NCBI GenBank assembly: GCA_009909005.1
Contig: JAAAOG010000074.1
Location: 1-55,041 of the forward strand
DNA from: Alphaproteobacteria bacterium
Lineage (GTDB): Bacteria; Pseudomonadota; Alphaproteobacteria; DSM-16000; Inquilinaceae
Direction: 5' to 3'
Length of the DNA: 55,041 nt
Part shown: one piece after another, positions 1 to 55,041 of the stretch
Layout of the letters: the number at the start of each line of letters is the position of its first letter
Numbering within the stretch: position 1 is the stretch's first letter
Made by a program: the position numbers and the translations under genes
The notes under the pieces: model-generated
Seen by the model: the letters and a program-made list of their open reading frames with translations, nothing else
The model's database searches: none
Told to the model about the DNA's origin: nothing

Positions 1-101
1 TCGAACAAAGGGATAGGATAGCAGAGGGTTGACACCGCTCCAGCCCACTGGACCAAACCATGAACGAGCGGACAATTGATGTGTTACCTACACCGGTCAA
101 T

Positions 102-1187
102 TCAGTTTGTTATCGACAGCCCCTGGGTCACCAGGCCGGTGCCGGGCAGTTCGCCGATCTTCGCGCCGGTCAAATTGGCGTGGCGCAGCTGCGCATCGGT
201 GAAATCGGCCCCGCGCAGATCGGCATGGCTGAGATCCGCCCGCAGCAGATTGGCGCCGCACAGCCGGGCGGCTGCCAGGTTCGCCTTGCACAGCTTCGTA
301 TCCGTGAAGACGGCCAGGGTCAGATTGGATGCGGCCATATTCGCACCGGAGAGATCGCGCCCGGAGAGGTCGAGGGCGTAGAAGTCGAACTGCGCGCCCT
401 CCTTCCCGCCGGTGGTGATCCAGCGGCTGTGCTCCTGCAAGCGGCTGCCCAGTTCCGCCTCACTCAATGCCAGGGTCACGGCCATTCTGGCATGGCCGAG
501 TGCGAGATCCTGCAGGTCGATATCCTGCATCGAGGCGCCGCGGAAATCCGCCTCGGCCATAAAGGCCCCTTTCAGTTCGGTGCCGACCATCTCGGCACCC
601 TGAAACCGCGCCGCGCGGATGTCGGCGCCCTCGAGGCTGGTGTGGCGCATGACCGCGCCGCTGAAATCGGCGTGTTTCAGCTTGCTCTGGTTGAGGCGCG
701 TGCGATTGAGAATGGCGCCGCGGAACGAGCTTCCCTGGGTTTCGTCGGCCGTCGAGGTGTTCAGCTCCACCACCTTGTTAAGCACCCGGCCGATGCGCAG
801 GTCGGCGCCCGACATCCGCGTGCCGGTCAGATTGGCCTTGTCGAAGGTCGTGCCGCGCAGATCGGTCTTTTCGAAATCCGCGTTGGTCAGGTCGGCCTTG
901 TCGAACTTGGCGGAAAGGATGGTGGCGCCGCGGAAACAGGCATTGCGCAAATCGGAATCGGAAAAATCGCACGAGACGAAATCGGCGTAGGAGAAGTCCA
1001 TGCCCTGGAAATCCAGCTCCGCCAGGGCGCAGCGCCAGAGCATGGCGCGCTGTCCGTTGGGCTGGCCCTTGTTGTAGCGCCGGTGCAATTCAGCGATCCG
1101 GGCCAGCATGGGCTGTGTGACGCGGAGATCCAGGACGGCCTTTTCCGGTATGGTCGCTTGTTTGGTCGTAATCCGTGCCGGGCTCAT
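102..1187 (-). CDS. Pentapeptide-repeat protein
   Basis: This is a 361-residue protein. Apart from about 55 N-terminal residues it consists largely of A(D/N)LXX-type pentapeptide repeats (for example ADLTNADF and ANLLRADLSHADLRGADF), which are expected to fold into a right-handed quadrilateral beta-helix. The helix is interrupted at about residues 235-275 by a non-repeat segment containing SRWITTGGKEGAQFDF; similar inserts occur in other alphaproteobacterial members. There is no signal peptide or membrane segment, so it is probably cytoplasmic. The ATG at 1187 has only a weak GGATCA upstream. It is divergent from the EamA gene across a 126-bp gap that should hold both promoters. No catalytic motif is visible, and the cellular role of such proteins is mostly unknown, so none is assigned. 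Confidence 0.9.
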   Translation of the reverse strand: MSPARITTKQATIPEKAVLDLRVTQPMLARIAELHRRYNKGQPNGQRAMLWRCALAELDFQGMDFSYADFVSCDFSDSDLRNACFRGATILSAKFDKADLTNADFEKTDLRGTTFDKANLTGTRMSGADLRIGRVLNKVVELNTSTADETQGSSFRGAILNRTRLNQSKLKHADFSGAVMRHTSLEGADIRAARFQGAEMVGTELKGAFMAEADFRGASMQDIDLQDLALGHARMAVTLALSEAELGSRLQEHSRWITTGGKEGAQFDFYALDLSGRDLSGANMAASNLTLAVFTDTKLCKANLAAARLCGANLLRADLSHADLRGADFTDAQLRHANLTGAKIGELPGTGLVTQGLSITN

Positions 1188-1313
1188 TCACCATTGATCC
1201 CTGTATCGCGTATCGCGTCTCCGCCCTGGCCGAAATCCCGACCACCGAAGCGAGGATCTCCCGGCCGTGACGTCCGGGTCGGCCGGGTCCGGGAAAACCC
1301 GGATGCCCCTGAG

Positions 1314-2288
1314 ATGACGCTACCTTGGCGTGAAATGTTTAAAATTCCATTCTTTCGACCTCGACAATCCCGCCGTGCGCCGGAACCGGCGCGGGTTGCC
1401 CTGCCGGCGACGGGGGAGCCGGCCGCCCCGACACTGCGCATCGGCTGGGGCATTCTGGCCATGATCGTCGCCATTGCCCTGTTTGCGGCCATGGATACCT
1501 GCATCAAGATGCTGCGGGACGACTATAGCGCCCTGCAGATCCTGTTCTTCCGGATGCTGTTCGCCGCCCCGCCGACGCTGTGGCTGATCCACCGGGACGG
1601 AGGGCGCCGGGCTCTGGAGACCCGGCGCTTCGGCCGCCATGCTTTGCGCACGGCCCTGACGCTTGTGGCCCTGTTCTGCTTCTTCCACAGCTTCCGGCTG
1701 ATGGCGCTGGCGGAGGTCTATGCCATAACCTATGCCGCACCGCTGATCGTCACCGCGCTGGGCGTGCCGATGCTGGGCGAGAAGGTCGGCCCGCGGCGCT
1801 GGCTGGCGGTGCTGGTCGGCTTTGCCGGCGTGCTGATCGTGCTGCGCCCCGGGGCGGGGCTGATCGGCGGCGGCGGCGCCATCGCCCTGCTCGGCACGAC
1901 GCTGCTGGCCGTCGGGATGATCATGCTGCGCGATCTCAGCCGCACCGAGACCAACGCCGCCATCGTCTTCTATTTCACCATCCTGGGCGGTGTCATCAGC
2001 GGGCTGGCCAGCACCGCGGTCTGGGTCTGGCCGGAGGGCGGCGACTGGCTGTGGCTGATGGCGGTCGGTCTGATCGGCGGTCTGGGCCAGATCTTCGTCA
2101 CCGAGGCCTTTCGCTGGGCGCCCGTCGCCGTCGTCAGCCCCTTCCAGTACACCTCGCTGCTCTGGGGCGTGCTGTTCGGCTATGCCGTCTTCGGCGATAC
2201 CATCGACCTGCCCACCCTGATCGGCGCCGGCGTCATTATCGCCAGCGGCGTCTACATCGTCCGGCGGGAAGCCGGCGGCAGCGGATAG
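1314..2288 (+). CDS. EamA/DMT-family membrane transporter
   Basis: This is a 324-residue inner-membrane protein with about ten hydrophobic helices arranged as two EamA repeats, typical of the drug/metabolite transporter superfamily. The first repeat begins at about residue 45 (GWGILAMIVAIALFAAMDT); the second begins at about residue 180 and ends in a helix with GAGVIIASGVYIV. The frame stays open to position 60, but that part runs antisense through the pentapeptide-repeat gene, so the start is placed at the ATG at 1314. An ATG at 1335 is an alternative, and neither has a strong ribosome site. The substrate cannot be predicted. The stop codon directly abuts the stop codon of the convergent ATPase gene, leaving no room for a terminator. 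Confidence 0.88.
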   Translation: MTLPWREMFKIPFFRPRQSRRAPEPARVALPATGEPAAPTLRIGWGILAMIVAIALFAAMDTCIKMLRDDYSALQILFFRMLFAAPPTLWLIHRDGGRRALETRRFGRHALRTALTLVALFCFFHSFRLMALAEVYAITYAAPLIVTALGVPMLGEKVGPRRWLAVLVGFAGVLIVLRPGAGLIGGGGAIALLGTTLLAVGMIMLRDLSRTETNAAIVFYFTILGGVISGLASTAVWVWPEGGDWLWLMAVGLIGGLGQIFVTEAFRWAPVAVVSPFQYTSLLWGVLFGYAVFGDTIDLPTLIGAGVIIASGVYIVRREAGGSG

Positions 2289-3995
2289 TCAGTCGGTCCG
2301 CGGCCGGGCCCGTCCGGCAGTCTCGGCGATCAGGTCCAGAGTCCCCCGGACTTCAGGGTCGATCGCCGCGACCGGCACGAAGGACGCCAGAACATGGAAA
2401 TCGGTCTTTCGCATCATGTTGGGCAGGCCGAGGCCCTTGTAGAAATTCGTGAAGAGCGGCGTCAGAAAATCATCGCTGGCCTTGATATCAGGACCCCAGG
2501 GTGACGGCTTCGACAGGGTGGCGAGGGCCGACTCGGTGGTCTCGATCGCCTTTTCCATCTCCCGGCGCCAGGTCTCGGCGAAGAGATCGCCCTGTCGGCG
2601 GCCGGCGTCTTCGGCATAGGCCAGCAGCGTCTCGCGATCGCAGAGATAGTTTTCCAACTCCCGCCGCGCCCACATGGTTTGTGTCAGGACCGGGTCAAGC
2701 GGCGGCTTCAGGTCGAGCCGGTCGAATATGGCGACGCCCAGAAGGTCCGGTTTGCATTCGCGAAGACCGTAGAAGTGCTCCTGGGCCTTGCGCGGCTGAT
2801 TGCCGACATAATGCACAAAAACCTGGGCCAGATGACCCGCTGCGGGATGCTCGAGCCGGTCCGCCAGGGCGTTCAGACAGGCGAGATCCGTGGATCCCTC
2901 CAGGTACAGGACCCAGCCGCGCTCCTCGGCCAGGTAATAATGCTCGAAGCCGATATCCTTCAGCGACTTCAGGACCTGGCTGCCGCGATCGTCGATCCGG
3001 TGCGGCCGGCCGACAAAGGCGATGACGATGTCGCGGTCGGCGGCCTCGTTGAGAATCACCTCCGAATGGCTGGCGGCGATGATCTGGCTGCCGGTGGCTG
3101 CGGCGGTTTGCGTGAGCACGCGATAAATCTGGCGCTGACGCAGGATTTCCAGATGAGCGTCCGGTTCGTCCAGCAGAAGCACCGAGCCGGGATTGGCGGT
3201 CATATGCGCCAGCAGGAGAAGGGTCTGTTGCTGGCCACGGCCGCTGGAGGCAATATCCAGCCTGGTGTTGTCTCGTGTTCGAAAAGTCATGACGATCTCG
3301 CCCCGCTCGCTGACATAGGTCGGCGAGTCCAGTCTGACACCGAACAGGACCTGCATTTGGGCGACAATCTGCGCCCATTTGTCCTTGCCGTCATCCTTCT
3401 CGAAAATCTGATAACAGAGGTTCCGGAGAACTTCCGCTGTCCGCCCCTCTCCCAAAAGGACATTGATGGCGCCTTCGTCTATGCGCCTTTCATTTGCGGC
3501 CAGCCCGGACATCGGCGGCAGATAGGCGATCCGGACATCCTGCGAGGCCGGGGGGACCGCCATACGCTCACCGTTCGGGAGTTGAAGCGGTCGACAGTAA
3601 AAGGACTCTTCGTTGGCGTAGTAGAATTCCAGGCCGGATTCCCAGATGTCCTGCCCTTCCAGAGCTTCAACAATGACCTCCAGGAAAATTTTCTGCGATC
3701 CTCCGCGTCTTGAAGACTCCTGCGTTCGCAGATTCCGCCACAGGAATTTTGCAGCCGCGACAGGGATCGTAATCAGTTCCCTGCGGTTGATCGTGACACC
3801 CGGACGATTGGCGGGAACAGTACCGGTTTTCCGCTTTTCTGCCCATCTTTTGACGCCGATGTTCCAAAGTGCCAGGGCCTGAAGCGCCGAGGTCTTGCCG
3901 GAATTATTGGGACCAATCAAAACGACGCGATCGCCAAGCTCAAGTTCGATATCGTCGAAAAGTTTGAAGTTACGAATTCTTATCTTTGTAAGCAC
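2289..3995 (-). CDS. OLD-like AAA ATPase with DUF4435/TOPRIM-like C-terminus
   Basis: This is a 568-residue protein. The N-terminal half is an SMC/ABC-type ATPase: Walker A GPNNSGKT at 28-35, an SSGRGQQQT signature-like stretch, Walker B SVLLLDEPDAHLE and a switch His in AASHSE. The C-terminal half carries LEGSTDL, AIFDRLD and RRELENYL, which resembles the TOPRIM-like DUF4435 module found in OLD-family nucleases. Family knowledge suggests an ATP-regulated nuclease acting in DNA repair or phage defence; the assignment of the C-terminal domain is by eye. The start is the GTG at 3995, with GAGG eight bases upstream. It appears to be a stand-alone gene, with the end of the DUF2934 gene 97 bp upstream. 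Confidence 0.82.
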   Translation of the reverse strand: MLTKIRIRNFKLFDDIELELGDRVVLIGPNNSGKTSALQALALWNIGVKRWAEKRKTGTVPANRPGVTINRRELITIPVAAAKFLWRNLRTQESSRRGGSQKIFLEVIVEALEGQDIWESGLEFYYANEESFYCRPLQLPNGERMAVPPASQDVRIAYLPPMSGLAANERRIDEGAINVLLGEGRTAEVLRNLCYQIFEKDDGKDKWAQIVAQMQVLFGVRLDSPTYVSERGEIVMTFRTRDNTRLDIASSGRGQQQTLLLLAHMTANPGSVLLLDEPDAHLEILRQRQIYRVLTQTAAATGSQIIAASHSEVILNEAADRDIVIAFVGRPHRIDDRGSQVLKSLKDIGFEHYYLAEERGWVLYLEGSTDLACLNALADRLEHPAAGHLAQVFVHYVGNQPRKAQEHFYGLRECKPDLLGVAIFDRLDLKPPLDPVLTQTMWARRELENYLCDRETLLAYAEDAGRRQGDLFAETWRREMEKAIETTESALATLSKPSPWGPDIKASDDFLTPLFTNFYKGLGLPNMMRKTDFHVLASFVPVAAIDPEVRGTLDLIAETAGRARPRTD

Positions 3996-4092
3996 ATTCT
4001 CCGCCTCAAATTTTCAAGGTGAATCACGCAAAGGAACGACAACCCGGCTCCGAGCTTGCGCCAGTGCCGGGTTGTGCATTCCCGCCGTAAAT

Positions 4093-4683
4093 CTACTTTT
4101 TCGTCGTCTTTCTTGGTTTGGCTCCGGTCGTCGCGGTTTTGGCCTTGGTTGCCGTGCTCTTGCGTGTGGCGCCTTTTTTCGGCGGCTCTTCTTCCTTGGT
4201 CTTCGCTTGGGGGGAGGCCTGCGGCTCCGGCGCAGGCTGGGCGGCCGGGGTTTCCTTCGGCTTTTCGGCGGCCTTGGCCGGCTTGTCCTCGATGGTGTCG
4301 GCGGCTTTGGCCGCCTTGCTCTCGGCCTCAACCACCGGATCGGGCTTCGGCTTCGCTTCGGTCAGGCTGTCGCTGGCGGCCTCGGACCGCGGCGGCGGTT
4401 CGGGCTGGGGGGCGGGCTCGGGCTCCAGTTCCGGCTGGGACGGCGCCTGGGGCTCCGGCGTGGTCTCGGGGCGCAGCGCGGTCGGCGCCGGCTCGGGTTC
4501 GGCGACCGGCTGGGGCTGCGGCTGCGCGGGCGCGGGAGCCTCTTCCGCCGCCTGCCGGGCCTCGGCCTCCAGCTCTTCCATCGCCATCTGCCAGTGCGCA
4601 TCGGAGCGGCCTTCGGGACATCCTTCCCGCTGCCAGATTTCGAATGCCCGCTTGCCGATCTGGTCTTGATCGATGTCCGTCAT
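4093..4683 (-). CDS. DUF2934 domain protein with long Pro/Glu/Ala-rich tail
   Basis: This is a 196-residue protein. Residues 1-40 form a DUF2934-type helical domain (RAFEIWQREGCPEGRSDAHW is the recognisable core). They are followed by about 120 residues of low-complexity Pro, Glu, Gln and Ala, and then a strongly basic Lys/Thr tail ending KPRKTTKK. The start is the ATG at 4683, with GAGGGAG nine bases upstream; a longer reading frame to 4782 lacks such a site. No signal peptide is seen. The basic tail resembles those of nucleoid-associated or histone-like proteins and could bind DNA or an acidic surface, but that is inference. The function of DUF2934 is not known. Confidence 0.8.
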   Translation of the reverse strand: MTDIDQDQIGKRAFEIWQREGCPEGRSDAHWQMAMEELEAEARQAAEEAPAPAQPQPQPVAEPEPAPTALRPETTPEPQAPSQPELEPEPAPQPEPPPRSEAASDSLTEAKPKPDPVVEAESKAAKAADTIEDKPAKAAEKPKETPAAQPAPEPQASPQAKTKEEEPPKKGATRKSTATKAKTATTGAKPRKTTKK

Positions 4684-4848
4684 CGAAGCCGCTCCCTCGG
4701 AAATATTGTCAGAAGACCGCCACTCCGGGCGTCCGCGAATCGCGTTCTGAGGAAACACGAGACCGCCCGAGATTTCAAGCACAGGAGGGCTTATCTGGAC
4801 TTTCCCGAAGGCCTCGCCGGCAAAGCCGGTCCGCGGAGCCCGACGTCC

Positions 4849-7800
4849 TCAATACTCCCACTCGAATTTCACCCCGACCCGGCCGGTCGAGTCCGAGCCG
4901 ACATCGGTTTCAACGGAAATATTCGGCGTGACTTCCACTTCGACCGTGACGCGACTGGAGCCTTCGCTCAGGTTCTGTTCGACCCCGACGAAGACGTCGT
5001 CACTCACATAACGGCCGGCCGAGAGTTCGGTTTCGCCGCCTTCCGCCTCCTGAATTTCCAGCCGGTCGAGCTGCAGGGTCTCGCGAATGCGCGCCATGAT
5101 GTTGCCGCCGCCGCCGACGCCGGCGAGTTCCGCCGCCGCGGAGGCCAGCTCGATCGCTTGTGCGGTGCTCAACTCGGTCGGGCTCTGGCCGAAGAGCAGG
5201 CGGGCGAGGATCTCGTCTTCCGGGTAGGGCGGCTCCGAGAAGAAGGACAGTTCGGGGTTGGAGGCGCGGCCGGCGATCTGCACGCCGCCGGTGACATCCT
5301 CGGTCTCGGTCACGGCCCGGAGGTCGAGGGTCGGATTGATCTCCGCCTCGCCGTTGAAGACGACCTCGCCCTCCTCGAAAACGAAGCGCTTGCCGAGCAG
5401 ATCGAGCGTGCCGCGCCGCGTGCCCAACTGGCCGGTGATGCGCGGCGTGTCGGCTGTGCCGCCGACCATCAGCCTGCCGCCAAGCTCCAGATCCGCGCCG
5501 CGGCCGCGGATAAAGATCTGGCCGGGCGCATTGACGGTGATGTCAAGCGCCAGGCTGAAGGCGGTGGCCGGCTCCTCCTCGCCTTCGTCCCGGTCGCCGC
5601 GCCGCTCGGCCAAGTCTTCCGGCACATTGACCTCCCGCACGTCGAGGGTGGGGACGGAGGATGGCATCTGCCGCGGAATGCTGAACTGCGCCTCCTCGAC
5701 CGTCAGCGTGCCCTCGAGTGCGGCGTCGGCCGTCAGGTCGCCGGTCAGGGCGAGGTCGCCGCCCAGAATGGCGCTCAGCATCTGCGATTCGATGAGATGC
5801 GCCTCGTCGAGCGCCAGCGTCACGTCGATCGGCATGCCCTCGGCGGCGCCGATGTCGATGCCGCCCTCGCCGGAGAGCGAGCCGCCGCCGGGGGTCCGGG
5901 CGATGAGCTCGGTGACGGTAAAGCGCCGGCTGCCTTCCGCGGTCAGGACCAGGCCGATGTCTTCCAGCAGGATGCCGTATTGCGCATTCTCGTAGAGCCC
6001 GTCGGTCAGCCGGATCTCGCCGTCGGCCTGTGGCGCGTCGATCGGGCCCGTGAGCGCCACGTCGATGGCGGCCCGGCCCGCGACCCGGTCGGCGGTGGTG
6101 GCCAGCATGTTGTTGAGCAGTGCCAGGTCGAGCGTGCCGGTGATGTCGCCATCCAGCCGGCCATTGCTCGGCACCGCCGGCACGCCGCCGGGTCCCATGC
6201 GCAGCGGCAGACCGAGATCGGCGTTGAGGGTGCTGTCGTCCGGCAGGGTCAGCGTGGCGTCGAGCCGGGCCCGGCCCCCCTCCCATTGCCCGCCGACGGC
6301 CAGGTCCAGCGGGCCGAAGCCTTGTTCGCGCAGCTGGGTCAGGCCGATATCGGCGGCGCGCAGGTCGAGGCTGGCGCGCGGTGCGGCCTGCGAGCCGCGC
6401 AGCGCCAGCGACCCGTTCAGCCGGCCCTGGAGGTTGAGCTCGGGTGCGGCCAGATCCGCCAGAGCCAGGGGCAGGCTGTCGATACCGACATCGAGGCTGT
6501 AGTCGGCCGGATCGTAGCGGCCGTCGACGCGGACGCTGCCATCCCGCGCGGTCAGCCGCAGGTCCTCGACGACAATCGCCGGACCGGCCAGCGTCACGGT
6601 CGCCGGGCCGGCCAGGGCCAGCGGCTCGCCCTGATAGCGGCCGGACAGGCGCGCGATGGCGATGCGGATGGCGTCGCCGGCGAGGTCGAGGCGGGCGGCC
6701 GTGTCCAGAGCCAGCTCCGGGCCGTCGGCCCGGATGGTCGTCGACAGGCTCTCCAGGGTCCCCTCGGCCGTGACCGCCAGGCTGTCGAGCCGCATGTCGG
6801 CGGCCGACACGCCCTGGCCGTCGAGCTCCGCCTGCAGCTCCGGCGTGCCCAGCGCATTGCGGACACGGGCGTCCAGCCGGGCATCGGCGATGGAGACGCT
6901 GCCCGGCAGCGCCGCCTGCGACAGGCTCAGAACGGCCGACACATCCTGCCGCCCGTCGACCACCGTCAGGTCGAGGGAGAGATCGGCCGTCCCCTGCAGG
7001 GGCAGGTCGGCCAGCGCGCCGAGCGTGCCGAGATCGGGTACGGTGGCGGCGACGCTGCCGTCGGCCGTGCCGTCGAAGCCGGCGGTCAGGGCCCCGGTGA
7101 TTTCCGCGTCCGCCAGAGCGAGACGCAGATCCGCAAGCTGCACCCCGCCGCCCAGCACGGTATAGGCGGTGTCGAGGCTGACCGGCCGGTCGCGCCAGGT
7201 CGCGGTCAGCGAGACCTCGCCCTGCGGCGTGCCGGCGAGGTCGGCGGCCGACACTTGCAGCGTTGCCTGCGGAATGCTCTGGCCGCCGGCCTCCAGGTCG
7301 CTGGCGTCCAGCGTGGCGTGCACCGTCAGGTCGTCGAGCGGCCCCGTGGCCCGCAGCAACAGCCCGGCCGAACCCGCCAGCGCCGGGTCGATGGCCGACA
7401 GGTCGGGCAGGTCGATGGTCACGCCGGCCTGCAGGGCCTCGGTCAGGGCGATGCGGTCCGACTCCAGCCGGGTGCCGGCGGCCTCCAGCACCAGCCCGGT
7501 CACGATCACCGAACCGTCCGGTTCCGCCCGGACCCGGGTCGTCAGCGTGGTGCGGTCGCCGAGCAGCGCGTCGGCCTGGGCGATGCCGGTCGCCGCGTCG
7601 CGCAGCACCGCCTCCAACCCGGCCGTCACCGTGCCTTCCGTCGCGGTGACGTCGAGGTCGAGCTGCAAGGCGCCGCGCAACGGCTGGCCGGCGAGACCGG
7701 CGAAGGCCCGCAGCTGCGGCACGGCGAGATGCGCCTGGGCGTCGGCCTCGGCGCCCCAGTTCCGGGCGGTGCCTTCGGCGGTCAGCTCGGCTGCCGGCGT

Positions 7801-9333
7801 GGTCAGGGTCAGGGACAGCGGCTCGGCGCTGCCGTCCAGCCCGATCGTGCCGGACGCTGCCAGGGCAATCTCCGGCTGCAGCAGCGGCGCCAGGGCGGGA
7901 TCGCCGAGATCGGCGGCCCGGGTGACCGCGTTCAGGTCGATCGTGACGCGGGCGTCCGGACGGTCGAGCGGCCCCTGCGGATCCGCCGCCAGGTCGACGC
8001 GCAGGCCGTCCATCCGGATGCCGGGGCCGGCGGCGAGGCCCTCGGCCGTCAGGGCGGCGGTAAGGTCGGGCTGCAGCGCCGGTCCCTCGGCCGTCAGCGA
8101 AAGCTGAAGGCTGTCGACCGTCGGGCCCGCGCCCGCCTCGGCCGGGCCGGCGAGGCCTTCGGCCTCCAGCATGACCGAGGCGGTCAGGTCGTCCATTCCG
8201 CCCTCGGCCTCGGCCTGCAGGCGCAGGCCTGACCAGCCGGTGCCCGGCGGCAGCAGCCCGGCGAACACCGCGGCGTCGCCGGCCTCAAGCCGAAGGTCGA
8301 CGGACAGGCGCTCGCCGTCCGGATCGAGCGAGCCTGACGTGGCGATATCGGCGGCGGGGGCGGTCAGGCGCAGGTCCTGCCAGCCGATCTCCCCGGCCGG
8401 CCCGTAGGTGATGTCGCCGGCCAGGCCGATGCCGCCGGCCACAAGCGGGTCGAGCGGATCGTCGGTCAGCGCCGCCAGCCGCGCCGTCAGGTCCGGCCTC
8501 AGGACGAGTCCGGCTTCCGTCTCGCGCAGGCCGATCGTGCCCTCGGCGCCGAGCTCGGGCCCGGCCCGCGCCTGGAGCGCGGCCCGCCAGTCGGTCACCG
8601 GCCCGTCGCCCTGCAGCGAGACGGACACGGGCGGCAGGCCGGGCAGGGCGGCGGTGCGGGCGACAAGGCCGCCGGCCGGCTCGTCGACCTGCAGGTCGAG
8701 TGCAAGCTGCTGCGTGTCCGGCGCAAAGCCCAGATCGAGCGCGATGGTGCCCGGCGCGTCCAGCCGCTCCAGATTGAGCCGGGCCATCAGGCCGCCCGCC
8801 GCGTCCGGCAGCCGCGCCTCGGCCGACAGCGTGAAGGACGCTGCGGTGCCCAGCACCGGGGCGTCCAGGCGGATCTCCTCGACCGCCAGCCGGTCGAGCC
8901 GCACGTCGACCGGCAGCTCCGGCAGCGCCAGGTCGGAGGGGCGGAAGGGGGCGGCCGGGTCCTCCGGCGGTGCCGGCTCGGGTCCCGGCAGCGGTGGCCG
9001 GCGGACATGCACGGTGCCGGCGGTCAGCGCCGCGACCTCGAGCCGGCCGCCGATCAGGGCGCCCGGCGACCAGGCCAACCGGGCCCGGTCGACGCTCAGC
9101 CAGACGCCGTCGGCATCGGACAGGGCCAGGTCGGTCACGCTGAAATCAACGGGCACGAAGCCGTCGATACCGCCGACCGAGACGGTGCCGCCAGCGAGGT
9201 CGGTGATCAGATCGGCCGCGGTGCGTTGCGCCACCGGCAGGTTCAGGACGCCGATCACGACAGCCAGCAGCAGCACCGGCACCAGGACGATCAGCAGCGG
9301 AAGCCGCCACAGCCAGCGGCGCGATTTGCGCAT
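4849..9333 (-). CDS. tamB: TamB, inner-membrane component of the translocation and assembly module
   Basis: This is a 1494-residue protein with one N-terminal membrane helix (about residues 10-28, WRLPLLIVLVPVLLLAVVIG). A very long run of short amphipathic beta repeats follows, and the C-terminal DUF490/TamB domain ends in KFEWEY. TamB forms a periplasm-spanning hydrophobic groove that works with TamA in outer-membrane protein assembly and phospholipid transport. E. coli TamB is about 1260 residues, so this copy is somewhat longer. The ATG at 9333 shares its A with the TGA of tamA (TGATG), so the two are translationally coupled; a TTG codon one position earlier is less likely. Composition is very rich in Ala, Leu, Asp and Gly, as usual for high-GC TamB. 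Confidence 0.95.
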   Translation of the reverse strand: MRKSRRWLWRLPLLIVLVPVLLLAVVIGVLNLPVAQRTAADLITDLAGGTVSVGGIDGFVPVDFSVTDLALSDADGVWLSVDRARLAWSPGALIGGRLEVAALTAGTVHVRRPPLPGPEPAPPEDPAAPFRPSDLALPELPVDVRLDRLAVEEIRLDAPVLGTAASFTLSAEARLPDAAGGLMARLNLERLDAPGTIALDLGFAPDTQQLALDLQVDEPAGGLVARTAALPGLPPVSVSLQGDGPVTDWRAALQARAGPELGAEGTIGLRETEAGLVLRPDLTARLAALTDDPLDPLVAGGIGLAGDITYGPAGEIGWQDLRLTAPAADIATSGSLDPDGERLSVDLRLEAGDAAVFAGLLPPGTGWSGLRLQAEAEGGMDDLTASVMLEAEGLAGPAEAGAGPTVDSLQLSLTAEGPALQPDLTAALTAEGLAAGPGIRMDGLRVDLAADPQGPLDRPDARVTIDLNAVTRAADLGDPALAPLLQPEIALAASGTIGLDGSAEPLSLTLTTPAAELTAEGTARNWGAEADAQAHLAVPQLRAFAGLAGQPLRGALQLDLDVTATEGTVTAGLEAVLRDAATGIAQADALLGDRTTLTTRVRAEPDGSVIVTGLVLEAAGTRLESDRIALTEALQAGVTIDLPDLSAIDPALAGSAGLLLRATGPLDDLTVHATLDASDLEAGGQSIPQATLQVSAADLAGTPQGEVSLTATWRDRPVSLDTAYTVLGGGVQLADLRLALADAEITGALTAGFDGTADGSVAATVPDLGTLGALADLPLQGTADLSLDLTVVDGRQDVSAVLSLSQAALPGSVSIADARLDARVRNALGTPELQAELDGQGVSAADMRLDSLAVTAEGTLESLSTTIRADGPELALDTAARLDLAGDAIRIAIARLSGRYQGEPLALAGPATVTLAGPAIVVEDLRLTARDGSVRVDGRYDPADYSLDVGIDSLPLALADLAAPELNLQGRLNGSLALRGSQAAPRASLDLRAADIGLTQLREQGFGPLDLAVGGQWEGGRARLDATLTLPDDSTLNADLGLPLRMGPGGVPAVPSNGRLDGDITGTLDLALLNNMLATTADRVAGRAAIDVALTGPIDAPQADGEIRLTDGLYENAQYGILLEDIGLVLTAEGSRRFTVTELIARTPGGGSLSGEGGIDIGAAEGMPIDVTLALDEAHLIESQMLSAILGGDLALTGDLTADAALEGTLTVEEAQFSIPRQMPSSVPTLDVREVNVPEDLAERRGDRDEGEEEPATAFSLALDITVNAPGQIFIRGRGADLELGGRLMVGGTADTPRITGQLGTRRGTLDLLGKRFVFEEGEVVFNGEAEINPTLDLRAVTETEDVTGGVQIAGRASNPELSFFSEPPYPEDEILARLLFGQSPTELSTAQAIELASAAAELAGVGGGGNIMARIRETLQLDRLEIQEAEGGETELSAGRYVSDDVFVGVEQNLSEGSSRVTVEVEVTPNISVETDVGSDSTGRVGVKFEWEY

Positions 9334-11207
9334 CAAAATGCCTGTCCCAGGCTGAGATAGACGCTTACCGGCGGCTGGTCGCTCCGGTTTTCCGGGTTCA
9401 GCGGCACGCCGATGTCGAAACGGATCGGGCCGAAGTCGGTATAATACCGGACGCCGATGCCGGCGCCGAATCGCAAGGTCTCATCGAAATCCGGCACCGA
9501 TGTGTCATAGACATTGCCGCCGTCGACGAAGCCGACAAGCCCGACATCGCCGAAGATCGTCTGGCGCAGCTCCAGGCTGGTGGCAAACAGGCTGCGCCCG
9601 CCCAGCGGATCGCCGGACGCGTCTTGCGGTCCGATGCTCTGGAAATCATAGCCGCGAACGCTGCCGCCGCCGCCGGCATAGAACCGCCGGTCGGCCGGCA
9701 CGTCGGAGGTCTCCGGCCCGAACAGGCTGCCGACCATTACCCGGCCGGCCAGCACCGTATCGCCCTCATCGGAAAAATCGTAATACGCCGACGCGGTCAG
9801 CTGGCTGCGGACCATGTTGAGGCTGGAGCCCAGCGCCTGCGGGAACGGTGTGGTGGTCAGGCTGACCTTGTAGCCCTCGGTCGGGTTCAAGAGGTTGTCG
9901 GTGACGTCATAGGTGACGCTGAGCGGGATGCCGATGAGCAGAAAATCCTCCTCTTCGCCGTCCTCCTCCACGGTCTGGGCCGAAAAGGTCAGGCCGGCTC
10001 CCACCCGCAGCTGCGGCGTGATCTCCCGCTCCAGTGTCGCCGAGGCGGTGAACGCCTCCCGCTCGAAGGCGTCCGGGGCTTCGAAGACATAGCCGGCCGC
10101 GGCCAGCAGCGTCTGGTTGCGCCGGCGGAAATGCGGCTTGCGGAAATCGAAGGTCAGGCTGCGCTCGATGTCGAGACCGGTATTCTCGGCGATCCGCCCG
10201 ACCTCGCCGTTGATGGTCAGTTCCTCGGCATTGCCGAAGAGATTGCGGTGCCCCCAATAGGCGCGCGCGCCGATGCCTTCCGATGTGGCGAAGCTGAGGC
10301 CGAAGCCGATAACCCGTCGCGGCCGCTCCTCCACGGTGACGACCAGCGGTAGCTCGCCGTCCTCGGTCAGCTCTGGGGCCGGGTCGACCCGCACACTCCG
10401 GAAGACGCCGAGATTGGAGAGGTCGCCCCGCAGATCGTCGACCCGGCCGGGCCGGTAGGGCGTGCCGGGATCGAACGGCACGACCCGCTGCAGGAAATCG
10501 CGATTGACGTGCTCCAGCCCCTCGAAGGTCACGGGGCCGAGGTCGGCCCGTGGCCCCGGCGCCAGCCGATAGGTCACTTCCATTTCGTCGGTGGCGTAGT
10601 CGACCACGGCGGTGCGGTCGGCGACCTCGGCGAAAGGGTGGCCCTGCTCGCGCATCTGGCGGACCAGCCGGTTCTGCGCCGACAGTACCGCCTGGGCGCT
10701 GGCCGCATCGCCCGGGGCAACGCCGAGTTCCGCCCGGTCGATGGTCACCGCCGGCGCCTCCGGCTGCTCCAGGGTCAGCCGGCCGATGGTGAACCGGGGG
10801 CCCGGTTCTATGCCGATCTCCGCTTGTGCCGGGGACTCCTCGGAGGCCTCGTCGACGGCGTCGAAGACCGCCGCGTCGCCGACCGGCACGCCGCCCAGCG
10901 CGATCGACACCGTGCCCTCATAATAGCCGAGGGAGCGCAGCACCTGCCGCAGCCGGTCGACATCGGCGCGGGCCCGGCGGACCAGCCCGGTGGGTCCGGG
11001 AGGCGGTTCCTCCTGCAGCGCAAGGAGATTGCTGGCATCCTCGATCGCCCCGGCCAGCTGCGCGTCTTCCAGCTCCGGCAGAGTGACCTCGTAGGCTGCT
11101 GCTGCCAGCGCCGCCTGTCCGCCGGGTAACGCCAGCGCCGCGGCGAGGCCGAGCACCGGAAGCCTTGAAGGGAGGTTGCAGAACCGGGATGTCGAGAGAA
11201 GTGGCAC
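9333..11207 (-). CDS. tamA: TamA, BamA/Omp85-family outer-membrane protein
   Basis: This is a 624-residue protein with a signal peptide (about residues 1-36, cleavage near ALAAAAYEV). POTRA domains fill about residues 37-285 (YYEGTVSIALGG, DLGPVTFEGLEHVNRDFL, NLGVFRSVRVDP) and a 16-strand barrel domain follows. The Omp85 lid-lock motif is present as GGGGSVRGYDFQ at about residue 505, and the last residue is Phe, as expected for a Bam substrate. It is the outer-membrane partner of TamB, encoded directly downstream with a one-base overlap. The start is a GTG at 11207 without a clear ribosome site; other starts in the frame were not better. Confidence 0.95.
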   Translation of the reverse strand: MPLLSTSRFCNLPSRLPVLGLAAALALPGGQAALAAAAYEVTLPELEDAQLAGAIEDASNLLALQEEPPPGPTGLVRRARADVDRLRQVLRSLGYYEGTVSIALGGVPVGDAAVFDAVDEASEESPAQAEIGIEPGPRFTIGRLTLEQPEAPAVTIDRAELGVAPGDAASAQAVLSAQNRLVRQMREQGHPFAEVADRTAVVDYATDEMEVTYRLAPGPRADLGPVTFEGLEHVNRDFLQRVVPFDPGTPYRPGRVDDLRGDLSNLGVFRSVRVDPAPELTEDGELPLVVTVEERPRRVIGFGLSFATSEGIGARAYWGHRNLFGNAEELTINGEVGRIAENTGLDIERSLTFDFRKPHFRRRNQTLLAAAGYVFEAPDAFEREAFTASATLEREITPQLRVGAGLTFSAQTVEEDGEEEDFLLIGIPLSVTYDVTDNLLNPTEGYKVSLTTTPFPQALGSSLNMVRSQLTASAYYDFSDEGDTVLAGRVMVGSLFGPETSDVPADRRFYAGGGGSVRGYDFQSIGPQDASGDPLGGRSLFATSLELRQTIFGDVGLVGFVDGGNVYDTSVPDFDETLRFGAGIGVRYYTDFGPIRFDIGVPLNPENRSDQPPVSVYLSLGQAF

Positions 11208-11317
11208 GGGGCAAGGCTCGCGGCAGAAGTCGGGTCAGCGAAACTATCCTAGCGCGCAGAGCGCCGAATAGCGACGCTGCACCGCTGTTTTCGCCGCAGC
11301 CTCGCCCTTCGTCCGCC

Positions 11318-12292
11318 TTACGCTGTCAGATAGTGAACGCTGAACAGCCCGTCCGGGTCCGTCCAGGCTGCCACGGGCGACCAGCCCGCCCGCTCGGCCA
11401 GAGCCCGGAAGCCGGCGAGGGTGTGCTTGTGGCTGCTCTCGGTATGGATGCTCTCCCCGTCCTGAAAGGTGAAGACGTGTCCGGCGATAAGCACCGTCTG
11501 CGCGGCGCGGCTGACCAGGTGCATTTCGATGCGGCCGGCCGCGTCGTTCCAGCGGGCCTCGTGGACGAAGCCGTCGCGGTCGAAATCGCCCCCCAGTTCG
11601 CGGTTGATCCGGGCAAGGAGGTTCAGGTTGAAGGCCGCCGTCACCCCCTCAGGATCGTCATAGGCCGGGTGCAGAATCGCCGGGTCCTTCTTCAAATCGA
11701 CGCCGATGACGAACCCCGCTCCGGGTTCCAGCGTCTCGGCGACGCCGGCCAGAAAGGCGCGGGCGTCCTCCGGCTCAAGATTGCCGATGGTCGAGCCGGG
11801 GAAGAAGCCGAGCCGCCGGCCGGCTGCCTCCGGCGGCAGGGCAAAAGGGCGCGTATAGTCGGCGCAGACCGGCACCACCGGCAGGCCGGGATGGTCGCCG
11901 GCGAGGTCGGCCGCGGCGGCCAGGAGATGGGTGCGGGAAATGTCGATCGGTACATAGGCGGCCGGGCTCTCCAGGGCGTCGAGCAGCGTCCGCACCTTGA
12001 CGCTGGAGCCGCTGCCGAGTTCGACCAGAGCCGTGCCCGGCCCGGCCAGCCGGGCGATGTCGTGCCGGCGATCGGAGAGGATCGCCTGCTCGGTGCGGGT
12101 CGGGTAATAGCTCGGCAGTTCGCAGATCCGGTCGAACAGCTGCGAGCCCGCGGCGTCGTAGAGATACTTGCAGGGCAGCCATTTCTGCGGCTGGGCCAGG
12201 CCGTGCAGCACGTCGTCGAGGAACGCACCGTCGGCATCGTGATCATGGAACCCGTCGAGTTCCTCCGGCACGATCACGTCGCGGGCCGGCAT
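11318..12292 (-). CDS. egtD: EgtD, L-histidine N-alpha-methyltransferase
   Basis: This is a 324-residue SAM-dependent methyltransferase of the EgtD (DUF2260) family. It trimethylates histidine to hercynine, the first step of ergothioneine synthesis. Visible family marks are KYLYDAAGSQLFDRICELP near the N-terminus, the SAM-binding loop ALVELGSGSSVKVRTLL at about residue 88, FFPGSTIGNLEP and a C-terminal HTESSHKHT segment. The length matches the family. The ATG at 12292 overlaps the TGA of egtB by one base (TGATG). A reading frame extending to 12838 is antiparallel noise inside egtB. With egtB upstream, this is the two-gene ergothioneine core seen in many alphaproteobacteria. Confidence 0.95.
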   Translation of the reverse strand: MPARDVIVPEELDGFHDHDADGAFLDDVLHGLAQPQKWLPCKYLYDAAGSQLFDRICELPSYYPTRTEQAILSDRRHDIARLAGPGTALVELGSGSSVKVRTLLDALESPAAYVPIDISRTHLLAAAADLAGDHPGLPVVPVCADYTRPFALPPEAAGRRLGFFPGSTIGNLEPEDARAFLAGVAETLEPGAGFVIGVDLKKDPAILHPAYDDPEGVTAAFNLNLLARINRELGGDFDRDGFVHEARWNDAAGRIEMHLVSRAAQTVLIAGHVFTFQDGESIHTESSHKHTLAGFRALAERAGWSPVAAWTDPDGLFSVHYLTA

Positions 12293-13602
12293 CAGCCGTC
12301 CTCCGCCAGGCGCAGGCCGCTGAACTGCCAGCGCTGGTGCGGGTAGAAGAAATTCCGGTATTCGCGGCGGATATGGCCGGCCGGGGTGACGCAGGAGCCG
12401 CCGCGCAGCACGAACTGGCCGCACATGAACTTGCCATTGTACTCGCCGATGGCGCCGGCCGCCGGGCGGAAGCCCGGATAGGCGACATAGGGGCTGGCGG
12501 TCCATTCCCAGACATCGCCGTACATCTGGGCCGGCCGGCCGTCGGGGCCGGCCGCGGCCGGGACCGGGCGGCGCAGGCCGGAGGACAGGACATTGCCCTC
12601 GGGCTCGGGCGGGCCGGCGGCCACCTCCCATTCCGCCTCGCGCGGCAGGCGCTTGCCGGCCCAGCAGGCGTAGGCGTCGGCCTCGTAATAGCTGACATGC
12701 GCAACCGGCGCTTCCGGCTCGACCGGCTGCAGGCCGGAGAGGGTAAAGGACCACCACCGGCCGTCCTCGCCGCGCTGCCAGTAGAGCGGTGCCGTCCAGC
12801 CCGCCGCCTGAACGGTGGCCCAGCCGTCCGAGAGCCACAGCTCCGGCCGCTCATAGCCGCCATCGTCGATGAAGGCCTGCCAGTCGGCATTGCTGACCGG
12901 GCGGTCGGCCAGCCGGCAGCCTTCCAGCCAGACCTTATGGCGCGGGCGTTCATGGTCGAAGGCGAAGCCGGACCCGTCGGCGCCGATCTCGTGCAGGCCT
13001 TCGGGGACGTCGATCCAGCTGCCGGCCCGGGTCTCGGCCGCCGGAGCGGCGCGATAGGGCTGATAGGCCGGCTTCAGCGGGTTCCAGGAAAAGGCGTGCA
13101 GGAGATCGGTGCAGATCAGCTCCTGGTGCTGCTGCTCGTGCTGCAGGCCCAGCTCGACCAGCGGCGCCAGCTGCCGCCAGGTGTCCGCGTCGGCGTCGTC
13201 GAGCAGCCGCACCATGCGGCGGTCGATTTCCTTGCGGTATGCGGCCACCAGGGCGGCCGGCGGCCGGGTCAGCAGGCCGCGCCGCGGGCGCGGGTGCCGC
13301 GGGCCGGCCGCCTCGTAATACGAATTGAAAAGATAGGCATAGGCCGGATCGACCGGCTCGTAGTCCGGCACAAAGGTCCGGAGAATGAACGTCTCGAAGA
13401 ACCAGGTGGTATGGCCGCGGTGCCACTTGACCGGGCTGGCATCCTCCATCGACTGGACGATCTGGTCTTCCGGCTGCAGCGGCGCGGCGAGCGCCTCGGT
13501 CCGACCGCGGATTTCGGCATAGCGGCCGGTCAATGCCGCGGGGTCGAGATCGGGCGGTTCAGCAGGACAGGGGGGAGCGGCTTGGGGAGCGGGCGCCGGC
13601 AT
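12292..13602 (-). CDS. egtB: EgtB, ergothioneine sulfoxide synthase
   Basis: This is a 436-residue non-heme iron enzyme that couples hercynine with a thiol (gamma-glutamylcysteine or cysteine) and O2 to form the sulfoxide precursor of ergothioneine. The N-terminal DinB-like helical domain carries the iron-ligand histidines (HRGHTTWFFETF at about 61-72 and HEQQHQE at about 155-161). The C-terminal formylglycine-generating-enzyme fold contains MYGDVWEWTASPY and LRGGSCVTP. The start chosen is the second ATG, at 13602, eight bases after GGAGG; the ATG at 13608 sits too close to that site. Upstream lies a GC-rich leader with a 13-base direct repeat. It is co-translated with egtD. Confidence 0.95.
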   Translation of the reverse strand: MPAPAPQAAPPCPAEPPDLDPAALTGRYAEIRGRTEALAAPLQPEDQIVQSMEDASPVKWHRGHTTWFFETFILRTFVPDYEPVDPAYAYLFNSYYEAAGPRHPRPRRGLLTRPPAALVAAYRKEIDRRMVRLLDDADADTWRQLAPLVELGLQHEQQHQELICTDLLHAFSWNPLKPAYQPYRAAPAAETRAGSWIDVPEGLHEIGADGSGFAFDHERPRHKVWLEGCRLADRPVSNADWQAFIDDGGYERPELWLSDGWATVQAAGWTAPLYWQRGEDGRWWSFTLSGLQPVEPEAPVAHVSYYEADAYACWAGKRLPREAEWEVAAGPPEPEGNVLSSGLRRPVPAAAGPDGRPAQMYGDVWEWTASPYVAYPGFRPAAGAIGEYNGKFMCGQFVLRGGSCVTPAGHIRREYRNFFYPHQRWQFSGLRLAEDG

Positions 13603-13935
13603 GGGCATATCCTCCGGGCCGATTCAGGGGAGCGGCGCGGACACCGCGGCGGCAGGCAGGGCGAAACCGGCAAGAGCCGGGGCGGCCGCCCGTCAGGGCG
13701 AAACCGCCGCGAGGGAGCTGGTTCCGCCGGTGCGAACCCGGCAAGGTCTTGAGAGCATCACAGTCGCGTGTTCAGCCTGTGAGGCCGGGGCGCCTCGGCG
13801 GCCCCGGCCTTGCTGCCCCGTATCGGCATGTGCGGCTCCGGATCGCGCGTGCCGGCAACGGTGTGGCTATGGTCGGCCGGACGCCGCCCCTCCGGTGCCA
13901 CAGCGTTGGAGCGGCGGCATCCCTGCCGCCGGGAC
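13603..13935. other. Non-coding stretch upstream of egtB
   Basis: No gene is seen here. It holds the presumed promoter and leader of egtB. A 13-base direct repeat, CAGGGCGAAACCG, occurs at 13657-13669 and 13694-13706, 37 bp apart. A short stem-loop, GCCGG-N7-CCGGC, lies at 13726-13742. A pair of palindromic dispersed-repeat cores occupies the right end and is listed separately. No riboswitch class was recognised. Confidence 0.5.
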
Positions 13936-13936
13936 T
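13871..13936 (-). repeat. Palindromic dispersed repeat, two cores in tandem
   Basis: Read on the minus strand there is first GGCGGCAGGGATGCCGCC (around 13913-13930, a 7-bp stem with a 4-base loop). About 12 bases later comes GGGGCGGCGTCCGGCCGACC (around 13871-13890), a diverged form of the GGTCGGCG...CGCCGACC core. The same two cores, in matching sequence contexts, make up the tandem array at 54.6-54.9 kb and recur singly at 23.4 and 25.5 kb. The element begins directly after the stop of the DUF4139 gene and may form a hairpin at the end of its transcript. Confidence 0.7.
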
Positions 13937-16083
13937 CACCGCAGCTCCAGATCGCGGACATAGTCGGCCAGAGCGGTGCGGCGGGACTCCAGGGAGCCGC
14001 GCAGGCGGGCGATCTCCCGGCGCAGGCTGGCCAGGCGATCCTCCTGCCGGCTGAGCGCGTCGAGATAGCGCTCATAAAGGTCGCTGTCGCGCGGCACGCT
14101 GTCGAGATTGCGGCGGATGCGGCCCTGGTCCTGATCGATGTCCGCCACCGCGCGCTCCAGTTCGGCCAGTCTGCTCTCTTCCTCGGAAATGGCCGCAGAC
14201 TGCTCGGCGATCTCGGCGAGGGCCTCGCGGATGTCGGGCGACAGCCGGTCGGCCTCGGCATAGACCCCGATCTGCGAGCGGGACAGGTTCAGCAGTTGCA
14301 TACGCTCGGTGCGCGGGCGCTCCTGTACCACTTCGATGGACACCGTCTCTCCGGCCGGGACCGGCACCCGGATGCGGATGTGGTTCTCCGTCAGGCTGAT
14401 CCGGTCTTCCGCCTCTTCGGACGACGGCGTCACCAGGTCCCAGCCGGCCCGGCGCGGGTGTTCGAGGACGACCAGTCGGTTCTCGGTCGCGGCCCCGGCG
14501 ATGGTGTAGGTCATGCGGGCGCGATCGGAATAGATCAGCTCCAGCAGCCCGTCGACGATCCGCCCGCGGGCGATGGTGCGGGTGTCGCTGCTCTCCCGGT
14601 CGATGGTCACCGCCTGGTCGACGGCATAGCTGACCAGCCGCTCCTCGCCGGCCGGCACGGTGTCCAGCCGGGCATCGCCGACATAGGCGACGGCTTCGGT
14701 GCCGCGGCGCCGTTCGTAGAGCGTCAGCACGCCGGGCGGCAGGCCGGTGCTGCCGTCATTTTCCAGCCGCACCGAGGCGAGCGGGTGGCGCGGATGGGTG
14801 TCGGGCTGGTACAGCGCCACCCGCTCCATCGGCACGTCCCGGCTGACGAAGGGCACCAGCAGCGAATCGCCGCTGGCGACCGAGACCGGACCGGGGAGGC
14901 GGAACAGCACCTGGGCGGTCAGCGCCTCGGCATCGGCGGCGGTGACCCGCGCCAGGTCCGCCGGGGCGCCGGAGGCTGCGGCCCGGCCTTCCGACACCCG
15001 GGCCATGTCGAACATGCCGACGCCTGCCGCCTCGGCGGCGGGGGCCGGCATCGGCTCGGGCGCCCGGGCCGCCGGTCCCGTCGGTTGCGGCGAAACCGCC
15101 CCGGTGTCGAGCCGCGGCAGCACCCGGCCGAACACCTCGACGGGGATTTCGGGCCGGTCGACGTAATAGGCCTGATAGAGCGCCTGGCGGAAGGTCACCG
15201 GATTGCCGGACAGGATGGTCAGCGACACCGCCTCCCAGTCCTCGCCGCTGAGGTTCTCCAGCACCGCCCAGCCCTGCAGTCCGGCGGTCCGGTCGGCCTC
15301 GTCGCCGGCCGCATCCTCGTCCTCCGCCGCGGCGGCCGGGGGCAGGGTCAGGCGGTAGGCGGTCTTCCACAGCGGCACCTCGACGACATAGGCGAGGCGG
15401 ACGGTGCGCTCGCCCTCGCCGCTAAGCCGGGCCGTCAGGGTGCGGCGCTCCTGCTCGCCATGGCGGGCCAGCGCCGCCAGCGCCGCGTCCACCTGGCCGG
15501 CGAGGTCGGGGTCGGTGAATTCCAGACTGTCGGTGTCTTCCAGAATGAACTGCCGGACGCCGCTGTCGGTCATCACCGAGACGCGGTGGCGGGTCTCGAC
15601 CGTGCCGGCTTCAGGCACCCGCACCGTCTCTTCCACCACCGACAGCACCCGGCCGGCAAGGTCGCGCGGTCCCTCGACCCGGATCGCCGCGCCGCGCAGC
15701 GCCTCCAGCAGGGCCGCCGGCGAGGCCAGTGCCGCGGGCCCGAAGGGCAGCTCGCGAAAGGCCTCGCGCAGCGGCTCGCGCCCGGGCAGGCTGATCGCGC
15801 CGATGCTGCCGGCGCTGTCATAGACCACCAGGCTCTTCAGCACGTCGTCGACCTGGTCGAGCCGGACGTCCAGCGACAGGGCGGCATCGCCGGTCACCAC
15901 CGCCTCGTACTCGAAGTAACCGACCCCGCCGGTCGACAGAGCCACGTGCCGCAAACTGAGCGCACCGCCGTCCGTCGCCTCCGCCTCGGGGCTGCGAACG
16001 TCGATCTGGGCGCGCGCCGCCGGGGTCAGGGATGTGGCGGCGAGAAGGGCCGAGACGGCGGCCGCCGTCAACCAATGTGGCAT
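13936..16083 (-). CDS. Secreted DUF4139 domain protein
   Basis: This is a 715-residue protein with an N-terminal signal peptide (MPHWLTAAAVSALLAATSLT, cleavage near ARAQ). The rest matches the DUF4139 architecture: an N-terminal beta domain (SLRHVALSTGGVGYFEYEA), a central mucoidy-inhibitor-A-like beta region, and a C-terminal coiled coil from about residue 635 (repeated E/L/R heptads ending ALADYVRDLELR). The start is the ATG at 16083, with AGGGAG eight bases upstream; the frame is open further but without a ribosome site. It is expected to be periplasmic or surface-located. Its function is not known. The kai operon lies upstream on the same strand, 103 bp away, so co-transcription is possible. 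Confidence 0.88.
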   Translation of the reverse strand: MPHWLTAAAVSALLAATSLTPAARAQIDVRSPEAEATDGGALSLRHVALSTGGVGYFEYEAVVTGDAALSLDVRLDQVDDVLKSLVVYDSAGSIGAISLPGREPLREAFRELPFGPAALASPAALLEALRGAAIRVEGPRDLAGRVLSVVEETVRVPEAGTVETRHRVSVMTDSGVRQFILEDTDSLEFTDPDLAGQVDAALAALARHGEQERRTLTARLSGEGERTVRLAYVVEVPLWKTAYRLTLPPAAAAEDEDAAGDEADRTAGLQGWAVLENLSGEDWEAVSLTILSGNPVTFRQALYQAYYVDRPEIPVEVFGRVLPRLDTGAVSPQPTGPAARAPEPMPAPAAEAAGVGMFDMARVSEGRAAASGAPADLARVTAADAEALTAQVLFRLPGPVSVASGDSLLVPFVSRDVPMERVALYQPDTHPRHPLASVRLENDGSTGLPPGVLTLYERRRGTEAVAYVGDARLDTVPAGEERLVSYAVDQAVTIDRESSDTRTIARGRIVDGLLELIYSDRARMTYTIAGAATENRLVVLEHPRRAGWDLVTPSSEEAEDRISLTENHIRIRVPVPAGETVSIEVVQERPRTERMQLLNLSRSQIGVYAEADRLSPDIREALAEIAEQSAAISEEESRLAELERAVADIDQDQGRIRRNLDSVPRDSDLYERYLDALSRQEDRLASLRREIARLRGSLESRRTALADYVRDLELR

Positions 16084-16186
16084 GATCCGCTCCCTGGGCC
16101 GGGCGCGCCGCGGCGATGCGGCGGCCATGCCCGGCTGTTCCTTGAATGTTCCTTGCCTGTCGCAATGTCCGTAAGGCCGGACGGCT

Positions 16187-16978
16187 TCAGCGAAGCGGCC
16201 AACCGCGGCGACCATGTGGCGGCGTTGCGGTCGGCGCCGGACTGCGGTCGGTAATGTCCCTCAAAGAGGCCAGCCGCATCGGTTGCTGGTTCCACAGCGT
16301 ATCGGTCACACGCATCTCGACCAGGCGCGCTTCGCCGTCGCGCTGCATCAATTCGATCTCGGCGGCGGGCTCGGCAACCGGACTGCCGAAGCCGCGGCCG
16401 ACCAGCTTGCCCTCCGGGACGCCGAACAGGGCATGTGCGGCAGCATTGGCATAACGCACGGTCCCGGCGAAATCGATAATGACCATGCCGTCGGCATTGT
16501 TCTCGATCATGTGGGTGAAGCGGGCAACCGCTTCGGTGCAGCGCCGCTGCCATGCGGCGGCCTCCTGCCGGGCTTCGTGCAAGGCCAGCATGGCATCGAA
16601 CAGCTGCAGCCCGGCGGGTGTCGCGATGGCATCGCGCGGCAGGCAATGGTCGGCCCCGGCCCGGATTAGACCACGGGCGAGGTCCGGGTCCCAGGTCTCG
16701 GCCAGCGCCACCACCGGCACCGGGCCGAAACGGGTGCGCAGGCGAGAGATCAGCACCTCGTCGCCGTCCTGCCAGGCCAGGTCGATCACGGTCGGCATCG
16801 GCGGCAGGGTCAGGCGGTCGAGATCGCGGCGGCGGCCGGTGTGAAAGCGCAGGGCGCAACGATCGATGGCGCGCTGCAGAGCCTCCTCGATGGCCCGGCC
16901 TTCCGCCTCGCAGACGATCAGTATGTCGACCCACGGCGCATCCCGGGCCGCGGCGGACCAACCGGGTAGGCCGGGCAT
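16187..16978 (-). CDS. Pseudo-receiver/PAS protein, third gene of the kai operon
   Basis: This is a 263-residue protein. Residues 16-135 have a receiver-like fold: VDILIVCEAEG in place of the usual acidic pair, PTVIDLAWQDGDE with D66 at the phospho-acceptor position, VPVVALAE and GADHCLPRD. The conserved Thr/Ser and Lys switch residues are replaced by Ala93 and Arg115, so this is probably a pseudo-receiver. A short helix leads into a PAS domain at about 150-245 (MIENNADGMVIIDFAGTVRYANAAAHALFG). There is no kinase, GGDEF or DNA-binding domain. The ATG at 16978 lies two bases after the kaiC stop, so the three kai-cluster genes form one operon. By inference it is an adaptor for KaiC input or output. 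Confidence 0.85.
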   Translation of the reverse strand: MPGLPGWSAAARDAPWVDILIVCEAEGRAIEEALQRAIDRCALRFHTGRRRDLDRLTLPPMPTVIDLAWQDGDEVLISRLRTRFGPVPVVALAETWDPDLARGLIRAGADHCLPRDAIATPAGLQLFDAMLALHEARQEAAAWQRRCTEAVARFTHMIENNADGMVIIDFAGTVRYANAAAHALFGVPEGKLVGRGFGSPVAEPAAEIELMQRDGEARLVEMRVTDTLWNQQPMRLASLRDITDRSPAPTATPPHGRRGWPLR

Positions 16979-16980
16979 GG

Positions 16981-18501
16981 TTATTCCAGGATCCGCGCCG
17001 GTTTGCTTCCGGGCTCTTCGCCGGCCGACATGGTCGGGTTGCCGGCGAGGATACCGCTGACATTCCGGAACGGTTCGCCGATATGCATGCCGTGCTGGTC
17101 GATGGTGAATTCGCGGATGTTCTTGTCGTGCGACGAGCCGCGCATCTTCAGCACCGTCATGCCGCGGCGCATCTCGCCGTCGATCTCGGCGTAGCGCAGC
17201 AGAATGATCGAATCGGTGATGGTGGAGATATGCGCCTCGGTCACCGAGGTGCCGCCCAGCAGGGTCGGGGTTGTCGAGGTGAACAGCCCGGCGATCTCCT
17301 GATGCTTGATGAAGGAGGTCAGGCTGATCACGAATTCCCGGAAGCCGCGAACGGTGGAAATGCGCTCCAGGGCCGAGAGACTGTCGATGGCGACCCGGTT
17401 GGGGCGGAAGGTGTTGATGGCCGCCCGCATGCTGACCAGGTGGTCCTCCAGCCCCATAACTTCCGGATAGTTGCAAACGACCATCAGCCGGCCGTCGCGC
17501 TCCATCTCGGCGAAGTCGATGCCCCAGCCGCTGGCATTGCGGAACAGCTGTTCGCGGCTCTCCTCAAAGGCGAAGACCATGCAGCGTTCGTCGGCCGCGG
17601 CCCCGCCGGACAGGAAGTGCGTGACGATCAGCGTCTTGCCGGTGCCGGTGGCGCCGGAGACCAGGATGATCGAATCGCGGAAAAAGCCGCCGCCGCACAT
17701 GTCGTCGATCTGCTCGACGCCCGAGGATATGCGCACCTCCGAGGAGCGCTGGCGCAGCTCGATGGCCGACAGCGGGATGACCGTGACGCCCTGGCCCGGC
17801 AGGATGGTCAGCGGGTATTCGCCCTTTTGGTGATAGGCGCCGCGGAACTTCAGCACCTCGATGGTGCGGCGGCGCTTCTCCTCCTCCAGCACATTGCGGA
17901 GAATCACGACATTGTCGCTGACGAACTCCTCGACCCCGTAGCGGGCGATGTCGCCATATTCGCGGTTGCGCTCGGCCGTCATGACGGTCGTCACCTGCCG
18001 GCGCTTCAGGGTGACGGCGATGCGCAGCAGCTCGCTGCGGATCAGATTGCTGTCATGGAAGCGCGAGAAGATGGCGCCCAGCGAATCGAGCGACACCCGC
18101 TTGGCGTCGACGCGGTTGATGGCGTGTTCGATCCGGGCCAGCAGGGCGCCGAGATCGTAATGGCCGATGGCGGCAATCTCCTGGTCGCCATGCTGGATCG
18201 AGGCGTCGACGAAGACCCATTTGCCCTCCGCCTCCCAGGTCTCGATATCCCAGTTGAAGCCCAGGGTATTGCGTCGGATGTCGGTCGGCGATTCCTCGAA
18301 GGTGACGAAGACGCCGGTCTCGCCGAACTGCAGGATGCCCTCGGCCAGGAACTGGCAGGCGAACAGTGTCTTGGCGCTGCCGGCCGTGCCTGCCACCAGG
18401 GTGGTCCGCAGGGCAGGCAGCCCGCCATTGGCGATTGCGTCGAAGCCCGTGATACCGGTGGGCACTTTGGCCACGGAAGAAATCTGCTTGCCTTGATCCA
18501 T
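16981..18501 (-). CDS. kaiC: KaiC, double-domain clock ATPase/autokinase
   Basis: This is a 506-residue protein with two RecA-like domains. CI has Walker A GTAGSAKT at 38-45 and the catalytic Glu pair at 69-70. CII has GATGTGKT at 283-290 and its Glu pair at 313-314. Aligning TEAHISTITDS by eye to cyanobacterial KaiC places T421, S426 and T427 at the three CII phosphorylation residues (T426, S431, T432 of Synechococcus). The following YAEIDGEM and LKMRGSSHDKNIREF match the family closely. The C-terminal tail after about residue 485 is short and unlike the KaiA-binding tail. The start is the ATG at 18501, four bases after the kaiB stop. Length is close to the cyanobacterial 519 residues. Confidence 0.95.
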   Translation of the reverse strand: MDQGKQISSVAKVPTGITGFDAIANGGLPALRTTLVAGTAGSAKTLFACQFLAEGILQFGETGVFVTFEESPTDIRRNTLGFNWDIETWEAEGKWVFVDASIQHGDQEIAAIGHYDLGALLARIEHAINRVDAKRVSLDSLGAIFSRFHDSNLIRSELLRIAVTLKRRQVTTVMTAERNREYGDIARYGVEEFVSDNVVILRNVLEEEKRRRTIEVLKFRGAYHQKGEYPLTILPGQGVTVIPLSAIELRQRSSEVRISSGVEQIDDMCGGGFFRDSIILVSGATGTGKTLIVTHFLSGGAAADERCMVFAFEESREQLFRNASGWGIDFAEMERDGRLMVVCNYPEVMGLEDHLVSMRAAINTFRPNRVAIDSLSALERISTVRGFREFVISLTSFIKHQEIAGLFTSTTPTLLGGTSVTEAHISTITDSIILLRYAEIDGEMRRGMTVLKMRGSSHDKNIREFTIDQHGMHIGEPFRNVSGILAGNPTMSAGEEPGSKPARILE

Positions 18502-18505
18502 CCTG

Positions 18506-18799
18506 CTAACCCCTTCCGTGGCCGGCGGCGAGTTCGAGGCCGAGGGCCTCGGCAACCGCTTTGGTATCGGACAGGTCGCCGATCACGCGGACCGACGGCC
18601 CCGGGGCCGCCTTGATCAGCGTGGGCGTCGCCAGCAATCGCTCCTGTTCCGCCAGCTCCGGATTCTCGAGAATATCCACCACCTCGTGGTCGTGGCCCTC
18701 GCCTCCGATCGCCCGCATCAAGGCCTCGAGATTGGCGATCGCCAGCTGCGACCGTGGCGACCGCCCGATGACGTAGAGCTTCAACGAGTACTTCGGCAC
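18506..18799 (-). CDS. kaiB: KaiB clock protein
   Basis: This is a 97-residue thioredoxin-like protein of the KaiB family. The hallmark strings are LKLYVIGRSPRSQLAIANLE, VDILENPELAEQERLLATPT with the cis-Pro at position 59, and VRVIGDLSD. Length matches cyanobacterial KaiB (about 102). KaiB binds the CI ring of KaiC after CII phosphorylation. The start is a GTG at 18799, and no better ATG is in frame. It is the first gene of the kaiB-kaiC-pseudo-receiver operon. No kaiA is present in the window. Confidence 0.94.
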   Translation of the reverse strand: MPKYSLKLYVIGRSPRSQLAIANLEALMRAIGGEGHDHEVVDILENPELAEQERLLATPTLIKAAPGPSVRVIGDLSDTKAVAEALGLELAAGHGRG

Positions 18800-18916
18800 G
18801 GCGAATCCGTGGTGGAATGAATCCGTTCGATGAACATTGCTACCATCAAGCCGTTGGCCGCGCCAACTGTCTGAAACGCATAAGGGCCAAGGAAATCCGT
18901 TATGCGGGGAAGGAGG

Positions 18917-18970
18917 GGGCCGGTCCGGCCCGGAAACCCCGTTTTTCCGGGGTCCCGTCCGGACCGGCCC
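18917..18970 (-). terminator. Large hairpin after the PPC gene
   Basis: Twelve-base perfect arms GGGCCGGTCCGG (18917-18928) and CCGGACCGGCCC (18959-18970) enclose a second stem, ACCCCG/CGGGGT (18936-18941 and 18948-18953). The hairpin starts 17 bases beyond the stop codon of the PPC-domain gene and precedes kaiB on the same strand. There is no clear T-run, so it may be a rho-assisted terminator or a transcript-stabilising structure separating the two units. Confidence 0.6.
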
Positions 18971-18987
18971 GCACGCCGGCGGGCGGG

Positions 18988-21030
18988 CTATTTGCCGACC
19001 GCGCCGCCCCCGCCGCCCGGCTGGACGCTCAGCACATAGGTGCCGGTCTCGCTGCCGAAGGCGTGGGCGTTGACGTAATAGGTGCCGGTGGTCGGCGCGA
19101 CGAAACGCAGGAGTGAATTCAGCCCCTGGCCGCCGTCGTCGTCGAGGCCCAGCTCGCGGCCCTGGGCGTCGAGAATCGCCACCTTCGGATCGGACAGCGA
19201 GCCACGGCCGGTTGTGCTGCCTTCCATGGCGATCTGGTAGGCGGTGCCGCCGGTCAGCTGCACGGCGAACCAGTCCTGGTCGCCCGGTGTCTCCAGATTG
19301 CCGTCGACGCTGCCGCCGACGCTCACCCGGCCGCCGGTTCCGGTACTGCTGGCGTAGTCGTCGGTGAAGGCGGCGCCGTGGCCCGCACTCAGCCGGTAGG
19401 TTCCGGTCGCCGAGCCGAAAGCCTGCGCCGCCAGGTAATAGGTGCCGTTGCGCGGCGGCGTGAAGGTCAGGCGGGAGTTGAAGCCGCTGCCCCCATCATC
19501 GTCGCGCACCAGTTCGCGGCCGCTTGCATCATGCATGGTCAGCAGCGGGTCGGAGAGCGTGCCCTGGCCGGTCGGCTCGCCCTCCAGGTCGAAGGTGTAG
19601 GTCACGCCGGACTGCAGGGCGATGGAGAACCAGTCGACATCGCCGTTCAGCTCCAGCTCGCCCGTGACCGAGCGGCCCGGCGCCAGCTGGCCGCGCGTGG
19701 CGGGCGTGTTGGCATAGTCGTCGGTCAGCGGTCCGCGGTCGTTCACCGTCAGGGTGTAGGTCCCGGTGGCCTCGGAGAAGGCGCGGGCGACGACGTAATA
19801 GGTGCCGCTGAAGCCCGGCTGGATGGTCAGGCTGGCATTGAAGCCTTCCCCGCCGTCATCATCCTGGCCGACGACATTGCCGTTCGGGTCCTGCAGGCGC
19901 ACCAGCGGGTCGGAGAGCGTGCCGCGGCCGGTCGGCTGGCCTTCCATGTCGATGGTATAGGCGGTGCCGGCCTGCAGGGTGACGGCGAACCAGTCCTCGT
20001 CGCCCGGGAAATCGAGCGCGCTGGTCGCCGGCTGGCCGATCTGCAGCCGGGCGGTGCTGGAGGGATCGCCCGGGATCTCGCCGCCGACCGGCGGCTGCGG
20101 CTGCGGCTGCGGCTGCGGTTGGGGCTGTGGCTGCGGGGCCGGCGTGCCCGCCTGCTCGGCGACGCTGAGCGTATAGCTGCCGGTGGCCTGACCGAAGGCC
20201 TGGGCCGCCAGATAGAAGGTGGCATCCCAGGGCGCGGTGAAGGTCAGCCGGGAATTGAAATCGTCGCCGCCGTCATCGTCGCGCCGGATTTCGTTGCCGC
20301 CGGCATCGTGGAGGCTGAGCAGCGGGTCGACCAGCGTACCCCGGTTGGTCGGCGCGCCTTCCAGATCGATGACATAGGTGGTGCCGCCCCGCAGGTCGAC
20401 GGCGAACCAGTCGGCGTCGCCGCTGGTTTCAAGAGCGCCGGTGACCTGGCCGCCCGCCCGGACCCGGCCGCCCGTGGACGAATCGGCGGCGTAATCGTCG
20501 GTGGCCAGCGGCTGCGGCTGCTGCGGTTGCGGCTGGGGTTGCGGCTCGGGTTGCGGCCGGGGCTGTTCGGCCACCGGGCCGGGCGCCGGTGCCCCGCCCT
20601 CGGCGACGCTCAGCGTGTAGGTGCCATAGGCGCGGCCGAAGGATTCGACCGAGAGATAGTATCGGCCGCCCTCGCGGGCGGTGAAGACCAGCCGGGCATT
20701 GAAGCTCTCGCCGCCGTCGTCGTCGCGGGCCACCTGAATGGCATCCGAATCGTAAATCACCAGCAGCGGGTCGACCAGCGAGCCGCCCCCGGTCGCATCG
20801 CCTTCCAGGTCGATGGTGTAGGTCTGCCCGGCCCGGAATTCGACGGCGAACCAGTCGACATCCTCTCCGGCCTCGAGCTCGCCCGAGATGCTGCCGCCCA
20901 CCGGCACGCTGCCGCCGGTCTCGGGACCGCCGGCATAGTCGTCGGCGCCGCTCTGGGCTGCCGCCGGGCCGGCCAGGGCGAGGCCAACCGCCAGGCCGGT
21001 CAGGGCCGGAAGCAAAGGTCTCATTGCCAT
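18988..21030 (-). CDS. Secreted protein of five PPC domains
   Basis: This is a 680-residue protein with a signal peptide (MAMRPLLPALTGLAVGLALA, cleavage near AAAQSG). Five bacterial pre-peptidase C-terminal (PPC) beta-sandwich domains of about 110-120 residues follow, and there is no peptidase domain. Each repeat has DDYA...TGG, DWFAV, YTIDLEG, DPLL, RDDDGG..FN and a closing ATGTYTLSV; the Asp clusters look like calcium sites. Domains 1-2 and 2-3 are joined by Pro-Gln linkers; domains 3-5 abut. The start is the ATG at 21030 behind GGAGGA. PPC domains usually accompany secreted enzymes as adhesion or localisation modules, so a protein of PPC domains only may be an adhesin or matrix component (inference). 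Confidence 0.9.
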   Translation of the reverse strand: MAMRPLLPALTGLAVGLALAGPAAAQSGADDYAGGPETGGSVPVGGSISGELEAGEDVDWFAVEFRAGQTYTIDLEGDATGGGSLVDPLLVIYDSDAIQVARDDDGGESFNARLVFTAREGGRYYLSVESFGRAYGTYTLSVAEGGAPAPGPVAEQPRPQPEPQPQPQPQQPQPLATDDYAADSSTGGRVRAGGQVTGALETSGDADWFAVDLRGGTTYVIDLEGAPTNRGTLVDPLLSLHDAGGNEIRRDDDGGDDFNSRLTFTAPWDATFYLAAQAFGQATGSYTLSVAEQAGTPAPQPQPQPQPQPQPQPPVGGEIPGDPSSTARLQIGQPATSALDFPGDEDWFAVTLQAGTAYTIDMEGQPTGRGTLSDPLVRLQDPNGNVVGQDDDGGEGFNASLTIQPGFSGTYYVVARAFSEATGTYTLTVNDRGPLTDDYANTPATRGQLAPGRSVTGELELNGDVDWFSIALQSGVTYTFDLEGEPTGQGTLSDPLLTMHDASGRELVRDDDGGSGFNSRLTFTPPRNGTYYLAAQAFGSATGTYRLSAGHGAAFTDDYASSTGTGGRVSVGGSVDGNLETPGDQDWFAVQLTGGTAYQIAMEGSTTGRGSLSDPKVAILDAQGRELGLDDDGGQGLNSLLRFVAPTTGTYYVNAHAFGSETGTYVLSVQPGGGGGAVGK

Positions 21031-21313
21031 GATAAACGCTCCTCCTTCTTCGTTGTGACAGGGCTTCGCTGCGACGGGGGACAGGGTGTCGTGATCGACG
21101 GTCGTTGCCGGCGGTGGCGCCATCGCCGGGCCGATTGCGAACCCCATCATAGCGCCGGGATTTGACAAAGCGATGGCGGGGCGAGACGGGAATACGCAGG
21201 CGGGGCACGGCAACGCGCTTTGCGTGTTTACGCGGCAGGCCCATGTCTGAAGGGTTCCCTCCGCGATCCGCCGGGTCTCTTCACCGAGTCTGCACCAATC
21301 AAGGAGAGCCGAA

Positions 21314-21595
21314 ATGTCGAAAGCCGCCTACCGCGCCTCGCTCGAACGCCGCCTCGCCAAGCTGGACAGCGATCTCGAACACGCCCGCGACAAGCTGGAA
21401 CGCGGCACCCCGCAGGACCATGTCCTCGCCGCCGGCGAGCTGAAGGTCATCGAGGACGAGCGTCACCAGGTCGAACAGCGCATCGCGGCGCTGGATAAAG
21501 AGCCGGAGGGCAGCTGGGAGGACTTCAGGACCAGCGTCGACGACGCGGTGGACGAGGTCGCCGCCTCGGTGCGCCGCTGGATCGACCGCCATTGA
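21314..21595 (+). CDS. Small helical coiled-coil protein
   Basis: This is a 93-residue hydrophilic protein, almost entirely helical, with heptad-like spacing over residues 5-65 (LERRLAKLDSDLEHARDKLE) and a shorter C-terminal helix ending ASVRRWIDRH. It has no Cys, signal peptide or membrane segment. The ATG at 21314 follows AAGGAGAG at good spacing. It lies upstream of asd on the same strand, about 107 bp away. The family is not recognised and no function is assigned. Confidence 0.75.
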   Translation: MSKAAYRASLERRLAKLDSDLEHARDKLERGTPQDHVLAAGELKVIEDERHQVEQRIAALDKEPEGSWEDFRTSVDDAVDEVAASVRRWIDRH

Positions 21596-21702
21596 GGGCA
21601 GTCCTGTCCCGGTCTTGCCTTCGGCGCCGGCCCGCGTTACGTAGCCGTTTCGGCCGGTAGGCGACGGGTCGGCCGGCATGCCCCGATGGGGAGAGAGAGG
21701 CG

Positions 21703-22728
21703 ATGGGCTATCGTGTAGCGGTGATCGGCGCAACCGGCAATGTCGGGCGCGAAATGCTGGCAATCCTGGCCGAGCGGGAATTCCCGGCCGACGAGGTTGT
21801 GGCCCTCGCTTCCAAACAGTCGGTCGGCAAGGAAGTCTCCTATGGCGAGGACGACGTCCTGCGCGTCCACGACCTCGAGAGTTTCGACTTCCGCGGCTGG
21901 GACCTGGCCCTGTCCTCGCCGGGCGCCAAGATCTCGGCCGTGCATGCGCCGCGGGCGGCACAGGCCGGCTGCGTGGTGATCGACAACACCTCGCAATTCC
22001 GCATGGACCCGGACGTGCCGCTGGTCGTGCCGGAGGTGAACCCCGAGGCGCTGGCCACCTACGAGGCGCGCGGCATCGTCGCCAATCCCAATTGCTCGAC
22101 CATCCAGATGGTCCTGGCGCTGAAGCCGCTGCACGATCTCGCCGCCATCCGCCGGGTGGTGGTCGCCACCTATCAGTCGGTCTCCGGCGCCGGGCGCGAG
22201 GGCATGGACGAGCTGTTCACCCAGACCCGCGGCATCTATGTCAACGACCCGATCAACAAGGAAAAGTTCACCAAGCAGATCGCCTTCAACGTCATCCCGC
22301 ATATCGACATGTTCATGGACGACGGCTCGACCAAGGAAGAATGGAAGATGGTGGTCGAGACCAAGAAGATCCTCGATCCGCGGATCCTGGTGACCGCGAC
22401 CTGCGTGCGGGTGCCCGTGTTCATCGGCCATGCCGAGGCGGTCAATGTCGAGTTCGAGGCGCCGATCTCGACCGAGGAGGCGCGCGCAGCCCTGCGCCGC
22501 TATCCGGGCGTCAGCGTCGTCGATCACCGCATGGACGAAGGCTATGTCACGCCGGTCGAAAGTGCCGGGGAGGATTTGGTCTATGTCAGCCGCATCCGCG
22601 AAGACCCGACGGTCGAGAACGGCCTGAACCTCTGGGTGGTCTCCGACAATCTCCGCAAGGGCGCGGCCCTGAACGCCGTGCAGATCGCCGAGAGTCTGGT
22701 GCGGGACTACCTCTCCGTCCCGGCCTGA
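21703..22728 (+). CDS. asd: Aspartate-semialdehyde dehydrogenase
   Basis: This is a 341-residue enzyme that reduces beta-aspartyl phosphate to aspartate semialdehyde with NADPH, the branch point to lysine/diaminopimelate, threonine and methionine. The N-terminal Rossmann motif is GATGNVGREM (9-18), the active-site Cys is C131 in NPNCSTIQ, and the family string TYQSVSGAGREGMDEL follows. The length is normal and all key residues are present. The ATG at 21703 follows GGAGAGAGAGGCG. In Gram-negative bacteria the product is needed for peptidoglycan and is normally essential. Confidence 0.97.
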   Translation: MGYRVAVIGATGNVGREMLAILAEREFPADEVVALASKQSVGKEVSYGEDDVLRVHDLESFDFRGWDLALSSPGAKISAVHAPRAAQAGCVVIDNTSQFRMDPDVPLVVPEVNPEALATYEARGIVANPNCSTIQMVLALKPLHDLAAIRRVVVATYQSVSGAGREGMDELFTQTRGIYVNDPINKEKFTKQIAFNVIPHIDMFMDDGSTKEEWKMVVETKKILDPRILVTATCVRVPVFIGHAEAVNVEFEAPISTEEARAALRRYPGVSVVDHRMDEGYVTPVESAGEDLVYVSRIREDPTVENGLNLWVVSDNLRKGAALNAVQIAESLVRDYLSVPA

Positions 22729-22810
22729 CCGCCGGCGAAAAAGTCGTCACCGCTCTCCGGCCTTTGGCGTAGACTGCCCGCGCAAGCGACCGGCGGTGGG
22801 AGAGGGCGCC

Positions 22811-23416
22811 ATGGGGACGGGGTTCGGCGGAAATCCGATCTACAACAGGGCGTCGCCCTCCAGCCATGTGCGTTGCGTCGACGCCATCATCCGGGAATTC
22901 CTGCCCAAAGGCGGGCGCGTTCTGGATATCGGCGGCACCGAGGCGGGCTTCCGGTCTCAGGCCGCGCTGCCGGCCGGCAGCACCGTGGTCATCGCCAATC
23001 CGGAGCGCGGCGTCGGGGCGGACTACCGCTATGTCTCCGACATCCCGCCGCGCGTCGAGCGCTTCGACCTCGCCATGCTGTTCGGCGTGATGATGTATCT
23101 GGAGCGCGAGCCTCTGGTCGGGCTGATGGCCGACGTCCGCCGGCGCCTGAAGCCCCGCGGCACCTTCCTGGTCGCCGAGCCCAACCCCGAAGGCGTGGTC
23201 GGCGCCGCCGAGATCCTGGCAAAGACCATCTACGCGGCGATCAAGAGCTTCTGGGACCCCACCAAATTCAACTTCTACACGGTCGCCGATACCAAGGGGA
23301 TGCTGCGGGAGGCCGGCTTTCCCAATATTGCCGAGCGCTCCGATCTGACCCCGAACCGCATGGGCATCTTCCCCCCACCCCAGCCGCCCTACTACGTGGT
23401 CGCAGCACGCATCTGA
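22811..23416 (+). CDS. Class I SAM-dependent methyltransferase
   Basis: This is a 201-residue cytoplasmic protein with a methyltransferase fold: motif I RVLDIGGTEAGF at about 38-49, FDLAMLFGVMMYLEREPL (the Asp loop of motif IV), then RRRLKPRGTFLVAEPNP (post-motif helix and strand). The C-terminal part (ADTKGMLREAGFPNI) is typical of UbiE/COQ5-like small-molecule methyltransferases. The start is the ATG at 22811, eight bases after GGGAGAGG; a GTG at 22796 is in frame but has no site. The substrate cannot be inferred, and nothing ties it to asd, 82 bp upstream, beyond orientation. Confidence 0.85.
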   Translation: MGTGFGGNPIYNRASPSSHVRCVDAIIREFLPKGGRVLDIGGTEAGFRSQAALPAGSTVVIANPERGVGADYRYVSDIPPRVERFDLAMLFGVMMYLEREPLVGLMADVRRRLKPRGTFLVAEPNPEGVVGAAEILAKTIYAAIKSFWDPTKFNFYTVADTKGMLREAGFPNIAERSDLTPNRMGIFPPPQPPYYVVAARI

Positions 23417-23438
23417 CCGGCGCACCGGGGCATGCCCC

Positions 23439-23510
23439 GCACCGGAGGGTCCGCGTCCCCGCCGACCAACAAAAAAATTTGTATCCACAGATGAACGCAG
23501 ATTCCACAAA
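23439..23510 (+). repeat. Dispersed repeat: GGTCGGCG-type core plus CAGATRAACGCAGAT box
   Basis: A slightly degenerate palindromic core, GGTCCGCG-TCCC-CGCCGACC, at about 23447-23466 is followed by an A-rich run and then CCACAGATGAACGCAGATT at about 23485-23503. The same core and an inverted CGCAGATAAACGCAGAT box recur at 25.5 kb. The cores also recur in the array at 54.6 kb. The element starts 22 bp after the methyltransferase stop. It marks the left end of a stretch with different composition from the flanking core genes. Confidence 0.65.
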
Positions 23511-23596
23511 TAAAAAAACCAAGAAGATACTTTCTATCTGGATTCATTCGCAGAAAATCTCCGCACCAATTCTTTTTCATTGATCGCGGTTGCCGT

Positions 23597-23926
23597 CTAC
23601 TGTCGGAGTGCGCGCAGCAGCCGCACGGCAACGGCCAGCTGCTCGTCATCCAGCAGCCGCGCCTCGTGCTGCAGTTCCTCCAGCCGCGCGGCGCGAGGGT
23701 GATCGCGGTCGGGCAGCAGCGGCATGGGTTCGGTGCCCAGCAACTGGCCGGGCGTCAGGTCGAGCACTCTGCAGATCCGGACGATGCCGTGCAGCGGCGG
23801 GTCGTGCCGCCCGCGGACATAATGATTGAGCTGCGTCGGGTCGAGCCCGGCCCGCCGCGCCACCTCGGCCTGCGACAGGCCAAGCTGCTCCCGCCGCGCC
23901 TCGCACCGCTCCCCGAACACGTCCAT
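23597..23926 (-). CDS. XRE-family helix-turn-helix regulator
   Basis: This is a 109-residue protein with a single Cro/CI-type HTH at about residues 8-62 (RREQLGLSQAEVARRAGLDP then LNHYVRGRHDPPL, IVRICRVLDLTPGQLLG). A Leu/Arg-rich helical tail probably dimerises. The ATG at 23926 lacks a clear ribosome site. It lies between a dispersed repeat and a divergent nuclease-fold gene, with a 106-bp intergenic region that could hold its operator. It is a plausible repressor of a neighbour; the target is unknown. Confidence 0.83.
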   Translation of the reverse strand: MDVFGERCEARREQLGLSQAEVARRAGLDPTQLNHYVRGRHDPPLHGIVRICRVLDLTPGQLLGTEPMPLLPDRDHPRAARLEELQHEARLLDDEQLAVAVRLLRALRQ

Positions 23927-24032
23927 GCCGCCGCATTGTCCGCAAGGCAGTCGCCGGCGCCATAGAGCAATCCTTGATATTCATTGAGGAATTCTCTATG
24001 TCCGGGCCGTCGCCGCGTGTCCCGGTCCGATC

Positions 24033-24485
24033 ATGTCCCGCGTCCTCCGTCGTCTTGCCGTCGCTGTTCTCCTGCACGTCGCGCTGCCGGACGCGGCAGC
24101 CGCGCAGCAGGCGCCGGTGGCATCGGCGGCGCCGATCTTGATCATCGACGGCGATACGCTGGCGGTGGGGCCGTTGATCATCGACCTGCACGGGATCGAG
24201 GCGCCGACTGCAGGCGAGGATTGCCGCGATGTGCGCGGCCTCTGGCGCTGCGGCGAGGCGGCGATCATCGCCTTGCGGATCCTGGTGCGGAACCGGGAGC
24301 TGATGTGCGAGACGCTGTCGGTCCGCGCCGCCACCCATATCGAGGCGCAGTGCCTGGCCGAAGGCGAGGACCTCGCCGCCCGCATGCTCCAGGAAGGCCT
24401 GGCCCGCGCCGCCCCCGACGCCCCGCCGCACTACCAAGCCATACAAACCCGCGCCCAACACCACCGTCGCGGTCTTTGGCGGTAA
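24033..24485 (+). CDS. Secreted thermonuclease-fold (SNase-like) protein, probably inactive
   Basis: This is a 150-residue protein with a signal peptide (about 1-25, MSRVLRRLAVAVLLHVALPD, cleavage near AAAQQ) and an SNase OB-fold: LIIDGDTLAVGP at 36-47, DLHGIEAP at 51-58, WRCGEAA, and a C-terminal EGLARA...HHRRGLWR. The position of the catalytic Arg35 of staphylococcal nuclease is Asp51 here, and that of Glu43 is Thr59, although Asp39 and Asp41 remain. Loss of Arg and Glu suggests a non-catalytic, perhaps ligand-binding, periplasmic protein. The ATG at 24033 has no strong ribosome site. The role is unknown. Confidence 0.75.
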   Translation: MSRVLRRLAVAVLLHVALPDAAAAQQAPVASAAPILIIDGDTLAVGPLIIDLHGIEAPTAGEDCRDVRGLWRCGEAAIIALRILVRNRELMCETLSVRAATHIEAQCLAEGEDLAARMLQEGLARAAPDAPPHYQAIQTRAQHHRRGLWR

Positions 24486-24769
24486 TGATTATGCTGTTCC
24501 TAAACTAGATTTTATACTTGGAGTTGATGTGACGTTTAAGTTTATCAGCCAAACTCGCCACGATATTCACACTCAATGCGCTCGCTTATCCCAGCCTTGA
24601 GGTCGTCAAGGCGCTGCTTTGCAGATCTCTGCCTTGCTTTGCACACGCTGTGTCGATTGAAGGTCATCAAGTTTTACTCTCGTCCGAGAAGATATGTCTA
24701 GTATGCCGAATTCGGCTCCACTTTCAAGCCTTCTCCTGATCCACCTTAATTGATTGTTAGCCAAGGAGT
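24486..24769 (-). other. Lower-GC stretch with two overlapping short ORFs, possible decayed gene
   Basis: No confident gene is seen. On the minus strand a 55-codon frame starts at a TTG at 24773, overlapping the stop of the upstream 97-residue gene as TTGA. It ends at 24606 and contains NQLRWIRRRLESGAEFGILD. A second frame, from the ATG at 24667 to the TGA ending at 24545, gives 40 residues including KARQRSAKQRLDDLKAGISE. Both read like protein and overlap in neighbouring frames, as a single frameshifted gene would. Base composition is clearly less GC-rich than that of the core genes. Confidence 0.35.
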
Positions 24770-25063
24770 TCAAAGTTCATTATGGGTTAGGGCTAACACG
24801 TCCTTAAGGGCGCCTTCGGCAAGGAGATAGGTGATCACGTCGCCCGGTGCGTTGGCGTTCTGTTCCTCGTGCAGGCGGCTGCACAGCAGCTGCAGCTTGG
24901 TGGTGAGTTCGGCCAGAGTGCGGGCTCGTGCGACGGCCAGGAGATTCGTCTTGGTCTCGATCTCCGTCAACCGGTTGTTTAGCGCGGCGTCGGTCAGGTC
25001 CGAGGCCTGCCGTTCCAGATCGGCGATCTCACGCGCCAGCTGGTAAATCAGTGATTCGGGCAT
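24770..25063 (-). CDS. Small helical protein of unknown function
   Basis: This is a 97-residue soluble protein, predicted all-helical by eye, with a coiled-coil-like N-terminal half (LAREIADLERQASDLTDAAL) and a C-terminal helix ending LALTHNEL. There is no signal peptide or recognised motif. The start is the ATG at 25063, with GGGAG eight bases upstream; the frame continues to 25084 without support. It is divergent from an XRE regulator across an intergenic region holding a 21-bp AT-rich palindrome, which suggests regulation by that neighbour. The family is not recognised. Confidence 0.7.
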   Translation of the reverse strand: MPESLIYQLAREIADLERQASDLTDAALNNRLTEIETKTNLLAVARARTLAELTTKLQLLCSRLHEEQNANAPGDVITYLLAEGALKDVLALTHNEL

Positions 25064-25104
25064 TGGTCCACTCCCTTTCCTCAACTGCCTTCATAGTCGC
25101 TTAA

Positions 25105-25125
25105 AAAAGGTATATTATACCTTTT
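25105..25125. promoter_or_regulatory. 21-bp perfect AT-rich palindrome, candidate operator
   Basis: The arms AAAAGGTATA and TATACCTTTT flank a single central T, giving perfect dyad symmetry over ten bases per arm. It lies 42 bp upstream of the start of the 97-residue gene and 79 bp upstream of the divergent XRE gene at 25204. In GC-rich DNA this is a striking site. The TATA-rich centre could overlap a -10 element, so it is a candidate operator for the adjacent HTH protein (inference). Confidence 0.6.
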
Positions 25126-25203
25126 AAATAAGCTTTGATACCGTTTTATCGGAAGGCATGTCAAGGGCCACGGCTTGCGCCGGACCGGTGCTACGGTGCC
25201 GGG

Positions 25204-25440
25204 ATGATCACGCCCGAACAGGCACGCATGGCACGGGCCGCGCTCCGATGGTCGGTGCGGGAGTTGGCGACGCGCGCCGGTGTCGCCGTCAATGCCGTGG
25301 TGCGGGTGGAAAACGGCCGCGACACGCGGGTCAGCACGGTCGAGAAAGTCGAGGCAGCGCTAAGACCGCATGTCGTGTTTCTGTCGGGCAATGGTGAGGG
25401 CCCCGGTGTGCGCGTTCGCAAGACCCCGCCGCTGGACTGA
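25204..25440 (+). CDS. Small XRE-family helix-turn-helix protein
   Basis: This is a 78-residue protein with one Cro/CI-type HTH over residues 1-55: ITPEQARMARAALRWSVREL, ATRAGVAVNAVVRVENG and STVEKVEAAL. A short hydrophobic strand (HVVFLSGNG) and a basic tail follow. The start is the ATG at 25204; an open frame back to 25135 has no better site. This compact type usually acts as an autoregulator or antitoxin-like repressor. It is divergent from the 97-residue gene with a palindrome between. No toxin-like partner is seen directly downstream. Confidence 0.8.
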   Translation: MITPEQARMARAALRWSVRELATRAGVAVNAVVRVENGRDTRVSTVEKVEAALRPHVVFLSGNGEGPGVRVRKTPPLD

Positions 25441-25488
25441 TGGTGCGTGCGGGCAACGGCAAGATGCTGCCGCTCCTGATTTGGAGTA

Positions 25489-25596
25489 CTGGAGGGTCGG
25501 CGTCCTCGCCGACCGTAAAAGAAAAGCTTTAAGCAGTTGGACAAATATTTCGAAAGGTAAACATAATATCTCTTTTTGATCTGCGTTTATCTGCGA
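25489..25596 (+). repeat. Dispersed repeat: GGTCGGCG-type core plus inverted CAGATRAACGCAGAT box
   Basis: GGAGGGTCGGCG-TCCT-CGCCGACC at about 25492-25515 has a perfect 8-bp stem. An A/T-rich spacer follows, then GATCTGCGTTTATCTGCG at about 25578-25595, the reverse complement of the box at 23.49 kb with one mismatch. The two elements flank the XRE/SNase-like/97-residue/XRE segment, with the box in opposite orientations. The rest of 25441-25642 holds no gene. Confidence 0.65.
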
Positions 25597-25642
25597 CAGC
25601 TGCGCATAAATACTTCCCTGCATCCGGTCTGCGGCCGGCCAA

Positions 25643-26098
25643 TTACGGGACGCGGTCATAGCCGCTCAGATCATCATCCGCTGCCCAGATGAAGACGCGG
25701 TCATGCGGATGCTGACCGCATTTCATCTTCCATTGCTGGATGATTGAAAAATCGGCAATGCTGATTCTGCGCATGGCATGCTCGGGAAAGTCGTCGAGCC
25801 AGGCGTCGATGATCTCGACTGTGGGAGGCTGAATGGGCTGCCAGGGCGCTTTGCCGCGCAACGCCTGGCGAACCTGTTTCACAAAGACTTCTGCATATGT
25901 TCGGCGGTGCCGGCCTTCAGGCAGCTTCGCAATGTGATTGCCGGTTTCGATAATGCTGGCGATCGGCAGCAAAAGATTGAAACGATTCTCCGTAAACCGC
26001 GCGAGTTGTTGGATGACGTCGCGATGGTTTTGATTGTGGCCGGGAACGTTCAGGACATTCAGCAGAATGCTGGTGTCGACGATGGCGATCGTGCGCAT
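25643..26098 (-). CDS. PIN-domain-like nuclease, partner of the AAA ATPase
   Basis: This is a 151-residue protein with a PIN-like fold. It has an N-terminal strand with D8 (IAIVDTSILLNVL), E51 in SIIETGNH, D116 in RISIADFSII, and a C-terminal acidic cluster, D141-D143, in FIWAADDDLSGYD. These match the three or four metal-binding acidic positions of PIN ribonucleases. The start ATG at 26098 shares a base with the ATPase stop (TGATG), so production of the two proteins is tightly linked. PIN proteins cut RNA and are common toxins; paired with an ATPase it may be the effector of a defence module. Domain assignment is by motif only. Confidence 0.72.
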   Translation of the reverse strand: MRTIAIVDTSILLNVLNVPGHNQNHRDVIQQLARFTENRFNLLLPIASIIETGNHIAKLPEGRHRRTYAEVFVKQVRQALRGKAPWQPIQPPTVEIIDAWLDDFPEHAMRRISIADFSIIQQWKMKCGQHPHDRVFIWAADDDLSGYDRVP

Positions 26099-27381
26099 CA
26101 GGCGGCGCCCGTATCAGCCTGCAACTCCGCCAGCCAGTCACGGAAACGCTGGTTCTTCGCCTCGGGGCTGTGGTCGCTTTTGACGAAGCGGTCGATGAGG
26201 CCGCGGGTCATCAGGTGCCCGACGGAGCCCTGGGCGATCAGTTCCGGATAGTCGGGGATGTCGGCCAGACGGACGAGGCGGCTGGAGCCGTCCTGCGGAT
26301 CGCGATAGCAGAAGACGACATCGGGCACGGCATCGTCGGGCAGGGCGTCGAGCAGCGCCGGGTTGTGGCTACTGATCAGCACCCTCAATTCACGATCCTT
26401 GGCAATCTGGGAGATTTGCCCAAGGATGGCGTGGGCGCGGCTGGGATGAATGCCGTTGTCGATCTCTTCGATGACGACAAGGCTTCCCTGCGGTGCCGAG
26501 AGAATCGCCGCCGCCACCGCCAGCACCCGCAGCGTGCCGTCGGAGAGCAGCGTCGCATCGAAAACCCGCTCCTGCCCGCCGAATGTTTCGACCAGTGCGA
26601 CCATGACTTCATTACGGGGGCCTTCAAGAAAATGAATATGTGTGATACATTGCTCCGGCAAATTCTGTACAAATTCAAGAACATCTCGTCTTAGCTCATG
26701 GTCCTGACAGAGATAAGCGAGTGTTGTTGATAGATTTTGTCCATCTGATGCGAGGTGGATTTGTCGAACTTCGCTATAATTTCTCATTTTCGCTGGCAGA
26801 GGGTCTAGTACCTTTATAAGAGACAGGTCGTCCGCGCACTTTCTTGCGACCGAAATAGCGGAAGCACTGCCGGAATCCGGAAATTGAACCCGCGAGATCT
26901 GCTGCAGGATCGCCATATCGTTCCTGAATATCGCAATCTTTTTCTGCTTTTCGTCGGTGTGATAGTATTCGACGCGGTGGTCATCTCCTAATGAGTTCTT
27001 GATTTCGAAAACGAGCACCGGGGTCCCAGGCCGCGACAGGCGCTCGTGACGGACCACGAGGCTCTGCCCATCGCTGACGGTCAGCCCGATCTCGTAGTTT
27101 TCCCACTCCTCACCGGTTGCCGTGCACGCGAGTGTGATGGAGCCCTCCTCGTCATGACGAAGAGAGGTGACAGTGCCGCGGATCGGGGCATCGCCGCGAT
27201 GCAAGGTATCGCTGATGAACGGCAACCGGTTACCCCGGGCGATCCAGGAGAGCAGGCGGAGGGCTTCGATGGCGTTGCTCTTGCCGGAGGCGTTGGCGCC
27301 GATCAGCACGGTGAGCGGCGCCAGCGGCAGCGTGGCCTGTTTGTAGCTCTTGAAGTTCTCGATCCCAAAGGCCGTCAGCAT
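26098..27381 (-). CDS. AAA (COG1106/AAA_21-type) ATPase upstream of PIN gene
   Basis: This is a 427-residue SMC-like ATPase: FGIENFKSYKQATLPL, Walker A GANASGKS at 28-35, a signature-like LLSDGTLR, Walker B SLVVIEEIDNGIHP and a switch His in LISSHNPALLDAL. The C-terminal tail (GLIDRFVKSDHSPEAKNQRF) may contact its partner. Such single-protein ATPases of the AAA_15/AAA_21 group commonly pair with a nuclease gene in RloAB, PARIS and OLD-like systems. Here the partner is a PIN-like protein coupled by TGATG. The start is the ATG at 27381, with GGGAG eight bases upstream. The middle third (26.65-27.0 kb) is less GC-rich than its surroundings. Confidence 0.88.
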   Translation of the reverse strand: MLTAFGIENFKSYKQATLPLAPLTVLIGANASGKSNAIEALRLLSWIARGNRLPFISDTLHRGDAPIRGTVTSLRHDEEGSITLACTATGEEWENYEIGLTVSDGQSLVVRHERLSRPGTPVLVFEIKNSLGDDHRVEYYHTDEKQKKIAIFRNDMAILQQISRVQFPDSGSASAISVARKCADDLSLIKVLDPLPAKMRNYSEVRQIHLASDGQNLSTTLAYLCQDHELRRDVLEFVQNLPEQCITHIHFLEGPRNEVMVALVETFGGQERVFDATLLSDGTLRVLAVAAAILSAPQGSLVVIEEIDNGIHPSRAHAILGQISQIAKDRELRVLISSHNPALLDALPDDAVPDVVFCYRDPQDGSSRLVRLADIPDYPELIAQGSVGHLMTRGLIDRFVKSDHSPEAKNQRFRDWLAELQADTGAA

Positions 27382-27430
27382 CGCGCGGGCTCCCGCCTGT
27401 CGTACACGACACAGTAAGCCTGCCGCGGCC

Positions 27431-28459
27431 CTAATTCCATGGCAGGGCGGAGCGGGTCTGCCAGTAGGTTTCCGGGGCTTCGGCGAGGGCGGCCAGGGTG
27501 GCGGCGGCCCTGGCGTCCCAGGCTACCGACAGGGCGGCGACATTGGCTTCGACCTGTGCGGCCGTCGCCGCGCCGCTCAGCACCATGTCGGCCCAGGGCT
27601 GGTGCAGGACCGCGGCCAGCGCCAGCCCGGCGATGTCGGTGCCGAGGCGGTCGGCCTCCGCCTGCAGCCGGGCCCGCCGCTCCGCGAAGTCGGGTGCGTC
27701 GTTGCGCGGCGTCAGCCGGCCATTGGCCAGCGCCTCCTTGACCATCACCCCGAGGCCGGCGTCATGCGCCGCCTGCAGCACCGGCCCGGCCGAGGGCTCC
27801 AGCAGGTTCCAGGTTGCCTGCACGGCGTCGAAGACCGGTTCGCCGTCGACCCGGCAGTCCAGCGCCCGCTCCAGGGTCTCGGCCTGGCCGGCGCCGCTCA
27901 GCGTCAGCCCGACCGCGACGCCCGCCTGCCGCAGCCCGGCCAGGGCCGCCAGCACCGCGGCGTCGTCGAGCACGCCGCTCGACAGGGTCGCCGAGTGGAT
28001 CTGGTAGAGCGCCAGATGGGCGCCGAGATGGCTGCGGGTTTCGGCGATCTGGCGCTCGAAGACGGGGAGGGAATGATCCTTGACCTCGTGCACCTCGGCG
28101 TCGACCCGCCAGTCGGCGGTGTAGGTATAGCCCCATTTCGAGCCGATCGTCGCCTCGCCGGGTGAAAGCCCCCGCGCCGTCAGCCAGTCGCCGAGGAACT
28201 CCTCGCCGCGGCCATAGGAGCGGGCGGCGTCGAAATAGCGGATGCCGGCCTGCCAGGCGACGTCGAGCACCGCGAGGCAATGGGCGCGCATCTCCATGAC
28301 CGCGGTGCTTGCCAGGTCTCCCGCATGGCCCAGGGTGATATAGCCGGGACGGCCGAGGGCGGCGAGGCCGAGGCCGATCGGCGTCACCACCCGGCCGGTG
28401 CGGCCGAAGGGGCGCAGGGGCAGCGGCGTCGGCATGGGAATGGCGGCTTCCAGGGTCAT
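27431..28459 (-). CDS. Aldo/keto reductase
   Basis: This is a 342-residue TIM-barrel oxidoreductase of the aldo/keto reductase superfamily. The catalytic tetrad is visible: D77 (YFDAARSYG), Y82, K108 (GSKWGY) and H155 (YQIHSA). The sequence around FGRTGRVVTPIGLGLAALG and VLDVAWQAGIRYFD resembles the sugar-dehydrogenase branch (D-threo-aldose or L-fucose dehydrogenases), but the substrate is not certain. The reading frame is open back to 29878, antiparallel to sense genes there; the true start is the ATG at 28459, where the domain begins. It follows plsC by 29 bp on the same strand and may be the last gene of that operon. Confidence 0.92.
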   Translation of the reverse strand: MTLEAAIPMPTPLPLRPFGRTGRVVTPIGLGLAALGRPGYITLGHAGDLASTAVMEMRAHCLAVLDVAWQAGIRYFDAARSYGRGEEFLGDWLTARGLSPGEATIGSKWGYTYTADWRVDAEVHEVKDHSLPVFERQIAETRSHLGAHLALYQIHSATLSSGVLDDAAVLAALAGLRQAGVAVGLTLSGAGQAETLERALDCRVDGEPVFDAVQATWNLLEPSAGPVLQAAHDAGLGVMVKEALANGRLTPRNDAPDFAERRARLQAEADRLGTDIAGLALAAVLHQPWADMVLSGAATAAQVEANVAALSVAWDARAAATLAALAEAPETYWQTRSALPWN

Positions 28460-28488
28460 GGGCTCGCGCTCGCTTGAGGTCGGAAGGG

Positions 28489-29277
28489 TCAGGCGGCGTG
28501 CTCGTCCGGCGCTCCGGCGGCACCATGGCCGCGCTGGCCGGGGGCGGGGCGGGCGGTCGGCGGCCCGCCCGCCTCCAGCGCCAGGGCTTCGGAGGCGCCT
28601 TCCAGCGTGTCTTCCAGCCGGGTCATGAAGGCCTTGCGGTCGAGCCCCGGCGGAATGGGGTCGAGGAAGCGGATGGTAATCGTCCCCGGGGACTTGATGA
28701 AGCTGTGCCGCGGCCAGAACACGCCGGAATTCAGGGCCATCGGCACGACCGGCAGCTTCAGCGTCTTGTAGAGCGCGAAGACGCCGATCTGGTAGGGCCG
28801 GTAATCGCCGGGCGCGGTCCGGGTGCCTTGCGGGAATATGACGATCGGCCGCCCGGCCTCGATATGCGGCCTCGCCTGCTCGACGATGTCGCGGACCGCG
28901 CGAGCATGGGCGGCGCGGTCGATGCTGATGGCGAAGGCGCGTTTCAGGAACCAGCCCCAGATCGGGATGCGCATCAGCTCGCGCTTGACCACGATGACCG
29001 GCTCGCCGAACAGGCCATGCAGCTTGAAGGTCTCCCAGGTCGACTGGTGCTTGGCGGCGAGGATGAAGGCGCTGGCGGGCACCTTTTCGCGGTCCAGCAC
29101 CTGGTAGTCGAGGCCGAGGAGGGTCCGTTCCAGAAACGCCACCGTCGCCAGATAGGTGCGCAGCTCCCACGTCACCCAGCGCCGCGGCAGCACGATGGTC
29201 CAGATCAGCGCCACGCAGAGAAAGGCGGTCCAGGCATAGAAGACCGCATTGAAGAGAAGCGAGCGGACGAAGCGCAT
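28489..29277 (-). CDS. plsC: 1-acyl-sn-glycerol-3-phosphate acyltransferase (PlsC-like)
   Basis: This is a 262-residue acyltransferase that adds the second acyl chain to lysophosphatidic acid at the inner membrane. An N-terminal hydrophobic helix (about 8-30) precedes the HX4D/E motif, H77-QSTW-E82, and FPQGTRTAPG at about residue 150, a variant of FPEGTR. Glu in place of Asp in HX4D is common in this alphaproteobacterial branch. The last 25 residues are low-complexity. The start is the ATG at 29277 behind GGAAGG. It follows ydcF and ftsX in an order also found in related genomes. Confidence 0.9.
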   Translation of the reverse strand: MRFVRSLLFNAVFYAWTAFLCVALIWTIVLPRRWVTWELRTYLATVAFLERTLLGLDYQVLDREKVPASAFILAAKHQSTWETFKLHGLFGEPVIVVKRELMRIPIWGWFLKRAFAISIDRAAHARAVRDIVEQARPHIEAGRPIVIFPQGTRTAPGDYRPYQIGVFALYKTLKLPVVPMALNSGVFWPRHSFIKSPGTITIRFLDPIPPGLDRKAFMTRLEDTLEGASEALALEAGGPPTARPAPGQRGHGAAGAPDEHAA

Positions 29278-29328
29278 GGGGCGCCTTCCTCGATGAACAA
29301 AGGGGGTGCGAGAACCCCGCCGGCCGCT

Positions 29329-29985
29329 CTAGACGACCGGAGCAGCGTCGGCGGACAGCGCGAAGCGGAGCCAGCTGGCCACGTATTTGTGGTACTCGCT
29401 GATCAGCAGCCGCGTCGTGCCGGGCCAGAGCCACCAGTCGTCCAGGTGCACCGTCTCCGGCTGCACCGGGTGCGGATGGATGGCGATATCCGGCAGCAGC
29501 CGGCGAAAGGCCAGCAGGCTGCGCGGCATGTGGTAATTGGAGGTGACCAGGCGCAAGGAGCGGAAGCCGCGGGCCCGCATCCAGCCGGCCGCCTCTTCGG
29601 CATTGCCGAGCGTGTCGGCGGCCCGGTAGCCGACGGTGATGCGGTGGTCGAGCACGCCCGGCGTCCGTTCGGCCAGCACCAGCAGCTCGTCGAGGGCCAC
29701 GCCGGTTTCCACGCCGGAAATGAACAGCTGATCGGCCCGCCTCTGTGCCAGCAGGGTCAGCCCGGTGGCGATGCGCTCGCTGCCGCCGGTCAGCACGACG
29801 ATGGCATCGGTGCGGGCCGGGCCGGGCCGCGGCGCACCGGCGGCCTTGCCGGCGAACCAGACCAGCCCCGCCACCCACAGTGCAGCCAGCAGGGCGGCGG
29901 CGATCGCCAGCGCGCCGCTTGCACGGCGGAGGCGGAGGTGGGGGCGCCGGGCCGGCGCTGTGCTATCGACCAGATCGCTGCTCAT
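29329..29985 (-). CDS. YdcF/DUF218-family membrane-anchored protein
   Basis: This is a 218-residue protein with one N-terminal membrane helix (about 25-50, ALAIAAALLAALWVAGLVWF) and a DUF218 domain: DAIVVLTGGSERIATGL, ADQLFISGV, LGNAEEAAGWM and LVTSNYHMPRSLLAF. The ElyC/SanA/YdcF family is linked to envelope integrity and polysaccharide carrier-lipid metabolism, though its chemistry is unsettled. The ATG at 29985 overlaps the ftsX TGA by one base (TGATG), which decides the start over the upstream ATG at 30000. The active domain should face the periplasm. Confidence 0.88.
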   Translation of the reverse strand: MSSDLVDSTAPARRPHLRLRRASGALAIAAALLAALWVAGLVWFAGKAAGAPRPGPARTDAIVVLTGGSERIATGLTLLAQRRADQLFISGVETGVALDELLVLAERTPGVLDHRITVGYRAADTLGNAEEAAGWMRARGFRSLRLVTSNYHMPRSLLAFRRLLPDIAIHPHPVQPETVHLDDWWLWPGTTRLLISEYHKYVASWLRFALSADAAPVV

Positions 29986-31082
29986 CACGGGTCCGCCCAT
30001 CGATCGCCGTCGCTCAAGGCGCGCCGACAGGTCCGGCCGGCCGCCGCCCGGCAAATCAGCGTCGTCGCGATCGGAACGGCGAGGATCGCAGCGAGCGGCC
30101 AGAGGGCGGCGGACAGGGTTTCGAGAAGCCGCACCAGCGTCTCTCCCGCTCCGGTTCCCGAGGCCCGGGCCACCGCAAGGCCTGCCGCAGCGGTGCCGAA
30201 GCCCAGGAGTGTCCCGGCCACGCCGGCCTGCCGGCCGGTCCGTACGGCCGATCGCCGGTACAGGCCGGCAATCATCTGCTCGTCCGCTCCCAACTGGCGC
30301 AGAAAGCCGATATCACGCGCATTATCCGATATTGAGAGCCTCGTGACAACCGTCATGGCCAGGCCCGCCAGCGCCAGGGCGGCGGTCGCGGCGGCGAGCC
30401 CGGCAAGTCCGCCGAAACCGGCGCCTCCCGTGCTGCTGGCAGTTGCGGGCATCCGTTGGGCCGGCTGCGGTGGGACCGTCTCCGCCGCCTCCGGCGGTTC
30501 CCCGGCGACGGCCTGTTCAGTCTCCGGCATCGGGAGGGCCGGGGGGCGGGCGATCAGCGCCGTCGGGAGGGCGGCCCGCACCCGCCCGGCCAGCGCTGCG
30601 CCGTCGTCCGCCGCGCCCGGCGCCGGCATCAGGTCGATCAGTACCGGGGCCGGGCCGGGCCGGCCGTTCCCGGGGCCCAGCAGGCCGTCGGTGAGCCTCG
30701 CGACTCTTTCGGGGTCGACCGGCACCGCGGCCTCGACCCCCGGAATGGCTGCCAAGCGACGGGCCAGGGCGGCCGGGTCGGAAGCGCCGGACCCGGCGGC
30801 CGATCCCGGCGGAAGGGCGGCGGCAGACGGAGCAGACGGAATGGCCACCGTCCAGACCATCTCGCCCGCAACGTCCTCCGCGTTCGCCTCAACCCCTGGC
30901 GCCGGCCCGGCCGCGTGCGGCTCCTCCGGCTCGTCCGGTCGCGCGGCCCAGGCGCCGAGGACCAGCGCCAGAACGGCGAGGGCGGCGAGCGGTCCGATCA
31001 GCCACGGGGCGAGCCGGTCGGCTGCGGCCGGGCGCAGCAGGGCGGCGGTGTCGCCCGGCGGGTCGCGAGGCGTGCGGGTCAC
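29985..31082 (-). CDS. ftsX: FtsX-like cell-division ABC permease
   Basis: This is a 365-residue protein with FtsX topology: one helix at about 27-47 (LIGPLAALAVLALVLGAW), a long periplasmic region (about 50-220) rich in Pro, Ala and Gly, and three C-terminal helices around TVVTRLSISDNARDIGFLRQ. That string is the cytoplasmic coupling region typical of FtsX. With FtsE it couples ATP hydrolysis to septal peptidoglycan hydrolase activation. The periplasmic domain is diverged. The GTG at 31082 overlaps the ftsE TGA by four bases (GTGA). Confidence 0.86.
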   Translation of the reverse strand: MTRTPRDPPGDTAALLRPAAADRLAPWLIGPLAALAVLALVLGAWAARPDEPEEPHAAGPAPGVEANAEDVAGEMVWTVAIPSAPSAAALPPGSAAGSGASDPAALARRLAAIPGVEAAVPVDPERVARLTDGLLGPGNGRPGPAPVLIDLMPAPGAADDGAALAGRVRAALPTALIARPPALPMPETEQAVAGEPPEAAETVPPQPAQRMPATASSTGGAGFGGLAGLAAATAALALAGLAMTVVTRLSISDNARDIGFLRQLGADEQMIAGLYRRSAVRTGRQAGVAGTLLGFGTAAAGLAVARASGTGAGETLVRLLETLSAALWPLAAILAVPIATTLICRAAAGRTCRRALSDGDRWADP

Positions 31083-31876
31083 AGGGCCTCCCCTTCCCGC
31101 GGGCCGGAGAGCCGGCCGCCGGACAGCCGCAGCGGCGCCAGGTCGAGCTCCGGGCGAGGGTCTCGCAGGGCGATCACCAGCGTCGTGCCCAGCCTGTTGA
31201 GCTCCTGCAGCAGGCGGACGATCCGGCGGGCGGCGGCGGCGTCCAGCGGCGCGAAAGGCTCGTCGGCGATCACCAGCGCCGGCCGCGTGACCAGGGCGCG
31301 GGCGATGGCCAGGCTCTGGCGTTCGCCGCTCGACAGACAGCCCGCCGGCAGGCCGATAGAGTCGCCCAGGCCGATCCAGCGCAGCAGCTCCACCCCATCG
31401 CGACGGGCCTGGTCGTCATGCTCGTTGCGGACGATGAAGGGGAGCAGCACATTGTCCAGCACCGAAAGATGGGCCAGGACATGCGGCGGCTGCGCCACCA
31501 CGCCGAGCTGCCGGCGCAGGGCCGCGCGCTCGCCCGGCCCGAGCCGTGCCGTGTCGCGGTCGAAGAGCAGCAGGCGGCCGGCAGTGGGCGGGGCGGCGCC
31601 GGCCAGCAGCCGGCACAGCACCGATTTGCCGGCGCCCCGCGGGCCGACGACCGTCTGCAGGCCGCCCTCGGGGACCGTGAGGTCGATGCTGCTCAAGAGA
31701 GCCCGGCCGCTTGCGGTGCGGACCTCCGCCTGCTCCAGGCACAAGAGCGGCGTCTGCTGCGGTAACTCCGGCTCCGGAAGCGGTTCGTCGCCGGGCGCCG
31801 GCGGGCCGGTCCCGGCCGCAGCATCCTGAACGCCTTCCTCCACCCTGTCGCACGCGACCGTCACCATGGTTCCCAT
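31079..31876 (-). CDS. ftsE: FtsE-like ABC ATPase with atypical H-loop
   Basis: This is a 265-residue ATPase. A 40-residue Pro/Glu-rich N-terminal extension precedes the ABC domain: Walker A GPRGAGKS at 78-85, Q-loop VVAQPP, signature LSSGERQ at 181-187 and Walker B LVIADEP at 201-207. At the H-loop, where FtsE has ATHD, this protein has ALRD, so the switch His is Arg238. It is the partner of ftsX, with which it overlaps by four bases. The ATG at 31876 is chosen; the ATG at 31867 is equally possible. It is divergent from the zinc-ribbon gene. The missing His and the extension make it an unusual FtsE. Confidence 0.85.
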   Translation of the reverse strand: MGTMVTVACDRVEEGVQDAAAGTGPPAPGDEPLPEPELPQQTPLLCLEQAEVRTASGRALLSSIDLTVPEGGLQTVVGPRGAGKSVLCRLLAGAAPPTAGRLLLFDRDTARLGPGERAALRRQLGVVAQPPHVLAHLSVLDNVLLPFIVRNEHDDQARRDGVELLRWIGLGDSIGLPAGCLSSGERQSLAIARALVTRPALVIADEPFAPLDAAAARRIVRLLQELNRLGTTLVIALRDPRPELDLAPLRLSGGRLSGPREGEAL

Positions 31877-32034
31877 CAAATGCCTGAAGCCGGCGCCGGG
31901 CGAAAGAAGAAAGGCACCCCGGCGCTGTGGATTCGGCCGGGAAAATACGAGCGGAGCATTGTGTTTTAACCTTTGCCGGTCAATTGTGCCGGCATTGGCC
32001 GTGCGTTCCCAGGCACATTGCGTCCGGTATGGCG

Positions 32035-32835
32035 ATGATCCTCAGCTGTCCCAATTGTCAGACCCGCTTTTCTCTCGACGCGGCCGCCCTGGGTCGGGAC
32101 GGTCGCAAGGTGAAGTGCACCCGTTGCGGCGAAGTGTGGTTCCAGGCACCGGCCGGGGAGCGGCCCCTGGCGGCGCCGGCCGGACCTGCAGCCGCGCTGG
32201 CGGAGGCCGCCGGCGGCAGTGATGCGGCAGCCCGGGTGCCGGCAGCGACGACCGCGCCGACGGACGCAGAGGAGCCGGGGCCGGATCGGGCAAGACGTTC
32301 GAAGGCCGGCGGCGGCAGCGGCGCTTCCCGTCCGGCTTCCGCCGGTGGGAGCCGGCGGGCCGCCGCGGCCGGATGGGTTCTGCTGGCGCTGCTGGTCATC
32401 GGCCTGGGTGCCGCTCTTTTTGCTGGGCGCGACGCGGTGGTCAATGCCTGGCCGCCGGCCTGGCGGCTTTACGCGACGCTGGGTCTGGACGTGCCCGCCG
32501 TGCCTGCGGGGCCCGCCGTTGCTCCCTATGCCGGGCTCTCCTTTGTCGATGTCGTCCCGCGCTGGGCGGAGGCGGCGGGCACGCCGGTGCTGATGGTCAG
32601 CGGCGGCCTGGTCAATGGCGGCGCCGGCCTGGCCCGCATCCCGCTGTTCGAGGCACGGTTCCTGGACGAGGCGGGGGAAATGCTCGACACCCGACCGGTG
32701 GATCCCGGCTTTGCCCGGCTCGATCCCGGTGAGACCCAGCTGTTCGAGATGGCTCTGGCCGAGCCGCATCCCGGGACGCATCGCATCGAACTCGTTTTTG
32801 CAACGGGACGCTCGATGACCGGCTCTGGTTCCTGA
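32035..32835 (+). CDS. MJ0042 zinc-ribbon membrane protein with DUF3426-like domain
   Basis: This is a 266-residue protein. The N-terminus is an MJ0042-type zinc ribbon with Cys at 5, 8, 28 and 31 (MILSCPNCQTRF and KCTRCGEVWF). A Pro/Ala/Gly-rich linker, one membrane helix (about 118-140, GWVLLALLVIGLGAALFAG) and a periplasmic beta domain (VSGGLVNGGAG, RLDPGETQLFEMALAEP) of DUF3426 type follow. The family usually starts at this ATG; another lies two codons upstream at 32029. It is divergent from ftsE. This zinc-ribbon gene next to ftsEX is a conserved arrangement in Rhodospirillales-like genomes, from memory. Confidence 0.86.
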   Translation: MILSCPNCQTRFSLDAAALGRDGRKVKCTRCGEVWFQAPAGERPLAAPAGPAAALAEAAGGSDAAARVPAATTAPTDAEEPGPDRARRSKAGGGSGASRPASAGGSRRAAAAGWVLLALLVIGLGAALFAGRDAVVNAWPPAWRLYATLGLDVPAVPAGPAVAPYAGLSFVDVVPRWAEAAGTPVLMVSGGLVNGGAGLARIPLFEARFLDEAGEMLDTRPVDPGFARLDPGETQLFEMALAEPHPGTHRIELVFATGRSMTGSGS

Positions 32836-32950
32836 GCGCGGAAACGCCTATCATAGTCCACAGACCGGGCCGGGCCCGCATCGCTGCCGGGGCGCGATCC
32901 CGGCCCGCATTGCGGCAGGCGGCCGAGGCAAAGCGCGAAGCTGACGGGCC

Positions 32951-33412
32951 ATGGTGGACCATACGACGCGGCAAACCCCGATTCCCACCGGTCCCGCCGA
33001 TGATGCCGGCGGCGGTGCTTCGTCCGGCAGCGCCACGGCGCGGATCCTTGTCGTCGATGACGAGGCGCCGATCCGCCAGTTCGTGGCGCGCGCTCTCACC
33101 CATGCCGGCGGCCATTACCAGGTCGAGACGGCCGAGGACGGGCTGGAGGCCCTGGGCGTGCTCTCCCGCGACCGCTTCGACGTTCTGGTGACGGATATCG
33201 TCATGCCGGGGCTGGACGGCATCGAGCTGGCGCTGAAGGTGGCCAAGGATTATCCCCATATGACAATCCTGATGATGACCGGCTATGCCGCGGAAAAGCA
33301 GCGGGCCTACGGGCTCGACCATCTGATCCACAAGGTCGTCACCAAGCCCTTTTCGCTGAAGCAGATTTGCGCCGCCGTTAAGGAGGCGCTGGCCGCCCGC
33401 GGCAAGCCTTGA
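32951..33412 (+). CDS. cpdR: CpdR-like single-domain response regulator
   Basis: This is a 153-residue protein made of a 30-residue Gly/Ala/Ser-rich N-terminal tail and one receiver domain: acidic pair in VVDDEAP (36-38), phospho-acceptor D82 in VTDIVMPGLDG, T110 in MMTGYAAE and K132 in VTKPFSL. There is no output domain. The sequence DGLEALGVL and DIVMPGLDGIELA is close to CpdR, which in alphaproteobacteria controls ClpXP-dependent proteolysis through the CckA-ChpT relay. Assignment to CpdR rather than another lone receiver is probable, not certain. The ATG at 32951 has a weak upstream site. Confidence 0.82.
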   Translation: MVDHTTRQTPIPTGPADDAGGGASSGSATARILVVDDEAPIRQFVARALTHAGGHYQVETAEDGLEALGVLSRDRFDVLVTDIVMPGLDGIELALKVAKDYPHMTILMMTGYAAEKQRAYGLDHLIHKVVTKPFSLKQICAAVKEALAARGKP

Positions 33413-33432
33413 GGGGCGCCGACGGAACCGGG

Positions 33433-35022
33433 TCAACGGCAGCGGCCGCTTTCGCCCTCGGCGCGCGGTTCCAGGAGAATGAACCGCCAGAAATGCCGGC
33501 GCGGTGCGAAGCCGGCCCAGGGATCGCTCCAGTCGATGAAAGGCCGGTCGGACGGCACCATCACCCGGCGGGTTGCGGCGTCAGCCCTTGACCGGCCGAG
33601 CCCGGCATAGGCCAGGGCCTGGGGCGGCGGCGCGACGGTGCCGCCATCCGCCTCCTGCCAGACGATCAGGCACTGCCGGGGCGGGGCGCCGGGCGGCCGG
33701 GCCGGCGGCTCATAGGGCGAGCCGGCCAGCCAGACCCGGGCCTCGGGGAACTGCGCGACCAGATTGCCGGCGATAATCGGGCTGCCGGCGACGATCGTCC
33801 CGTCGCCTGTGAAGCCCCCTGCGCGCAGCCGCTCGGCCAGGCCGCCATAGGGCGCCTGGTCGCGGCAGGCCTGCGGGCAGAGCGGCGACATCTCCAGGGC
33901 CAGAAGCAGCAGGATGCCCGCCGCAAAGGCGGCGATGATCGCGGCAAAGCGCTTGAGCGCCCGGCGGCCGGGGGCGGCGGCGCGCAGCCAGGCGGCGGCG
34001 AGGATGGGCAGCGGGACGATCAGGAAAGGGTGGAGATACCGCTCGCTGACGCGGCTGACGAGGCCGGCAAGAATGCCGACGAGGATCAGCGCCACCGCCA
34101 TGAGCGCGAGGTCGCGGACCAGCCGGATCAAGGCGGGGTCGCCGGCGGCCGACAGCGGCGGCGGACGAAGAACCGCGCGCGGCGCGGTTACCGCCAGGGC
34201 GGCGGCCAGCACGCCGGCAAAGGCGCCGATGGCGGTGCCGGCGCTCGCCAGGCCGGCCAGTACCCGGCCGGCATAGCCGCTGCCCTCGGCCGGATCGATG
34301 CGCACTTCCGCCACGGACAGCAGGTCGAAATTCGCGCTCAGGTAAATCGCCGCAAAGGGTCCGGCCACCAGCAGCAGCCCGGCAGACAGCCAGAGCGCCG
34401 GAGGCGCGGCCAGCCTCTGCCGCAGGCCCGGCCTGATCAGCGTGGCGAGCGCCAGGCTGAAGAGAAAGCCGGCGAAGTTGAACTTCGACAACAGGCCCAG
34501 CCCGAACACCGTCCCGACCCCCAGGGCCCGGGTGGGGCGGGGGCGGTCGAGCAGCGTCAGGAACGCCCAGAAGCCGAAGGCACAGGCGGCCATGACGAGG
34601 GTGGAATGGGTCATGGTGAAGTTGGTCCGGGTGAATTGCCGGATCAAAAGCAGCGACCAGGCGGCCAGCCCGGCATAGAAGTCGTCTCCAAGGACTCGGC
34701 GCGCAGACAGCAGGACGAATGCAAAGGTCGCGACCATAAGGAAATAATTCAGCACCATGGAAGCCGGCAAGCCAGGTCTCATGATCTCATGAACGAGAGA
34801 CAGAAGCCACGTATAGAGCGGCGGATTTGTTGGTACGTAAATCCATTCCAGAGATTGACTATGGTAGGTCTCAAGCGCGTCGTCGATTTTCAGCGCCGTC
34901 GAGCCCCAGAGCCGGATCAGGAAGGCGAGCGCACAGACCGCCGTGAACAGCAGCACCTGGCTGTGCGGGCGCACCCGGAACGAGTCCTGAAAGAGCGGGC
35001 GGGGGCGGAGAGAGGCAAACAT
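33433..35022 (-). CDS. GT39/ArnT-like integral membrane glycosyltransferase
   Basis: This is a 529-residue membrane protein with about ten to twelve hydrophobic helices and a C-terminal soluble part from about residue 410. The first periplasmic loop has the family acidic pair in STALKIDDALETYHSQSLEW and the downstream PTNPPLYTWLL, as in dolichyl-phosphate-mannose transferases and ArnT. Such enzymes move a sugar from a polyprenyl-phosphate carrier onto protein or lipid A in the periplasm. The start ATG at 35022 is chosen because the first helix follows directly; the frame remains open to 35316 without a domain. Donor and acceptor are unknown. Confidence 0.88.
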   Translation of the reverse strand: MFASLRPRPLFQDSFRVRPHSQVLLFTAVCALAFLIRLWGSTALKIDDALETYHSQSLEWIYVPTNPPLYTWLLSLVHEIMRPGLPASMVLNYFLMVATFAFVLLSARRVLGDDFYAGLAAWSLLLIRQFTRTNFTMTHSTLVMAACAFGFWAFLTLLDRPRPTRALGVGTVFGLGLLSKFNFAGFLFSLALATLIRPGLRQRLAAPPALWLSAGLLLVAGPFAAIYLSANFDLLSVAEVRIDPAEGSGYAGRVLAGLASAGTAIGAFAGVLAAALAVTAPRAVLRPPPLSAAGDPALIRLVRDLALMAVALILVGILAGLVSRVSERYLHPFLIVPLPILAAAWLRAAAPGRRALKRFAAIIAAFAAGILLLLALEMSPLCPQACRDQAPYGGLAERLRAGGFTGDGTIVAGSPIIAGNLVAQFPEARVWLAGSPYEPPARPPGAPPRQCLIVWQEADGGTVAPPPQALAYAGLGRSRADAATRRVMVPSDRPFIDWSDPWAGFAPRRHFWRFILLEPRAEGESGRCR

Positions 35023-35279
35023 TGGGGCAAGCGCTTTCGGCGATTCAGCAAAAGCGCCGAAATCTAGAAAACGCAGCGCTGCGGCGCAGCAGAAAAATTC
35101 CGTCGAAACGACGGTTCGCCGGCGCAGCCGCTCAAGCAACAAGCCTGCAAAAAATCTCTTGCCAACGCTGCAGGATTTATTAACGCTGACCGTTGTAACA
35201 TAAGCTTCACATTGGCCGAAGACGAGGGCCATGGCCGGACCGTTGCCCGGCCGGCGACAGGGAGAAAGGACAGCGTGCC

Positions 35280-35543
35280 ATGTATGAGTTGCTGCTGATT
35301 GCCTGCGTCGGGGCACGGTTCTGCGAGTATGTGGTCAGCCCCATCGCCTATCCGACGCAGAGCCGCTGCGCGGCGAATGCCGCGCTCCTCGCCGGAACCG
35401 TCCGCGGCCGCTACGACCCGGCCTGGGCGCACGAATTCAGGTTCGTTTGCCGCACGGATGACGGCAGAAGCGGCGGCTGGACAGTGGTCGAGGTGCGCGG
35501 CGAGGATGCACAACCGGCGGACGGCCTGGCCTCGGCCGACTGA
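35280..35543 (+). CDS. Small Cys-containing protein of unknown function
   Basis: This is an 87-residue protein with a short hydrophobic start (MYELLLIACVGARFCEYVVS) and Cys at 9, 15, 30 and 57, followed by a charged C-terminal half. The ATG at 35280 has AAGGA nine bases upstream. The N-terminus is too polar for a clear signal peptide. Its divergent promoter region (35023-35279) is noticeably AT-richer than neighbouring genes. No family is recognised. Confidence 0.65.
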   Translation: MYELLLIACVGARFCEYVVSPIAYPTQSRCAANAALLAGTVRGRYDPAWAHEFRFVCRTDDGRSGGWTVVEVRGEDAQPADGLASAD

Positions 35544-35565
35544 CGGCGACTTCACGCCAGGGTGT

Positions 35566-36033
35566 TCAGCCCGCGTCGCGGGCGGCGGCGAGCACCTTGT
35601 CGACATGGCCCGGGACCTTGACCTTGCGCCACAGCGCCTTGACCGTGCCGTCCTCCCCGATCAGGAAGGTCGAGCGATCGATGCCCATATAGCTCTTGCC
35701 GTACATCGACTTTTCGACCCAGCTTCCGTAGCGCTCGACCGTCTCGCCGCTCTCGTCGGAGGCGAGCATGAACTTCAGCCCGTATTTGTCGGCAAACTTG
35801 TCGAGCTTGCTCACCGGGTCCTTGGAAATGCCGATAATCTCGGCCTCGGTGCCGGAGAAGTCGGGCAACGCCTCGTTGAAACCGCAGGCCTCCTTGGTGC
35901 AGCCCGACGTATCCGCCTTCGGATAGAAATAGACGATCACCTTCCTGCCCTTCAGCGCCGACAGCGTCACCTGGCCGCCGCCGGCGGTGGGCAGGGTGAA
36001 ATCCGGGGCGGGCTGGCCGACTTCAACCGACAT
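35566..36033 (-). CDS. bcp: Thiol peroxidase of the Bcp/PrxQ type
   Basis: This is a 155-residue peroxiredoxin that reduces hydrogen peroxide and organic peroxides using thioredoxin. The peroxidatic Cys45 and nearby resolving Cys50 are seen in PKADTSGCTKEACGF. APDFTLPTAGG and STFLIGEDGTV complete the family pattern. It is cytoplasmic and of normal length. The ATG at 36033 follows GGAGA by eight bases. It is a single gene, separated from the upstream DUF5648 gene by a hairpin. Confidence 0.95.
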   Translation of the reverse strand: MSVEVGQPAPDFTLPTAGGGQVTLSALKGRKVIVYFYPKADTSGCTKEACGFNEALPDFSGTEAEIIGISKDPVSKLDKFADKYGLKFMLASDESGETVERYGSWVEKSMYGKSYMGIDRSTFLIGEDGTVKALWRKVKVPGHVDKVLAAARDAG

Positions 36034-36067
36034 GGCGTGCGTCTCCGTTTTCTCGGGTTTCCGGCAA

Positions 36068-36091
36068 GGGCCTGCCGCGATCGGCAGGCCC
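36068..36091 (-). terminator. Perfect 10-bp hairpin after the DUF5648 gene
   Basis: The arms GGGCCTGCCG and CGGCAGGCCC with loop CGAT lie 60 bases downstream of the stop of the DUF5648 gene and 34 bases upstream of bcp. There is no T-run on either strand, so intrinsic termination is not certain. Placement between two same-strand genes fits a transcript end. Confidence 0.55.
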
Positions 36092-36151
36092 GCAACGTGT
36101 CCGGAAAATTAGACAGTCCACCGCATTCGGCAAGCTGCCGGCCGCCCGTGT

Positions 36152-38224
36152 CTAGAACAGGTCGGGGAAGGCGTAGAAGCCGACACCTTCGTCCTGAAAG
36201 TTCGGCAGGTTGTTCTGCACGAAATCCCGCTCGTTCGGGTCGGCGGTGAAGAAGTGGCCACCCGCCTGGGTATTGAAGAAGCGGTAGACGGGAATGGAAC
36301 CCTCGACCTCGGCCTCAAAGGCCAGGAAGCCGACGCCTTCCGGCTGGAACTGCGGCAACGTCTCTTCCACGAAGTCGCGTTCGCTTGGGTCTGTGGTGAA
36401 GAAATGGCCCCCCGCCTTGGTGTTGAAGAAGCGGAACACCGGCACCGCGCCCTCGGCGTCGCTGTCGGCGGCCAGCGCCTCGAACCCGACATTCTCGGCG
36501 TTGAAGCTCGGCAGCGTCTCCAGGACGAACTTCCGCTCGCCGGGATTCGTCGTGAAGAAATGTCCGCCGGCCAGGGTGTTGAAGAAGCGGAAAACGTCGA
36601 TCGTCTCGAAATCGGGCCCGGTGGCCGGGATCGAGAAGTCGCTCTCGAAGGTCTGGAAGCCGCCGAGACTGAAGCCGTCATTGAAGAGATCGAGCAGCTT
36701 GCCCTCGATCAGCGTCTCCTCGATCGAAGCCAGAGGGCCGAGTCCGAGGTTGATCCCGGCGGTGACATCCTTCAGCGCGCCGTTTACCTTGCTGAGATTA
36801 ATGTCGAGATTGGCGAACAGGCCGGCCGACAGCGCCTCGATGATCAGGTCGGTGCGGCCGCCGAGGCTGGTCGTGTTGAAGAAGGTGTTGTCGATCCGGT
36901 GCTCTGCCGTGACGTCGACCGAGCTGTCGCCCAGAGCGATTTCGAGGTCGGCTGAGCCGGAAAGCCAGCCGGTCTCGGTAACGGTCTGGATCTTCCCGTC
37001 GATCGACAGGGTCACAGGTTCGGAGAATTTGAGGTTCGTTTCCACCTCCGCCTCCCAGGAAAAATCCTGAGAAACCGGAAGCGCCGGGCCGGATTCAATG
37101 TCGAAGAGATTGTATTCGACACCGGCCCCGAGTTCCAGAATGCCCTTTGAATCGCGGAAGGTGGCGGAGAGATCCTGCTCCAGCGGCGGCACGAAACCCG
37201 ACGTGGCGATGGTGGCGACGCCGTCGACATCGAGCAGCGTGGCCACGGTTTCCGTCTTGCCGGACCCGGTGTAGACGCCGGGGCGGGTTTCGGTCGACGT
37301 CACCTCGATGTCGGGGATGGTCAGGGTCACCTCCCCGAAGGGGACGTCGAAGCTGTCGACAGTCACCTGGGCCGGCTCCTTCTGGTCGACCTTGCCGTCA
37401 CCGTCCTTCGGTTCGTTCTGCTTGCTCTGCTTCTGCTTGACATCGACCGAGTAGCTCAGTTCGTAAGGCTCGCCGAACTGGAAGCCGGCCGGCGGCTCAC
37501 CGAAAATGCGCCATTCCCCGTCGCCGTCGCGGTTGAAGGCGAAGACTTCCTCGGTCTCGTTGACATCGATCAGCGTTGCCGCCCAGTCGGTCTCGACATC
37601 GCCGGACAGCGGCACGTTGAACCGCGGCACGTCCGGGGTGAACGGCGCATTGTTCCAGGTATCGACAGCCTTGTTGTAGCCGTTGATGGCTGTGCGGAGC
37701 GGCCCGCTGATTGCCCAATCCACGTCGACAGCGCCAAAGGCCTGGGCATAGACATCATAGACGAGGTCGAGATAGGTCTGGACTTCGGGGAAGTTCGTGG
37801 AAAAGCCGCCGCCCGGCAGTACCGCGACATCGATCGACAGGTCGACGAAATCGTCCTCGTCCAGGCCGGCCGTGCTGCCGAGTTCAAGGACGACATCCAC
37901 GGGCAGCACGGCGTCGACGCTGCCGCTGTCGACCATAAAGCCGACATCGAAGCCGACTTTGCCGTCCGTCTTCAGCCCGAATTCCGCCTCGACGTCGATG
38001 TTGCCGGTGCTCGTAATGTTGGCCAGCGTCTTGTCGATCACACCGATGCCGGACTTCGGCAGATTGATGCCGAGCGGCAGGGAAACGATGCTGACGGAGC
38101 CAGTCGTCAAGGTTTCGGACCAGGTGGCGCCAATGAATTCGTCGATATCTTCGACAAAGGCATTACCAATACCCCAGAGGTTCTGATCGACGGTCTCGAA
38201 CGTGAAGCGGTTTTGTACGCGCAT
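36152..38224 (-). CDS. Large acidic protein with three C-terminal DUF5648 repeats
   Basis: This is a 690-residue acidic, beta-rich protein without a signal peptide. Residues 1-535 match no family I recognise; they include a charged linker, KQKQSKQNEPKDGDGKVDQK, at about 263-282. The C-terminus has three tandem repeats of about 48 residues, at about 542-590, 594-640 and 644-690, each with the core FRFFNTxAGGHFFTTDPxER and a closing VGF; these are DUF5648-like. The start ATG at 38224 follows GGAGG. Asp/Gly richness and lack of a Sec signal would fit type I secretion, but no RTX nonapeptides are seen. A role as an extracellular binding or adhesive protein is inference. Confidence 0.82.
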   Translation of the reverse strand: MRVQNRFTFETVDQNLWGIGNAFVEDIDEFIGATWSETLTTGSVSIVSLPLGINLPKSGIGVIDKTLANITSTGNIDVEAEFGLKTDGKVGFDVGFMVDSGSVDAVLPVDVVLELGSTAGLDEDDFVDLSIDVAVLPGGGFSTNFPEVQTYLDLVYDVYAQAFGAVDVDWAISGPLRTAINGYNKAVDTWNNAPFTPDVPRFNVPLSGDVETDWAATLIDVNETEEVFAFNRDGDGEWRIFGEPPAGFQFGEPYELSYSVDVKQKQSKQNEPKDGDGKVDQKEPAQVTVDSFDVPFGEVTLTIPDIEVTSTETRPGVYTGSGKTETVATLLDVDGVATIATSGFVPPLEQDLSATFRDSKGILELGAGVEYNLFDIESGPALPVSQDFSWEAEVETNLKFSEPVTLSIDGKIQTVTETGWLSGSADLEIALGDSSVDVTAEHRIDNTFFNTTSLGGRTDLIIEALSAGLFANLDINLSKVNGALKDVTAGINLGLGPLASIEETLIEGKLLDLFNDGFSLGGFQTFESDFSIPATGPDFETIDVFRFFNTLAGGHFFTTNPGERKFVLETLPSFNAENVGFEALAADSDAEGAVPVFRFFNTKAGGHFFTTDPSERDFVEETLPQFQPEGVGFLAFEAEVEGSIPVYRFFNTQAGGHFFTADPNERDFVQNNLPNFQDEGVGFYAFPDLF

Positions 38225-38704
38225 CGTAAAGCCTCCGGGGTTTTTATTGAGAAAATCCCGTCTGAGAGTCGGGTGCTCGGCCGTTCTGCCGACGCGATTT
38301 CCAGATGGGAGTTAATTGTGTTGGCAATCGGGCGCGAACAGGGCAATTCAATTATGGACCGGGCGCTGATTTGGCCAATCTGGCACGTCAAATACGGAAT
38401 TTGAGCAAGGGTATTGCGGAATCGATTTTCTTCTCTGCTGTTTTTCAATCTTAAAGACTGCGACAGGACTTCCATTTTAGGGAAGCGAACTGCCGGTTTC
38501 GACACGGTCGTCGCGGGAAGGCGTGGCGATGAGGGCAATGACGGTGGCGGCCACGCCGGCGTGCCAAGCGGATGGCGGGCCTGAGAGGCTGCCGGTTCGG
38601 CTGTCCGGTTTCGGGCCGTTTATGGTAACAAAAGGGGGAAAGCCGCCCGAATGTCGAGCCCGTCGCGACCCGGGCGCGGCAAACCAGCTCGGAGAGCCTG
38701 AGAC
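38225..38704. other. 480-bp intergenic region, promoters only
   Basis: No gene is supported here. It separates the divergent DUF5648 and META genes and should contain both promoters. The half nearest the DUF5648 gene (38225-38470) is AT-richer than average, with stretches such as TTTTTATTGAG and TTTTTCAATCTT. The half nearest the META gene is GC-rich, with short antisense frames that show no domain. Confidence 0.5.
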
Positions 38705-39520
38705 ATGACAACATTTTCCCGGGTTCGGAAATATCTTGAGCGATTGTGCAGGGCACGCCTGAAGGGCCTCGGCGCCGGCCTGCTCGGGCTGGCTCTGAGC
38801 GCGCCGGCGACAGCGACCGAGCCCGGTTCGCAGCCGGAGGCTTTTGGCTGCGCCGGCAATGAGCCCTTCTGGGCGCTGACCGTCGACGGACCGGACGGGG
38901 CCTTCAGCCGGCCGGGGGAAGGGGGAGTCGCCGAAACGGCGCTTGCCGGCGGCAGCCGGGCGCTCGGCTATCTGTCCCCGCCGATCGTCGTCTGGCGCGG
39001 CGGCCCGGCCGACCCGCAAGCCGATGGCGCAGAGGTCGCCGGCGACCTTGTGGCCGGCATCTTCCGGCAGCGCTGTCTGGACACCATGGCCGACCTGCCG
39101 CCGTTCCGCTATCGGGCGGTGATTTCGCTGCCGGACGGCACGGCGGCGACCGGCTGCTGCCTGGCGGCGGTGCCGGCCGAACTGATCGGCCGCGCCTGGC
39201 GGGTGGTGGATGTCCGGGGCGAGCGGATCGCCCCGGCCGACGAACCGCCGCGCCTGCGTTTCGAAGAGGACGGCGTGAGCGGCACGGCCGGCTGCAACCG
39301 CTTTTTCGGCGACCTCAGCATCGAGGGCCGCACCCTGACGATCGGCGACCTCGGCACCACCCGCATGTCGTGCCCCGACCCGGTCATGGCCGCCGAGCAG
39401 CGCCTGCTCGACGCCCTGCAGGCAACCGCCGGCTACGGCCTCGACGGTACCCTGCTGGTCCTGAACGATGCCGACGGCGCCCGCGTCCTCCGCCTTGCCC
39501 CGATGATGATGCTGGAGTGA
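38705..39520 (+). CDS. Secreted META (HslJ-like) domain protein
   Basis: This is a 271-residue exported protein. A basic N-terminus and hydrophobic helix (about 18-38, LKGLGAGLLGLALSAPATAT) form a signal peptide. Residues 45-150 resemble the COG3650 domain (GCAGNEPFWALTVDG and a later RQRCLDTM). Residues 160-265 are a META/DUF306 domain (GRAWRVVDVRGERI, GTAGCNRFFGDLSIEG, TTRMSCPDPVMAAEQRLLDAL). It has several Cys that may pair in the periplasm. META proteins are associated with stress or drug tolerance, and no specific role can be given. The ATG at 38705 follows GGAGAG. Confidence 0.88.
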   Translation: MTTFSRVRKYLERLCRARLKGLGAGLLGLALSAPATATEPGSQPEAFGCAGNEPFWALTVDGPDGAFSRPGEGGVAETALAGGSRALGYLSPPIVVWRGGPADPQADGAEVAGDLVAGIFRQRCLDTMADLPPFRYRAVISLPDGTAATGCCLAAVPAELIGRAWRVVDVRGERIAPADEPPRLRFEEDGVSGTAGCNRFFGDLSIEGRTLTIGDLGTTRMSCPDPVMAAEQRLLDALQATAGYGLDGTLLVLNDADGARVLRLAPMMMLE

Positions 39521-39559
39521 GACCGCGCTATGAAGTCGCCATCAGCGTCGTCAGGTCAA

Positions 39560-40114
39560 TCAGCAGCCGAGGTCCAGCGCGGCGCCGGCCTCTTCCAATT
39601 CGCGGTTGACGGCGCAGACATAGCGGGTGAAGCGCGCGCCGTGGGAGGCGCCGTTGTAACGGCCGACGGCCTGCCGCCATGTGCCGTGCAGATCATGGAG
39701 ATCGCGCAGAATGGTGGCGGCGACGTCGGCGTTCTCTTCGGGGGACAGGAGGCGGGCCGGCTCGCCATCGACTCTCTCCAGATGCCAACGGGTGTGGATC
39801 TGCATGCACCCGATCATCACGTTGCGCCGCGGCTGCCCGTTCGCATTGAATAGGAGCGAGACGGCATCGTCATAGCTGTCGGTCAAATGGGTGCGTCCGG
39901 CGATGTTGATCGCCAACGCGTTCTGATCGCTCTCGACCTCGGCAATCGCCGACAACAGGCCCGGGGGAATGTCGTGGCGCTCTGCCGCTGCCCGCGCCGC
40001 CTCGCGGCAGGCGTTTCCGCCACCGTCTTCGCTGCTTCCGAAAGCCGTCGCGCTCGTGCCAAGGACGATCGCGCCGATGAGCGCAACATGGAGCAGAGAT
40101 TTGCGAAGCAGCAT
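39560..40114 (-). CDS. SLT-type lytic transglycosylase
   Basis: This is a 184-residue exported protein. A signal peptide (LLHVALIGAIVLGTSATAFG) precedes a single SLT domain: the catalytic Glu61 in SAIAEVESDQN, GCMQIHTRWH (variant of the GLMQI motif) and AVGRYNGA. It would cleave peptidoglycan glycan strands. Small, single-domain forms often serve secretion, flagellar or pilus assembly, but no such genes lie near. The ATG at 40114 follows GGAAAGAG; an ATG at 40132 is in frame but too close to that site. Confidence 0.9.
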   Translation of the reverse strand: MLLRKSLLHVALIGAIVLGTSATAFGSSEDGGGNACREAARAAAERHDIPPGLLSAIAEVESDQNALAINIAGRTHLTDSYDDAVSLLFNANGQPRRNVMIGCMQIHTRWHLERVDGEPARLLSPEENADVAATILRDLHDLHGTWRQAVGRYNGASHGARFTRYVCAVNRELEEAGAALDLGC

Positions 40115-40269
40115 CAGGTGTTCTCTTTCCATTTATTGCTGTCATGCGCGGACGGCATAAAGGCTTCCGCAAGTCCAAAGAAGTCACAGCATATCACAGA
40201 ATCAGTCCTGACATTCCCTTTTGTCGCCTTGCCTGTCCGCCGGCGGCAAGGCCGTTGCGGCCGGGACGC

Positions 40270-40902
40270 CTAAGGATCGAACAACGCGCTGGCGGCGAGG
40301 CCGTCGAGGACGAACTGGCAGGCGAGGGCCGCCAGCAGGATTCCCAGGACCCGGTTCAGGACGTTGATGCCGGTGACGCCGAGTACCCGGGTGACCTCCA
40401 CCGCGAACAGCAGCACAAGCAGGGTGGTCAGCAGCATGGCCACCAGCACCGCCAGAAAGGCCAGCTGGCGGATCGGGTCGTCTTCGGTCTGGCCCATGAA
40501 CAGGATGACCATGGTGATGGCGCCCGGCCCGGCGATCAGCGGGATGGCCAGCGGGAAGACGGAGATGTCGTGGCGGCGGTCGGCCTCTGCGCTCTCCGGC
40601 CCGGTCATGGTGCGCATGCCGGAGGGGCGGGCCAGCACCATGTCGACGGCGAGCAGCAGCAGCAGGATGCCGCCGGCGATGCGCACGGCCGGCAGGCCGA
40701 TGCCCAGCGCGCCCATCAGCTCCTCCCCGGCCAGGGCGAAGACGAGAAGGATGGCGGCCGACAGCACCACGCCGCGCAGCGCCAGGCGCCGGCGCTCCCG
40801 CCGCGACTGGCCCTCGGTCAGGCCGACGAAGACGGCACCGACGCCCAGCGGGTCGATGGCCACGAACAGGGCCACGGCGGCGGTCAGCACGAGCTCGGTC
40901 AT
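40270..40902 (-). CDS. MarC-family integral membrane protein
   Basis: This is a 210-residue protein with six hydrophobic helices and the MarC/UPF0056 hallmarks: AVALFVAIDPLGVGAVFVGL at the N-terminus, RIAGGILLLLLAVDM and FPLAIPLIAGPGAITMVI. The transport function of MarC proteins is not established, and the name comes from a locus once linked to multiple antibiotic resistance. The ATG at 40902 lacks a clear ribosome site. It lies 42 bp after the HAD gene on the same strand and is probably co-transcribed with it. Confidence 0.92.
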   Translation of the reverse strand: MTELVLTAAVALFVAIDPLGVGAVFVGLTEGQSRRERRRLALRGVVLSAAILLVFALAGEELMGALGIGLPAVRIAGGILLLLLAVDMVLARPSGMRTMTGPESAEADRRHDISVFPLAIPLIAGPGAITMVILFMGQTEDDPIRQLAFLAVLVAMLLTTLLVLLFAVEVTRVLGVTGINVLNRVLGILLAALACQFVLDGLAASALFDP

Positions 40903-40944
40903 GCCGGAGCCTTTGCGGGCCGGCCGCTCGCCGGGCGCCGGCGC

Positions 40945-41667
40945 TCAGCCCGGCTCGGCCGCCACCGCATGCGTGTCCAGCTCCTCCAGCAGGCCGGGCA
41001 GCTCCGCCAGCCGCGACAGCGTGCGATAGCCGCTGGGAAGGCGCCGGCGCTCATGCACTTCCTCGTGGATCCAGGTGACCGGGTAGGGAACATGCACGGC
41101 CTGGCCGCCGATCGACAGCACCGGCAGCACGTCCGACTTCAGAGAGTTGCCGACCATCAGGAAATTCTCCACCGGCACGCCATGGCGGTCGAGCAGATGG
41201 CGATAGGTGCGCTCGTCCTTCTCCGACAGGATCTCGATCTTGCTGAATCCGTCGGCGAGGCCGGAGCGGGCGAGCTTGCTCTCCTGGTCGAACAGGTCGC
41301 CCTTGGTGATCAGGATCAGCTGATAGGTGCCGCGCAGCCGGTCCAGCGTCGGCGCCGCGCCCTCGATCAGCTCGACCGGGTGCTCCAGCATCGCCTTGCC
41401 GAAATCGATGATGCGCTGGATGTCGGTGGCGCCGACCCGGCCCTGCGACACCTCGATCGCCGTCTCGATCATCGACAGGGTGAAGCCCTTGATGCCGTAG
41501 CCGAACAGCTTCAGGTTCCGCAGCTCTGTGATGTAGAGGATCTTGTCAATTTCTAGTCCCGGCACATAGCGCAGCAGCAATTGCCGAAACTTATCCTGTG
41601 TCATCGAGAATATGCTCTCGTTATGCCACAGGGTGTCGTCGCCGTCAAAACCGATGGTCGTAATCAT
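40945..41667 (-). CDS. HAD-superfamily hydrolase
   Basis: This is a 240-residue phosphatase-like protein. Motif I is FDGDDTLWHNE with D8 and D10, motif II is LITKGD, and motif III/IV is MVGNSLKSDVLPVLSIGG. The GDDTLW variant and IEVSQGRV cap region are typical of a HAD subfamily without known substrate. It is cytoplasmic. The start is placed at the ATG at 41667 because the conserved motif begins there; a GTG at 41745 would add 26 poorly conserved residues. It is divergent from the acetoacetyl-CoA synthetase gene. Confidence 0.9.
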   Translation of the reverse strand: MITTIGFDGDDTLWHNESIFSMTQDKFRQLLLRYVPGLEIDKILYITELRNLKLFGYGIKGFTLSMIETAIEVSQGRVGATDIQRIIDFGKAMLEHPVELIEGAAPTLDRLRGTYQLILITKGDLFDQESKLARSGLADGFSKIEILSEKDERTYRHLLDRHGVPVENFLMVGNSLKSDVLPVLSIGGQAVHVPYPVTWIHEEVHERRRLPSGYRTLSRLAELPGLLEELDTHAVAAEPG

Positions 41668-41930
41668 GGCGAGCCCAGAGCCTTCAGGAACCGGACGGGG
41701 CGGCAGGGCCGGGTCTTCGCCCGGCCGGCGACTGTTTTGTGACACTTACCGCGACCGGCCCGCCGTGGAAAGGCCCCCGTCGTCATGAATCGCCGTGCGA
41801 CGCCGTTTCCGCCGCCGGTGCCCATCCCGGCATTGCACCCATGGCCGCCGCTCGGCCACTATGAAGGGCAGCGATGAAAGGAGCCCGCAGCAAGCGGGCA
41901 GCCGCAAAACAAGCCGGGGAGACAGCCGTC

Positions 41931-43955
<2,025 letters not shown>

Positions 43956-43970
43956 GACACGGCAAGTGTT

Positions 43971-43999
43971 TCTCGCTTCGCTCGCAATGACGATTGCTG
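43971..43999 (-). repeat. Fragment of the widespread CGTCATTGCGAGCGAAGCGA repeat
   Basis: Read on the minus strand, positions 43999-43971 contain CAATCGTCATTGCGAGCGAA followed by GCGAGA. This is the core of a short repeat family found between genes of many bacteria. One copy is seen in the window, 16 bp after aacS. The remaining 43956-44196 holds no gene. Confidence 0.6.
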
Positions 44000-44196
44000 T
44001 TTTCGTTCGCGCCCGCACTGACGATTTTAAAGAAGCCGGCGAAACAGGTCAATGCACTCTTCTTGTAAGGCGTGCAGCGGGAGCGCGGCCGTCCTGCCCG
44101 CTTGCGGGAGGCGTGGTTGACTGGACTTGTGCGGGGTTGGTGCCGTGCTAAGCTGGCTCGCAAGCATGCCGAGCCCGAAACCGGGAAACACGATAC

Positions 44197-44424
44197 ATGG
44201 CCGATACCAAGCTGCTTCGCCGGCGCTGGCGCGACAGCGACATCCTGTTGCTGATCGTCAATCCGATCCTGCTGGTGATCATCGCCATCTATTTCTGGGG
44301 CCTGGCAGCCCTGGTCGTCGCCGGGCTGGTCCTCGCCGCGCTGGCGATGGTCGCGATGATCTACATCGTCGCCGCCCCCGCCAAGGTCGGCGGTCACGAG
44401 CCCGACGAGAGCGAGACCTCGTAG
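44197..44424 (+). CDS. Small two-helix membrane protein
   Basis: This is a 75-residue protein with a basic N-terminus (KLLRRRWRDSD), two hydrophobic helices at about 16-35 and 36-60 (ILLLIVNPILLVIIAIYFW, then ALVVAGLVLAALAMVAMIYI) and an acidic tail. The ATG at 44197 has GGGAA about ten bases upstream. It lies 132 bp before the ATP-grasp gene on the same strand. The family is not recognised, and a hairpin inner-membrane protein is expected. Confidence 0.7.
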   Translation: MADTKLLRRRWRDSDILLLIVNPILLVIIAIYFWGLAALVVAGLVLAALAMVAMIYIVAAPAKVGGHEPDESETS

Positions 44425-44556
44425 TCCCCTTGTTCTCGTCTCGGCGCCCGCTCCTTGCGGCTGTCATGCGACTGACATCTCGACAAGCGGGGCCGGAACG
44501 GCGCATTCTCGCCCGTGCCCGGCTGCCGTGACGGCCGCCGGCATCGGCCCGTTCCC

Positions 44557-46005
44557 GTGCAGGTTCCCGTGCCCGGCCTTCTCGACGCCTACAGCCATGA
44601 CGGCGCCTTTTGCGACATGATGGGCGGGCTTGAGCGCCTGCCCCATACCAGCTGGCTCGCCGCCCGGATCGACGGCATGGATCTCGACGATCTGCGCCGC
44701 CGGGCCGAGGCGGCCGAGCGCGAGCTGTTCCGCCTCGGGATCACCTTCACGGTGTATTCGGACCGGGAGGCGATCGACCGCATCCTGCCCTTCGACATCA
44801 TCCCGCGGCCGCTGTCAGCCGCCGACTGGGCCACGATCGAACGCGGCGTCGTCCAGCGGGTGGCGGCGCTCAACGCCTTTCTCGACGACGTCTATCACAC
44901 GCAGAAGGTGCTGGCCGACGGCGTCGTGCCGGCGGACCTGGTGCTCGGCAATGCCAATTACCGGCCGGAAATGGCCGGGTTCGAGCCGCCGCTGGCGGTC
45001 TACAGCCATGTCTGCGGCATCGACATCATCCGCGACGCCGACGGGCGCTTCCTGGTGCTGGAGGACAATGCCCGCACCCCCTCCGGCGTCTCCTATGTCG
45101 TCGAGAATCGCCGGCTGATGCTGCGCGCCTTCCCCGATTTGTTCGCCCAGGCGCATGTCCGCCCCGTCTCCGATTACGGCCTGCACCTGCGCACCGCGCT
45201 GATGGAGCTGGCGCCGGTCTGGATCCCGGATCCGCAGATCGTGCTGCTGACCCCGGGCGTCTACAATTCCGCTTTCTTCGAGCACGTCTTTCTTGCGCGC
45301 GAAATGGGCGTGCCGCTGGTCGAGGGCCGCGACCTGTTCGTCGACGAGACCGACACCGTCTATGTCCGGACGATCAAGGGCCCGGCCCGGGTCGACGTCA
45401 TCTATCGCCGGATCGACGACGATTTCCTCGACCCGGAGGCCTTCAATCCCGAGAGCCTGCTCGGCGTGCCGGGGCTGATGCGCGCCTATCTCAAGGGGCG
45501 GGTGGCGCTGGCCAATGCGCCGGGCACCGGCGTCGCCGACGACAAGGCGCTCTACGCCTATATGCCGCGGCTGATCCGCTATTACCTTGACCAGGACCCG
45601 ATCCTGGAGAATGTCGACACCCATCTCTGCCGCGAGCCGGCGGGACTCTCCTACACGCTGGCCAATCTGGAGAAGCTGGTGGTCAAGCCGGTCGGCGGGT
45701 CCGGCGGCTATGGGGTGACCGTCGGGCCGCTGGCCACCCGGGCCGAGATCGAGCGGGCCCGCGCCCTGATCGAGCGCGAGCCGGCGGCCTGGATCAGCCA
45801 GCCGATGATCTCCCTGTCCGTCTGCCCGACCCTGGTCGCCGACGGCATCGAGGCGCGGCGGGTCGATCTGCGGCCCTTCGCGGTGACCGGGCGCGAGACC
45901 TTCGTCCTGCCCGGCGGGCTCACCCGGGTGGCGCTGCAGCGCGGCTCGATCGTCGTCAACTCCTCCCAGGGCGGAGGGTCTAAGGATACCTGGGTCCTTG
46001 CTTAG
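44557..46005 (+). CDS. Circularly permuted ATP-grasp protein (COG2308)
   Basis: This is a 482-residue protein of the circularly permuted ATP-grasp type 2 family (DUF404/DUF407). Recognisable parts are RLGITFTVYSDREAIDRILP, FLDDVYHTQKVLADGVVPAD, GIDIIRDADGRFLVLEDNAR, VLLTPGVYNSAFFEHVFLA and EKLVVKPVGGSGGYG. Family comparison predicts an amide-bond-forming ligase acting on an unknown peptide. The start is uncertain: GTG codons at 44515, 44557 and 44569 are all in frame and none has a ribosome site. It is the first gene of a three-gene cassette; the alpha-E gene begins inside its last codons. Confidence 0.92.
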   Translation: MQVPVPGLLDAYSHDGAFCDMMGGLERLPHTSWLAARIDGMDLDDLRRRAEAAERELFRLGITFTVYSDREAIDRILPFDIIPRPLSAADWATIERGVVQRVAALNAFLDDVYHTQKVLADGVVPADLVLGNANYRPEMAGFEPPLAVYSHVCGIDIIRDADGRFLVLEDNARTPSGVSYVVENRRLMLRAFPDLFAQAHVRPVSDYGLHLRTALMELAPVWIPDPQIVLLTPGVYNSAFFEHVFLAREMGVPLVEGRDLFVDETDTVYVRTIKGPARVDVIYRRIDDDFLDPEAFNPESLLGVPGLMRAYLKGRVALANAPGTGVADDKALYAYMPRLIRYYLDQDPILENVDTHLCREPAGLSYTLANLEKLVVKPVGGSGGYGVTVGPLATRAEIERARALIEREPAAWISQPMISLSVCPTLVADGIEARRVDLRPFAVTGRETFVLPGGLTRVALQRGSIVVNSSQGGGSKDTWVLA

Positions 46006-46963
46006 CCTGCTCTCCCGCTATGCCGACGAAGCCTTCTGGCTCGGCCGCCATGTCGAACGCGCCGAGAATATGGCGCGACTGCTCGACGTCACGGGTGCCT
46101 TCGGCCGCGACCAGGAGGCCGCGGCCGGCGACAGCGCCGCCATCTGGCGCCAGGCCCTGGACGTTCAGGCCGACCTCGAGCGCTTCCAGGAGGAGGGCCG
46201 GACCCTGACGCCGGAGGAGGTGATCCGCTTCTACACCCTCGATGGCGAGAACCCGGGCTCGATCCGCGCCTGCATCGCCAGCGCCCGGCAGAATGCCCTG
46301 CAGCTGCGGCCGCTGCTGTCCGTCGAGGTGTGGGAGCAGCTGAACGGGCTCTACCAGGACCTGACCGCCCGGGCCCAGCGGGCACTGGCGCCGGGCGAGC
46401 TCTCCGCCTTCTGCAGCGAGATCAAGCTGGGCTGCCAGACCCATGCCGGCATCATCGAAGGGACCCTCTATCGCGATGAGGCCTGGTATGTGCTGCAGAT
46501 CGGCCGCATGCTGGAACGGGCGGACATGACCGCCCGGCTGATCGATCTCCGGGCGCCGCAGATCGCGCCGAAGGGCACCGTCTCCCGCGCGCCATTGGAC
46601 ATCAGCCAGTGGACCGGCCTGTTGCGCTCGGCCGCCGGCCTGCACGGCTACCGGCGGGTTCACGGCGCGGTCGTGACACCCGACCGGGTGGCCGGCTATC
46701 TGATCTTCGACCGTCATCACGCCCGATCCATCCGCACGGCGATCGAGACGGTGGACGGGCTGCTGCGCGAGCTGATCCGGGGCTACCAGCTGCCCTGGGA
46801 GGACGGCATCGCCGCGCCGCTGCACGAACTCTGCATCGACCTGCGCGAAGGCAATGTCACCACCGTCATCGCCGACGGCATGCGTGCCTTTCTTGATCGT
46901 ATACAGCAGCAGGTGATTGCCACATCCGACGGATTGCGCGATGCCTTCTTTGCGACCAGTTGA
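45998..46963 (+). CDS. Alpha-E domain protein (COG2307, DUF403)
   Basis: This is a 321-residue all-helical protein of the alpha-E family: LLSRYADEAFWLGRHVERAE, WYVLQIGRMLERADMTARL and FDRHHARSIRTAIETV. It always travels with circularly permuted ATP-grasp and transglutaminase-like genes, and its chemistry is unknown. The start is a TTG at 45998, eight bases before the end of the preceding gene, with AAGGA eleven bases upstream; no ATG or GTG fits. The overlap implies coupled translation. Confidence 0.92.
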   Translation: MLSLLSRYADEAFWLGRHVERAENMARLLDVTGAFGRDQEAAAGDSAAIWRQALDVQADLERFQEEGRTLTPEEVIRFYTLDGENPGSIRACIASARQNALQLRPLLSVEVWEQLNGLYQDLTARAQRALAPGELSAFCSEIKLGCQTHAGIIEGTLYRDEAWYVLQIGRMLERADMTARLIDLRAPQIAPKGTVSRAPLDISQWTGLLRSAAGLHGYRRVHGAVVTPDRVAGYLIFDRHHARSIRTAIETVDGLLRELIRGYQLPWEDGIAAPLHELCIDLREGNVTTVIADGMRAFLDRIQQQVIATSDGLRDAFFATS

Positions 46964-47053
46964 GGCGTCACAAGAGCCTGACATGCGCGGCTAGCGGCGA
47001 CGCCGGCGACAGCGCGGGGGCCCGGTTTTTTTTCCGGTGCGGAGCCAGCAGGC

Positions 47054-47941
47054 ATGACCGAACTCACGGTGCGGCACAGCACCCTCTACCGCTATCCCCG
47101 GGCCGTACGGTTCGGCGAGCACCGGCTGATGTTCCGGCCGCGCGACAGCCATGACCTGCGGCTGCTGTCGACAAGGCTGACAATCAGCCCGCCGGCCGAA
47201 GTGCGCTGGATCCACGACGTCTTCGGCAATTCCATCGCCGTGGCCTCATTCAAGGACAGCGCCGACGTGCTGAGCCTGGCGAGCGAAATCGTCGTCGAGA
47301 CCTATGCGCCGGAGGAGCCGACGTTCAAGCTGGAGCCCTGGGCCCGCACCATCCCGTTTTCCTATGCCAAGGACGAGATCCCCGACCTCGCCCGCACCAT
47401 CGAACGGCACTATCCCGACCCGGACGGGCTGGTCCAGGCCTGGGTGCGCACGGTCATCCGGGAGGCCGGGGCCGAGCACACCAACGAAATCCTCAATGCC
47501 GTCAACGGGGCGATCAAGGCGCGGTTCACCTACTCCACCCGGGTGGCGATGGGGGTGCAGACTCCGGTGGAGACGCTGGAGCTGGGTTCGGGCAGCTGTC
47601 GCGATTATGCGCTGCTGATGATGGAAGCCTGCCGCAATCTCGGACTCGCCGCCCGTTTCGTCACCGGCTATCTCTACGATCCGGCGCTGGACGGCGCCTC
47701 CGAATCGATGGTCGGCGCCGGGTCCACCCATGCCTGGGTGCAGGTCTATCTGCCGGGGGCCGGCTGGATCGAGTTCGATCCGACCAACGGCACTCGGGGC
47801 AGCAGCAACCTGATCCGGGTTGGGGTGGCGCGCGATCCGGCCCAGGCGATCCCGGTGCAGGGCAGCTATTTCGGCGACCCGGTCGAAGCCTTCATGGAAG
47901 TGGACGTGCGCGTCAGCTGCGCGATGGAAGCGGCAGCATAG
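47054..47941 (+). CDS. Transglutaminase-like cysteine protease-fold protein
   Basis: This is a 295-residue protein of COG1305. An N-terminal beta domain (MTELTVRHSTLYRYPRAVRF) precedes a transglutaminase core with the catalytic triad C182 (GSGSCRDYA), H226 (STHAWVQ) and D242 (EFDPTNG). There is no signal peptide, so it acts in the cytoplasm, probably as a peptidase or amidase on the product of the ATP-grasp protein (family inference). The ATG at 47054 follows GGAG. It lies 90 bp after the alpha-E gene. Confidence 0.94.
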   Translation: MTELTVRHSTLYRYPRAVRFGEHRLMFRPRDSHDLRLLSTRLTISPPAEVRWIHDVFGNSIAVASFKDSADVLSLASEIVVETYAPEEPTFKLEPWARTIPFSYAKDEIPDLARTIERHYPDPDGLVQAWVRTVIREAGAEHTNEILNAVNGAIKARFTYSTRVAMGVQTPVETLELGSGSCRDYALLMMEACRNLGLAARFVTGYLYDPALDGASESMVGAGSTHAWVQVYLPGAGWIEFDPTNGTRGSSNLIRVGVARDPAQAIPVQGSYFGDPVEAFMEVDVRVSCAMEAAA

Positions 47942-48070
47942 CCTGTCGAGGCGAGGCCCTCTGGCGCGGCATTATGCGGCGGTTAACCGACCTGCGGTAG
48001 GGTCGCGTCGGCGCGCGCCGGATCGCGGCTGCGCGACCGGTGTCGGATCGTCGTGAGGGACGTCCCTGCT

Positions 48071-48937
48071 ATGCTTGCCGCTGCCTTTCTGGGCCTTGCC
48101 TATTGTGCGCTGCCGACCCTGCTGTTCGGCCTGATCCGGCCCTATGCGGTGTCGATGGGCGTATGGCCGACGACGCGTGGCGGGGTTGTCGGCCTGGCGG
48201 CCATTCAGTGGCTTGTGGGAATGGTGGGGTTCGCCGCGGTCTATGAGGCCGCGAAATACGGCCAGGAGGTCACCACCCACAACATCGCCCTGATCATCGC
48301 CATCGTCAGCGGCATGTCGGCGGCCTACCGCCTGCGCAAAGGGCCCAGGTCGGAACGGGAACGGGAAGCAAACCGGTCCGGCAACCCGAAATGGCGGACC
48401 GCCGACAGGCACGGCACCGCCGCTTCACCGGGGCCGGCACGCGGATCGGCGGATGCGGCCGGACCGGCACCGGACGGCCCGGCCCCCTCGCCTTTGGACG
48501 GGCTCGCCCCGGAGGCCGGCGCGGATTTGCGGACGGCCATGGACAATGTCGCGAAGCTGCGCCGCTGGATAGGTGTGTTCGAGGGCCATGCGCTGCACGG
48601 CATCCTCCACCGCATTGCCGAGAATGCCGACACGACCATCCAGGAGGTGATCCGCGACCCCGGTGACTTTGCCCGGGTCCGTCGGGCGCTCGTGCACTAT
48701 CTGAGCCATGTGGTCGCCGTGCTGGACCATCTGGCGACGGTGCATATCGCGACGGGCCAGGAGGAGCTTCTCGACCGCGCGGCGGCGACGCTGGACCGGC
48801 TGATCCCGGTCTTCGAGGGCTTCCGCGACAGGGCATTCGAAGACGACGCCCTGCAGCTGGACGCCCGCCTGGAACTGCTCGATCGGGAGATTCTCGCCCA
48901 TGGCCCGCAGCCCGGACGGGCCGCCGCCGGCGGCTGA
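48071..48937 (+). CDS. XpaC-like membrane protein
   Basis: This is a 288-residue protein. Three hydrophobic helices in residues 1-85 (LAAAFLGLAYCALPTLLFGL, GGVVGLAAIQWLVGMVGF, NIALIIAIVSGMSAAY) are followed by a low-complexity linker (about 90-145) and a helical domain. That domain contains HGILHRIAENADTTIQEVIR, DPGDFARVRRALVHYLSH and VLDHLATVHIAT, resembling the XpaC (5-bromo-4-chloroindolyl phosphate hydrolysis) family. The start ATG at 48071 has AGGGA ten bases upstream; a GTG at 48053 is also in frame. XpaC partners with TelA in some genomes, but no telA is seen here. Confidence 0.78.
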   Translation: MLAAAFLGLAYCALPTLLFGLIRPYAVSMGVWPTTRGGVVGLAAIQWLVGMVGFAAVYEAAKYGQEVTTHNIALIIAIVSGMSAAYRLRKGPRSEREREANRSGNPKWRTADRHGTAASPGPARGSADAAGPAPDGPAPSPLDGLAPEAGADLRTAMDNVAKLRRWIGVFEGHALHGILHRIAENADTTIQEVIRDPGDFARVRRALVHYLSHVVAVLDHLATVHIATGQEELLDRAAATLDRLIPVFEGFRDRAFEDDALQLDARLELLDREILAHGPQPGRAAAGG

Positions 48938-48966
48938 GCCCGCCCGGATACTTGCCCCCAAGAGGA

Positions 48967-50088
48967 TCAGGGCGCGATCGGCATCTCCCGATAGGGGCGG
49001 CCGGGGCCCGCTTCCGTCTCAAGCCTTATGACCCGCGGCTCGCGCATGGCGTCGCCGAAGGCGATGCGCACCAACCGCGGTGCCATCCACAGGATCTGCG
49101 CCGGCAGGTCGCTGTTGCCGGAGACCTGGTGGCTGTTCAACCGGGCCTCGTCGTCATCGGTGCGGGTCCACCAGAGCAGCACGACCTGATTCTCCGCCGC
49201 GCCGAAGCGGATGGCGATGCCGCCGGGGTCGAAGGCCTCCTCGCCGCGGGGGCGGGGCGCAAAGAACACGTCCTGCGGCTCAAGGTCGAGGAAGTTGACC
49301 GGCGCCTCGTAGACGGCGAAGCGCGCTTCGCCGTGATAGACCTCGATCAGCCGGCCATTGTGCGGCGAGATGATGAAGCGCGGGTCGTCCGGTCCGGCTC
49401 CGGCTTCGAAGATGCGCAGACCCAGGAAGACCTCCAGATCAGGCAGCAGGGCCGTGACATCGCCCGGCGCGACGATGTCGCCGCCGGTCGTTTCGACAAT
49501 GCACTGCAGCTGCGAGTCGTCGCGGTCATTGGGTGTCCTGAGATCGACGGCGTGGATGGTCAGCCGCTCGCCGGCATCCTCAAGCGCCGCGGCTGCTTCG
49601 CACGGGTCGAGGTCGCAGCTCTCCACCCCGTCGGAGATCAGCACGAGCGTCGCCGGCCGGTCCCTGTAGCCGAGTTCTTCGGCGGCATGGCGCAGTGCAG
49701 CGGTCAGCGGGCTGCGGCCGAGCGGCCGCAGCGATTCGCCGGCGGAGGCAATGGTCTCCGGCTCGGCGCCCACCGGCACCACGGTGCCGACATCCTGGCA
49801 AGAGTCTTCTTCGCGGTGGCCATAGGCGACGAGGCCGATCGGCACGCCCGGGTTCCAGCCGCCCATCAGCGCGCGGATTACCTGGCGGGCGATAACGATC
49901 TTCGGCTCTCCGTCGATCTGCCCCCACATGCTGTTCGACGAGTCGACAACGACCATGACCCGCGGGTGTCCCACCGAGTCGCCGGCCGATCCTGAGTCCT
50001 GGGCGGCAGCCTGGCGGGACGGCCAGCACGGAAGGGTCAGGGCGGCCGCCAGGGCAAGGCCGATCCACCTGTGTCGCTGCGATCGCAT
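48967..50088 (-). CDS. Secreted von Willebrand factor A domain protein
   Basis: This is a 373-residue exported protein. A signal peptide (WIGLALAAALTLPCWPSRQA, cleavage near AAAQD) precedes a VWA domain with an intact MIDAS, D49-x-S51-x-S53 in VVVDSSNSMWG, and the later LVLISDGVESCD. Residues 230-373 form a beta-rich C-terminal domain. Cys pairs (SCQDVG, SCDLDPCEAA) suggest periplasmic disulfides. The ATG at 50088 follows AGGAGG by about 12 bases. Such proteins resemble the Ca-activated chloride-channel-like group; the ligand is unknown. It lies downstream of two small ORFs on the same strand. Confidence 0.9.
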   Translation of the reverse strand: MRSQRHRWIGLALAAALTLPCWPSRQAAAQDSGSAGDSVGHPRVMVVVDSSNSMWGQIDGEPKIVIARQVIRALMGGWNPGVPIGLVAYGHREEDSCQDVGTVVPVGAEPETIASAGESLRPLGRSPLTAALRHAAEELGYRDRPATLVLISDGVESCDLDPCEAAAALEDAGERLTIHAVDLRTPNDRDDSQLQCIVETTGGDIVAPGDVTALLPDLEVFLGLRIFEAGAGPDDPRFIISPHNGRLIEVYHGEARFAVYEAPVNFLDLEPQDVFFAPRPRGEEAFDPGGIAIRFGAAENQVVLLWWTRTDDDEARLNSHQVSGNSDLPAQILWMAPRLVRIAFGDAMREPRVIRLETEAGPGRPYREMPIAP

Positions 50089-50168
50089 GTTCCCGCTTAC
50101 CTCCTGGCGCCACCCGCCATGCCGCCCGCCTGTTGAGGCTCCTGGGTGACGCTGCCGCGTCCTCTCGT

Positions 50169-50330
50169 CTACAGAATGGAGATCACGGCGATGATGACAC
50201 CCCACAGGGCGGCACTGATCAGCACATGCAGCCGCGCCGCCCTGTCCCAGCTCAGCCGTCGCTCGGATCCCGCCTCCTCGGTCGGCGGGCTGGAGAGAGG
50301 AGGGGGCAGCGATCCGGTCCGGTCGGGCAT
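50169..50330 (-). CDS. Small single-helix membrane protein, coupled to upstream gene
   Basis: This is a 53-residue protein with a polar N-terminus (MPDRTGSLPPPLSSPPTEEA) and one C-terminal membrane helix (LHVLISAALWGVIIAVISIL). The ATG at 50330 shares its A with the TAA of the preceding 74-residue gene (TAATG), which supports real, coupled translation. Tail-anchored topology is expected. It is not recognised as a known family. Confidence 0.6.
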   Translation of the reverse strand: MPDRTGSLPPPLSSPPTEEAGSERRLSWDRAARLHVLISAALWGVIIAVISIL

Positions 50331-50554
50331 TACGGGTCCCAATGCGCATCTTCGGTCAAGGCGTGCGCCATGCGCTCCAGCGCCCGGCGTCCGGATTCGG
50401 TCCGCTGATATCCGCCGTCCCGCTGGGCCAGCCAGCCGGCGTCGATCAGCGTCTGCAGCACTGGGACCGAGGCCACCCGGTGCTCCGGCAGCGGCCGGGC
50501 GGCCCGGTCGAGAAGATTGACCACCATGGCTCTGACGAGATGCTCCTGGCCCAT
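50330..50554 (-). CDS. Small winged-helix-like protein
   Basis: This is a 74-residue soluble protein: MGQEHLVRAMVVNLLDRAAR, SVPVLQTLIDAGWLAQRDGG, then ESGRRALERMAHAL. The helix-helix-helix-strand pattern with GWLAQRDGGYQRTESGRRAL resembles a winged-helix regulator (the wing as in PadR or MarR proteins). The ATG at 50554 follows GGGAGGGG at good spacing. It overlaps the small membrane gene by one base. A regulatory role is inference. Confidence 0.7.
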   Translation of the reverse strand: MGQEHLVRAMVVNLLDRAARPLPEHRVASVPVLQTLIDAGWLAQRDGGYQRTESGRRALERMAHALTEDAHWDP

Positions 50555-50747
50555 CGCAGCCCCTCCCTGACATGGCGGCGGCCTGGGCCGACGCTCCATA
50601 TCCGGATATTGGCATAGGCGAGCCGAGAATATCAAGCAGTAGCGTGCCGGGCCAGATATACCCTAGGGGGCTTCGGGACCGCCAAAGGGCCGGGACAGGC
50701 GCGGGCGGCCGGCACCGCCCGCCGCCCGCATTCCGTCGTCCGCCGGT

Positions 50748-50816
50748 TCAGATCACGCCTTCGGTATGCAGGAACAGCAGCAGCAGGATGCCGACGACGA
50801 GCAGAATATCGAACAT
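50748..50816 (-). CDS. 22-residue single-helix membrane microprotein
   Basis: This is a very short frame encoding MFDILLVVGILLLLFLHTEG plus two residues. It is a near-perfect membrane helix with one Asp near the start and His-Thr-Glu at the exit. An AGGAGGG ribosome site lies seven bases before the ATG at 50816, among the best in the window, which argues that it is translated. It sits alone between a small winged-helix-like gene and a divergent VTT gene. No family is known to me. Confidence 0.5.
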   Translation of the reverse strand: MFDILLVVGILLLLFLHTEGVI

Positions 50817-51042
50817 GGGGAGCCCTCCTGGTTTCGCGGTCGGCCCGGATATAGCGGTGCCGGCGGCCGATTGCCATCGCGGCCTTTTCCCCGCCGCGCA
50901 TTCGCGCCACCATCCGCGGCGACTCGCCCCCGGGCCGGCCGGGGCAGGGGCCCGATCGCCGGCGTCCGCCCTATAGCCGGGAGTTGCCGCCATTCGCCTG
51001 ATCGCGCTTCCCGACTGGCTGAAACGCCCGCGCGACCTGGCG

Positions 51043-51600
51043 GTGCGTCTCAACCGCTCCCGGCACCGCATGACCTACATGTTCATCGCCTCCTTCATGG
51101 AGACGATCCTGGTGCCGCTGGCGATCGAGATCGTCATGGTGCCGTTCATGCTGGCCAATCGCGACCGCATCTGGATGATCGCCCATGTCACGCTGGCCGG
51201 GTGCCTGGCGGCGGCGGTGCTGGGCTATGGCGTCGGCTGGCTCGCCTTCGAGACGGTCGGCCGCTGGCTGATCGAGACGTTCGGCTATGCCGGGGCCTAT
51301 CGCGGATTCCAGGAGGATTTCCATCGCCACGGCTTCTGGGCGATCGTGCTGATCGGCATTTCGCCGCTGCCCTTTCCGTTGGCCATGCTGGCGGCGGGCT
51401 CGGCCGGTTACCCTTTCCTCTTCTATCTGGCTGCCTGCGCCCTGGCGCGCGGAATCCGCTATTACGGCCTGGCGGTCCTGGTGCTCCTCTTCGGCCCGGC
51501 CGTGCTACGGGTTCTGCGCAACCGTCGCTGGATGCAGGGGCTGACGGCCGGCACGGCAATCCTGGCTCTGATGCTGCTCGTCGCGCTCTGGCTGTGGTAA
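51043..51600 (+). CDS. VTT/YqaA-like membrane protein
   Basis: This is a 185-residue integral membrane protein of the VTT (SNARE-associated, DedA/YqaA) group. It has TYMFIASFMETILVPLAIEI, the loop LAFETVGRWLIETFGYAGAY, the family string HGFWAIVLIGISPLPFPLAM and a last helix at about 160-183. DedA-like proteins scramble or transport lipids. The start is uncertain: a GTG at 51043 and an ATG at 51070 both lack a ribosome site, and the coding-like frame continues upstream to the stop at 50974 without ATG, GTG or TTG. A TATAGC hexamer lies at 50972. Confidence 0.82.
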   Translation: MRLNRSRHRMTYMFIASFMETILVPLAIEIVMVPFMLANRDRIWMIAHVTLAGCLAAAVLGYGVGWLAFETVGRWLIETFGYAGAYRGFQEDFHRHGFWAIVLIGISPLPFPLAMLAAGSAGYPFLFYLAACALARGIRYYGLAVLVLLFGPAVLRVLRNRRWMQGLTAGTAILALMLLVALWLW

Positions 51601-51783
51601 CGGCGTCAAGTCTCGCAACCGTGATGTGTGCCCCATCGTCACGCCGGACATAAATCTTTATGTGCGCTTTAAGAAATAGGGCGTAGAGTAAGGAGTAGAG
51701 CCTTCGCTTGATACGTGGGCGCGCGGATGTATCCGGAAAGCCCGAAGTTGAATGTTTCCGCAGCCCTCGATGGTGGGGCTGAA

Positions 51784-53850
51784 ATGACCCAGAATTGGGG
51801 GCGTTTGGCGCTCTTGATCTACATGTCGGTGTTCGCCGGCATGCTGGCTCTCAGTCTTGCGCTGTATTTCATCGGCATCCGACCTTTGGCCGATCATTTG
51901 GCCGAGACCTATCACCGCGAAATCCACGATAGCCTGGCCGATACGCGGCAAATGTTTCGGGAGGTCATCCGGGACTTCGAGCAGGCCGCGGCGCGCCTCT
52001 CCGGCCGCAGGGCTGTTGCGGCCCGCCAGATCGCCTTTCTTCAGGGGCAGATCGATCTCGCCGACCTTGTCGCCTACAGCATCCCGCAACTGGCCGACAG
52101 CCTGGGCCCCGAAAGCCGCATCCGGGGGGTCCGACGGTACGGACCGGACGGGTCTTTCCTCTTTGCCGTGGGCGAACCGGCCGCCGGAGATCTGGCCGGC
52201 CGATGCGTCTCCCGATCCACGGGCGTCTCCCTGCTGGCGGTTCGGGACGACGGTGCCGGATTTGATTTCATCTACTGCTCGCCCATCCGACAGCCGGGGA
52301 TGGGTCTGATCGGCTTCGATGTCCTGCGCATGGATGGCAGCGACGTCTACCGGCTGATTGAAAGGGAAAGCAATGACTTCATGTCATTTCTCCTGACCAG
52401 AAACCATGATGACGTCCTTATCGCCCCCCCGACGGCAGAGGCGATGGAAGCTGTCGCGGTTTTTGCAGAGTCGTTGCAGGATGGGCGGGAGGCCGAAAAC
52501 TTTTCATTCTTCTGTTGTGCCAATCTGGCTGACCGGCTGGAGCTTCATGCGATCGTCGACAGGGAGCGCTATTTCGGTCCGATGCACGCGATTTACGACC
52601 GATTGCTGGTGTCTTTGCCGCTCGCCTTTGCCGCCGCGCTTACCTTGACCATGCTGACGGTCCGGCCCCTGTTCCGGGCCTTGGACAGGAAGGCCCGCCA
52701 GGCCCATGAGCGGCGCCTGTACCAGGAGCTTTTCCTGGGATCGAACGCGCTCATGCTGCTCATCGACCCGGCGGACGGCCGCATCGTCGATGCCAATCCG
52801 GCGGCGGAACGCTTTTATGGCTATGACCGGGCGACATTGCTGGCGATGACCATCCAGCAGATCAACACCCTGAGCCCGGACGCGGTCGCGGCGGAGCGGC
52901 GCCGGGCGCAGCAGCGCGAGGCCAACAGCTTCCTGTTCCGCCACCGTCTGGCGTCCGGCGATATCCGCGTTGTCGAGGTGCATTCCACGCCCCTCAGCTG
53001 GGACGGCGCGAGGCTGCTGTTCTCGGTCATCCACGATATGACGGAGCGCAAGCGCATGGAGGATGCGCTGGTCGAGGCCCGGCGGCACGCTGAAGAGGCC
53101 AACGCCGCCAAGAGCGCATTCATCGCCGCGATGAGCCACGAATTGCGCTCGCCGCTCAACGTCATTCTGGGCTTTTCGGAGGTCATTCACCACGAGATGT
53201 TCGGCCCGGTCGGCACGCCCCGGTACCGCGACTACGCCGCCGACATTCACAGGAGCGGCAGCCACCTGATCGAGCTGATCGACGACCTGCTCGACCTCGC
53301 CAAGATCGAGGCCGGCCGCTTCAAGATCGCACCGGAGCCGGTCGACCCCGGCGCGCTGGTCGCCGACTGCTTGAAGCTGGTCGGCGAGCGGGCCCGCAAT
53401 CACGGTCTGACCGTGGATCCGCGCATCGCCGAAGACCTGCCGGCGCTCTCGGCCGATCCCCGCGCCTTGCGGCAGATGCTGTTCAATCTTCTGTCCAATG
53501 CCATCAAATTCACCCCGGCGGGCGGGCGGATCACGGTTTCCGCCGTGCCGGCGGCCGATGGCGGCCTGGTGCTGTCGGTCGCCGACACGGGAATCGGCAT
53601 GTCGCCGGAGGACCGGGCGCATCTGTTCGAGCCTTTCTACCGCGCGCCCGATGCCGAACGCCGGCATATCGAGGGAACGGGGCTGGGACTGGCGCTGGTC
53701 CGCTCGCTGATGGAGCAGCATGGGGGGCGGGTGACGGTGGACAGTGCGCCGGGACAGGGCAGTGTCTTCCGCCTGGTCTTTCCGCCCGGCGAACCTCCGG
53801 GACAGGCGGCGGCCGGAACCGCACCGGACGCTTCGGGTTCTCTCCCCTAA
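51784..53850 (+). CDS. Membrane-bound PAS sensor histidine kinase
   Basis: This is a 688-residue sensor kinase. Helix one is at about 8-32 and helix two at about 280-300, enclosing a periplasmic sensor domain of about 245 residues. A PAS domain follows (about 320-430, NALMLLIDPADGRIVDANPA), then HisKA with H452 in MSHELRSPLNVILGF, and HATPase with N-box NLLSNAIKFTPAGG, VADTGIGMSPED, LFEPFYR and GTGLGLALV. There is no receiver domain and no partner regulator adjacent. The ATG at 51784 directly precedes helix one; an ATG at 51727 and a GTG at 51715 are alternatives. The signal is unknown. Confidence 0.92.
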   Translation: MTQNWGRLALLIYMSVFAGMLALSLALYFIGIRPLADHLAETYHREIHDSLADTRQMFREVIRDFEQAAARLSGRRAVAARQIAFLQGQIDLADLVAYSIPQLADSLGPESRIRGVRRYGPDGSFLFAVGEPAAGDLAGRCVSRSTGVSLLAVRDDGAGFDFIYCSPIRQPGMGLIGFDVLRMDGSDVYRLIERESNDFMSFLLTRNHDDVLIAPPTAEAMEAVAVFAESLQDGREAENFSFFCCANLADRLELHAIVDRERYFGPMHAIYDRLLVSLPLAFAAALTLTMLTVRPLFRALDRKARQAHERRLYQELFLGSNALMLLIDPADGRIVDANPAAERFYGYDRATLLAMTIQQINTLSPDAVAAERRRAQQREANSFLFRHRLASGDIRVVEVHSTPLSWDGARLLFSVIHDMTERKRMEDALVEARRHAEEANAAKSAFIAAMSHELRSPLNVILGFSEVIHHEMFGPVGTPRYRDYAADIHRSGSHLIELIDDLLDLAKIEAGRFKIAPEPVDPGALVADCLKLVGERARNHGLTVDPRIAEDLPALSADPRALRQMLFNLLSNAIKFTPAGGRITVSAVPAADGGLVLSVADTGIGMSPEDRAHLFEPFYRAPDAERRHIEGTGLGLALVRSLMEQHGGRVTVDSAPGQGSVFRLVFPPGEPPGQAAAGTAPDASGSLP

Positions 53851-53879
53851 CGCCATATGCATTCGAGGGAGAGACAGCC

Positions 53880-54242
53880 ATGAGATTGCGGAGCCTGCTC
53901 ACCGGGATGGCCGGCGCCTGTCTGATCGCCGGTTCGGCCGCCGCCCAGATGCAATATGTCTCGGCCGAAGGCCGGGAGATCCTGGACAATCTCAGCCCGG
54001 AATTCCGCGACTACGTGCTGTCGCTGATGGGGCCTGATCAGACCGTCCGCGGCATTGTCGAGACCACGATCCTCAACCGCCTGTCCGGCGCCTTCGCCGA
54101 GGTCGAGAGCATGGCGTATGACGAGACGGCGCAGGTCTGGGAGGTCGTGGTCGTGACGACCGAAGGCACGCGCCGCGGTCACCGGATCGACTATGTCATG
54201 CTGGACCAGTTCTACGTCGCGCCCGTCGCGGAGATGCCCTAG
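53880..54242 (+). CDS. Small secreted protein of unknown function
   Basis: This is a 120-residue protein with a signal peptide (MRLRSLLTGMAGACLIAGSA, cleavage near AAAQM). The mature part has helix EGREILDNLSPEFRDYVLSL and a beta-like half (WEVVVVTTEGTRRGHRIDYV). The ATG at 53880 follows GAGGGAG. It begins 29 bp after the histidine kinase, so the two are probably one operon, and it could be a periplasmic accessory of that sensor (inference). No family is recognised. Confidence 0.78.
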   Translation: MRLRSLLTGMAGACLIAGSAAAQMQYVSAEGREILDNLSPEFRDYVLSLMGPDQTVRGIVETTILNRLSGAFAEVESMAYDETAQVWEVVVVTTEGTRRGHRIDYVMLDQFYVAPVAEMP

Positions 54243-54608
54243 GGCCCGGTCGATCGGGGCCGCAGGCCGCGGCGGCATGCGAGCCCGCCGGTCGAGGGTC
54301 GGCATTACCGGCATGACGCACGGCCCGGGTCGCCGGCCCCCGGCCGCAGCCCTGTGACGGGCGGCGGAGAAGGCCAGCGCAAGAGAGGGCCGTCGCGTGT
54401 GCCGGATGCGCCTCTGCCGCAGGCGCACGCCGGGGCCGGCACCGGTCTCCGGCAGGACGTCCGCGCCGGCCCCTTCGAGGCCGGCTTGCACCGCCGCCGG
54501 CACAATCCGGAAATTCCCGGTAAATTCCCGGTCAACGCGCCGCGGTTCTATGAGCGGCGGATTGATGAGCCGCTGATTGATGAGCGGCCACGTCCCATGG
54601 AGTGGTAT
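54243..54608. other. Gene-free GC-rich stretch before the repeat array
   Basis: No gene is supported, and the short frames on both strands show no domain. A short direct repeat, AAATTCCCGGT, occurs at about 54511-54521 and 54522-54532. The elements GATTGATGAGC and ATTGATGAGC occur at about 54560-54582. Its end leads into the tandem repeat. Confidence 0.45.
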
Positions 54609-54945
54609 CGCCGCGGCCTCATTGAAGATATATTGCTTTTCGGAGGGTCGGCGTCCCGCCGACCTCTTTCCACCGCCAAGTATTGCCGCGGTCTCATTGA
54701 AGTGCACGATCGTATCGACGGCGGCAGGATGCCGCCGCTCCTTTCCGCGGCAAGTGTCACCGCGGCTTCATTGAAGATATATTGAGACCCGGAGGGTCGG
54801 CGTCCCGCCGACCTCTTTCCACGGCCAAGTATTGCGACGGCCTTATTGAAGTGCACGATCGTATCGACGGCGGCAGGATGCCGCCGCTCCTTTCCGCGGC
54901 AAGTATCACCGCGGCTTCATTGAAGATATATTGAGCCCCGGAGCT
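54609..54945. repeat. Tandem repeat, 149-bp period of alternating 75- and 74-bp half units
   Basis: The marker TCATTGAAG starts at 54619, 54694, 54768 and 54917, with TTATTGAAG at 54843, so half units alternate 75 and 74 bp and the full period is 149 bp. Half unit A has GAAGATATATTG then GGAGGGTCGGCGTCCCGCC (cores at about 54642-54664 and 54791-54813). Half unit B has GTGCACGATCGTATCGAC then GGCGGCAGGATGCCGCC (54720-54736 and 54869-54885). Both end in a CCTTTCC/CTTTCCAC and GCAAGT/GCCAAGT tail. Each core is a perfect hairpin. Short minus-strand frames across it are repeat translations, not genes. Confidence 0.88.
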
Positions 54946-54963
54946 CTTTAATCCCCTCATTTT

Positions 54964-55041
54964 TCAAGCAACTTTAAAGAGTCCATTGAAGGCGGCTTCG
55001 TCTTTTATGGTTTCGGCATAGCTCTGCATGAGGGTGGTGAG
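54964..55041 (-). CDS. 3' end of a gene running off the right edge
   Basis: An open minus-strand frame enters from the edge and ends at a TGA at 54966-54964, giving 25 residues, including LMQSYAETIKDEAAFNGLF and ending KVA. Composition is less GC-rich than the rest of the window. Too little is present to name the protein. It may be part of an accessory gene beyond the repeat array. Confidence 0.4.
   Translation of the reverse strand, partial: LTTLMQSYAETIKDEAAFNGLFKVA

Follow-up and report, generated by a model that had tools for sequence, protein, structure and literature searches.

The loci described here bear on how KaiA-less KaiBC timers outside cyanobacteria are driven and read out. The window, which is the whole 55,041-nucleotide stretch of alphaproteobacterial DNA analysed (contig JAAAOG010000074.1, Inquilinaceae), carries kaiB, kaiC and a third gene head to tail on the minus strand, with the third gene directly after kaiC. 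The gaps are 4 bases between kaiB and kaiC (18502-18505) and 2 bases between kaiC and the third gene (16979-16980), in agreement with the packing of kaiB, kaiC and a 263-residue gene described in the initial annotation. The features are as follows.

18506-18799, minus strand: kaiB, GTG start, 97 amino acids (Pfam PF07689)
16981-18501, minus strand: kaiC, ATG start, 506 amino acids (Pfam PF06745, NCBIfam circ_KaiC)
16187-16978, minus strand: third gene, ATG start, 263 amino acids (Pfam PAS)
16553-16936, minus strand: part of the third gene that encodes the receiver-like domain, including D66, A93 and R115 (receiver profile score, AlphaFold2 model)
16241-16540, minus strand: region of the third gene coding for the PAS domain (Pfam, family alignment, leave-one-out score, PDB fold matches)
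13936-16083, minus strand: DUF4139-like gene after the third gene (Pfam match below cut-off)
18988-21213: PPC-domain gene, next upstream of kaiB (Pfam)

The window KaiB was recognised by Pfam (PF07689, E 1.3e-20) and has a GDLSD motif at residue 74. KaiC matched PF06745 (E 6.5e-117), scored above the cut-off of NCBIfam circ_KaiC and retains two ATPase domains with Walker A motifs at 38 and 283, EE at 69-70 and 313-314, and the phosphosite pair S426/T427 of the two-phosphosite KaiC type. Its C-terminal tail ends about 20 residues past the A-loop region, without a long extension of the KaiC_RS type (about 50 extra C-terminal residues). The protein encoded just upstream of kaiB (18988-21213) contains five bacterial pre-peptidase C-terminal (PPC) repeats.

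The third protein is built of a pseudo-receiver (about residues 15-142), a linker helix, a PAS domain (about 147-246) and a 17-residue tail. PAS is its sole Pfam domain, above the cut-off at residues 152-205 (E 8.2e-9); Pfam found neither HisKA nor HATPase in the protein and made no call for the N-domain. The signal for a receiver-like N-domain is weak but real: a profile built from eleven receivers of kai-type proteins, mostly from kai loci, gave 16.7 bits where the highest-scoring of 2000 shuffles reached 8.4, and hhalign gave an E of 5e-5 in one single comparison. In an AlphaFold2 model that took a 5-sequence alignment as input (pLDDT 70 on average and less in the N-domain), strands (E) and helices (H) follow one another in receiver-like order (E20-22, H27-45, E63-66, H73-84, E89-93, H98-106, E111-114), and a long helix (121-160) then leads into a confident PAS domain; a single-sequence model (pLDDT 42) was of no use. 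The switch residues reported in the initial annotation, D66, Ala93 and Arg115, were verified in the sequence, as was the altered N-terminal acidic pair, C23-E24 standing in place of E-D at the end of beta-1. Its broader description also held: a kaiBC operon that has no neighbouring KaiA gene and encodes a pseudo-receiver joined to PAS without a kinase.

A protein of this build could be an input adaptor, its PAS domain sensing redox, light or a metabolite and feeding KaiC or KaiB. The PAS fold is confident, and the lists of PDB fold matches (Foldseek, VIA-align) are filled by PAS domains, including heme, flavin and LOV PAS structures. These matches are however generic and bring no sign of a cofactor, and no heme-ligand histidine or LOV cysteine motif was recognised by eye in the domain, so that we regard a role of this kind as improbable.

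Homologues of the third protein point instead to a sensor kinase. Among 96 relatives, matches were obtained in eight genomes, the window's own included, and the homologue lies in a frame of 522-1185 amino acids in 7/7 of the others. A search of 385 alphaproteobacterial genomes returned 13 genomes besides the window's with a homologue at E<=1e-10, each in a frame of 390 amino acids or more; those that were checked match the kinase profile, and no second genome with the kinase-less short form was found among the 385. The best full-length homologue is a 675-amino-acid pREC-PAS-PAS-HisKA-HATPase protein of G010, a genome of the same family (32 % identity over 249 amino acids, E 5e-28, matching residues 5-243), in which Pfam identifies two PAS regions, HisKA and HATPase and in which the N-domain is degenerate like that of the third protein. 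In another family member, G002, whose KaiC is 78 % identical to that of the window, kaiB-kaiC is followed by a 651-amino-acid pREC-PAS-PAS-HK, and in G347 a genuine REC-PAS-HK lies directly after kaiC. Because its homologues lie in longer kinase frames, the window protein can be equated with the N-terminal half of such a sensor kinase; the kinase part is missing from a domain border on, and the 17-residue tail is unrelated. The refuting condition of the initial annotation, that all relatives lack this gene beside kaiBC, had a mixed outcome: the longer kinase form adjoins kaiC in G002 and at many other loci, and the kinase-less form at none.

Gene order downstream links the same two genes. The product of 13936-16083 has a signal-like N-terminus and is 58 % identical to its copy in G010, which there follows the 675-amino-acid kinase as it follows the third gene in the window; only these two of the 14 family genomes with a DUF4139-like gene have a receiver-PAS gene before it. 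No kaiBC was found beside the kinase on the G010 contig and no KaiC above threshold in that genome, so that G010 has the kinase without kaiBC and the window has kaiBC without the kinase half. A further family member, G004, has kaiBC and no receiver-PAS gene. The surroundings of the kai genes in G004 and G002 differ from those of the window, with an MFS-like gene upstream (L038, L019) and glycoside hydrolase-like genes (trehalose/glycogen type by eye) downstream.

Compared in this way, the kinase-length homologues, the gene order of G002 and the junction with the DUF4139-like gene in G010 support a reading of the third gene as a kinase-less orthologue of the pREC-PAS(-PAS)-histidine kinase normally found after kaiBC. 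The short form might have arisen in the assembly, the true gene carrying a kinase, since the genome is a draft of 230 contigs and the form has a sole example. However, the frame ends cleanly 103 bases before the intact start of the DUF4139-like gene and no kinase fragment was found in this gap or nearby, and we consider such an artefact highly improbable. Nor did any of the 41 kinase matches of the window genome stand out as the lost part. One of these, a 711-amino-acid kinase at 51715-53850 with an uncharacterised N-terminal half, has a HisKA/HATPase half resembling the kai-linked kinases of relatives. It was rejected as the relocated kinase half, having its own N-terminal half and being no better a candidate than several others of the 41, and is probably one of many ordinary kinases.

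The closest homologues being sensor kinases, we prefer to see in the third gene a clock-linked kinase reduced to its sensor half, most likely leftover or repurposed, which would read the state of KaiB/KaiC and pass it on to another protein. In intact kinases of this type, the receiver-like domain and PAS most likely sense the state of KaiB-KaiC complexes or some co-signal, and kinase activity would be adjusted accordingly, as in the output kinases CikA and SasA. The comparison indicates that the second PAS, HisKA and ATPase parts have been lost here, whereas the sensor half is kept in a position that would allow its co-translation with KaiC. On the model of the CikA pseudo-receiver, which binds KaiB, the third protein would most likely still dock on KaiB/KaiC and act on another protein by way of its long helix and PAS, for instance on a kinase among the 41 other matches of the genome. 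We assign a probability of about 0.55 to a kinase-less orthologue that docks and acts in this way, having counted against it the low identity to the G010 kinase (32 %), the absence of kaiBC from G010 and the weak score of the receiver-like domain. It is unlikely, if conceivable, that the pREC-PAS protein left by a clock output kinase has instead become a direct regulator of KaiC/KaiB within a KaiA-less timer.

The main rival of the sensor-half reading is that the gene is a non-functional remnant of a kaiBC-linked kinase which has not yet decayed, with KaiBC working without it. The short form is present in one genome only, the kinase was lost at a domain border, where an unrelated tail now follows, and G004 has kaiBC without such a gene, so that the family can do without it. 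On the other hand, the frame is intact with codon bias in phase (GC by codon position 0.74/0.53/0.81), D66 is kept though lost in the G010 and G002 kinases, and the PAS domain is as conserved as in intact family members (110 bits in leave-one-out, inside the range of intact proteins; 82 for G010 and 81 for G002), so that no decay is evident, although a recent truncation would give the same PAS conservation score as a functional short form. We hold the remnant to be a possible but distinctly less probable account than a sensor half still in use.

We surveyed 17 further Pseudomonadota stretches and Chloroflexota loci for the wider setting of kai genes. Downstream of kaiC are sensors in which the PAS subfamily of the third protein is combined with kinases, GGDEF or GGDEF-EAL, and a gene with a KaiA-type C-domain is usually upstream of kaiB. 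The PAS type of the third protein was found in kaiBC-linked kinases, in cyclases and in some KaiA-like proteins; it occurs beside kaiC in 4/7 kaiC-bearing relatives and is present in 3/88 others (Fisher p 4e-4), and is therefore enriched at kai loci, yet not exclusive to them. These contexts agree with the published pattern of kaiBC followed by PAS/HK or GGDEF/EAL (PMC3164672, PMC4794148) and with KaiA3 (PMC11372060). In two Chloroflexota loci (L033:3300-4544, L032:2-883) the gene upstream of kaiB combines PAS domains with a KaiA-type C-domain and has no receiver.

The initial annotation had proposed the third protein as a candidate KaiA substitute, which would stimulate KaiC autophosphorylation directly. 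Its operon position fits, as does a pseudo-receiver N-domain like those of KaiA and KaiA3, and no KaiA gene was detected by a KaiA-C profile (A1) or PF07688 in the window genome, G002, G004, G010 or G012 (also placed in this family); this absence rests on A1, a profile that matches solved KaiA weakly (E about 0.8), because Pfam KaiA misses the KaiA3-type proteins of G017 and G347. The third protein, however, lacks the KaiA-type C-terminal four-helix domain (no Pfam KaiA match), and its homologues are kinases. Related kai loci encode their KaiA-like proteins in a different gene, located mostly upstream of kaiB and not after kaiC; these proteins combine an N-part that is a receiver or PAS with a KaiA-type C-domain. 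The window KaiC also lacks a C-terminal helix (pattern like E..[RE][LIVM]..MF) present in 21/21 KaiC whose locus has a KaiA-C gene and in 0/7 whose locus has none, the window among the latter, in a set of related sequences and for a motif picked after viewing them. KaiA binds the C-terminal tail of KaiC (PMC6378743), and loss of the helix thus argues against a protein docking there in the manner of KaiA. No feature testable here supports the third protein as a KaiA replacement, and we think this role very doubtful, a little more so than that of an input adaptor. On account of its tail and the missing KaiA gene, we would expect the window KaiC to be independent of KaiA, as in other KaiB-KaiC timers that have none. 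With the same reservations of a motif chosen post hoc in related sequences, we suggest the helix as a simple marker of KaiA dependence. One clade of the KaiC tree (95/99) holds the window, G002 and G004; depending on how it is placed with respect to the other KaiA-less clade, 1 to 3 changes are possible.

CikA has GAF and kinase domains and a C-terminal pseudo-receiver; like the window protein it is a clock-associated sensor with a pseudo-receiver, whereas the window protein has no GAF or kinase and its receiver is N-terminal. The CikA pseudo-receiver contacts fold-switched KaiB (PMC6378743). Cyanobacterial KaiA shares the N-terminal pseudo-receiver, but its C-domain is absent from the window protein, and the window KaiC is without the tail helix paired with KaiA-type genes. 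KaiA3, which is Synechocystis Sll0485 and has also been reported in Rhodospirillum and Bradyrhizobium (PMC11372060), likewise has a receiver-like N-domain and belongs to a kaiBC cluster, but its C-domain is KaiA-like and its gene is found upstream of kaiB, whereas the window gene carries PAS and lies downstream of kaiC. The kaiC-B-PAS/HK operons of R. palustris and R. sphaeroides (PMC4794148) resemble the window in having the sensor gene directly after kaiBC on the same strand, and the kaiBC-linked sensors surveyed here have the same PAS subfamily, but the window gene has no HisKA/HATPase or output domain and its receiver is degenerate. KaiA-free systems include R. sphaeroides KaiC_RS with its long coiled-coil tail (PMC10076222) and the KaiB-KaiC timer of Prochlorococcus (PMC7766417); the window similarly has KaiB and KaiC with no KaiA found, although its KaiC, unlike KaiC_RS, ends short after the A-loop region.

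These loci form a natural series in which the kinase is kept with a genuine receiver (G347), with a degenerate receiver (G002) or with kaiBC absent (G010), or kaiBC is kept with the kinase lost (window) or alone (G004). At another surveyed locus (L064:6381-8420), a KaiC-like fragment of reduced length comes after a second kaiB-like gene, together with a PAS-PAS-GGDEF gene that a stop or frame change splits. The kaiBC of L030 (JANQQD010000002.1), labelled Anaerolineae, is identical over 2958 bases to a G012 contig, and the record is probably mislabelled or misbinned.

Follow-up and report, generated by a model that had tools for sequence, protein, structure and literature searches.

In this study, we analysed a 55,041-nt stretch of alphaproteobacterial DNA (the window), which is the whole of contig C79 in a draft genome of 4.23 Mb (230 contigs, 96% complete), and asked what the tandem array close to its end is made of and how two kinds of hairpin came to alternate in it. 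Our analyses suggested, with a probability of about 0.6, that it is an orphan and decayed type I-G CRISPR array with two REP-bearing spacers, which was amplified as 149-bp units. Two classes of short repeats that are usually studied apart, REPs and CRISPRs, would thus be united in one tandem array.

Layout of the array on two contigs

TRF analysis of the window returned a 149-bp period at 54605-54943 (2.3 copies, 92% matches, 0% indels), in which an array of 74-bp half units was nested. Segmentation demonstrated that the half-unit lengths alternate, being exactly 75 and 74 bp, and that the array, if read as CRISPR, has the order R-A-R-B-R-A-R-B-R, where R stands for a repeat and A and B for spacers. 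Four complete spacers of 39 nt, delimited by segmentation, were located on the forward strand at 54628-54666 (A1, containing REP A), 54703-54741 (B1, containing REP B), 54777-54815 (A2) and 54852-54890 (B2). Spacer A is composed of 14 nt, the tagged REP A and a further 2 nt, and spacer B of 16 nt and REP B including its tag. As read from the sequence, a remnant of a third A spacer (A3, 54926-54949, +) passes from the GGAG tag directly into CTCTTT, with the hairpin missing, and adjoins a probable insertion sequence (IS) end that runs to the end of the contig (54950-55041, no strand assigned), which was recognized by eye from AATCCCCTCATTTTTC. The earlier note on this DNA had described two alternating half units with hairpin cores in a 149-bp array, and TRF, segmentation and folding all confirmed this description.

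Contig C134 carries a second array with six more complete half units and two partial ones, distinct in sequence from those on C79, and the spacer length was 39 nt in all 10 complete units of the two arrays. When the own genome was searched, the full 149-bp unit was present on these two contigs only. Copies outside the window, for which the earlier note had proposed to look, are therefore present, and the distinct units on C134 argue against an isolated assembly error. The C79 array stops about 90 bp short of the contig end, beside the probable IS end, while C134 starts about 120 bp ahead of its array, which is adjoined by a similar inverted end. In view of these similar inverted ends, C79 and C134 might be linked through a single IS that inserted there, but the overlap of the flanks is longer than a short duplication.

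Other repeats were also observed around the arrays. A separate 15-bp tandem repeat (2.6 copies, TRF) lies just ahead of the C79 array at 54550-54588 of the window, and a segment of about 250 bp before this array (54247-54498) shows 78% identity to one located after the C134 array (L009:735-985).

REP cores and RAYT transposases

The core scan and folding identified REP A at 54642-54664 (+), comprising the GGAG tag and the GGTCGGCG/CGCCGACC hairpin, and REP B at 54719-54741 (-), comprising the GGCGGCA/TGCCGCC hairpin and CTCC, which reads GGAG on the reverse strand. Second copies were found by the core scan at 54791-54813 (A, +) and 54868-54890 (B, -). Both cores fold as an 8-bp stem and a 3-nt loop with a 4-nt unpaired tag, GGAG standing ahead of hairpin A and CTCC behind hairpin B. 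Two perfect copies of each core exist in the window; at up to two mismatches, four matches of A and three of B were counted, compared with 0.26 and 0.19 expected from shuffles. Tagged perfect hairpins occur six times in the window, against a mean of 0.3 (maximum 1) in 20 base shuffles. Variant tagged REPs are found elsewhere in the window: one tagged pair lies at about 13871-13931, and 25491-25514 is occupied by a variant whose loop is 4 nt long. The earlier statement that the same cores recur elsewhere in the window is right for these variants but not for the perfect cores.

Genome-wide, a search for the tagged core A that allowed up to two mismatches gave 72 places (0 for the reversed control), and the pattern of an adjacent A-B pair was detected 77 times; the pair pattern was absent from the 60 other genomes searched, so that the own genome alone (1 of 61) contains it. 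At C171, C142, C57, C18, C85 and C35, A-B pairs are tandemly amplified together with a linker at periods of about 61-92 bp, and the gap between A and B within these pairs is only 1-3 nt. The order and orientation of A and B in the array match those of the ordinary genomic pairs. With tetranucleotide-tagged palindromes in inverted pairs and a high copy number, cores A and B are tagged REPs that occur throughout the genome in BIME-type pairs and tandem arrays, and these counts bear out the suggestion that the hairpins are of the REP type with many copies. The element had also been thought mobile or actively spreading, which agrees with the genome-wide dispersal of the REP cores but not with the 149-bp unit. 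As the full unit is confined to C79 and C134, spreading is not shown for the array as a unit, and the data give no support to a mobile 149-bp element that spreads in general.

Two proteins of the genome passed the cut-off of the model for REP-associated tyrosine transposases (RAYTs), one encoded on C128 (197 bits) and the other on C190 (89 bits), and the search for an associated RAYT that had been proposed was thereby successful. The C190 protein matched NF047646 with 89.3 bits (cut-off 80) over profile positions 25-145 of 146. As read by eye, tagged hairpins lie on both sides of its gene, so that a RAYT flanked by REPs is present; the sequences of these hairpins are closely related to those of the A and B cores without being identical. 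The RAYT gene on C128 (L044, around 3503-4544) is flanked by another repeat family, which would translate as GGERSEPQ / GELCEPQL. A third Y1 transposase, on C22, passed the IS200/IS605 model, gave no match to the RAYT model and was not accepted as a RAYT.

The linker and the state of the probable CRISPR array

The linker between the cores is 35-36 bp long and ends in ATTGAAG; within it lies an inverted repeat, which reads CCGCGG...CCGCGG where the copies are better. Half units A and B are alike because they share this I-G-type element between their cores, a source of the half-unit homology that the earlier note overlooked. The linker pattern matches at least 118 stretches of other genomes. Among the matches listed are Planctomycetota, Gamma-, Beta- and Alphaproteobacteria, Chloroflexi, Acidobacteria and others; 84 of these 118 stretches show at least two in-period spacings, and the carrier arrays have median periods of 69.5-77 bp, up to 94 repeats and, taken together, 1801 unique spacers. 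Cas1 was found in 27 of 30 chosen carrier genomes, mostly in a frame of 560-770 codons. In the two carrier genomes that were annotated, the array is adjoined by Cas3g, Cas7g, Cas56g and a Cas4-Cas1 fusion in genome G406, and by Cas3g, Cas8g, Cas56g and a Cas4-Cas1 fusion in genome G411, and these gene sets are the type I-G set.

From other genomes, 66 consensus repeats were combined into an HMM, with which the window and 25 stretches of the own genome were searched; since the own genome did not contribute to the model, its match to the I-G family is not circular. Of the 12 repeats in the C79 and C134 arrays, the model recovered 8, and a single shuffled version of this DNA gave no hit. The best E-values were 1.4e-7 on C134 and 1.6e-5 on C79, the latter at 54606-54627 in R0 (54604-54627, +), a type I-G-like CRISPR repeat of which only the 3' part appears to be left, the 5' part being lost. 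Six further repeats matched weakly (E = 0.0019-0.013), including R1 (36 nt, 54667-54702, +; E = 0.0077, at 54682-54702 only), R2 (35 nt, 54742-54776, +; E = 0.0042, and a match to the family pattern at 3 mismatches with 0 expected from 100 shuffles) and R4 (35 nt, 54891-54925, +; E = 0.0019, and a family pattern match). R3 (36 nt, 54816-54851, +) was missed by the model and is placed by its array position and its likeness to R1; all four missed repeats come after spacer A. The complete array repeats are without the terminal C of the family consensus.

Three I-G-type repeats without REPs and at irregular spacing were also observed on contig C155 (L021:2205-2435), two of which are better preserved than the array repeats; they matched the HMM with E-values of 3.9e-9, 1.4e-7 and 0.024. 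The gene pair downstream of them is one that we take to be HicA/HicB-like. At up to two mismatches, the 32-base pattern of the linker was found in the own genome only (1 of 17 family genomes), at C79, C134 and C155; with no mismatches, it was again restricted to the own genome among 385 class genomes.

By the measure applied to the other genomes (period minus 36), the spacers of the array are 39 and 38 nt long, as are 143 and 276, respectively, of the 1801 family spacers, and 1797 of the 1801 measure 32-43 nt in a survey that kept periods of 60-85 bp only. The family sequence of the repeat and a regular 75/74-bp period with the spacer length of the family suggest that the hairpins are separated by degenerate type I-G CRISPR repeats of 35-36 bp.

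Neither near-identical repeats with diverse spacers nor the cas genes of the subtype were found: the repeats are diverged, there are two spacer types only, and the searches for TIGR02165 and Cas4-Cas1 were negative in the own genome. Specifically, no I-G Cas1 (Cas4-Cas1) or Cas5/6 was detected, TIGR02165 (csb2) being absent there and present in four of four I-G control genomes, although a missed cas locus is possible in a genome that is 96% complete and split into 230 contigs. The sole Cas1 found is an RT-Cas1 fusion beside another repeat. This fusion (RVT_1 + Cas1; contig C63, L041:955-2970, -) adjoins a CRISPR array of the repeat GTTCCACCTGCCGCGC...GATGAAAC.

The repeats of the array diverge by 0.10-0.11 per site, compared with 0-0.0012 in four intact I-G arrays, a range that is a lower bound as it counts only repeats within three substitutions of the pattern. 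In the REP cores, divergence is 0 for B and 0.035 for A, both changes falling in one copy, and variable sites are rarer in the cores (2 of 46) than in the rest of the unit (23 of 103; Fisher p=0.008). A living CRISPR array shows the reverse pattern, with conserved repeats and spacers that differ from one another. The copies had earlier been regarded as recent or under conversion, which fits the nearly invariant REP cores but does not hold for the CRISPR repeats, which are about 10% apart between copies. With its REP cores conserved and its CRISPR repeats drifting, the array most likely acts at present as a REP array rather than as an immune memory. The lower divergence of the cores also fits a later arrival or conversion.

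Possible entry of the REPs and comparison with known systems

By the most likely route, a former I-G adaptation module would have taken up two prespacers overlapping REP palindromes, which could be prone to hairpin cleavage and breakage and in this way serve as a prespacer source. The I-G cas genes would have been lost afterwards, perhaps through the cost of self-directed spacers, and the repeat-A-repeat-B block would then have been tandemly amplified as a 149-bp unit, like other REP pairs and linkers in this genome. As described for type I-E in E. coli, SbcCD and RecBCD are redundant in primed self-acquisition, and SbcCD cleaves palindromic hairpins (PMC6896009); by analogy, palindromes are plausible sources of prespacers. 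Random self-sampling was rejected: the chance of a whole core in a random 39-nt window would be about 1 in 1000 if about 200 cores are assumed (an estimate; 72 places and 77 pairs were counted), so that two REP-bearing spacers out of two would hardly be due to chance. A foreign origin of the spacers was also rejected, as plasmids and phages gave no match and viral contigs none to the exact patterns. In the own genome, with 40 of 83 first-look candidates scored, a full 39-nt protospacer was not seen, which counts against capture; exact spacer matches outside C79 and C134 were no longer than 28 nt, and none of the matches listed spans a whole spacer.

Whether I-G arrays regularly capture sequence of their own genome was considered separately, and the one array tested gave no support for this: compared with its own genome (G414), array L099 gave the array itself, a second array-like place (71%, about 2 kb) and only one 25-nt match besides. 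Perfect hairpins (arm 7, loop 3-8) were present in 43 of the 1801 I-G spacers, compared with 16.5 expected (maximum of 20 base shuffles, 25), and a bias of I-G spacers towards palindromes is possible.

Capture as the route by which the REPs entered the array is unproven, and its main rival is replacement within an array that was already orphan, in which REPs would have moved in through a RAYT or recombination, replaced parts of two spacers and been amplified with the block. Such a course, which we consider rather unlikely, would agree with REPs at 70 or more places in the genome, with RAYT genes of which one stands between tagged hairpins, with cores less diverged than their surroundings, with an A/B order and orientation as in ordinary pairs and with the full protospacer not having been seen. 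However, simple insertion of a REP of 19-23 nt into a typical 36-nt spacer would give at least 55 nt, whereas 39 nt was observed in 10 of 10 units, and an exact replacement that keeps the length, twice, is a special demand. Spacers of 55 nt or more could not have shown up among the family spacers, since the survey kept only periods of 60-85 bp. The spacer length favours an entry of the REPs as components of spacers.

It is improbable that the array is a non-CRISPR BIME with three hairpins, the linker of which resembles I-G repeats by convergence. The HMM matches the linkers although it was built without the own genome, two of the three C155 copies match it strongly, and both period and spacer length fit the I-G family; these findings weigh against the four of 12 linkers missed by the HMM, the complete copies without the terminal C, the absence of diverse spacers and the finding of the linker (up to two mismatches) on C79, C134 and C155 with none in the 16 other family genomes, all of which speak for such a BIME. 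An assembly artefact, with a repeat collapsed or chimeric at a contig end, might be suspected from the closeness of both arrays to contig ends, but it is very improbable given the point changes between units and the consistent A/B order on two contigs.

If the REPs were captured as spacers, palindromes would be natural hot spots at which CRISPR systems acquire spacers from their own genome, and might be a reason why cas genes are lost; if they replaced spacer parts, REPs would be able to invade CRISPR arrays, and either course bears on the relation of REP-like repeats and CRISPRs. It is conceivable, but doubtful, that CRISPR took up host REPs as spacers for immunity against an intragenomic element, and that after cas loss the REP machinery multiplied the repeat units Cas-free. 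Immunity of this kind with a later takeover by REPs would, if true, physically connect REP/REPIN elements with CRISPR arrays. In the open-access literature, to which our search was directed, we found no paper that describes REPs in the role of CRISPR spacers.

With the REP, BIME and REPIN elements and their RAYTs, as these are described, the system shares tagged inverted palindrome pairs, many copies and a RAYT between hairpins (PMC2817692, PMC3116915), as well as tandem arrays that include flanking sequence (PMC3116915). Alternating GI-GIII tandem arrays with fixed distances of 112 and 72 bp are described in P. fluorescens SBW25 (PMC3116915). The present system differs from the known elements in its GGAG tag, a word not found in a survey of GTAG/CGTC tags (PMC3733652), and in a linker between the REPs that is probably an I-G CRISPR repeat. 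The repeat family, the 74-75 bp period and the spacer length are shared with type I-G, which belongs to the Cas4-Cas1 fusion systems (PMC10504553), while the array here stands apart in that I-G cas genes were not found, only two spacer types occur, the repeats are decayed and the spacers contain REPs of its own genome. Without companion cas genes and diverse spacers, it also corresponds to orphan or 'false' CRISPRs, the latter being defined in this way (PMC5294841), but it differs from them in that its repeat appears to come from a true cas-linked family. Finally, the possibility that CRISPRs derive from REPIN-like elements was raised by Bertels and Rainey in 2011 (PMC3116915), and the link considered here would run in the opposite direction.
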